From positions 1 through 40,184 of the forward strand of contig JALQYK010000002.1 in NCBI GenBank assembly GCA_023254115.1: 40,184 bases of DNA. The letters are read 5' to 3'. Each line of letters begins with the position of its first letter. The first letter of the stretch is position 1. The notes beneath the pieces are model-generated. The model was not told where the DNA came from, searched no databases, and saw nothing but the letters and a program-made list of their open reading frames with translations. Made by a program: the position numbers and the translations under genes. Origin of the DNA: Polynucleobacter sp. (GTDB lineage Bacteria > Pseudomonadota > Gammaproteobacteria > Burkholderiales > Burkholderiaceae). Positions 1 to 40,184 of the stretch are shown in pieces.

Positions 1-102
1 ATCAAAAAATACGACCTGTTTGGCACCGACCCGAAAGGGCTTTATCTGCTGGATGCTGAGCTGGCAGCCCGCACTTATGCGGCGCCCAGTTTAGTGCTGT
101 AA
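1..102 (+). CDS. C-terminal fragment of an unidentified protein (truncated by window edge)
   Basis: Frame 1 is open from base 1 to TAA at 100-102: IKKYDLFGTDPKGLYLLDAELAARTYAAPSLVL*. Followed by a terminator-like palindrome. Confidence 0.5.
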   Translation: MKKYDLFGTDPKGLYLLDAELAARTYAAPSLVL

Positions 103-154
103 GCAAGCTAAAAACCAACAGGCAAGGAGTGGACTTTAGTAATCACCAAAAGAA

Positions 155-180
155 AAAGCCGTATGTATACATACGGCTTT
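155..180. terminator. Bidirectional intrinsic terminator between convergent genes
   Basis: Perfect 26-bp palindrome AAAGCCGTATGTATACATACGGCTTT. Confidence 0.8.
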
Positions 181-199
181 GGCATTTAAATCGTTAAGA

Positions 200-685
200 T
201 TAGTGATGCTTAGAGTGGTCATGACCTGGTTCCCCATGAGCTGGATGACCCATGACTTTAAATGGCACTTCTACCTCACCAGCTTTTTCAAACTTGAGCT
301 TTACCTTGATAGTTGAACCTGGCTTTAGCTGTTCTTTTAAGTCAATGAACATCAAGTGCAAACCACCAGACTTAAGCTCAACTTTGCCATTGGCTGGAAT
401 CTCAATCGCTTTGATCTCGCGCATTTTCATGACATTGCCTTCCATTGACATGGTGTGCAATTCCATTGTTTTTGAAACAGATGATGAAGCAGCTAATAAC
501 TTATCTGCACCACCTTTGTTTTCAATTTTCATGAAACCGCCACTCATTTTTTGAGCAGGAACGGTGGCACGAGCTTTGGCATCTTCAATTTTCAAAGAAC
601 CAAGCTTGATTTCATCGTTATCTGCAATGACAGATGTAGTAACTAATACGCTGGCAAGTAATAAAGTATTAAATAGTTTTTTCAC
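200..685 (-). CDS. PCuAC-family periplasmic copper chaperone (DUF461)
   Basis: Signal peptide, ELHTMSMEGNVMKMREI...GGLHLMFIDLK motif typical of PCuAC, His-rich C-terminus (GHPAHGEPGHDHSKHH). Confidence 0.9.
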   Translation of the reverse strand: MKKLFNTLLLASVLVTTSVIADNDEIKLGSLKIEDAKARATVPAQKMSGGFMKIENKGGADKLLAASSSVSKTMELHTMSMEGNVMKMREIKAIEIPANGKVELKSGGLHLMFIDLKEQLKPGSTIKVKLKFEKAGEVEVPFKVMGHPAHGEPGHDHSKHH

Positions 686-705
686 TTTTATATCCCTTAA
701 AAAAA

Positions 706-1245
706 TTAATGATGAACCTGATGATTCGTACTAATAACTTTTAAGATTGGCGCTGGTGACATTAACTTCTTACCACCCTGAGGAAGCTCAGACCACTCCC
801 ATTTGCCTTTCTCACATATTTGATGAACCACAATTGGAAGATCACCTACCCAGTCACTCACTTTCACCCTAATTGAAAACTCATCAGCATACTCATTAGG
901 TAAAAGACCGCCCTTCCATATAATTTTACGAACATCAGATTTAATTTCTTTCCCATGCGACATGTATGGCTTAGCCAAGTCTTTTTTTTCGATCTCAATC
1001 GCCCACCCATATTTAGGTATTGGCTTAGCGCCTTGAAGCTCTTCTAGGATGAATATTATTACTTCTTTCGTAGCAGAATCACCACAACCATGTGTGATAT
1101 TAAAAGTTAATTTTTGATATGAATTTCTTGGTAACTCTGCGGGTGATAAAGAGACATGAGCCCCAGCGTAGCCTGTGATTGCTAGACCAAAGCAACAACC
1201 AAGCATCATCAAACGTACTTTATTTGAAATCATAATTAGTTCCAT
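706..1245 (-). CDS. YcnI/DUF1775 family copper-associated protein
   Basis: Signal peptide followed by HVSLSPAELPRNSYQKLTFNITHGC; C-terminal W/G pattern of YcnI-like domains. Start may be 1245 or 1233. Confidence 0.85.
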   Translation of the reverse strand: MELIMISNKVRLMMLGCCFGLAITGYAGAHVSLSPAELPRNSYQKLTFNITHGCGDSATKEVIIFILEELQGAKPIPKYGWAIEIEKKDLAKPYMSHGKEIKSDVRKIIWKGGLLPNEYADEFSIRVKVSDWVGDLPIVVHQICEKGKWEWSELPQGGKKLMSPAPILKVISTNHQVHH

Positions 1246-3344
1246 TTCTTTTCTAGGCCAACATATATGGAACGACCATCGCCTGGGTAATAAACAGCAG
1301 CAGTTGTTCCACCGAAGTAATTGGAAGAAATATTTGTAGTAGCTGCATATTTTTTATTAGTCAAATTTCTGGCATCAGCAAACCATGACCAATTTTTATC
1401 AATTTGCTGCCCCGCTTTTAAACCCCAAATAACATAGGCTTCATTACTTAGAGTATTAGCTGCATCCATAGGTGCCTTTGTAGCCCACTCAAATTTTGGT
1501 CCTACATATCCAGACGGGAGGCCACTAGACCCAATTAGATTTCCCCACCTATACAAAGCCTCACCACGAATTAATAATGGAGGAATACCTGGTAAACGAT
1601 TATTACCAAGTGTTGGATTACCATCATATTTAAAATCATTCATTAGCAAAGATACTCTTGCTTCGTATTTATTTTTGAACAAAAAATATGAGCCAAGCTC
1701 TAAGCCCTGATGAATAGTTGCAGGAACATTTGTTGTTGAACATGTGCTTGTATTATTTGGGTTTGTACAAGCAGTGAAAAATTCATTCTTTAAATCAGAT
1801 CTATAAAGAGTTAAATCCCACTCCGCCCTATATCCTTTAGATATATCAGCACTTACACCTCTAGCACCGATTTCGTAAGTTTTCCCACTTTGCGCACTTC
1901 TAGGTGTTGTTGCACTCATTGAACCCAGACCGAAAATTGGAGCCTCAAAATTTCTGCTGATGCTTGCAAAAAACTGATTAACCGGGGTTAGATCATATAA
2001 AACACCAACTCTAGGACTCCATTGCGAAAAAGTGTAGTCATAATTATTTGATGCTAATACAGAGTCAACTACTTTCCTGTTTGCACGATCGTATTGCAAA
2101 GCACCAACCAAAGTTGTTTTATCTGTCCATCTGTATTTATCTTCTATAAATAAACTTGAGTTATTAGACTGCTGATCATAATTTGATGTTGGAACACCTA
2201 TTGCAGTACCCTGATTACTGCTTGGTTTAGATGTGCCCTTAGTTGAACCAATACTTGGCAAATATGCGAAGGTCAATAGATGTCGATCAATTGATTCCAT
2301 CACCTTTAAGTGCCCACCTATAGTTTTAGCATTTTGCTCAATGATGCTATCGATTGGATGCCACAGGCTATAGTTCATGAAATATGCCGATAGTTCATAA
2401 ATTCTATTGCCATCACGTATCGTTGTCTTATTAGCTAGACGTTGCGTATCAACATCTCTGCGACGATTAGCATCTACACGATACGGATAAACACCTCCAG
2501 AATTACTGCTATTGGCAATGGTGGGGTCCGCATTCAACTCTGTTTTAGTTAGATAGCCAGGTAATTGAGTTCTACTGCGTACAGCTGCAATATAAAATCT
2601 TGACTCAATATTTTGACCAACTTTTAAACCCAAATTACCCAAAGCTTTTTGATTTTCCATTTCAGCATGGTCTCTAAAACCATCTTGCTTAGTTTGTGAG
2701 CTAGCAACGAAATAATCCCAAATGTTTCCACTAGCATCAGGCTTAGTCACGCCACCAACACTACCAAATACTTTGTTATACGAAAAGCTGCCTACTTCCG
2801 CTCTAGTACTTACTCCTGGACTGTCATAGCCAGTTGGCGCGACAAAATTAATAGCTCCTCCTAGAGTGGTTGCACCATAGGTGGTTGCATTAGCCCCCCG
2901 CAAAACCTCAACATAGCGAGATGCATTAGGATCAACGGTTTGCATATCAAAGAAGCCATCGGCATAGTTAATAGGAACACCATCTTGCAACACCTTGATA
3001 CCAAAGCTATGGTACGTCCTACTTAAGGCTGACCCCCTAACGGAAATTCTTGCTTCTTCAGAGCCAAAACGATCTTGAATAAAAACTCCTGGCGCCATAC
3101 CCAAGCTATCTGACCATGTTGACTGACGTCCTTCGCGAACCTGATTTAAATCAACAATAGAAGCACCCCCAGGAATTGTCTTAACGCTTTCCTTGGCACT
3201 ATCAATGGTCCCCTGAGTTAAAGATCCCAATCTCCCCATAATAATCACATCATCAAAAATAGTGTGATTGGCATAGGCTTGCGACATCATCAGAATTGCT
3301 GATAACGTCATTGGGGTTAATGTTAAATAGTATTTCTTCATCAC
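1236..3344 (-). CDS. TonB-dependent outer-membrane receptor, probable copper/metal uptake
   Basis: Plug domain (GGASIVDLNQVREGRQSTWSDSLGMAPGVFIQDRFGSEEARISVRGS), beta-barrel C-terminus (IYVGLEKKWN). ATG at 3341 is preferred over GTG at 3344. Confidence 0.92.
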   Translation of the reverse strand: MMKKYYLTLTPMTLSAILMMSQAYANHTIFDDVIIMGRLGSLTQGTIDSAKESVKTIPGGASIVDLNQVREGRQSTWSDSLGMAPGVFIQDRFGSEEARISVRGSALSRTYHSFGIKVLQDGVPINYADGFFDMQTVDPNASRYVEVLRGANATTYGATTLGGAINFVAPTGYDSPGVSTRAEVGSFSYNKVFGSVGGVTKPDASGNIWDYFVASSQTKQDGFRDHAEMENQKALGNLGLKVGQNIESRFYIAAVRSRTQLPGYLTKTELNADPTIANSSNSGGVYPYRVDANRRRDVDTQRLANKTTIRDGNRIYELSAYFMNYSLWHPIDSIIEQNAKTIGGHLKVMESIDRHLLTFAYLPSIGSTKGTSKPSSNQGTAIGVPTSNYDQQSNNSSLFIEDKYRWTDKTTLVGALQYDRANRKVVDSVLASNNYDYTFSQWSPRVGVLYDLTPVNQFFASISRNFEAPIFGLGSMSATTPRSAQSGKTYEIGARGVSADISKGYRAEWDLTLYRSDLKNEFFTACTNPNNTSTCSTTNVPATIHQGLELGSYFLFKNKYEARVSLLMNDFKYDGNPTLGNNRLPGIPPLLIRGEALYRWGNLIGSSGLPSGYVGPKFEWATKAPMDAANTLSNEAYVIWGLKAGQQIDKNWSWFADARNLTNKKYAATTNISSNYFGGTTAAVYYPGDGRSIYVGLEKKWN

Positions 3345-3345
3345 T

Positions 3346-3432
3346 CACTCGCTTTAATCTTGTTTCGAATGCGCAAGCGCATTCCATAACGAACAACTAT
3401 GGCTAGTTGTTCCCTTAAGAATTAAGCGAGTG
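3346..3432 (-). promoter_or_regulatory. Candidate structured RNA leader (closing stem plus two hairpins) upstream of TonB receptor
   Basis: Arms CACTCGCTTTAAT (3346-3358) and ATTAAGCGAGTG (3421-3432) enclose hairpins 3367-3384 and 3391-3412. Confidence 0.6.
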
Positions 3433-3799
3433 TTGGAGGTGCTCTAGAAGGAAGTGCAACCCAAGCAAATAATGGCTTAGGTGACTTGTAGAAAAGCTGA
3501 GGATAGATGTTGCTTGCTTGTGGCTCAGCATGATTGAGCGTGTTATTAATTGGTAACACGTAAGCACCGTGAACTAAGCAAAATGGGCAATGCTCATTGG
3601 CCACTTGTTGATCATCCGCATCACTTGCATCAATCACCTGAGTCATCTTGACGCCAGAGGTTGTACAAACTTCAACAGAAATGCCTTTACCAGTATCTGC
3701 CACGGCGATTGCTTGAGAAATCGATGGCGCCAATGCCCCCATCAGAATAGCCGCGATAGCCATCCAATGAATCAAGTGACGTTTGATCAAAATTCCCAT
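3422..3799 (-). CDS. DUF2946 family protein, copper-locus associated
   Basis: N-terminal TM/signal, conserved HCPFCLVHG motif, position upstream of TonB receptor. Confidence 0.8.
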   Translation of the reverse strand: MGILIKRHLIHWMAIAAILMGALAPSISQAIAVADTGKGISVEVCTTSGVKMTQVIDASDADDQQVANEHCPFCLVHGAYVLPINNTLNHAEPQASNIYPQLFYKSPKPLFAWVALPSRAPPTLA

Positions 3800-3900
3800 A
3801 GTTAGCGATTTTATATGATTTAGTGTTCTTTTTAGAGAATCGCTCCAAAATCAGGCATTTTTGTCAGAAAATAGAAGACTAGATAACCTATTATTAAAAA

Positions 3901-4659
3901 ATGTCTTCCGAACGCAAAATTGCCCTATTCGCTGATATACACAGCAATCTAGAAGCCTTTGAGGCATGTATTGAACATGCTGAGCATCAGGGGGCTGATC
4001 AATTTGTTTTCTTAGGTGACCTAGTCGGTTACAACGCTGACCCCGTTGCCATTATTGAAAAAGTCGCCGAATTAATTGATAAGAAAAAAGCAATTGCCGT
4101 ATTAGGCAATCACGATGAAGCAGTCTTTACAGACCACTCTACCCGCATGAATACCAATGCTTGGGCAGCAATACAGTGGACCAGAGAGCAGTTAGGTGAC
4201 GATCACGTGGCTTTTTTAAAGAGTCTGCCTTTGATTGTGAAAGATGAAGATATTTCATATGTGCATGCCAATGCATCAAATCCTCATAAATGGGGCTATA
4301 TCCATGATGGCTTAGCCGCTTGGCATTGCTCTGAAGCTGCTGGGACTCAATATACTTTTGTGGGCCACGTTCACGAACCGACTGTTTATTACCAAAGTGC
4401 CGTTGGCAAGTTGATACGCTTTATGCCAGGCAATGGTGAAGTGATGCCGATGCCAAAACACAGAAAATGGGTCACAGTGACAGGATCATTAGGGCAGCCT
4501 CGTGATGGCAACCCAGCCGCCAATTACGCATTATTTGAACCAGATCAAGAAGTTATTACTTTTAATCGCATAGACTACGATCAGTACACGGCTGCTGACA
4601 AAGTTCACAAAGCAGGTCTACCTGCAGAGCTAGCCAATCGCCTGTTAACTGGAAAGTAA
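3901..4659 (+). CDS. Calcineurin-like metallophosphoesterase
   Basis: Motifs FADIHSNLEAF, FLGDLVGYNADP, VLGNHDEAV, VHANAS, GHVHEP. Confidence 0.93.
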   Translation: MSSERKIALFADIHSNLEAFEACIEHAEHQGADQFVFLGDLVGYNADPVAIIEKVAELIDKKKAIAVLGNHDEAVFTDHSTRMNTNAWAAIQWTREQLGDDHVAFLKSLPLIVKDEDISYVHANASNPHKWGYIHDGLAAWHCSEAAGTQYTFVGHVHEPTVYYQSAVGKLIRFMPGNGEVMPMPKHRKWVTVTGSLGQPRDGNPAANYALFEPDQEVITFNRIDYDQYTAADKVHKAGLPAELANRLLTGK

Positions 4660-4675
4660 TACAAATAATATTCAA

Positions 4676-6100
4676 ATGCCTATTAATAAAAATCTAGAGT
4701 CCATCCGCGAGATATTCCAAGAAGGTAATGAAGTCGATGGATTTTTGATTGGCGAACCCATCCATAAAGGTGGCATGGCTGTTTTATATCAAGCCACCAA
4801 AGAAGGTATTGATTACCCCATCCTCGTCAAAGTTCCTCGTGTAGGCCGTGATCAACCAGTTGAAAGCTTAATTGGCTTTGAGACTGAGTTAAATATCATG
4901 AAGGCCATCAAGAGCCCTTATGTTCCAAGAGTGGCTGGCACTGGCAATATGGCCAAAAAGCCCTACATCGCCATGGAACATTTAGATGGTATTCCTTTAG
5001 ATAAGATCATTAAGGAAGACGGCGGCAAACTAAGTGACATTGAAAAAACAATTCAGATTGTCTCTAACGTCGCAACAGCCATCGCTACCCTACATGCGCA
5101 AGACGTTATTCACTTAGACATCAAACCTGAAAATATTTTAGTAAGACCAGACAATCAAATAGCCTTGATTGACTTTGGTCTAGCCCATCATGCGCGTTAC
5201 CCAGATTTACTGGTTGAGGCAATGTACAAAGGGATTGGTTCGGCACCCTACATTTCTCCTGAGCAAGTAATGGGCATCCGCAATGACTGGCGAAGTGATA
5301 TTTTTGCCATTGGCGCGATGCTCTATGAAATGCTCACAGGTGAATACCCATTTGGTTGCCCTGGCACTGTTAGCGGCCTAAGAAAAAGAATGTGGAGCGA
5401 GCCACTTCCTCCAAGAGCGATCCGCAAAGAGATTCCACCATGGTTACAAGAAGTTGTCTTACGTTGCTTAGAACCATTGGCAGATGATCGATACCAAAGT
5501 GCCAAGCGCTTAGGACATATTCTGAAAAATCCACAAAGTATTCAGTTAACTCATCGCGCAGAGAAGATTTATCCCAATAGTGCTTGGGATAACATGAAAC
5601 GTTGGTTTAAAGCTGCTGGCTACCAACCTTCAGAATGCCCTCGCCCCAGTGCTGTCGAAGACAATGCACCCGTATTGATTGTGGCTATTGATACAAGACA
5701 ACACGATGAGGTACTGCGTGAGCGCATGCAAAATGCTGCCAAACATTTATTGTTAGCTTATCCAGAAAGTCGCTTGATTTGCTTAAGCACTATTTCTGGT
5801 ACACCAACCTTTGAAGGTAATAAAGAGTCAGAAACTGCATCTGGGATTGTGCGCAGTCACCTGGTCCAATTAATGGAATGGGCTAAGCCCCTCAAGATGG
5901 GTACTGAGCGGGTATCTTTCCATGTTCTTGAAGCATTAGACCCTGCTTCACGCATTGTTGAATTTGCCAATGACAACAATGCTGCGATGATCATGATCGG
6001 CGCATCACATAAGATTCCAAACAAAGTAGCACCCTGGAGAACTTCAATGACAAAGATTGTTGAAGAAGCTCATTGCAGTGTTCACATTGTTAGAACTTAA
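4676..6100 (+). CDS. Serine/threonine protein kinase fused to C-terminal universal stress protein (Usp) domain
   Basis: Kinase motifs GGMAVLYQA, ILVKVPR, HLDIKPENILV, IDFGLAHHA, APYISPEQ; C-terminal Usp-like region PVLIVAIDT...AAMIMIGASHK...CSVHIVRT. Confidence 0.9.
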   Translation: MPINKNLESIREIFQEGNEVDGFLIGEPIHKGGMAVLYQATKEGIDYPILVKVPRVGRDQPVESLIGFETELNIMKAIKSPYVPRVAGTGNMAKKPYIAMEHLDGIPLDKIIKEDGGKLSDIEKTIQIVSNVATAIATLHAQDVIHLDIKPENILVRPDNQIALIDFGLAHHARYPDLLVEAMYKGIGSAPYISPEQVMGIRNDWRSDIFAIGAMLYEMLTGEYPFGCPGTVSGLRKRMWSEPLPPRAIRKEIPPWLQEVVLRCLEPLADDRYQSAKRLGHILKNPQSIQLTHRAEKIYPNSAWDNMKRWFKAAGYQPSECPRPSAVEDNAPVLIVAIDTRQHDEVLRERMQNAAKHLLLAYPESRLICLSTISGTPTFEGNKESETASGIVRSHLVQLMEWAKPLKMGTERVSFHVLEALDPASRIVEFANDNNAAMIMIGASHKIPNKVAPWRTSMTKIVEEAHCSVHIVRT

Positions 6101-6105
6101 ATCAA

Positions 6106-7119
6106 TTATTTCTTTTGTCGCAATTTGACTTCTTGATAGCCTGGCTTAGATCCTGCTGCAGCTCTAATTTTTCGAATCAATTCACTGACAGCACTGCGTT
6201 TGATCATTTGCGGTGACATTGCTAAGAAATAGGTTTCGTCACCAAGCGGAATAAAGCCTAAACCATATTCAATTGCCACACTCTTTAGGCCAACGCCCAC
6301 ATCGGCAGTATCAGCAAGAATCGCAGTTGCAATCGCAGTATGTGTGAACTCTTCTCGTTGATAGCCTTTAATTTTTTGCGCAGCAACGCCTTGCGCATCC
6401 AGTAACTTATCTAGCAATAAACGTGTTCCTGCGCCACGCTGCCTATTGATAAATCTAATTTCTGGTCTAGCCAAGTCTTTTAACTGTTTAATTCCCAAAG
6501 GATTACCTTTGGCCATAATTAAACCTTGGCTTCTGCGCATCACCGGATATGCTTGCACACCCTCCGTTGATAAACGTTGGCGCACCGCTGTAATACTGTC
6601 ATCATCTGGTACATGAAAGCCCGCTAAATCAGCATCACCTGAAAGCAAGCGCTCTAATGATTGACCAGAGCCCATAGTGCGCAACTCAAAAGCATTTAAA
6701 TCATTAATGGCGTCTTCAAGAATCGGGTCATTGCTCGCACACAACAACCACTTTTTGTGATCATCATCATTCAGATGCTCCAACCTGGATTGCAAGCGTT
6801 TCTCTTGTTCTTTACTCACACCAGCAAACTCTTTTTCGACCTCATCAACTATTTGTAACAGCGTACTAGCAGCAGTGGTCAAAGTTGAACCATGCCCCTT
6901 AACACTCATCAAAAGGCGACAATCCAACGCTTTTTCCGCTGCCTTCAAACGATTCCACAGAGTTCGATAAGACATATCCATGATCTCAGCAGCTGATTGC
7001 AACGATCTACCATCCTGCACCCCCCTCAATAGACCGGCTACCCAGGTCAAATCGATGGTATCGGTGAGTCTTTGGTGCTTCCTATGGATATGAACGCTTG
7101 GTTTAATCTTAATTTGCAT
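6106..7119 (-). CDS. ModE-type HTH regulator fused to periplasmic-binding-protein-like domain; probable tungstate/molybdate-responsive regulator
   Basis: ModE-like HTH (LLRGVQDGRSLQSAAEIMDMSYRTLWNRLKAAEKAL) plus PBP-like C-terminal domain; divergent from tupABC. Confidence 0.85.
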   Translation of the reverse strand: MQIKIKPSVHIHRKHQRLTDTIDLTWVAGLLRGVQDGRSLQSAAEIMDMSYRTLWNRLKAAEKALDCRLLMSVKGHGSTLTTAASTLLQIVDEVEKEFAGVSKEQEKRLQSRLEHLNDDDHKKWLLCASNDPILEDAINDLNAFELRTMGSGQSLERLLSGDADLAGFHVPDDDSITAVRQRLSTEGVQAYPVMRRSQGLIMAKGNPLGIKQLKDLARPEIRFINRQRGAGTRLLLDKLLDAQGVAAQKIKGYQREEFTHTAIATAILADTADVGVGLKSVAIEYGLGFIPLGDETYFLAMSPQMIKRSAVSELIRKIRAAAGSKPGYQEVKLRQKK

Positions 7120-7191
7120 ATGAAATTTGTTGCATATTGATAATGTCTAAATGATTGTTGATGATATAGCCATATTTACTTTGGAGACAAT

Positions 7192-8010
7192 ATGAAACGA
7201 CGTTCCGTTTTAAAACTAAGTGTTTTAGCCATTTTTGCTTTTTCTGGCATTAGCTTGGCAAATGCTCAAAAGAGCATTGTGGTTTCTTCTACAACATCAA
7301 CTGAACAATCTGGTTTATTCAAACATTTATTGCCAGTTTTTGAGAAAAAAACCGGCATTCAGGTCAAAGTGGTAGCAGTTGGCACTGGCCAAGCTCTCGA
7401 TATTGGTCGTCGCGGTGATGCTGACGTTGTGTTTGTTCACGATAAAGTTGCTGAAGAAAAATTTGTGGCAGAAGGTTTTGCGCCAAACCGTATCGAAGTG
7501 ATGTACAACGACTTTGTACTCATCGGTCCAAAGGCTGACCCAGCCAAAATTAATGGCGGCAAAGATATTCAAGCAGCGCTTAAAAAGATTGCAGATTCCA
7601 AATCAGCATTTGTGTCACGTGGCGACAAAAGTGGCACACACGCTGCTGAATTACGTTACTGGAAGGGAGCTGGCGTTGAGGTTTCAGCAACACAGCCTTG
7701 GTACAAAGAAACTGGCTCAGGCATGGGCCCTGCTCTGAATACCGCCTCTGGTATGAATGGTTATATCTTGTCAGACCGTGCCACATGGCTCAGCTTTAAA
7801 AATCGTGGTGACCTAACTATTTTGGTTCAGGGTGATCCAAAGTTATTTAATCAATATGGCGTGATGTTGGTCAGCCCACGCAAACACTCACATGTCAAAC
7901 ATGTTGAAGGTCAGGCTTTCATTGATTGGATTGTTTCTAAAGAAGGTCAAGCTACGATTGCCAGCTACCAAGTTGGCGGCGAACAACTCTTCTTCCCTAA
8001 TGCCAAATAA
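7192..8010 (+). CDS. tupA: Tungstate/molybdate ABC transporter substrate-binding protein
   Basis: Signal peptide, SIVVSSTTSTEQSGLFKHLLPVFEKKTGIQVKVVAVGTGQALDIGRRGDADVVFVHD typical of TupA; followed by permease and ATPase. Confidence 0.9.
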   Translation: MKRRSVLKLSVLAIFAFSGISLANAQKSIVVSSTTSTEQSGLFKHLLPVFEKKTGIQVKVVAVGTGQALDIGRRGDADVVFVHDKVAEEKFVAEGFAPNRIEVMYNDFVLIGPKADPAKINGGKDIQAALKKIADSKSAFVSRGDKSGTHAAELRYWKGAGVEVSATQPWYKETGSGMGPALNTASGMNGYILSDRATWLSFKNRGDLTILVQGDPKLFNQYGVMLVSPRKHSHVKHVEGQAFIDWIVSKEGQATIASYQVGGEQLFFPNAK

Positions 8011-8064
8011 TTGTTAAACGATCTCAGTTTTTACATTATTTAGCATTTCTTATTTTTTAAATTT

Positions 8065-8086
8065 AGTCCCGCTGGTATGCGGGACT
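8065..8086 (+). other. Intercistronic stem-loop between tupA and tupB
   Basis: AGTCCCGC-TGGTAT-GCGGGACT, 8-bp perfect stem, no downstream U-tract on + strand. Confidence 0.6.
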
Positions 8087-8107
8087 GAAAACCATTAAGC
8101 TAGCGCC

Positions 8108-8803
8108 ATGTTCACAGCTTTTAGCGATGCTTTTTCTTTATTAGAGACGATGGATGCCAATCTACTGGGCATTGTTTTTGTATCTTTAGAAGTAAGCCTT
8201 ACTGCCCTACTGATTGGCTGCGTGATTGGCATGCCTTTGGGCGCATTAATTGCTATTAAGAATTTCCCTGGTAGGCAAGGTATCGTAGTTATTCTCAATA
8301 GCCTAATGGGCGTTCCAACGGTTATTGTTGGGGTAGTTATTTATTTACTACTCTCAAGAACTGGTCCGCTTGGTGAGTTGAATTGGTTGTTCACACCCAA
8401 GGGGATGATGCTGGCACAAAGCGTTCTCACTACGCCACTAATTGCCGCACTGACTCGCCAAACAATTGAAGATGCCTGGCATATCCATGGAGAAACAATG
8501 TCTGCACTACGCTTGCCAGTTTTAGCAAAACTAAAATGGCTAATGTGGGATTGCCGTTTTTCATTATCGATTGCGTTATTAGCTGGTTTTGCTAGAGCCA
8601 TCTCAGAAGTAGGTGCGGTAATGATTGTTGGCGGCAATATCGACCGCGCCACCCGCACCATGACAACTGCTATTGCACTTGAAACCAGTAAAGGTGATCT
8701 ACCTCTGGCTTTAGCACTTGGTATGGTTTTACTAGGTGTAGTTTTATTTGCCAATTTAATGACTTCTGTCATTAAATCTATTGCCGAGCGTCGCTATGGG
8801 TAA
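8108..8803 (+). CDS. tupB: Tungstate ABC transporter permease
   Basis: Hydrophobic BPD-type permease, EVGAVMIVGGNI motif, operon position. Confidence 0.88.
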   Translation: MFTAFSDAFSLLETMDANLLGIVFVSLEVSLTALLIGCVIGMPLGALIAIKNFPGRQGIVVILNSLMGVPTVIVGVVIYLLLSRTGPLGELNWLFTPKGMMLAQSVLTTPLIAALTRQTIEDAWHIHGETMSALRLPVLAKLKWLMWDCRFSLSIALLAGFARAISEVGAVMIVGGNIDRATRTMTTAIALETSKGDLPLALALGMVLLGVVLFANLMTSVIKSIAERRYG

Positions 8804-9497
8804 TCTTCAGCCGATGATTACCTTGCATGACATCAGCGTTCGCAGAGAGTCGCGCGAAATACTATCTATTACTGCCAATATACCTACCACCGGTATTACA
8901 GCAGTGATAGGCCCTAATGGCTCGGGCAAAACAACTTTATTAAAACTGTTACATGGCTTAATCGAATCTGATGAAGGCACTTACTCACCGGGCTTTCAAG
9001 AATTAGGCTCCGCCTTAGTACTCCATCACACCCCCCTTATCAAGGCCAGTGTTCGCAGTAACTTGGCTATAGTAAAAGATAGTCCTACTGGCTCAAAGAT
9101 TAGCGAAAGTGATATCGATATAGCATTAGCGTCTGTAGGCTTGAGCCACTTGAAAGATCAATCTGCTCTAAAACTATCAGCAGGAGAACGCCAACGCCTA
9201 AGCTTGGCACGTGCAAGATTACAAAAACCTCGGGTCATTTTGCTCGATGAACCAACAGCCAACTTAGACCCAAGCACCACAGAGCAGGTAGAAACCATCA
9301 TTAAAAACCTAGCCTTAGAAGGATGTGGCGTGATATTTACATCTCACCATCTTGGTCAAGTGCAATCACTGTCTGATCAGGTTGTTTTCTTGGCAGATGG
9401 TCAATGTTTGGAAGTTTCAAATACAGAAAACTTTTTTAGACACCCACAATCAGATCAAGCCAAAAATTTTATTCATAGAGAATTAGGCTGGAAATAA
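8796..9497 (+). CDS. tupC: Tungstate ABC transporter ATP-binding protein
   Basis: Walker A GPNGSGKTT, signature LSAGERQR, Walker B VILLDEPT. ORF opens at TTG 8781; ATG 8796 overlaps the tupB stop. Confidence 0.88.
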   Translation: MGNLQPMITLHDISVRRESREILSITANIPTTGITAVIGPNGSGKTTLLKLLHGLIESDEGTYSPGFQELGSALVLHHTPLIKASVRSNLAIVKDSPTGSKISESDIDIALASVGLSHLKDQSALKLSAGERQRLSLARARLQKPRVILLDEPTANLDPSTTEQVETIIKNLALEGCGVIFTSHHLGQVQSLSDQVVFLADGQCLEVSNTENFFRHPQSDQAKNFIHRELGWK

Positions 9498-9527
9498 ATA
9501 ATGCCGCATCAGCGGCATTATTTATTT
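9492..9527. terminator. Bidirectional intrinsic terminator
   Basis: AAATAAATAATGCCGC-ATCA-GCGGCATTATTTATTT, 16-bp perfect stem between convergent tupC and DUF3501 gene. Confidence 0.85.
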
Positions 9528-9542
9528 GTCTTAGTTACTTTG

Positions 9543-10139
9543 TTAATTCAGATCTTGAATCAATGAAGCCAAGGTTTCTGCTGGCAAAGATTCGACGTGA
9601 AATGGATATTCTTTATGATCGCAGCCCACCTTCATCTGAGCACCGCCTTTTAATGACTTTCTCATATCATCAGTTAATTCAAATCTTAAGAAATGAACAG
9701 ATGATGTTTTTTCTGCAGTCGTACGATCAAGATCTTCATTGGCAATAGCGTATACACGAGGTTGCCCCTCCACCTCAACAAAGACCCGATCTTCCACACC
9801 AATCAGTTTGGCTAGAGCAATCTTGCGATCTGCCTCATTCACATACTCCAACTTCATGGTTACTTTGAAGTTCGTGCCATCAGGCACTAGAGCATTGTAA
9901 GTATCCATTTCATCCTGAATACCTTCATCTTCAAAGATTTTTTCAACACGTAACATTTCTTGTATTTGATACTGCATCAAGAATTTGTTCTCGAAAATCA
10001 TATTGAGATGCTCTCCCAACATGACCGTTCTCTTTTTGCGCTCTGCAATCGCTTGCTGACGCATCTCTGGGCGCGCTTTGTAATAAGCTTCTAATGTTAA
10101 GAGTTCTTCGCGCTTAATTTTTCCCATTGTTGTCTCCAT
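9543..10139 (-). CDS. DUF3501 family protein
   Basis: Sequence pattern (KREELLTLEAYYKARPEMRQQAIAERKKRTVMLGEHLNMIFENKFLMQYQIQEMLRVEKIF) and location downstream of Fe-S oxidoreductase and rubrerythrin. Confidence 0.8.
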   Translation of the reverse strand: METTMGKIKREELLTLEAYYKARPEMRQQAIAERKKRTVMLGEHLNMIFENKFLMQYQIQEMLRVEKIFEDEGIQDEMDTYNALVPDGTNFKVTMKLEYVNEADRKIALAKLIGVEDRVFVEVEGQPRVYAIANEDLDRTTAEKTSSVHFLRFELTDDMRKSLKGGAQMKVGCDHKEYPFHVESLPAETLASLIQDLN

Positions 10140-10162
10140 CTACCCACTCCTAATAACGTTGA

Positions 10163-11500
10163 TTAAAGGCCATATGCCTTGGCCAAAAGAGAAATCGGAT
10201 GAGCCATTTGTGACTTCTTCATGCCGTTTTCTTCAATACCTTGTTCAATGTGATGACCAGCCAACTGACAGTCAGAACTAATAAAGTCCGGTTCTGTACT
10301 TGCCATGTTTTTAAATACCGGCTTACCAATCTTCATCGCAGTCTTGTGGAACTCTTTTTTGACACCCCAAGTACCAGCATGTCCAGAGCAGCGCTCCACC
10401 ACATTCACCTCAGTACCCGGAATCATCTGTAGAGTTTCTGCAGTTTTCTTACCCACGTTTTGCACACGCAAATGGCATGGCACGTGGTAACTCACTTTAC
10501 CCAACTCAACCTTAAAGTCAGTTTTTAGCAAACCATCTTTATTACGCGCAATAAAGTACTCAAATGGATCCCACATGGCATCTTTCACTAATTGCACATC
10601 TTCCTCATCCGGGAACATCAATGGCAATTCTTGTTTAAACATCAATGTGCATGATGGAATTGGGGTGACGATGGCATAACCCTCTTTGGCCAATTTCACC
10701 AATTGTGGAATATTGATATCTTTATTTTTAGCGACAGACTCAAGATCACCCAACTCCAATTTAGGCATACCGCAACAAGCATCCTTCTCTACCAACTTGT
10801 ATGGAATCTCATTGTGAGCCAATAGCTTCAATAAATCCTGGCCAATACCTGGCTCGTTGTAATTGATAAAGCATGTTGAGTACACAGCTACTTTGCCAGG
10901 TGTTTTCTCACCATCTTTAACTGGCCAAGCAGCTGACTCTTTTGCTACTTGTTTAAAAGTTTGTGGTGCATAGCTAGGAATCCAAGCGTTTTTATCAACA
11001 CCTAAAGTTGCTTCCATGACGTTACGCATCACTTTAGTGCTGTTCACGGCATTCACAGTTTGCGTAACGATCGGAATACCCGCAAAGCTACCTAATTTAT
11101 CTGTTGAAGATAAAACGTTATCTCTAAAGCTAGTTTCACCGTTCTTATGCTTAATTGCTTTAGCACGCAACATCAAGTGCGGGAAGTCTAAGTTCCAAAC
11201 ATGCGGTGGCGTGTATGGGCACTTAGTCATATAGCAAAGATCACACAAGTAGCATTGATCAACGACTTTGTCGTAATCCTTCTTATCAACACCATGGACC
11301 TCGCCATCTTCAGTGGCATCAACTAAATCAAAGAGCGTCGGAAATGAGCCACAAAGACTCACGCAACGGCGACAGCCATGGCAAATATCAAAGACACGTT
11401 CCATTTCCGCATTGAGAGACTCTTGATTGTAAAAATCAGGATTCTTCCAATCTAATGCGTGTCTGGTTGGAGCTTCTAAGTTACCTTCACGTTGACTCAT
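10163..11500 (-). CDS. (Fe-S)-binding oxidoreductase, GlpC/HdrD-like
   Basis: Two 4Fe-4S motifs (CHGCRRCVSLCGSFP, CYLCDLCYMTKCPYTPP) and CCG-domain motifs (DACCGMPKLE, ERCSGHAGTWG). Confidence 0.9.
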   Translation of the reverse strand: MSQREGNLEAPTRHALDWKNPDFYNQESLNAEMERVFDICHGCRRCVSLCGSFPTLFDLVDATEDGEVHGVDKKDYDKVVDQCYLCDLCYMTKCPYTPPHVWNLDFPHLMLRAKAIKHKNGETSFRDNVLSSTDKLGSFAGIPIVTQTVNAVNSTKVMRNVMEATLGVDKNAWIPSYAPQTFKQVAKESAAWPVKDGEKTPGKVAVYSTCFINYNEPGIGQDLLKLLAHNEIPYKLVEKDACCGMPKLELGDLESVAKNKDINIPQLVKLAKEGYAIVTPIPSCTLMFKQELPLMFPDEEDVQLVKDAMWDPFEYFIARNKDGLLKTDFKVELGKVSYHVPCHLRVQNVGKKTAETLQMIPGTEVNVVERCSGHAGTWGVKKEFHKTAMKIGKPVFKNMASTEPDFISSDCQLAGHHIEQGIEENGMKKSQMAHPISLLAKAYGL

Positions 11501-11602
11501 GATCTCGTTCCTCTTGTAGTTGTTGTTTGGGAAATCTTCTATTAATAAGACTCTTTATGAGAGCTCCGAGGCAAAACCCCAGAGCTCCTTAAAAAGCCTT
11601 AA

Positions 11603-12031
11603 TTAAGCACCTAGTGCCTCAAGAGCTTTTTGGTAGCGGTTAGCGTGTGAACGCTCTGCCTTTGCCAAAGTTTCGAACCAGTCAGCAATTTCATCGAAAC
11701 CTTCTTCACGAGCAATCTTGGCCATGCCAGGATACATATCTGTGTACTCGTGTGTTTCACCATGAATAGCTGCCTCTAGAGCTTCTTTTGGTGTACGACC
11801 AGGCATACCTGTACCAGGCTCACCTGCGCCACCTTCAATCAAAAACTCCATGTGACCATGTGCATGGCCTGTTTCGCCTTCAGCTGTAGAGCGGAACAAT
11901 GCCGCAACATCATTCTCACCAGCGATGTCACACATGTTCGCGAAATACAAATAGCGACGGTTAGCTTGAGACTCACCCGCAAATGCGTCTTTTAAGCTTT
12001 GTTCAGTTTTACTACCTTTTAATGTTGGCAT
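11603..12031 (-). CDS. Rubrerythrin family protein
   Basis: Ferritin-like diiron motifs [48 protein letters not shown]. Confidence 0.92.
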
Positions 12032-12229
12032 ATTTCACTCCTATCGATAGATTGAACTTCTAAGTCGGTTACGATAGCTATTTACGTTATAAAAATTGAC
12101 CGCTAATAGCCATCAAACTAGACAGGCGTAGTTTATGTCTAAAACAGATTGATAGTTAAATTGTATTTATTAATTTTTATGATAGTTTTTAACTAAATTG
12201 GATTTAATCCAGTAACCTATTGTTTTTAA

Positions 12230-12802
12230 ATGGATTTTAATTATTTTTTATTAGCCACAAGCATTGTTGCTTTGGCTGAAATCGGGGATAAAACCCAACT
12301 TTTATCCCTAATGCTGTCTGCCAAGTACAAAGATCACCACTGGGCCATTATTGGGGGCATCTTTATTGCCACCATTTTGAATCATGCCCTAGCCGCCCTT
12401 TTAGGTAGCGCTATTTCTGCATGGCTTAGTCCGGATGTAATGCGTTGGATTTTGGGGGCTGGATTTATCGCCTTAGGCTTATGGCTACTTATTCCAGATA
12501 AATTAGACGGCGATGAAAATACGCCGACCACTCACAACAGTTGGAAAGTTTTCACAATCACCACGTCATTATTTTTCATGGCTGAAATGGGCGACAAAAC
12601 CCAAGTTGCTACTGTGGCTTTAGGAGCTCGCTATGATGATTTAATGGCAGTGGTAACAGGCACAACGGTTGGCATGATGCTTGCAAATGCTCCTGCTGTT
12701 TGGTTAGGCAAAAAATTTACTAGGGCTTTACCAATCAAATGGGTTCACAGTGTTGCTGCAATTATTTTTATAACAATTGGTGTGGGCACCTTATTGATTT
12801 AG
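12230..12802 (+). CDS. TMEM165/GDT1 (UPF0016) family cation (probably Mn2+) transporter
   Basis: Duplicated E-x-G-D-K-T motifs: AEIGDKTQL and AEMGDKTQV; hydrophobic. Confidence 0.92.
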   Translation: MDFNYFLLATSIVALAEIGDKTQLLSLMLSAKYKDHHWAIIGGIFIATILNHALAALLGSAISAWLSPDVMRWILGAGFIALGLWLLIPDKLDGDENTPTTHNSWKVFTITTSLFFMAEMGDKTQVATVALGARYDDLMAVVTGTTVGMMLANAPAVWLGKKFTRALPIKWVHSVAAIIFITIGVGTLLI

Positions 12803-12852
12803 TACCAACCTGTTGCAAAAGTACGACCACTCAATAATTAGAGAGACAACTG

Positions 12853-15444
12853 ATGGCCAGAACAGAAACACCAGTCACGTTTTTAAGAAGTGATTACAAA
12901 GAACCTGCGTTCACAATCAAATCTGTTGACTTAGATATTGCACTTATTCCAGCAAGAACGATTGTGGTCAACCGCATGATGATGCAACGAAGTGCTAGTA
13001 GCCAAAACCAATCATTGGTATTACATGGCGAAGAACAAGAGTTAGTCAGCGTGCGCATCAACGGTGAAATTATTCGTGAATACGAATTAACACCACACAC
13101 TTTAACGCTTCACAATTTGCCAGATAACTTTGAACTTAGCATCACCAGCGCCAACGCGCCAGACAAAAATACCACCCTCATGGGGCTGTATGTTTCTAAT
13201 GGCAACTTCTTTACACAGTGTGAAGCAGAAGGTTTTCGCAAAATCACCTATTTTCTAGATCGTCCAGATGTGATGGCAACCTACCAAGTCACACTGCGTG
13301 CGCTTAAGAATGATTTTCCTGTATTGCTATCTAATGGCAACTTGATCAAACAAGAAGAGTTAGGCAATGGTTGGCACAGTGCTGTTTGGCAAGATCCATT
13401 CCCTAAACCATCGTATTTATTTGCGCTAGTAGCAGGCAAGTTGCAAGCTATTCAACGCACCATTAAGAGCCAATCAGGCAAAGAGAAACTCTTGCAAGTT
13501 TGGGTGGAATCCAAGGACTTAGATAAAACTGAGCATGCCATGGACTCTTTGATTGCGTCCATCAAATGGGATGAGGAACGCTTTGGTTTAGAGCTTGATC
13601 TTGATCGCTTCATGATTGTTGCGGTTGGCGACTTCAATATGGGAGCCATGGAAAATAAAGGCTTAAATATTTTTAATACTAAATTTGTTTTAGCCAATCC
13701 AGAGACAGCCAGTGATGTTGACTATGGCAACGTAGAAAGCGTGGTTGCTCACGAATACTTCCATAACTGGACAGGTAACCGCGTCACTTGCAGAGACTGG
13801 TTCCAACTATCCCTTAAAGAAGGTCTTACTGTTTTTAGAGATCAAGAGTTTTCAGCGGATCAAATGGGTAGCGAATCAGGTCGCGCAGTCAAACGCATTG
13901 AAGATGTCCGCTTATTACGTCAGGTACAGTTTCCAGAGGATGCTGGTCCAATGGCCCACCCGATTCGCCCAGACAGTTACCAAGAAATCAATAACTTTTA
14001 CACAGTCACTGTTTACGAAAAGGGTTCTGAAGTCGTACGCATGCAGCAAACTCTTTTAGGTCGTGAGGGTTTCCGTAAAGGTATGGATTTGTACTTCAAG
14101 CGCCACGATGGTCAAGCTGTCACCTGTGATGATTTTGTTGCTGCCATGGCAGATGCCAATCAAAAAGACCTCACTCAATTTAAGCGTTGGTATAGCCAAG
14201 CTGGTACTCCACGCGTGAAAGTAGAAGAATCATTTGCATCAGGCACTTACCAAGTGACATTAACTCAATCTTGCCCAGCAACCCCAGGACAAGATAAAAA
14301 AGCGCCCTTCCACATTCCATTACTCTACCGTTTGATTGGTGACACACCAAGCTCAGAACAATTATTTGAACTAACAGAATCATCACAAACAATTACAGTG
14401 CCAGGACTTTCTAAGAAGCCCGTTTTATCGATCAACAGAAACTTTTCCGCACCGATTGTTCTAGATTTTGAGCAGCCCGAATCTGAATTGCTCATCCTGC
14501 TAAAAGAAGACGATGACGCATTCAATCGTTGGGAAGCAGCGCAAAAGCTTTTCATGAGAAGCATCCTAAATGGCAAGGCACTGGATGCCGAGCTTGTGTC
14601 AGTACTCCGAGCAATTTTGCGTGATGCCGCTTTAGATCCAGCCTTTAAAGATTTGCTGTTCACATTACCTGCAGAGAGTTATCTGTACGAACAAGTGAGC
14701 GTGATTGATCCTCAAGCGATTCATCAGGCACGTCGTCAAGTTCGTGGGCAGCTAGCCACCGCACTACAAGATGATTGGTTGTGGGCATACCAAGAGCATC
14801 AAACACCAGGCAGCTACAAACCAGATGCAAAGAGTGCTGGCAAACGATCATTGAAAAACTTAGCTTTGCACATGTTGGCAGATAGCGGTTATGCAAGGAC
14901 TGATGACATAGCTTTTGCACAATACCAATCAGCCAACAATATGACTGATCAATATGGTGCTCTAGCAGTTTTAGTGAATTTCTCATTAGGTCATGCACAG
15001 ACATGCTTGAGCGACTTCCATGAGCGATTTAAATCAGACGCCCTGGTAATTGATAAGTGGTTTGCTTTACAAGCCACCCGTCAGATTGATTTACAAGATA
15101 CAAGCGCTGTTCTAACAAATGTTTTAGCGCTCAGGAAGCATCCAGACTTCAATATCAAGAACCCTAATCGCGCTCGCAGTTTGATTCATGCGTTTTGCAT
15201 GAATAATCCTGGTGCATTCCATCAACCTTCTGCAGAAACCTATCAATTTTGGGCAGAGCATGTGATCGAACTCAACCACATCAATCCCCAAGTGGCTGCC
15301 AGACTGGCAAGAGCTTTGGATCGCTGGAAACAATTTGCACCAAATTATCAAGCTCATATGAAATCGGCACTAGAATTCATATCTAAGCAAACGAATTTAT
15401 CTTCAGATGTCGCCGAAGTGATTCAAAAAGCACTTAATAGTTGA
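12853..15444 (+). CDS. pepN: Aminopeptidase N
   Basis: GAMENKG exopeptidase motif, [13 protein letters not shown] zinc motif; about 860 aa M1 family. Confidence 0.96.
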
Positions 15445-15458
15445 TTAGAAAGAAACAT

Positions 15459-16442
15459 ATGTCGCAAGGCACCACTTTTACACAGCACATCACCACATTA
15501 GGCAACAAAGATGCCAATATTCCAGCATCCCTACTAGTATCAGTAGCCAATGCCTGCAAATTGATTGCCAAGCAGGTAGAACAAGGCGCGCTTGCTGGCA
15601 TTATTGGTTCAGCAGGCAGTGGTAATGTGCAAGGTGAAACTCAACAAAAACTAGACATCATCTCCAATGACATTCTTTTAGAAGCTTGCGGTCAAGATGC
15701 CACGCTAGCAGGTATGGCTTCAGAAGAAATGGAAACAATCTTCCCTGCTAATAAAAATGGTAGTTTTTTACTACTATTTGATCCACTCGATGGCTCATCT
15801 AATATCGATGTGAATGTATCAATCGGCACAATTTTCTCTATCTTGAAGAAAAAGACAGCCGGTGATTTAACGGAAAAAGATTTCTTGCAAGCTGGTATTG
15901 ATCAAGTAGCATCAGGTTATGTCGTGTACGGCCCACAAACAACTTTGGTCTACACCACTGGTCAAGGCGTACATATGTTTACCTTGGATCACGAAACTGG
16001 TGAGTTTTTATTAATCAAAGAGAATATTCAAATATCTCCTGATACCAAAGAGTTTGCCATCAATATGTCCAATATGCGTCACTGGGATCAACCCGTAAAA
16101 CGCTATGTGGATGAGTGTCTTGCTGGCGTTGAGGGAACACGTCAAAAAGATTTCAATATGCGTTGGATTGCCTCCATGGTGGCTGATGTGCACCGCATTT
16201 TGTGCCGCGGTGGCGTATTCATGTATCCATGGGATAAACGCGACCCAAGTAAACCAGGCAAGCTACGCTTGATGTACGAAGCCAACCCAATGAGCTTTTT
16301 AATTGAACAAGCTGGTGGGGCATCTGTGAATGGCAAAGAACGCATCATGACTTTGCCAGCAGAAAAACTACATCAACGTGTTTCTGTTGTTTTGGGCTCA
16401 AAAAACGAAGTAGATTTGATTCAGAAATATCATCAAGCTTAA
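15459..16442 (+). CDS. fbp: Fructose-1,6-bisphosphatase class I
   Basis: [22 protein letters not shown] motif; ORF opens at TTG 15441, ATG at 15459. Confidence 0.95.
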
Positions 16443-16480
16443 GCTCGACCTTAAGTTTTTGCTTAAGTTTTTAGTTGTAT

Positions 16481-16513
16481 AAAAAAGCCTCATATTCAAT
16501 ATGAGGCTTTTTT
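16481..16513. terminator. Bidirectional intrinsic terminator
   Basis: AAAAAAGCCTCATATT-C-AATATGAGGCTTTTTT between convergent fbp and ald. Confidence 0.88.
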
Positions 16514-16535
16514 GTTCACTACATTTTTGATTTGC

Positions 16536-17651
16536 TCAATGCAAAATCGCTGCAGGTGCCACGTAATCCAATCCATGAGCTCTTGCAACCGCTTCACAAG
16601 TCACATTGCCTTGATAGACGTTCAGGCCATTCAATAAATGGTGGTTAGTCTTCAGAGCTTGATGAACGCCTCGATTAGCCAACTCCAAAATAAATGGTGC
16701 GGTGGCATTTGTTAAAGCCATTGTTGATGTTCTAGCTACTGCGCCTGGCATATTTGCCACGCAATAATGAATCACATCATCAATCTGATAAGTAGGTTCT
16801 TGATGGGTGGTTGGATGAGATGTTTCAAAACAACCTCCTTGGTCAATCGCCACATCCACAATCACAGAGCCAGGCTTCATTTCTGAAACCATTTTCCTCG
16901 TGACCAATTTAGGAGCTGATCCACCTGGCACTAAGACACTACCAATCACAACGTCTGCACTTAAGACTGCGCGCTCAATGTTAGCCATACTTGAATACAA
17001 CGTATTAATTCTGTTGCCATAAATAGCGTCCAACTCTCTTAAGCGATCGATGTTCTTGTCCAAAATAGTCACATGAGAACCCAAACCTACTGCCATTTGC
17101 AAAGCCGAACTACCTACCACCCCAGCACCCAAAATCACCACATTGGCAGCAGATACACCTGGTACGCCAGCCAACAATAACGCTCGCCCACCATTTGATT
17201 TTTCTAGATGATGTGCAGCAGCTTGTACAGACATTCTGCCCGCTACTTCACTCATAGGAGCTAAAAGGGGCAATCTACCGTTAGCACTTGTCACCGTCTC
17301 ATAAGCAATACAAATTGCATTGGATTGAATCAGGGCTTGAGTCTGATTCAAATCAGGCGCTAAATGCAAATAGGTGAACAAAGTTTGTCCTGAGCGCAAC
17401 ATCATGCACTCTTCTGGCTGAGGCTCTTTAACTTTAACCACCATGTCCGCTTGCGCAAAAACATCTTTTGGGCAATCTACCATCGATGCGCCAGCCATCA
17501 CATAATGCTCGTCCATAAAACCTATTGCTTCACCAGCTTTTCTTTCGACCAAGATATCGTGACCCCAGCGCTTTAACTCACTGACTAAATCTGGCGTTAA
17601 GCCAACACGGTATTCATGGTTCTTAACTTCTTTAGGCACTCCTACAATCAT
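16536..17651 (-). CDS. ald: Alanine dehydrogenase
   Basis: MIVGVPKEVKNHEYRVGLTPDLVSEL, GVVGSSALQMAVGLGSHVTILD Rossmann motif, VDVAIDQGGCFETSHPTTH. Confidence 0.95.
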   Translation of the reverse strand: MIVGVPKEVKNHEYRVGLTPDLVSELKRWGHDILVERKAGEAIGFMDEHYVMAGASMVDCPKDVFAQADMVVKVKEPQPEECMMLRSGQTLFTYLHLAPDLNQTQALIQSNAICIAYETVTSANGRLPLLAPMSEVAGRMSVQAAAHHLEKSNGGRALLLAGVPGVSAANVVILGAGVVGSSALQMAVGLGSHVTILDKNIDRLRELDAIYGNRINTLYSSMANIERAVLSADVVIGSVLVPGGSAPKLVTRKMVSEMKPGSVIVDVAIDQGGCFETSHPTTHQEPTYQIDDVIHYCVANMPGAVARTSTMALTNATAPFILELANRGVHQALKTNHHLLNGLNVYQGNVTCEAVARAHGLDYVAPAAILH

Positions 17652-19021
17652 GATGTTCTCCTCTCTTTTTTATGCAAACCAAAAACAAAATACAAAACTG
17701 TTAAACCAATCAAAATCGGTGGCCCCACATAGAAAGCCATACGGGTCATTTCTGAATAAGCCATCAAGCCAATCACAAAGACCACAAAGAAAATGGCAAA
17801 CCAAGAACCGTATGGCCACAAGATGGCTCTGTATGGCAAGGCACCCGCCTCTTCTTTCGATAAAGATTTTCTAAAACGAATTTGCGTGTACAAGATTGCA
17901 ATCCATACCAAGAGACCAATCAATGTCACCGCCGCTGTAATCCACTGAAATGCCTTCTCTGGAACAAAATAATTCAATGCCACGCCCAAGGTGGGCAATA
18001 ACGCGGTCATCACAATTGCCTTAGCCGGCACCCCTGCAGTGGATAACTCAGAGAATATTTTTGGAGCATTACCCACTTTTGATAGCCCCAACAACAAACG
18101 TCCACCACTAAATAAGCCCGCATTGCAAGATGACAATGCTGCGGTGATCACCACAAAATTGATCACGCCCGCTGCCTCACGCAAGCCCATACTCTCAAAC
18201 ATGGCCACAAATGGGCTACCCTGTTGACCAACTTGATGCCACGGAAAGATGGCCATGATCACAAACAATGCCCCGACATAGAAAATCAAAATACGCCATG
18301 CCAATGAGTCGATTGCCATTGGAATTGTTTTAGTTGGGTTCTCCGCTTCCCCAGCAGACAAACCAATCATTTCAATACCAACATAGGCAAACAAGACCAT
18401 TTGCAATGAGAGTAAGAATCCACTCACTCCATTCGGGAAAATGCCTCCGTGTTGCCAAAGGTTAGCCATACCAATAGGCTCGCCAGCATTGCCAAGACCA
18501 AAAAAAATCATGGCGCAACCAATTGCAATCATGCAAATAATGGCAACGACTTTAATCAGTGAGAACCAGAACTCAAATTCGCCAAAAACTTTTACTGCGA
18601 CAAAATTAATACCTGCCATAGCAATGATGGAACTGAGCGCCCAAATCCACTGAGGCACATCTGGAAACCACATGGTCATATAGACCCCAACCGCTGTAAC
18701 TTCAGCCAGACCCACCACAATCCAATAGGTCCAGTAACCCCAACCAACCAAATAGCCCGCCAAAGGTCCAATGTATCTGCCAGCATAATGAGCAAACGAA
18801 CCAGCCACTGGCTCATGCACAGCCATCTCGCCCAATGCTCTTAGAACAATAAATGCAACCAAACCTGCTAATACGTAGCCCAAAATAATGGATGGGCCCG
18901 CCAGCTGGATAGCGGTTGCCGAACCTAAAAATAATCCCACACCAATCGTGGACCCCAGCGCCATCAGACGTATATGTCGTGGCTGTAGACTTCTCTTTAA
19001 ACCATGGTTGTCATGCACCAT
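17648..19021 (-). CDS. Amino-acid permease (AAT/APC family, CycA/ProY-like), likely alanine uptake
   Basis: GLKRSLQPRHIRLMALGSTIGVGLFLGSATAIQLAGPSIILGY signature; 4-bp overlap with ald. Confidence 0.9.
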   Translation of the reverse strand: MVHDNHGLKRSLQPRHIRLMALGSTIGVGLFLGSATAIQLAGPSIILGYVLAGLVAFIVLRALGEMAVHEPVAGSFAHYAGRYIGPLAGYLVGWGYWTYWIVVGLAEVTAVGVYMTMWFPDVPQWIWALSSIIAMAGINFVAVKVFGEFEFWFSLIKVVAIICMIAIGCAMIFFGLGNAGEPIGMANLWQHGGIFPNGVSGFLLSLQMVLFAYVGIEMIGLSAGEAENPTKTIPMAIDSLAWRILIFYVGALFVIMAIFPWHQVGQQGSPFVAMFESMGLREAAGVINFVVITAALSSCNAGLFSGGRLLLGLSKVGNAPKIFSELSTAGVPAKAIVMTALLPTLGVALNYFVPEKAFQWITAAVTLIGLLVWIAILYTQIRFRKSLSKEEAGALPYRAILWPYGSWFAIFFVVFVIGLMAYSEMTRMAFYVGPPILIGLTVLYFVFGLHKKERRTS

Positions 19022-19115
19022 TTCTCTCCTCTAGTTATCAATCGGAAAATAGAGTGAGCAGAATAGGAGCCATGCACTGTGTTGTATATGGCTGATAAAT
19101 ACTGAATATATTTAA

Positions 19116-19133
19116 TCTGACAAATATGTCAGA
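19116..19133. promoter_or_regulatory. Inverted repeat, candidate operator upstream of permease-ald
   Basis: TCTGACA-AATA-TGTCAGA. Confidence 0.4.
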
Positions 19134-19187
19134 GCATTATTTTGAATCTTCAATGAAGATAAGGGTCTTGTGGATACGGCGTCATTT

Positions 19188-19240
19188 CTTCTTACATAAG
19201 AATAAGAAATTTCCTACAAAAGAATCAGAAAATTCCTACA
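19188..19240. promoter_or_regulatory. 22-bp-phased heptad array, candidate NarL/BvgA-type response-regulator sites
   Basis: AAGAATAAGAAATTTCCTACA (19198-19218) and AAGAATCAGAAAATTCCTACA (19220-19240), plus degenerate half-site CTTCTTA at 19188-19194, all in 22-bp phase. Confidence 0.5.
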
Positions 19241-19277
19241 ACAAAGTAATCTCGAAAAAGTGAGATTTAGTGAGTTT

Positions 19278-20423
19278 TTAATCTGGGATAGTGATATCAG
19301 ATGTGCCAATGCAGACCAAACGTGGCGATTCTCTAGAAGTATCAATACAACCGCCTTGGTCATAAACACCTTTAGGATCACGGTAGCGCATCATCCGCTC
19401 GATGATCATCTTGTACGCCTGTGGATCATTCATCGATTGAGTCACACACGACTCAACAATGGATTCATTCATCTGTAACTCACCATGGGCATCAAGGTAA
19501 GCACCATCTTTCCAGTGATATACCTCTACGCATTTTGTTTCAAGAGTGAATGGCTGATCTCGTTTCCAAAAATTGGTAAATAAGTTATGGCCTAGATAGA
19601 TAACCCATGAACCTTCATAGCCAGAAATATCAGAAGAACGGTCATCGGGGTTACGGAACCAAACACGATCACCCGGAACGTAATACTTCATGGGGAATGG
19701 ATTCTCTAACGAACCATATTCTTTTAAAAATACCTCATGAAACTCACCAGAACGAATCGCCCTGTTCTCTGAGCGTTCTTCTAGTCGCTTTAATAAATCC
19801 GGGTTGGCGTTTTTTAGTTCTCTGGCAATACTAAGAAGAATGACGTACTCAGTAGCTCTGTAGCAAGAAAAAGAGTAAGCCTGATGAATATCCTCAGGCT
19901 GAGTGGCTTTCACCAAGGCATCAATGATAGATTTGCCTTTGTTGAGCAAAAAACCAGCCTCTTCATCGTAATGCCAGTAATCAGTCGGACGCTCGGCAGC
20001 TTCAGTATCAAAATTCAAAGCAGCACGATAACCAGCATCTACAACGTAATGCCTGATATGAATCGCTGAGATCAGCTCTTCGTAGCTTGGGAATGTAAAA
20101 GGAATGGTCGCCAACAACATGGCTACCAAAATTTCTTTATCTAAATCATCTTTATTGTTACGGCCATCGATGGACATCCTCTCATATAAGCGAGTGGTAT
20201 CCCAATTAGGTGCCCATTGATCTTTATATGATTGTTTTAGAAAGAAATGGTTGCAATAGACGCCATTAGCTTGAGAGCCATGATGACTAACACAATCCCA
20301 CAAAGAATATCTTTGCAGATGCTCCTGCATTTTTTGCAGATTTGTCATCTGATCTTGCTGCGTTTTTAATACAAACTCAATACCGCGCGTTTCAAAAGGA
20401 ATATTCAATTGAGTCGCACTCAT
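19278..20423 (-). CDS. Protein-glutamine gamma-glutamyltransferase (Bacillus Tgl)-like protein in cyanophycin operon
   Basis: Similarity from memory to B. subtilis Tgl: DYWHYDEEAGFLLNKGKSIIDAL...YSFSCYRATEYVILLSIA (Cys187), ...GDRVWFRNPDDRSSDISGYEGSWVIYLG. About 100-aa N-terminal extension. Confidence 0.65.
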   Translation of the reverse strand: MSATQLNIPFETRGIEFVLKTQQDQMTNLQKMQEHLQRYSLWDCVSHHGSQANGVYCNHFFLKQSYKDQWAPNWDTTRLYERMSIDGRNNKDDLDKEILVAMLLATIPFTFPSYEELISAIHIRHYVVDAGYRAALNFDTEAAERPTDYWHYDEEAGFLLNKGKSIIDALVKATQPEDIHQAYSFSCYRATEYVILLSIARELKNANPDLLKRLEERSENRAIRSGEFHEVFLKEYGSLENPFPMKYYVPGDRVWFRNPDDRSSDISGYEGSWVIYLGHNLFTNFWKRDQPFTLETKCVEVYHWKDGAYLDAHGELQMNESIVESCVTQSMNDPQAYKMIIERMMRYRDPKGVYDQGGCIDTSRESPRLVCIGTSDITIPD

Positions 20424-20432
20424 GATTTTGCC

Positions 20433-20900
20433 TTATAGAAAACGATCTAAAAGACGGCGACTATGTTTGTCTAAAGCCTGAATATCTTGTATCAGATATT
20501 GCACACCATGGGTATCAGAGACTAGGTACATGGTTTTGTTTACTCGCCGTATATCCTCTTCGCCACGCAAAATAAATTGCGTAGGACCACGATTTGTTTT
20601 AACAGTCCAGGTACTTGGCGTAGCAAATGTTGAGACGTTTTCAATACCAGTCAATACTGGCATGAACTCTCGGCTCGCCAGCTCTTCATTAATCAACAGT
20701 TGATTAGAGGGCGTAGCCTGATCCAAAGAATCTAACCAAACCAACTCATGACCATCACGATCCACAATCGCAATTGACTCGTTGGGGTAACTAATTGGAA
20801 ATGCTCTAACTGGTACCACTTGCTCATGAGTCACCCCTGCTTGATCTTGCAAACAAAGATAACCAAAAGAATTTCTACTCAAGCTGAATGTATTAGCCAT
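20433..20900 (-). CDS. DUF1854 family protein (cyanophycin-cluster associated)
   Basis: 155 aa, RDGHELVWLDSLDQ...RGPTQFILRGEEDIRRV...LVSDTHGVQYLIQDIQALDKHSRRLLDRFL; overlaps the ABC transporter gene stop. Confidence 0.82.
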   Translation of the reverse strand: MANTFSLSRNSFGYLCLQDQAGVTHEQVVPVRAFPISYPNESIAIVDRDGHELVWLDSLDQATPSNQLLINEELASREFMPVLTGIENVSTFATPSTWTVKTNRGPTQFILRGEEDIRRVNKTMYLVSDTHGVQYLIQDIQALDKHSRRLLDRFL

Positions 20901-23193
20901 GCGTTACTCCCAACTCAGCATCCACAGCATCCATGGCTTGCCTTGCCTGCGTATCGTACATCCGACGATATACACCTTGCAACGCCATTAACTGGTCATG
21001 ACCACCCTCTTCAATGACTTCACCCTTATCAAGCACAATCAAGCGATCTGCCTTGCGCAAAGTTGATAGGCGGTGCGCAATAGCAATGGTTGTGCGGCCC
21101 TTCACCAAATTATCTAGAGCTTTTTGAATTTCTTTTTCAGTCGTACTATCCACAGAGGATGTCGCTTCATCCAAAATCAAAATCTGGGGGTCAATCAATA
21201 GAGCTCTCGCAATCGAAATACGCTGACGCTCACCACCTGACAATGATTGGCCACGTTCACCCACCAAAGAATCGTAACCATGTGGCAAACGCAAAATAAA
21301 TTCATGCGCATGAGCAGCTCTTGCAGCGGCGATTACTTCAGCGCGGGTCGCCCCCGGCTTTCCATAAGCAATATTTTCAGCAATAGTGCCAAAAAATAAG
21401 AATGGTTCTTGCAACACCAAACCGATATGACGACGATAGTCAGCCACAGCGATCGAACGAATATCCACACCATCTAACTTGATTGTGCCTTCGGCCGCAT
21501 CATAGAAACGACAAATCAAGTTCACCAAAGTGCTCTTGCCTGAGCCACTATGACCAACCAAACCAATCATTTCTCCTGGCGTAATTTGTAGATTAATACC
21601 ACGAGTCACCGAGCGATTGCCGTAGCGGAAACCAACGTTCTGCAACTCAATTCTGCCCTCAACTTTATTTAGCTTAATCGGATTAGCTGGCTCTGGAACA
21701 CTAGAGACGTGATCCAAAATATCAAAGATACGCTTTGCACCTGTTGCCGCTTGCTGAGTGAACGACACAATACGACTCATAGAATCTAAACGCGTATAAA
21801 AACGACCGATATACGCCAAACAAGCAGTCAACATACCCACTGTGATGGAGTCATGTGAAATCTGCCAAATACCAAATGCCCAAACTACTAACAAACCAAT
21901 TTCCGTGAGCAAAGTAATGGTTGGCGAGAATAAAGCCCAGACTTTATTCACACGGTCATTAACTGCCAAATTATGTTGATTGGCCAAACGAAAACGTTCT
22001 GTCTCGCGCTCCTCTTGAGCAAATGCTTTAACCACTCGCACACCAGGAATCGTGTCAGCTAAAACGCTGGTCACTTCTGACCAAATACGGTCAATTTTTT
22101 CAAAACCGTAACGCAACTTGTCGCGCACCACATGAATCGCCCAACCAATGAACGGTAATGGTGTCAAAGTCACTAGAGCCAACCATGGATCAATAGACAC
22201 CAAGATGACTGCAGTCATCAAGATCATCAGTACGTCTGTTGCGAAATCTAATAAATGTAAAGACAGGAATAAACAAATACGATCAGATTCCGAACCAATA
22301 CGAGCCATCAAATCACCGGTTCGCTTACCGCCGAAATATTCTAGGGATAACTTCATCAAGTGTTGATACGTGCTAGTTCTCAAATCAGCACCAATCCGCT
22401 CACTCACCAAAGCCAAGATATATGTTTTTGCCCAACCCAAACCCCAGGCAAGAAGTGCCGCAAGAAATAAGGCTCCCAAATAAAATGCTGTTAACTCGTA
22501 GTTAATTGGTTGACCACTTTGATATGGCAACAAAATGTCATCCATCAATGGCATTGTTAAATATGGAGGCACCAAGGTAGCTGCCGTTGAAGCCAAAGTT
22601 AACAAGAAGCCAGCGAACAATTGCCCTTGATAAGGTTTTGCGAAACGCCACAATCTAAACAATGTCCAAGTAGATGGTGGAGTTAGATTTTCTGAGGTAC
22701 ACGCAGGACACTCATCTTGATCCGGCGGTAATGGCACCCAACAACTTGGACACAATGGTTGCGTTTGCTCTAAACCATTATCTAACTCGTGACCCATTGA
22801 TTTAGCAAACTCAATTTTGTATTGCTGCAAGAGTCGATTAGCAATTGGATTTTGAGCTAAAGTAAAACGCCACAAAGCCAAGCGCCCCCCTTGATTGAAC
22901 AACTCAAGACTGGCAACACCTGCATGATCATGCAAGTGAAGTTTTAGATCATCAGCAAAGTTCCAATAGTTCCATTTGTTTGGATCTTGAGCAGTTAATA
23001 CATCATGCTGATTGTCAAAAGCAATTAGGCCTTGATTGGTTAAACAAACCAATCCGCTAGAAAACTGTAATTGCTGATTTAAATCTAGCTCAAGAGCTAA
23101 GATCACCTCTTCGCCAGATCTCAAAATCAATGGCAAAGCATCACGCCAATGATTGGCTAAACGGTCAATAAGGCTAGAGTCTGGAGAGGTCAA
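20893..23193 (-). CDS. ABC exporter (fused TM-ATPase) with N-terminal PH-like region and zinc-ribbon motif; cyanophycin-cluster associated
   Basis: Walker A GHSGSGKST, LSGGERQR, LILDEATSSVD; N-terminal CPSC-x10-CPAC. TTG start at 23193. Confidence 0.9.
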   Translation of the reverse strand: MTSPDSSLIDRLANHWRDALPLILRSGEEVILALELDLNQQLQFSSGLVCLTNQGLIAFDNQHDVLTAQDPNKWNYWNFADDLKLHLHDHAGVASLELFNQGGRLALWRFTLAQNPIANRLLQQYKIEFAKSMGHELDNGLEQTQPLCPSCWVPLPPDQDECPACTSENLTPPSTWTLFRLWRFAKPYQGQLFAGFLLTLASTAATLVPPYLTMPLMDDILLPYQSGQPINYELTAFYLGALFLAALLAWGLGWAKTYILALVSERIGADLRTSTYQHLMKLSLEYFGGKRTGDLMARIGSESDRICLFLSLHLLDFATDVLMILMTAVILVSIDPWLALVTLTPLPFIGWAIHVVRDKLRYGFEKIDRIWSEVTSVLADTIPGVRVVKAFAQEERETERFRLANQHNLAVNDRVNKVWALFSPTITLLTEIGLLVVWAFGIWQISHDSITVGMLTACLAYIGRFYTRLDSMSRIVSFTQQAATGAKRIFDILDHVSSVPEPANPIKLNKVEGRIELQNVGFRYGNRSVTRGINLQITPGEMIGLVGHSGSGKSTLVNLICRFYDAAEGTIKLDGVDIRSIAVADYRRHIGLVLQEPFLFFGTIAENIAYGKPGATRAEVIAAARAAHAHEFILRLPHGYDSLVGERGQSLSGGERQRISIARALLIDPQILILDEATSSVDSTTEKEIQKALDNLVKGRTTIAIAHRLSTLRKADRLIVLDKGEVIEEGGHDQLMALQGVYRRMYDTQARQAMDAVDAELGVTHG

Positions 23194-23262
23194 GGCAAAA
23201 ATACTTTTTATCTTTATAAGTACGCAATTATCGCAAATTTAACGACCTAAATATTTACCTTT

Positions 23263-23282
23263 TTTATGTCAATTTATGTCAA
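23263..23282. repeat. Tandem 10-bp direct repeat in divergent cyanophycin promoter region
   Basis: TTTATGTCAA TTTATGTCAA, perfect, one-helical-turn period. Confidence 0.6.
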
Positions 23283-23347
23283 CCAAAAACTGTCCAAATC
23301 GTTATACGACAAAGTACAATTAGGTATTTTTGGCACTTCCGGCCCGC

Positions 23348-25498
23348 ATGAGTAAAAAAACTATAGAAATCATAGATATAAAGGTCCTAAAAGGACCCAG
23401 TATGTGGACCTATCGCCCCGTGCTTGAAGCATGGGTAGACATTGGCGATCTAGAAGACTGCCCATCTAACACTATTCCTGGATTCACTGAGCGTCTTTGT
23501 GCTTGGTTACCTACTTTGATAGAACATCGTTGCAGTTATGGTGAGCGCGGTGGCTTTATCAAGCGTTTAGAAGAAGGCACTTGGCCTGCTCACATTCTTG
23601 AGCATGTAACCCTTGAATTACAAAATTTGGCCGGCATGCCTGGCGGCTTTGGTAAAGCACGCGAAACCAATAAACGTGGCGTTTATAAAGTAGTGGTTCG
23701 CGCATGGCACGAAAAGATCACAGAAACTGCGTTGTATCACGCTCGTGATTTGGTCATGGCAGCCATTGAAAATAAACCGTTTGATGTGCCTGCAGCCATC
23801 AAAGAAATCGAAGACATGGTCGATAGCCTGTACTTGGGACCAAGTACAGGTTGCATCGTTGATGCTGCCCGCGAAAAAAGAATCCCATCGATACGCTTGT
23901 CTGAAGGCAACTTGGTTCAACTCGGCTACGGCAATCAACAACGCCGCATTTGGACCGCAGAAACAGATTTAACCAGCGCCATTGCAGAAGGTATTTCTAG
24001 AGATAAAGATTTGACCAAGTCTTTATTAGCATCTTGTGGTGTACCAGTACCCGAGGGTCGCATGGTTGAAAGCCCTAGTGATGCATGGGAAGCCGCACAA
24101 GATATTGGTGGGCCAGTGGTAGTAAAGCCTTACGACGGCAATCATGCGCGTGGCGTCTTCACTAACTTAACCACTCAAGAAGAAATTGAAAAAGCCTATG
24201 ATGACGCCTTAAATGAAGGTAGCGGCCTGATGGTGGAGCGTTACATCCCCGGCAACGAACATCGCTTGTTAGTGGTTGGCAAAAAAGTTGTCGCGGCCGC
24301 TAAAGGTGAATCTGCCTGGGCTATTGGTGATGGCAAGCGCACGATTCGTCAACTGATTGAAGAAGAAATCAATACAGACCCGCGCCGAGGTGATGCGGAG
24401 ATATTGCCGCTCAGTCCAGTGGTATTTGATACCAAACTAGAAATTGAATTATCAAGACAAAAATTAACGCTTGACTCAGTGCCTGCTGTAGGTCAGCAGG
24501 TATTGGTTCAGGGTTCTGGCAATATGGCTTTTGAAGTCACGCACCTCGTTCACCCAGAAGTTGCAGCGCAAGCAGCGCTCGCCGCCAGAGTGATCGGTTT
24601 GGATATTGCGGGTATTGACTTGGTGGCAGAAGATATTTCTAGACCACTTGAAGAACAAGGTGGCGCGATTGTTGAAGTAAATGCTGGCCCTGGCCTGATC
24701 ATGCATTTGAAACCTGCGGTGGGAGAACCTCAACCAGTCGGCGCAGCAATTGTTGAGCATTTATTCCCCAACCATACAGATGGCCGAATTCCGATTGTTG
24801 GGGTAACGGGTTCACGCGGCAAAACCATGGTGGCACAACTCACCACTCATCTTATGCAACTCACCGGCATGAAAGTAGGCCTTGCTTGCAGCAAAGGCGC
24901 TTACTTCAATCAGCGTTTACAAACACCTGGCAATTGCGCTAACTGGACCAGCGGTAACCGCATTTTGTTAAACCGCCAAGTAGAAGCCGCCGTTTTTGAA
25001 AACGACAGTCGCACCATCTTGAATGAAGGCTTAGCCTATGACCGTTGCGCTGTTGGCATTGTGACCAACCTTGATCCAACTGACACTGTTCCAGAGTGCT
25101 CCATCACCGAACCAGAACAAATTTATAACGTCATGCGCACTCAAGTCGACGTAGTGTTACCAACAGGTGCTGCAGTCTTAAATGCTGACGATGAAGCTGT
25201 TGCAAAAATGGCAGAGCTTTCAGATGGTGAAGTAATTTTCTTCAGTAAACATGGTTTAAATGACATCACTCAGAGCCATCTTGCGAAAGGCGGCAAAGCG
25301 GTGTTTACTGAAAATGACACCATTGTTCTTGCTCAAGGCAAAGAACAAGATCGATTAATTCGTATTGCAAGCATTCCTCTTTTGCAATCAAGTAGCAAAG
25401 CAAACACCTTAGAAAGCGTGCTTGCTGCAGTTGCTGCAGTTTGGGCGTTAAATACTCCCAAAGACATTATTGCAACAGGTCTACAAACATATAACTAA
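23348..25498 (+). CDS. Cyanophycin synthetase paralog lacking the C-terminal Mur-ligase domain
   Basis: N-terminal and ATP-grasp regions align with the downstream 854-aa paralog; Mur-ligase P-loop is GSRGKT; ends at IATGLQTYN where the paralog continues. ORF opens at TTG 23330, ATG at 23348. Confidence 0.9.
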   Translation: MSKKTIEIIDIKVLKGPSMWTYRPVLEAWVDIGDLEDCPSNTIPGFTERLCAWLPTLIEHRCSYGERGGFIKRLEEGTWPAHILEHVTLELQNLAGMPGGFGKARETNKRGVYKVVVRAWHEKITETALYHARDLVMAAIENKPFDVPAAIKEIEDMVDSLYLGPSTGCIVDAAREKRIPSIRLSEGNLVQLGYGNQQRRIWTAETDLTSAIAEGISRDKDLTKSLLASCGVPVPEGRMVESPSDAWEAAQDIGGPVVVKPYDGNHARGVFTNLTTQEEIEKAYDDALNEGSGLMVERYIPGNEHRLLVVGKKVVAAAKGESAWAIGDGKRTIRQLIEEEINTDPRRGDAEILPLSPVVFDTKLEIELSRQKLTLDSVPAVGQQVLVQGSGNMAFEVTHLVHPEVAAQAALAARVIGLDIAGIDLVAEDISRPLEEQGGAIVEVNAGPGLIMHLKPAVGEPQPVGAAIVEHLFPNHTDGRIPIVGVTGSRGKTMVAQLTTHLMQLTGMKVGLACSKGAYFNQRLQTPGNCANWTSGNRILLNRQVEAAVFENDSRTILNEGLAYDRCAVGIVTNLDPTDTVPECSITEPEQIYNVMRTQVDVVLPTGAAVLNADDEAVAKMAELSDGEVIFFSKHGLNDITQSHLAKGGKAVFTENDTIVLAQGKEQDRLIRIASIPLLQSSSKANTLESVLAAVAAVWALNTPKDIIATGLQTYN

Positions 25499-25506
25499 AC
25501 AAGACT

Positions 25507-28071
25507 ATGGAACTAACACGTATCCGCGCACTAAGAGGCCCTAATTTATGGGGCAGACACACTGCTCTAGAAGCTTTGGTGAAGTGCGAAGAGAACGAGA
25601 AAATCATCACTAATATCTCTGGCTTTGAAACTAGATTACGTGAACGCTTCCCACAATTAGGTCCACTAAGATCTTACGGACAAAATGAAACAGTCTCTCT
25701 AGCCCATGCGCTAGAAGTTTGCTCAAGAGACTTACAAGCTCAAGCAGGTTGCCCCGTCACATTCAGCCGCACCATGGCTACCCCTGACGATGGCGTGTAC
25801 ATCGTGGTAGTTGAATACACCGAAGAAAAAGTTGGTCGCCTTGCTCTAGATTTAGCTTTAAAACTATGTCGCTCCGCACTGATTGATAACGGCTCACACT
25901 TAGATGAGTACCTCAAGCAACTTAGAGAACTTGATGAAGATATTCGTTTAGGGCCAAGCACCGGTTCAATTGTTGATGCAGCGATTGCCAGAGGCATCCC
26001 CTACCGCCGCTTAACAGAAGGCAGTATGGTGCAACTTGGATGGGGCAGCAAACAACGTCGCATCCAAGCAGCAGAGACAAGTGTTACCAGTGCGATTGCA
26101 GAATCTATTGCGCAAGACAAGCAACTCACTAAAAACCTGCTACATGCCGCAGGCGTTCCAGTGCCATTAGGTAGCATCGTCACAACAGCTGATGAAGCAT
26201 GGCAGGCTTATTTAGAGATTAATGCGCCCGTTGCCATCAAGCCACGCGATGGCAATCAAGGTAAAGGTGTTGCAGTCAACATCAATACCCGCGAGCAAAT
26301 TGATATTGCATTTAAAGCAGCTTCAGCGATTTCATCTGAAGTGATTGTTGAACGCTATATGCCAGGACATGATCACCGCTTACTCATTATCGGCGGACAA
26401 TTGGTTGCAGCAGCACGCCGCGAACCGCCTTATGTGATTGGTAACAACAAAAATACAGTTCGTGAATTAGTTGAAGAGGTCAATAAAGATCCTCTTCGTG
26501 GTGACGGTCATGCCACATCACTGAGCAAAATACGTATTGATGAGATTGCGATTGCAACACTCAAGAATCAAAATCTAACCCCTGACTCCGTACCACCGAA
26601 AGGGTTACGCGTAACACTACGCAATAATGCCAATTTAAGTACAGGTGGCACAGCAACAGATGTAACAGATGATGTTCATCCTGATTTGGCGGCATCTGCA
26701 GTAGCAGCAGCACAAATGGTGGGCCTTGATATTTGTGGCGTGGATGTGGTTTGTGACAATGTTTATCGCCCTTTAGAAGAACAGGGTGGCGGCATTGTGG
26801 AGGTGAACGCTGCGCCAGGCTTACGCATGCACTTGCACCCTTCTTACGGCAAAGGTCGCCCAGTGGGTGAAGCCATCATTTCTACCATGTTTGGCAAAAA
26901 TGATGATGGTCGCATTCCAGTAGTGGCAGTTACAGGTACGAATGGCAAAACAACCACCGTGAAACTCATGAGCCATTTGTTTGAAAAAAATGGGCTTCGC
27001 GTGGGTCACACAGGTACAGATGGCGTTTACGTTAACGGTCGCCGAATTGATACAGGCGATTGCAGTGGTCCTAAGAGTGCTCGCAATGTCTTAATGCACC
27101 CTGATGTTGATGCAGCAGTTTTAGAAACAGCTCGCGGCGGCATCTTAAGAGAAGGTTTAGGCTTTGATCGTTGCCAAGTCGCGATTGTGACCAACTTGGG
27201 TGAAGGCGATCATCTTGGCATGAACTACATCAACACCGCTGCGGAACTAGCAGCAGTCAAGCGTGTGATTGTGCAAAACGTTGCACCAAATGGCATGGCT
27301 GTATTGAATGCCGCAGACCCTATGGTGGCAAAAATGGCCAAGGTGTGTCCTGCTGAGGTGACCTACTTTGCTAAAGATATCAACCATCCAGTAATGGCTA
27401 AGCATCGCGCTCAAGGTAAACGCGTGGTATTTGTTGATGGCAAAAAGATTGTGGCAGTAGAGGGTAAAAAAGAATTCCACATTGACTTACAACAAGTACC
27501 CATTACTGCGAATGGCACGATTGGCTTCCAAGTTGAAAATGTTTTAGGTGTTGTGGGGGCAGCATGGGCTCTGAATATCAACTGGGACATCATTGCAGAA
27601 GGTCTCAGCTCATTTGTGAGTGACGCTCAAACAGTACCAGGTCGCTTTAATTTATTCCAACACAATGGCGCCACCATTATTGCTGACTACGGCCACAATC
27701 CTGACGCAATCATAGCTTTGTCAGAGACCATCATTAACATGCCGGCTAAGCGTCGCATGGTGGTTATTAGTGGAGCTGGCGATCGTCGCGATGAAGACTT
27801 ACGTCGTCAAACAGAAATCCTAGGCCAATACTTTGATCATGTGATTTTGTATGAGGATCAGTGTCAGCGTGGTCGACCAGATGGTGAAGTAATTGGCATC
27901 ATGCGTGAAGGCTTGAATAACTCAAAACAAGTGAAAAAAATTGAAGAGTTTCATGGTGAGTTTTTAGCGATCGATAAAGCCTTGGCACAAATATCTGCAG
28001 AAGACATCTGCTTGATTCTTGTGGATCAAGTCGAAGAAGCTTTAGCTCATATTGCTAAAAGCGTTAAATAA
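25507..28071 (+). CDS. cphA: Cyanophycin synthetase (full length)
   Basis: 854 aa, ATP-grasp plus Mur-ligase P-loop GTNGKTT, C-terminal DYGHNPDAI and GAGDRRDEDLR motifs. Confidence 0.95.
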   Translation: MELTRIRALRGPNLWGRHTALEALVKCEENEKIITNISGFETRLRERFPQLGPLRSYGQNETVSLAHALEVCSRDLQAQAGCPVTFSRTMATPDDGVYIVVVEYTEEKVGRLALDLALKLCRSALIDNGSHLDEYLKQLRELDEDIRLGPSTGSIVDAAIARGIPYRRLTEGSMVQLGWGSKQRRIQAAETSVTSAIAESIAQDKQLTKNLLHAAGVPVPLGSIVTTADEAWQAYLEINAPVAIKPRDGNQGKGVAVNINTREQIDIAFKAASAISSEVIVERYMPGHDHRLLIIGGQLVAAARREPPYVIGNNKNTVRELVEEVNKDPLRGDGHATSLSKIRIDEIAIATLKNQNLTPDSVPPKGLRVTLRNNANLSTGGTATDVTDDVHPDLAASAVAAAQMVGLDICGVDVVCDNVYRPLEEQGGGIVEVNAAPGLRMHLHPSYGKGRPVGEAIISTMFGKNDDGRIPVVAVTGTNGKTTTVKLMSHLFEKNGLRVGHTGTDGVYVNGRRIDTGDCSGPKSARNVLMHPDVDAAVLETARGGILREGLGFDRCQVAIVTNLGEGDHLGMNYINTAAELAAVKRVIVQNVAPNGMAVLNAADPMVAKMAKVCPAEVTYFAKDINHPVMAKHRAQGKRVVFVDGKKIVAVEGKKEFHIDLQQVPITANGTIGFQVENVLGVVGAAWALNINWDIIAEGLSSFVSDAQTVPGRFNLFQHNGATIIADYGHNPDAIIALSETIINMPAKRRMVVISGAGDRRDEDLRRQTEILGQYFDHVILYEDQCQRGRPDGEVIGIMREGLNNSKQVKKIEEFHGEFLAIDKALAQISAEDICLILVDQVEEALAHIAKSVK

Positions 28072-28077
28072 CTTTCG

Positions 28078-28869
28078 CTACTTAACTGCTGACTTACTTT
28101 TTAAGTATTTTGCTTTTAATAGCTTGAGCACTTCTGCTGCCGCTATAAAACCAAAAGTTGCTGTCACAGTAACAGCGGAACCATAACCAGAGCAAGCCAA
28201 ACCACCCGTAGCAACACCTTGCCTTGGTTCATCAGAATAGATGGCGGTAATACCTAACTTCTTTTTAGGATCATTAGAGAAGCCGTGAAGCTTTCTCAAG
28301 GTATAGCGGATCTTTGATAGCAATGGGTCTTGTGTGGTTTTAGCCAAATCAGTTGCCATAATTCGGCTAGGGTCCAATTTGCCACCAGCACCACCACAAA
28401 CGATTAATGGAATACCATCCTTGCCACTTGATTGATTCTTTTTACAGTAAGTAGTCAAAGCAATTTTCATTTTCACATCATCTGTGGCATCCAAAACCAC
28501 AAACAAAGGATTGTTCGCATTTTTTTGCAGGTTCTCATCCAGATTGTCTGGACTTAAAAAATCATCAACCTCATTAATTTTGATGCTTGGATTGATTGCC
28601 AATATGCGCTCAGCCATGGCCTTTACCTTGGATTTACCAAAGTTTTCTTGGGTAGCGTGTAACTGACGGTTCACATTACTCTCTGCAATATGGTCAAAAT
28701 CCACCAAAGTGACCTCACCCACGGCGCTTCTAGCAAGAGCTTCTAGTGCCCATGAGCCAACCCCACCCAAACCAGCCACCAAAACGTGAGCGCGCTCAAA
28801 AGCCTGTAGGCCATCCTCACCATATAAACGAGCAACCCCACCAAAACGTCTACTTTGATTCTTTTCCAT
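28078..28869 (-). CDS. tcdA: tRNA threonylcarbamoyladenosine dehydratase (ThiF/E1-like)
   Basis: RFGGVARLYGEDGLQAFERAHVLVAGLGGVGSWALEALARSAVGEVTLVDFDHIAESNVNRQLHA; ORF opens at 28968 but the conserved region begins at ATG 28869. Confidence 0.92.
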   Translation of the reverse strand: MEKNQSRRFGGVARLYGEDGLQAFERAHVLVAGLGGVGSWALEALARSAVGEVTLVDFDHIAESNVNRQLHATQENFGKSKVKAMAERILAINPSIKINEVDDFLSPDNLDENLQKNANNPLFVVLDATDDVKMKIALTTYCKKNQSSGKDGIPLIVCGGAGGKLDPSRIMATDLAKTTQDPLLSKIRYTLRKLHGFSNDPKKKLGITAIYSDEPRQGVATGGLACSGYGSAVTVTATFGFIAAAEVLKLLKAKYLKSKSAVK

Positions 28870-28892
28870 ATCCAAGACTATATACTTAGCCC

Positions 28893-29528
28893 ATGACCAA
28901 GTTAGCTGATCTAAGAAAATCCTACATGAAAGGCAGCCTCTCTGAAGAGGATGTTCAAGCGAACCCAATTGACCAATTTAATATTTGGTTTGATCAAGCT
29001 CGTCATGCAGAATTACCTGAGCCCAATGCCATGACAGTCGCATCAGTGGATGCTAATGGCAAACCAAGCGCTCGTGTTGTACTCATCAAAGAAGTCACTC
29101 AAGCTGGTTTTGTTTTCTTTACCAATTATGAAAGCCGTAAAGGTCAGGCTTTAATAGCCAATCCACATGCAGCACTTTTATTCTTTTGGCCAGAACTAGA
29201 AAGGCAAGTTCGAGTAGAAGGTTCTGTTGAAAAACTATCAGATCAAGAAAGTGATGATTATTTTCACTCACGCCCACTAGACTCACGCATTGGAGCATGG
29301 GCCTCACCACAGAGTCGAGTTATCAAAGGTCGCACTGAATTGGTTACAAAAGCAGCTGAATACGCCCTTAAGTTTGCTCTAAATCCCCCAAGACCTCCTC
29401 ACTGGGGCGGTTTTAGAGTCAAGCCAGAAGCATTAGAGTTCTGGCAAGGTCGCCCTTCACGTTTACATGATCGTATTCAGTACATCAAAGAAAATGATGA
29501 CTGGAAAATTCAGCGCTTAGCCCCTTAA
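28893..29528 (+). CDS. pdxH: Pyridoxamine 5'-phosphate oxidase
   Basis: [22 protein letters not shown]...[10 protein letters not shown]...[14 protein letters not shown]...ASPQSRVI...[13 protein letters not shown]. Confidence 0.96.
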
Positions 29529-29538
29529 AAGGTTTTTC

Positions 29539-30084
29539 TTATGAGTTCAGTAACTCAGAAAACTGCTTTCTGAATTTGCTGACTTTAGGGCTCACCACAA
29601 AAGCACAATATCCCTGATCAGGATGGTCATTGAAATAATTCTGGTGATATTCCTCCGCCTTGTAGTAAGTCGGCAAATCTGCCAACTCAGTCACAATCGG
29701 TTGATCAAAAATATTGTCTTTAGTTAGTTGCTGGATTACTTCTTGGGCAATCATGCGCTGCTGATGATCATGCGCATAGATGACTGATCGATACTGAGAC
29801 CCTATATCGTTTCCCTGACGATTAAGCGTAGTTGGATCATGGATAGCAAAAAATATATCCAATATTGTTCGGTAACTAATCACACCAGCATCAAACTCAA
29901 CCTGCACAACCTCAGCATGGCCTGTTTTACCGGTACAAACTGAGTCATAGTCAGGGTTTAAGGTTTGGCCTCCTGCATAGCCTGATTCAACATGAATCAC
30001 ACCACGCACCTGTTGATAAACAGCCTCAAGGCACCAAAAACAGCCACCACCTAAGGTCGCTTTTTGTAAATTAGATTCAGTCAT
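29539..30084 (-). CDS. msrA: Peptide-methionine (S)-S-oxide reductase
   Basis: GGCFWCLEAVYQQVRGV, GYAGG, TGHAEVVQVEFD, AEEYHQNYF. Confidence 0.96.
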   Translation of the reverse strand: MTESNLQKATLGGGCFWCLEAVYQQVRGVIHVESGYAGGQTLNPDYDSVCTGKTGHAEVVQVEFDAGVISYRTILDIFFAIHDPTTLNRQGNDIGSQYRSVIYAHDHQQRMIAQEVIQQLTKDNIFDQPIVTELADLPTYYKAEEYHQNYFNDHPDQGYCAFVVSPKVSKFRKQFSELLNS

Positions 30085-30094
30085 AAAAATAATG

Positions 30095-31396
30095 CTAATG
30101 CTTTCCAGGTTTTCCTGCAGACCAGACCCCTAAACCACCCTGCTCTAGCTCCAAATCTGGAATATGGTTAAACGCAATCCGCGGACCACCTCGTTCTAAA
30201 GCATGATGTGCTCCACCAAAGTACAAGGTGTTTTTCCCGTATCTCAAGTTAACAGCATCTAACACCTGATTCAGTTCATGACGATCATCGTCAAACATAC
30301 CTAAAGTAATTCCAGCGGCATCCCTTAACTCACTAAGAACTACTCCCACTGCCATTGGCTGCACATGTCCATCGCGAGGGTAATTGGCCCAAATAGTTTC
30401 TAGCGCCTTTAACAGAATAGTGGTGTCATTGGTGGCAGCCAAAGAACAACCCTCACCCCAACTGATATACGAATGCTCTGAGCGTTTAGAACCTCTAACA
30501 ATCAACTTCACCCTTACACCTAAATATTCTGCGGCAAACCCATAATCCCTTAAACGAGCTGCCGCTCTTTGCAATAAACGATGCGCCACAGAAAATGCTC
30601 CCGTATAGTCACGGTATTCAGGTGGCAAAACATGTGAATGTGAGACCGATGATTTTTCTGTGGCAGGATCAGGCACCCACTCACCTCTTAAACGGGCCCA
30701 CATCCTCTCACCCTCAATACCACCCCACGCCTTTCTGAGCTTTAACTTGCTAGCCATGCAAAGTTTTTCTACGGAATCAATACCATTAGCTATCAAACGC
30801 TCTTTCATGGCATGACCAATGCCATTGAGATCTCTCAAACTCAAACGAAAAAGGACATGTGGCAAATCCAGTTTTTCAATGACTACCAAGCCGTTGGGCT
30901 TTTGCATATTGCTAGCAGTTTTAGCCAAATAACGATTAGGCGCTATACCAATCGAACAACGCAAATAATCACCTACTTCAGAATATATTTTTTCTTTGAT
31001 CTGGATAGCCAATCTTTCTGCATTCGCTCGCAATCGATCACTGCCTTTTAACTCACACCACATCTCATCAATGGATCGCACCGCAGTCACTGGTAAGCAA
31101 GACTCAATCACTTCATGCAAACGATGATGCAAGCGAATATATTCTTCTGGTCTTGCTTCAATGAATTGAATACCCGGACATAAACGCTGGGCATCCCTGA
31201 CCCCCGTTCCAGTTTTGACTCCAAAACGCTTAGCCTCAACACTTGCTGCAATACAACAAGTACTGGGCGTCATGACCGCCACAATGCCAATCGGTTGACC
31301 ACGCAACTCCGGACGCATTTGCTGTTCAGCAGATGCGAAATAAGAATTAAAGTCCACGTACAAAGCACGTAGATTTGAATGGGCTACCTGACTCAT
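30095..31396 (-). CDS. Y-family (DinB/UmuC-like) translesion DNA polymerase
   Basis: ALYVDFNSYFASAEQQ, AVRSIDEMWCEL, CSIGIAPNRYLAKTASNMQKPNGL, DLNGIGHAMKERL. Confidence 0.93.
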   Translation of the reverse strand: MSQVAHSNLRALYVDFNSYFASAEQQMRPELRGQPIGIVAVMTPSTCCIAASVEAKRFGVKTGTGVRDAQRLCPGIQFIEARPEEYIRLHHRLHEVIESCLPVTAVRSIDEMWCELKGSDRLRANAERLAIQIKEKIYSEVGDYLRCSIGIAPNRYLAKTASNMQKPNGLVVIEKLDLPHVLFRLSLRDLNGIGHAMKERLIANGIDSVEKLCMASKLKLRKAWGGIEGERMWARLRGEWVPDPATEKSSVSHSHVLPPEYRDYTGAFSVAHRLLQRAAARLRDYGFAAEYLGVRVKLIVRGSKRSEHSYISWGEGCSLAATNDTTILLKALETIWANYPRDGHVQPMAVGVVLSELRDAAGITLGMFDDDRHELNQVLDAVNLRYGKNTLYFGGAHHALERGGPRIAFNHIPDLELEQGGLGVWSAGKPGKH

Positions 31397-31397
31397 A

Positions 31398-31417
31398 TAC
31401 TGTATAAATATACAGTA
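31398..31417. promoter_or_regulatory. LexA (SOS) box
   Basis: TACTGTATAAATATACAGTA: CTGT-N8-ACAG, near-identical to the E. coli-type consensus; adjacent to the polymerase start codon. Confidence 0.9.
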
Positions 31418-31476
31418 TTTTTAGCGGTCTTTTAAATTTAAGAAAAATGCCAATCACCTTAGGTGACTGGCTGTAT

Positions 31477-32691
31477 TTAGATGCTGGCGTAGATTTGTGC
31501 AGCCAGCTTGTACTGCTCTGCCGCCTCTGCTGGCTCTTGCAAGGCTTCGTGTAACTTCGCCAAAGTCATATGAGCCTCTGCCTTCATGCCTGGTTTAGCT
31601 TTGGAGTCGCGCACCACACCTTGCAAACTGGACTTGGATTTACCCCATAACTTTTGCGCCAAACATAACTTGCCCAAAGCCAAAGATAAAGCAGGCTCAC
31701 TGGGATACTTAGTCATCCAGGTTTCTAGTTTTTGCGCCAAAACTAAAGTTGTTGAACCTGCTGGCAAACATTCTGGATAAACACCTAATAAAACTTCATC
31801 CCATTGATCATCCAAAGATTCTTCAATCAACTCTCTAGCCAAATCTTGTTGACCTGTTGCCAACAAACCTTTGGCCATCACCAAAGCAACCCTAGATGCT
31901 TTGCGATCTGATTTAGGCAAGTTTTTCCAAATACGTAATAAAGCTTCATGGTCAGAAGATTTTTGCTGAACCAACTTAGCCACAGCTTCTTGTACTGTTT
32001 TTTGCGCTACAACCGGATGAATCGCTTCACGCTTACTCAAGCTGTGCGTTAAACGTAAAACTTCTTCCCAACGTTTTAATTGCTGATTGGCTCGTAAAGC
32101 AATACGCTGCACAAAGAGTTGGCGCGATCCACCTTTTTGCAATTGATCAATTGTTGCTAAAGCACCATCCGCATCATTTGAATCCATTTGCATATCAGCC
32201 ATTGCCACTAAACGAGCCTGCTGTTTATCAGCTGATTTAATTTTTGCCAACCACTCGTCTCTAACTGCGAATTTGTTCAAACGATGCGCAGATCTTGCAG
32301 CCAGAAGTGCGGCTGTTTCAGCCATCGCAGAATTAGCACTGGCGGCTTCTGCTGCTTTTAAGGCTTTTGAAAAACGTCCAGCAAAAATGTCTTCAATCGC
32401 TTCAGATAAATGCGCGACCGCACGAGCCTCACGTTGCTTACGACGATAGGCTGCAGCTTGCTTGGGTAAATCCAAAATCGCTGCAAAAGTTCGCCAAGCA
32501 ATCAAACCCGCCACAAAAATACCTAAAACAGCCGCAATAAAGAAATTAAGACTTGTATCTACTCGATACGGTGGAAAATAAATCGTGATGTGCCCACCAT
32601 TGCTACTCGCAAATAGCGCCACAACAACCGCTAAGGCAAATAAGAAGGCTAACCAAAGTGCGCTACGCATTTTATGGGCCCTTCTTAGCAA
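31477..32691 (-). CDS. hemY: HemY-like porphyrin-locus TPR membrane protein
   Basis: N-terminal TM segments and TPR-like repeats; position hemC-hemD-hemX-hemY. Confidence 0.85.
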   Translation of the reverse strand: MLRRAHKMRSALWLAFLFALAVVVALFASSNGGHITIYFPPYRVDTSLNFFIAAVLGIFVAGLIAWRTFAAILDLPKQAAAYRRKQREARAVAHLSEAIEDIFAGRFSKALKAAEAASANSAMAETAALLAARSAHRLNKFAVRDEWLAKIKSADKQQARLVAMADMQMDSNDADGALATIDQLQKGGSRQLFVQRIALRANQQLKRWEEVLRLTHSLSKREAIHPVVAQKTVQEAVAKLVQQKSSDHEALLRIWKNLPKSDRKASRVALVMAKGLLATGQQDLARELIEESLDDQWDEVLLGVYPECLPAGSTTLVLAQKLETWMTKYPSEPALSLALGKLCLAQKLWGKSKSSLQGVVRDSKAKPGMKAEAHMTLAKLHEALQEPAEAAEQYKLAAQIYASI

Positions 32692-33379
32692 CTACTGGCT
32701 TAGAGATATCAGCTTGTATATCAACTAACATTTTTTGCACATTGATAACTGCTGTAGATTGAGCCTGAAAATGCTTGGTCAATAACTGTTGTGCTTGCGT
32801 TAAATCTTCTTTTGCCACTTGAGGCATATTAGATAACCACGCCATGCGAGCACTCAAGATGCTCAGACGTAATTGTTGGCGAACCAAGTCTTGAGCAGCT
32901 GGCGTTAAAGCAATGTCTTTAATATCACCCACCACTTGTACACGTACCAATTGATCGCCCATGCGCTGAATGGCTGAAAATACTTTGTCTGTTAGATTTG
33001 GGGCTTTTGGAGAAGCACTAGGAGTTACCGCTTGAGCTACAGGTAGCGCTGTCATAGGTAACTGATTGACTTGGTTTAACACCGCTGTCATTTTTGCCGC
33101 TACTGGGGCAATCACTTTCTCAGCCTCAAGATTCCCCTTCAGCACGGCCTCTAAATCTGCTTCATGTGCCATCACACTGGCCAATTTAGCTTCTAACTCA
33201 GCAACACGGCCATCTAATTGAGCCGGGCGATGGTACAAACGAATACCGCCTTCAAAGCCTAACCAAAGAATACAAACGGCAATGGCAATCCACAACGCTT
33301 TCCATAAACCCTGACTAAGAGCATCAGATTTAGCTTTTTTAGAATTACTTACTGGCGCATTGTTTAATTCAGCGGTCAT
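32672..33379 (-). CDS. hemX: HemX-like membrane protein
   Basis: Single TM segment plus coiled-coil region, between hemD and hemY. Confidence 0.82.
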   Translation of the reverse strand: MTAELNNAPVSNSKKAKSDALSQGLWKALWIAIAVCILWLGFEGGIRLYHRPAQLDGRVAELEAKLASVMAHEADLEAVLKGNLEAEKVIAPVAAKMTAVLNQVNQLPMTALPVAQAVTPSASPKAPNLTDKVFSAIQRMGDQLVRVQVVGDIKDIALTPAAQDLVRQQLRLSILSARMAWLSNMPQVAKEDLTQAQQLLTKHFQAQSTAVINVQKMLVDIQADISKPVVAKKGP

Positions 33380-33394
33380 TTAAGCCTCTTTTAA

Positions 33395-34189
33395 TCACTT
33401 CAATTGTTGAACCCAACGTTGAGCAGCTAAGACAAGTTGATTATCTCCGGCATTACAGCATTCTACTTTCTTAAAACCTAATTCTTGAGCAGTTTGCGCA
33501 ATACGAGGATGAGAACAAATCATAGTGGCTAAATTTAACCATTCCTGCCCCCATGGCTGCATTTCTTTGAGCACATCAGTCATGTGTCGCACACCTTCAG
33601 AAGATGTCATTAAACAAGCCGTTTCTTCTGGTGACACAGTTTTTAATGTCTGCCAAACCGGAGCGTCTTTTGATAAGGGCACCCTTCGATAAGTTTCCAA
33701 ATGATGAATCTGAGCACCGTCACGCAAAAATTGCTCACTCAACCATGCACGACCACCTGCGCCTTTTAAAAAAAGAATGTGCTGATTAGCCCAATCAACT
33801 GATGCCTTTTTAAGCTCAGCCCAAAGACCTTCAGAATCCCAGTTTTCTGGCTCTTTGGGGTAATAAATTTGATAGCCATTTTCTACAGTGATACCGCGAC
33901 GCTCCAAAGCTTCAACACTGCCACCACCTACCACAGCAATAGGGACTGTTGTTGGCCAATCAGCTTTTAACAAACGCATCGTGCATTCAATCGCATTCGG
34001 ACTTACAAATACTGCCAAATGAATATTAGGCAGTAAGTCCTGCAAACGCTTAGCGTCTTGGGAGCTTTCATTTGGAACAATCGATAACAACGGTAACTGA
34101 ATTTGTTTTAACTCAGGCAATTGCTGACTAAGCAACTCTCCCAATCGCATCGATTGCCCTAGAGGGCGAGTTAAAACGATATGTGCCAT
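33395..34189 (-). CDS. hemD: Uroporphyrinogen-III synthase
   Basis: MAHIVLTRPLGQSMRLGELL... AVFVSPNAIE...; position after hemC. Confidence 0.9.
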   Translation of the reverse strand: MAHIVLTRPLGQSMRLGELLSQQLPELKQIQLPLLSIVPNESSQDAKRLQDLLPNIHLAVFVSPNAIECTMRLLKADWPTTVPIAVVGGGSVEALERRGITVENGYQIYYPKEPENWDSEGLWAELKKASVDWANQHILFLKGAGGRAWLSEQFLRDGAQIHHLETYRRVPLSKDAPVWQTLKTVSPEETACLMTSSEGVRHMTDVLKEMQPWGQEWLNLATMICSHPRIAQTAQELGFKKVECCNAGDNQLVLAAQRWVQQLK

Positions 34190-34207
34190 CTATATGTTCT
34201 CTATTTG

Positions 34208-35158
34208 CTACCTTGGGGGTAAGAGTGCCTGGGCACCTTGTACGATTAAATCATCAGCCACTTGCAATCCCATTGCATCAGCCTCTTGCACACTAGCCAA
34301 CGATAGTTTTTTCTCAGAACGGCAAATTGTTTGACCATCCGTACTTGCCACAAATGCTCTTAAATACAAATTGCTCGCATCTTCCCAAGTTGCATAAGCA
34401 GCCAAAGGCACATCGCAAGAACCACCCAAGGCTCTAGAAACAGCTCTTTCAGCACTAACTGCCATAGCCGATGGGGCATGATTAAGCGGTGCTAAACAGG
34501 CCTGGATCTCAGGTCTACCAGCACGAATCTCAATACCCAAAGCACCTTGCCCAGCAGCTGGCAAGCTATCTTCTGCTGCCAAAAGGCTACGAATACGGCT
34601 AGCCATGCCTAAACGCTTCAGACCAGCCGCAGCCAAAATAATTGCGGCGTATTCACCTTTATCCAATTTCCCCAAACGAGTGTCTAAATTGCCTCGTAAA
34701 GGCTGAATATTGAGATGAGGGTATCGTGACCTTAAAGAGGCCTCGCGACGCAAACTAGCGGTTCCTACAACCGCCCCTGCAGGTAAATCAGCCAAAGAGC
34801 CATAGTCGTTTGAAACAAAGGCATCTCTTGCATCTTCTCGCTCCATAATGCAAGCCAGCTCAAACCCCTCCGGCAACTGCATTGGCACGTCTTTTAAAGA
34901 GTGAACTGCCAAATCGGCGCGCCCCTCTTCTAGGGCTACCTCGAGCTCCTTCACAAAAAGCCCCTTACCGCCCACTTTAGACAGGGTACGGTCCAAAATC
35001 TGGTCACCCCGGGTAGTCATCCCCAGAATACTGACGTCGCACTCTGGATAGAGCTTTTTTAAGCAATCACGGACATATTCAGCCTGCCACATGGCCAAAC
35101 GACTCTCACGGGAGGCAATAACTAGTTTTTTAGGATAAGAAATTTGTGTCATAAGCAT
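34208..35158 (-). CDS. hemC: Porphobilinogen deaminase (hydroxymethylbilane synthase)
   Basis: [74 protein letters not shown]. Confidence 0.96.
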
Positions 35159-35193
35159 AAGAATAAAGCCTTTGAGGCAATATACTTGTGTTT

Positions 35194-36624
35194 ATGGCAG
35201 ATTTAGACAAAAACAAGAATTCTTTAGACAACAAAGACCAAGCATGGTCGGCTCGTTTTGCCGAGCCTGTAGCGGAACTCGTACAACGATATACCGCTTC
35301 TGTTGATTTTGATAAACGCATGGCTTTGGTAGATATCCAAGGCTCTTTGGCTCATGCCGAGATGTTAGCTGCACAAAAAATTATCAGTGCAGATGACTTA
35401 GCCCAGATCCAAAAAGGCATGGCTCAGATACGCTCTGAAATTGAAGCAGGTTCTTTTGTATGGGAACTCGCCCTTGAAGACGTACACCTGAATATCGAAG
35501 CGCGCCTCACTAAATTAGTTGGCGATGCAGGTAAACGTCTACACACTGGTCGCTCACGCAATGACCAAGTCGCCACAGATATCCGCTTGTGGTTACGCGG
35601 TGCAATTGATGAAATCCAAACAGAATTAACGTCGCTACGCACTGGCTTATTAGGTTTAGCAGAAAAGCATGCCGAAACAATCATGCCCGGCTTTACTCAT
35701 TTGCAAGTAGCCCAACCCATTACCTTTGGCCATCACGTGATGGCCTACGCTGAAATGTTTGCGCGTGATGCTGAGCGTTTAGCTGATTGCCGCAAACGTG
35801 TGAATCGTTTACCCCTAGGTGCCGCTGCTCTTGCGGGAACTAGCTATCCGATTGATCGCGAACGCGTTGCTAAGACTCTTGGGTTTGAAGGTGTTTGCCA
35901 AAACTCATTAGACGCAGTCTCTGATCGCGACTTTGCTATTGAGTTCTGCGCCACAGCCTCATTAGTGATGACGCATATCTCACGTTTATCAGAAGAATTG
36001 ATTCTTTGGATGAGCCCACGCGTTGGCTTTATTGATTTACCAGATCGCTTCTGCACTGGTAGCTCCATCATGCCGCAAAAGAAAAACCCAGATGTTCCAG
36101 AATTGGCACGTGGCAAAACAGGTCGCGTGAATGGCAATTTGATTTCTTTATTAACTTTGATGAAAGGCCAACCATTGGCTTACAACAAAGATAACCAAGA
36201 AGATAAAGAGCCTTTATTTGATTCCGCAGATACGCTACGCGACACGTTGCGCATTTTTGCTGATATGGTGCCTCACATCCAAGTAAAAGCAGATGTGATG
36301 CGCGCAGCCGCACTTCAAGGTTTTGCTACAGCCACTGATCTTGCTGATTACTTGGTAAAAAAAGGTTTACCTTTCCGTGACGCTCATGAAGCTGTTGCGC
36401 ACGCTGTTAAAGCATGCTCTAACAAAGGTTGCGATTTGGCAGATCTATCGCTAGCAGATTTGCAAGCAGCTTGCGACCTTGGCGATAAAGCCAAATTAAT
36501 TGGCGATGATGTTTTTAGCTTCCTAACACTCGAAGGTTCTGTGAATAGTCGTAACCACACAGGTGGCACCGCTCCTGAACAAGTGAAGAAAGCAATTGCC
36601 ACTTACCGCAAGAATCTTAAGTAA
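35194..36624 (+). CDS. argH: Argininosuccinate lyase
   Basis: [46 protein letters not shown] opens at GTG 35188, ATG at 35194. Confidence 0.96.
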
Positions 36625-36684
36625 GCTCACGAAGGCGTAGTCAACGAAAGAGTAGTCAATTATTTTTTAGTTAATTGACCAATG

Positions 36685-36715
36685 AAAAAAGGCTCATTTG
36701 AAATGAGCCTTTTTT
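36685..36715. terminator. Bidirectional intrinsic terminator
   Basis: AAAAAAGGCTCATTT-G-AAATGAGCCTTTTTT between convergent argH and decarboxylase gene. Confidence 0.88.
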
Positions 36716-36740
36716 GTTTTTATTGTCGGATTAAAAACTA

Positions 36741-38990
36741 TTAGTCTTTAACGCAGTCCACGTAGTACTCTTTGCGACCATTGAGATCTCCCTTGACCAA
36801 ACCATGTACATCGGTTTCAAAGCCAGGGAACTGCTCATTGAAGTCACGTGTGAAGCGCAAGTAATCAACAATGCGCTTGTTAAAGCGCTCACCCGGAATC
36901 AACAAAGGGATACCTGGCGGGTATGGCGTTACCAACATAGCTGTCACACGACCTTCTAGTTCATCAATTTGTACGCGTTCAATGTCGCGATGCGCCATCT
37001 TTGCCCAAGCATCCGATGGCTTCATTGCTGGCACCATGTCAGACAAGTACATTTCTGTCGTCATGCGAGCCACATCGTACTTTTTGTAAACCTGATGAAT
37101 CTGTTGACACAAATCTTTTAGACCAATGCGTTCATAGCGTGGATGTTTGGTCACAAACTCAGGAAGAACACGCCACAAAGGTTGGTTCTTGTCGTAATCA
37201 TCTTTGAACTGTTGCAAAGTCGTCACCAAGGTATTCCAACGACCTTTGGTAATACCTATCGTGAACATGATGAAGAATGAATACAAGCCAGTCTTCTCAA
37301 CAATCACGCCATGCTCAGCCAAGTACTTAGTCACAATACTGGCAGGGATACCTGTATCAGCAAAATTACCGTCCATCTCTAAACCTGGAGTAATGACTGT
37401 CGCTTTAATTGGGTCCAACATATTGAAGCCATTAGCCAACTTACCAAAGTCGTGCCAACGCTCATCCGCTTGCAATACCCAATCTTCTCTTTCGCCAATG
37501 CCCTCTTCAGCAAGATACTCTGGGCCCCAAACCTTGAACCACCAATCAGCACCCCACTCTTCATCGACCTTACGCATGGCGCGACGGAAGTCTAAAGACT
37601 CAGCAATTGACTCATGCACCAACGCCGTACCACCAGGAGGCTCCATCATGGCTGCTGCTACGTCACAAGACGCAATAATCGCGTACTGTGGACTAGTTGA
37701 TGTGTGCATCAAATAAGATTCATTAAAGCAATCGTTATCCAATTTATTGGACTCAGAGTCTTGCACCAAGATCTGAGATGCTTGTGATAAACCAGCCAAT
37801 AATTTATGTGTTGATTGAGTTGAGAACACCATGCTCTCTTTAGAGCGTGGACGATCTTTACCAATCGCATGCATATTTTTATAGAAGTCATGGAATGTTG
37901 CGTGTGGCAACCAAGCTTCATCGAAGTGCAAAGTGTCCACCTTGCCATCCAACATTTCTTTGATCATTTCCACGTTGTACAAAACACCGTCATAAGTACT
38001 TTGCGTGATTGTTAAAACACGTGGCTTGGCATTTTTATCAGTAATGAATGGATTGCTCTGAATTTTCTTCTGAATTGTTTTCCAGTCAAACTCTTCTTTA
38101 GGAATTGGACCAATAATGCCGTAGTGATTACGTGTTGGCATCAAGAACACAGGAATCGCTCCTGTCATCATGATGGCATGCAAAATTGACTTATGGCAGT
38201 TACGGTCCACCAAAACGATGTCACCAGGAGCTACTGTTGAGTGCCACACAATTTTGTTCGATGTCGACGTGCCGTTTGTGACAAAGAATAAGTGATCGGC
38301 ATTAAAAATACGCGCCGCATTGCGCTCACTGGCCGCTACCGGGCCTGTATGATCCAACAACTGGCCCAACTCATCCACAGCATTACAGACGTCAGCACGT
38401 AACATGTTCTCACCAAAGAACTGGTGGAACATTTGACCTACCGGGCTCTTCAAGAAAGCCACACCACCAGAGTGGCCTGGGCAGTGCCATGAGTAAGAAC
38501 CGTCAGATGCGTAATGCGTCAAAGCTTTAAAGAACGGTGGCGCCAATGAATCTAGATAAACCTTGGCTTCGCGAATGATGTGGCGCGCCACAAACTCTGG
38601 CGTATCTTCATTCATATGAATAAAGCCATGCAACTCACGCAAAACATCATTTGGAATGTGGCGAGATGTTCTAGTCTCACCATACAAGAAGATTGGAATC
38701 TCTTCATTACGTTTACGTACCTCTACCACGAATGCACGCAAACCTTCTAGGGCCACATCAATCTCTTCTGTCGAACCAGACCCGAATTCTTCATCGTCAA
38801 TTGAGAGGATGAAACAAGAGGCACGAGCAGCCTGTTGAGCGAATGAAGTTAGGTCACCATAACTGGTCAAACCAAGCACTTCCATACCCTCAGTTTCAAT
38901 GGCTTCAGCCAGGGCGCGCGCACCCGAACCTGAGATGTTCTCAGTGCGGAAATCCTCGTCAATAATGACTACTGGAAAGCGAAATTTCAT
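36741..38990 (-). CDS. Orn/Lys/Arg decarboxylase (PLP, fold III, with N-terminal receiver-like wing domain)
   Basis: 749 aa; SWHCPGHSGGVAF, FVTNGTSTSNKIV, HFDEAWLPHATFHDFY, FSTQSTHKLLAGLSQAS (PLP Lys). Confidence 0.93.
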   Translation of the reverse strand: MKFRFPVVIIDEDFRTENISGSGARALAEAIETEGMEVLGLTSYGDLTSFAQQAARASCFILSIDDEEFGSGSTEEIDVALEGLRAFVVEVRKRNEEIPIFLYGETRTSRHIPNDVLRELHGFIHMNEDTPEFVARHIIREAKVYLDSLAPPFFKALTHYASDGSYSWHCPGHSGGVAFLKSPVGQMFHQFFGENMLRADVCNAVDELGQLLDHTGPVAASERNAARIFNADHLFFVTNGTSTSNKIVWHSTVAPGDIVLVDRNCHKSILHAIMMTGAIPVFLMPTRNHYGIIGPIPKEEFDWKTIQKKIQSNPFITDKNAKPRVLTITQSTYDGVLYNVEMIKEMLDGKVDTLHFDEAWLPHATFHDFYKNMHAIGKDRPRSKESMVFSTQSTHKLLAGLSQASQILVQDSESNKLDNDCFNESYLMHTSTSPQYAIIASCDVAAAMMEPPGGTALVHESIAESLDFRRAMRKVDEEWGADWWFKVWGPEYLAEEGIGEREDWVLQADERWHDFGKLANGFNMLDPIKATVITPGLEMDGNFADTGIPASIVTKYLAEHGVIVEKTGLYSFFIMFTIGITKGRWNTLVTTLQQFKDDYDKNQPLWRVLPEFVTKHPRYERIGLKDLCQQIHQVYKKYDVARMTTEMYLSDMVPAMKPSDAWAKMAHRDIERVQIDELEGRVTAMLVTPYPPGIPLLIPGERFNKRIVDYLRFTRDFNEQFPGFETDVHGLVKGDLNGRKEYYVDCVKD

Positions 38991-39152
38991 GGTGACTCCC
39001 TACCTAGCTAACCCATGATTTTTTAGGGTCTTTTTCTTAAAAACGTGACTATATATATAAAAACAAGATTTCGCTGAATTTATTTCAAGAAATGTTGCGT
39101 TAAACGAACTAATTTAATCATTCAATAGGTCGCCCGGATGAAAATCCAGCAA

Positions 39153-39176
39153 AAAAGCACCTATTTAGGTGCTTTT
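39153..39176 (-). terminator. Intrinsic terminator downstream of dcd
   Basis: AAAAGCACCTA-TT-TAGGTGCTTTT; on the minus strand it is followed by a T-run. Confidence 0.8.
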
Positions 39177-39222
39177 GATACTTTAGGCACTAGATAAGGC
39201 CCCAGGCTATTTTGGCGATTTT

Positions 39223-39792
39223 TTAGGTCTTAGGTAGCGTTACGCCCACCTGCCCCTGGTATTTACCGCCACGATCCTTGTAAGAAGTCTCACAAATCTC
39301 GTCACTCTCAAAGAATAGAACCTGGGCACAACCTTCACCAGCGTAAATTTTTGCTGGCAATGGCGTGGTATTTGAGAACTCAAGAGTCACATAACCTTCC
39401 CACTCCGGCTCAAAAGGTGTGACGTTCACGATGATGCCGCAACGAGCATAGGTACTCTTACCTAAACACACCGTTAAAACGCTTCTTGGAATCTTGAAAT
39501 ACTCCACCGTTCTAGCTAAAGCAAACGAGTTAGGAGGAATGATGCAAACATCGCCCTTGAAATCAACGAAAGATTTATCGTCAAAGTTCTTTGGGTCAAC
39601 AATGGTGCTATTGATATTGGTAAAAATCTTGAACTCATCCGCACAACGGATGTCATAGCCATAACTTGATGTGCCATAACTAACAATTTTTTGACCATCA
39701 GTAGACTGGCGAACTTGGCCAGGCTCAAATGGAGAAATCATGTCGTGCTCTTCGCACATGCGGCGGATCCAGCGGTCAGATTTAATAGTCAT
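39223..39792 (-). CDS. dcd: dCTP deaminase
   Basis: [28 protein letters not shown]...[16 protein letters not shown]...[14 protein letters not shown]...[33 protein letters not shown]. Confidence 0.96.
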
Positions 39793-39831
39793 AAGTTGTA
39801 TTTTGACATATCTATTAAATGGGCACTATTT

Positions 39832-40184
39832 TTAAACAACCCTTAAAAAAGAATGTCCATGGGTTTTAGAAAATAACTGACCAATCACTGCAGCGTCACC
39901 AAAACCTTCTTCTGTAAATATTTCTAAAACTTCACCGAGCACTGCTGGATCACATGCCACCAATAAACCACCACTGGTTTGTGGATCAGTCAAAATTGCT
40001 TGATCAACTGGTGTCAAATGTTTTGATAGCTCAATATCAGCACCGTAACTTGCCCAGTTACGATTTGAGGCCCCTGTAATAAATCCTTGCTGCGCTAAAT
40101 CTTCGACTCCGGGCAATATTTTCAAATCAGCGTAATTAATTTGCCCCTGAAGGTTTGATCCCCTACAGATTTCTAATGCATGCC
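39832..40184 (-). CDS. selD: Selenide, water dikinase, C-terminal part (truncated at right window edge)
   Basis: Frame stays open to the window edge: HALEICRGSNLQGQINYADLKILPGVEDLAQQGFITGASNRNW...AILTDPQTSGGLLVACDP. Confidence 0.92.
   Translation of the reverse strand, partial: HALEICRGSNLQGQINYADLKILPGVEDLAQQGFITGASNRNWASYGADIELSKHLTPVDQAILTDPQTSGGLLVACDPAVLGEVLEIFTEEGFGDAAVIGQLFSKTHGHSFLRVV

Follow-up and report, generated by a model that had tools for sequence, protein, structure and literature searches.

Cyanophycin is a nitrogen-storage polymer for which a synthetase, cyanophycinases and dipeptidases are known, and we know of no described enzyme that modifies the polymer after its synthesis. 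The question raised by the locus described here is whether a protein resembling the Tgl of Bacillus (BsTgl), a spore-coat transglutaminase, and whose gene closes an operon of a cyanophycin cluster, could be such an enzyme, in which case it would be the first. The window, i.e., the whole stretch of 40,184 nucleotides that was analyzed, comes from a freshwater Polynucleobacter relative and contains a complete CphA-CphA'-ABC-DUF1854 cluster, with the gene for the TGL-family protein (TGL) within its operon:

19278 to 20423, minus strand: TGL-family protein, 381 amino acids (open reading frame, PF20085 match, and AlphaFold2/Foldseek match to 4p8i and 7c9j)
20160 to 20423, minus strand: N-terminal extension of TGL, approximately residues 1 to 88, absent from Bacillus Tgl (PF20085 match from residue 89)
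20433 to 20900, minus strand: DUF1854 protein (NF052234, "cyanophycin metabolism-associated")
20893 to 23193, minus strand: ABC exporter (NF052233, "cyanophycin metabolism-associated ABC transporter", 1363 bits against a cut-off of 880)
23330 to 25498, plus strand: cphA' (CphA-like; no match to the Mur ligase C-terminal domain)
25507 to 28071, plus strand: cphA, cyanophycin synthetase (TIGR02068, 967 bits against a cut-off of 850)

The first-pass annotation of this DNA had described a 381-residue open reading frame ending an ABC exporter-DUF1854 operon, and this is what was found: the frame starts with ATG on the minus strand, the ABC and DUF1854 genes overlap by 8 bp, and 9 bp separate DUF1854 from TGL, a spacing that suggests a single three-gene operon with TGL last, divergent from cphA'-cphA. 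The closest named relatives of this TGL are from Polynucleobacter, and comparison with one of them (L061, 92% identity) gave a dN of 0.048 and a dS of 1.01. The resulting dN/dS of approximately 0.05 indicates strong purifying selection on the gene. Three other Polynucleobacter genomes (L141, L142, and L143) have a more distant cphA cluster (approximately 65% identity for CphA and 48% for DUF1854) without TGL, and therefore two cluster types exist within this genus. A search for plasmid carriage of TGL gave no match.

The stretches of the protein that had been likened to BsTgl are present, and homology was established by the match to PF20085 (TGL), with an E-value of 2.2e-33 and 116 bits against a cut-off of 23.7, which is the sole Pfam match of the protein, and by a single-sequence phmmer match to the Geobacillus Tgl (PDB 7c9j, E=1e-4). 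All 62 homologs that were scanned match PF20085 as well. The structural comparison proposed earlier also returned a Tgl fold: the AlphaFold2 model, built with 62 sequences, had a pLDDT of 92.9 and a pTM of 0.93, and Foldseek matched it in the PDB to 4p8i (BsTgl, E=7.8e-7) and 7c9j (E=8.8e-7), both with a probability of 1.00, and to nothing else below 0.001; these two entries are the spore-coat Tgl structures solved so far. The TGL family is one of the papain-like, NlpC/P60-related families (PMC10318531). Thus, TGL shares with BsTgl (4P8I; PF20085) the Pfam family, the fold, the cysteine (Cys187, equivalent to Cys116), and the conserved PGD...NPD and YLG motifs. Unlike BsTgl, it occurs in an organism without spores, it falls far below the cut-off of the equivalog PRK03187 (30.7 versus 307 bits), and it has an additional N-terminal domain. 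This extension, put earlier at roughly 100 residues, comprises approximately 85-90 residues before the TGL match. In the AlphaFold2 model, it forms a beta-alpha-beta-beta-alpha domain, for which profile comparison (hhalign) detected no similarity to the N-termini of CphA, CphA', DUF1854, or the ABC protein (probability below 2%).

Further differences from BsTgl concern the active site, for which the following codons are relevant:

19863 to 19865, minus strand: invariant Cys187 (Cys116 of BsTgl)
19866 to 19868, minus strand: Ser186 (position of BsTgl Glu115, by profile alignment)
19608 to 19610, minus strand: Ser272 (position of BsTgl Glu187, by profile alignment)
19614 to 19616, minus strand: invariant Glu270, proposed replacement catalytic acid

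The codon of Cys187 is the one named in the first-pass annotation, which had also correctly read serine at the positions of Glu115 and Glu187. In BsTgl, Cys116 works with Glu187, which is replaceable by Glu115; the E115A, C116A, and H200A mutants are inactive, and the E187A mutant has approximately 60% activity (PMC6490927). Conservation of Cys187 among homologs had been set beforehand as a test, and neither Cys187 nor Ser186, Glu270, or Ser272 varied among 71 betaproteobacterial and planctomycete sequences. Glu270, which lies two residues upstream of Ser272, corresponds to Gln in the Geobacillus Tgl. The position of His200 is occupied by Phe285 (Phe in 70 of the 71 sequences), a match for which the alignment was extended past the printed Geobacillus sequence. 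TGL therefore has neither the catalytic acid of the Bacillus type, Glu187 or Glu115, nor the His200 at the tunnel entrance. Because the E115A and H200A mutants of BsTgl are inactive and both positions are altered in TGL, the chemistry of BsTgl should not be assumed for TGL. On the other hand, the acids of BsTgl are uniformly replaced by serine and Glu270 is equally invariant, which argues for a site that was re-tooled rather than decayed. From these alignments, we infer that Glu270, two residues away from the position of BsTgl Glu187, has taken over as the catalytic acid and that TGL and BsTgl act on different substrates. Two candidates for a catalytic histidine were rejected: most planctomycete sequences have Glu in place of His229, and the position of His303 varies, so neither would be essential across the family.

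Is the connection with cyanophycin restricted to this window? The counts that follow come from samples in which some genomes are metagenome-assembled genomes (MAGs). Among 299 sampled genomes of Burkholderiales, TGL subfamily A was found in 24 and NF052234 in 103. NF052234 was present in 22 of the 24 TGL genomes versus 81 of the 275 others (Fisher, 1.8e-9), and CphA exceeded its cut-off in 23 of the 24, the exception being G154. When genomes were shuffled within families, the 23 co-occurrences of TGL and CphA compared with an expected 18 (P=9e-4). A phylum-wide sample of 399 genomes contained four with TGL, all of them Burkholderiales carrying the cluster. The linkage to cyanophycin genes that the neighborhood comparison was to look for is recurrent: 28 of 80 named TGL loci lie within 10 kb of a cyanophycin cluster, in five places on the TGL tree and in four arrangements. 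TGL follows DUF1854 on the same strand in Polynucleobacter and Thiobacillus, it is convergent with the cyanophycin cluster in Alcaligenaceae, the order is cphA'-cphA-acyltransferase-TGL in Comamonadaceae, and in Sulfuricellaceae (L086) the order is cphA'-cphA-TGL with a 4-bp overlap. Where TGL is unlinked, 43 of 50 genomes carried NF052234, and five of the other seven, all MAGs, had CphA. TGL was found in only 22 of the 103 Burkholderiales clusters, approximately a fifth, and it is thus an accessory of the cyanophycin cluster that is not universal.

The same association was observed in a second phylum. In 120 genomes from the planctomycete order to which L095 belongs, TGL occurred in 15, all of which had DUF1854, compared with 25 of the 105 others (Fisher, 8.5e-9), and all of which had CphA; none of 20 DUF1854-free genomes tested had CphA. 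As in Burkholderiales, TGL was found in a minority, 15 of 40, of the DUF1854-bearing genomes. The planctomycete TGL, cphA, and DUF1854 genes are dispersed, and they are far apart where contigs are long enough (e.g., G744), so tight linkage does not explain their joint retention. However, the two phyla do not count as entirely separate evidence, because the planctomycete sequences nest inside the betaproteobacterial ones on the TGL tree, a topology that points to transfer of TGL between Planctomycetes and Betaproteobacteria.

A TGL gene that tracks cyanophycin genes in two phyla points to an enzyme of cyanophycin metabolism that has not been described before, and TGL is probably an active enzyme working in this metabolism. 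Most likely, it would be a cytosolic thiol acyl-transfer enzyme that acts on cyanophycin or on a granule protein through transamidation or isopeptide cleavage. As an overall explanation, a cytosolic TGL-family cysteine enzyme that serves as an accessory of the CphA-CphA'-ABC-DUF1854 system and acts by such a mechanism appears on balance likely. Cys187 would attack the amide of a side chain and thereby become acylated through a thioester, Glu270 would assume the acid role of Glu187/Glu115 in BsTgl, and the acyl group would then be passed to an amine or, less often, to water. Transfer to an amine would join parts of cyanophycin to each other, or cyanophycin to a granule or anchoring protein, through an isopeptide link, and the outcome could be a crosslink, an anchor, or an exchange of side chains. 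It is quite possible, if tentative, that transamidation or crosslinking is the main reaction. The changes at the acid positions, the replacement of His200, and the domain added at the N-terminus point away from Gln/Lys protein pairs as the substrate, and the beta-Asp-Arg side chains are a plausible alternative. More speculatively, a TGL fold with a Ser-Cys / Glu-x-Ser site might make or break beta-aspartyl isopeptide links, which would provide some Betaproteobacteria and Planctomycetes with crosslinked, anchored, or remodelled cyanophycin or with a second, non-S51 route for opening the polymer.

Alternatively, TGL could be a thiol isopeptidase, i.e., an unrecognized cyanophycinase that cuts the backbone or the beta-Asp-Arg side-chain bonds and helps to mobilize cyanophycin in bacteria without CphB. 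Of 903 betaproteobacterial cphA1 genomes surveyed in a 2023 study, only 2.8% had a recognizable cyanophycinase, and unknown isozymes were proposed (PMC10206079); betaproteobacterial cphA genomes were also found elsewhere to have cyanophycinase rarely (PMC5178258). Consistent with this alternative, no cyanophycinase was detected at E<0.001 in 22 of the 24 Burkholderiales TGL genomes, some lineages have TGL within the cphA operon, and papain-like cysteine folds hydrolyze amides. TGL is not a member of the S51-type peptidases (its Pfam match is to TGL only) and is unrelated in fold and nucleophile to CphB, CphE, and CphI, with which it could nevertheless share a substrate if it were an isopeptidase. 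However, betaproteobacterial clusters with and without TGL alike lack cyanophycinase, and most of them have neither CphB nor TGL, which implies another means of degrading cyanophycin there; Planctomycetes carry S51/cyanophycinase-family genes whether or not they have TGL. TGL therefore does not track the loss of cyanophycinase and is not simply the missing betaproteobacterial enzyme. A role as the universal missing cyanophycinase is rejected by this distribution, and the isopeptidase reading as a whole seems unlikely. The degradation variant of the first-pass proposal is weakened for the same reasons, i.e., the presence of TGL in 22 of 103 clusters and the independence of cyanophycinase from TGL. 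An accessory modifying role is thus preferred over plain replacement.

Two further explanations would deprive TGL of activity or of its connection with cyanophycin. Replacement of His200 and of both acids of BsTgl might reflect a catalytically dead protein, with the TGL fold retained for a scaffolding or regulatory function through binding of cyanophycin or of a protein of the cluster. The nucleophile is usually lost in dead enzymes, yet here the cysteine is kept across both phyla and in the distant subfamily B, a new invariant Glu and Ser occupy the same loop, and the low dN/dS also speaks against decay, which makes this explanation improbable. The association with cyanophycin could also have arisen incidentally, through shared ancestry or co-transfer, with TGL acting on unrelated proteins, as might be suggested by the unlinked position of TGL at most loci, its patchy occurrence among clusters, and its presence in G154 without cphA. 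Shared ancestry does not readily account for the within-family excess, for five linked lineages with differing arrangements, or for the co-retention of dispersed genes in Planctomycetes; the G154 copy, moreover, is only a contig-end fragment and is the sole subfamily A row with Ala at position 186. We therefore regard an incidental association as very improbable, and an active accessory enzyme of the cyanophycin system is retained as the preferred reading.

Some parts of this picture were already known, namely the TGL family and its fold and the NCBIfam names that associate DUF1854 and the ABC exporter with cyanophycin. NCBIfam and the papers searched name the CphA-CphA'-ABC-DUF1854 cluster without a TGL member, and the open-access literature searched contained no report of a TGL-cyanophycin association and no paper mentioning DUF1854. 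The titles and abstracts of open-access papers containing both "transglutaminase" and "cyanophycin" indicated no link between the two, and in one such paper the terms occur separately. As far as this literature was searched, the TGL member, its invariant Ser-Cys / Glu-x-Ser site, and the co-occurrence in two phyla are new. For the gap in betaproteobacterial cyanophycin metabolism, a cysteine enzyme that is conserved and accompanies the cluster in two phyla offers a concrete protein to assay. If TGL modifies the polymer, it could be useful for cyanophycin materials, and the TGL family, in a version with a rebuilt active site, would no longer be confined to spore coats.

Several other genes may be related to cyanophycin. 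About one in three Burkholderiales genomes has DUF1854 and the ABC exporter, which accompany cphA in the absence of cyanophycinase; in Planctomycetes, DUF1854 likewise occurs together with cphA. Burkholderiales also have a second group of TGL-like proteins, subfamily B (L034-L040 and L044:18733-19899), which is very distant from subfamily A and has apparent signal peptides. In four sequences, it keeps Cys, Glu270, and Ser272 but has Gly at position 186, i.e., a Gly-Cys motif. NF052234 was present in all eight subfamily B genomes (P=1.6e-4), and no linkage of subfamily B to a cyanophycin cluster was found; it is possibly an exported counterpart of TGL. Furthermore, a membrane acyltransferase gene (PF01757, Acyl_transf_3; Pfam-confirmed in four cases) recurrently adjoins TGL in Betaproteobacteria (L113, L115, L120, L124, L138, L080, and L133) and in Planctomycetes (L095, L160, L161, L163, L164, and L165), and it is the gene located between cphA and TGL in Comamonadaceae. 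The same acyltransferase profile adjoins cphA (G049 and G233), a cphA-like gene (G785 and G820), and a cyanophycinase-family gene (G102), and the acyltransferase may be another unnamed cyanophycin accessory. In the window itself, open reading frames that by eye resemble argininosuccinate lyase (35188-36624) and a large Orn/Lys/Arg decarboxylase (36741-38990) are located within 11 kb of cphA, and the supply and use of arginine may thus be grouped around this gene.
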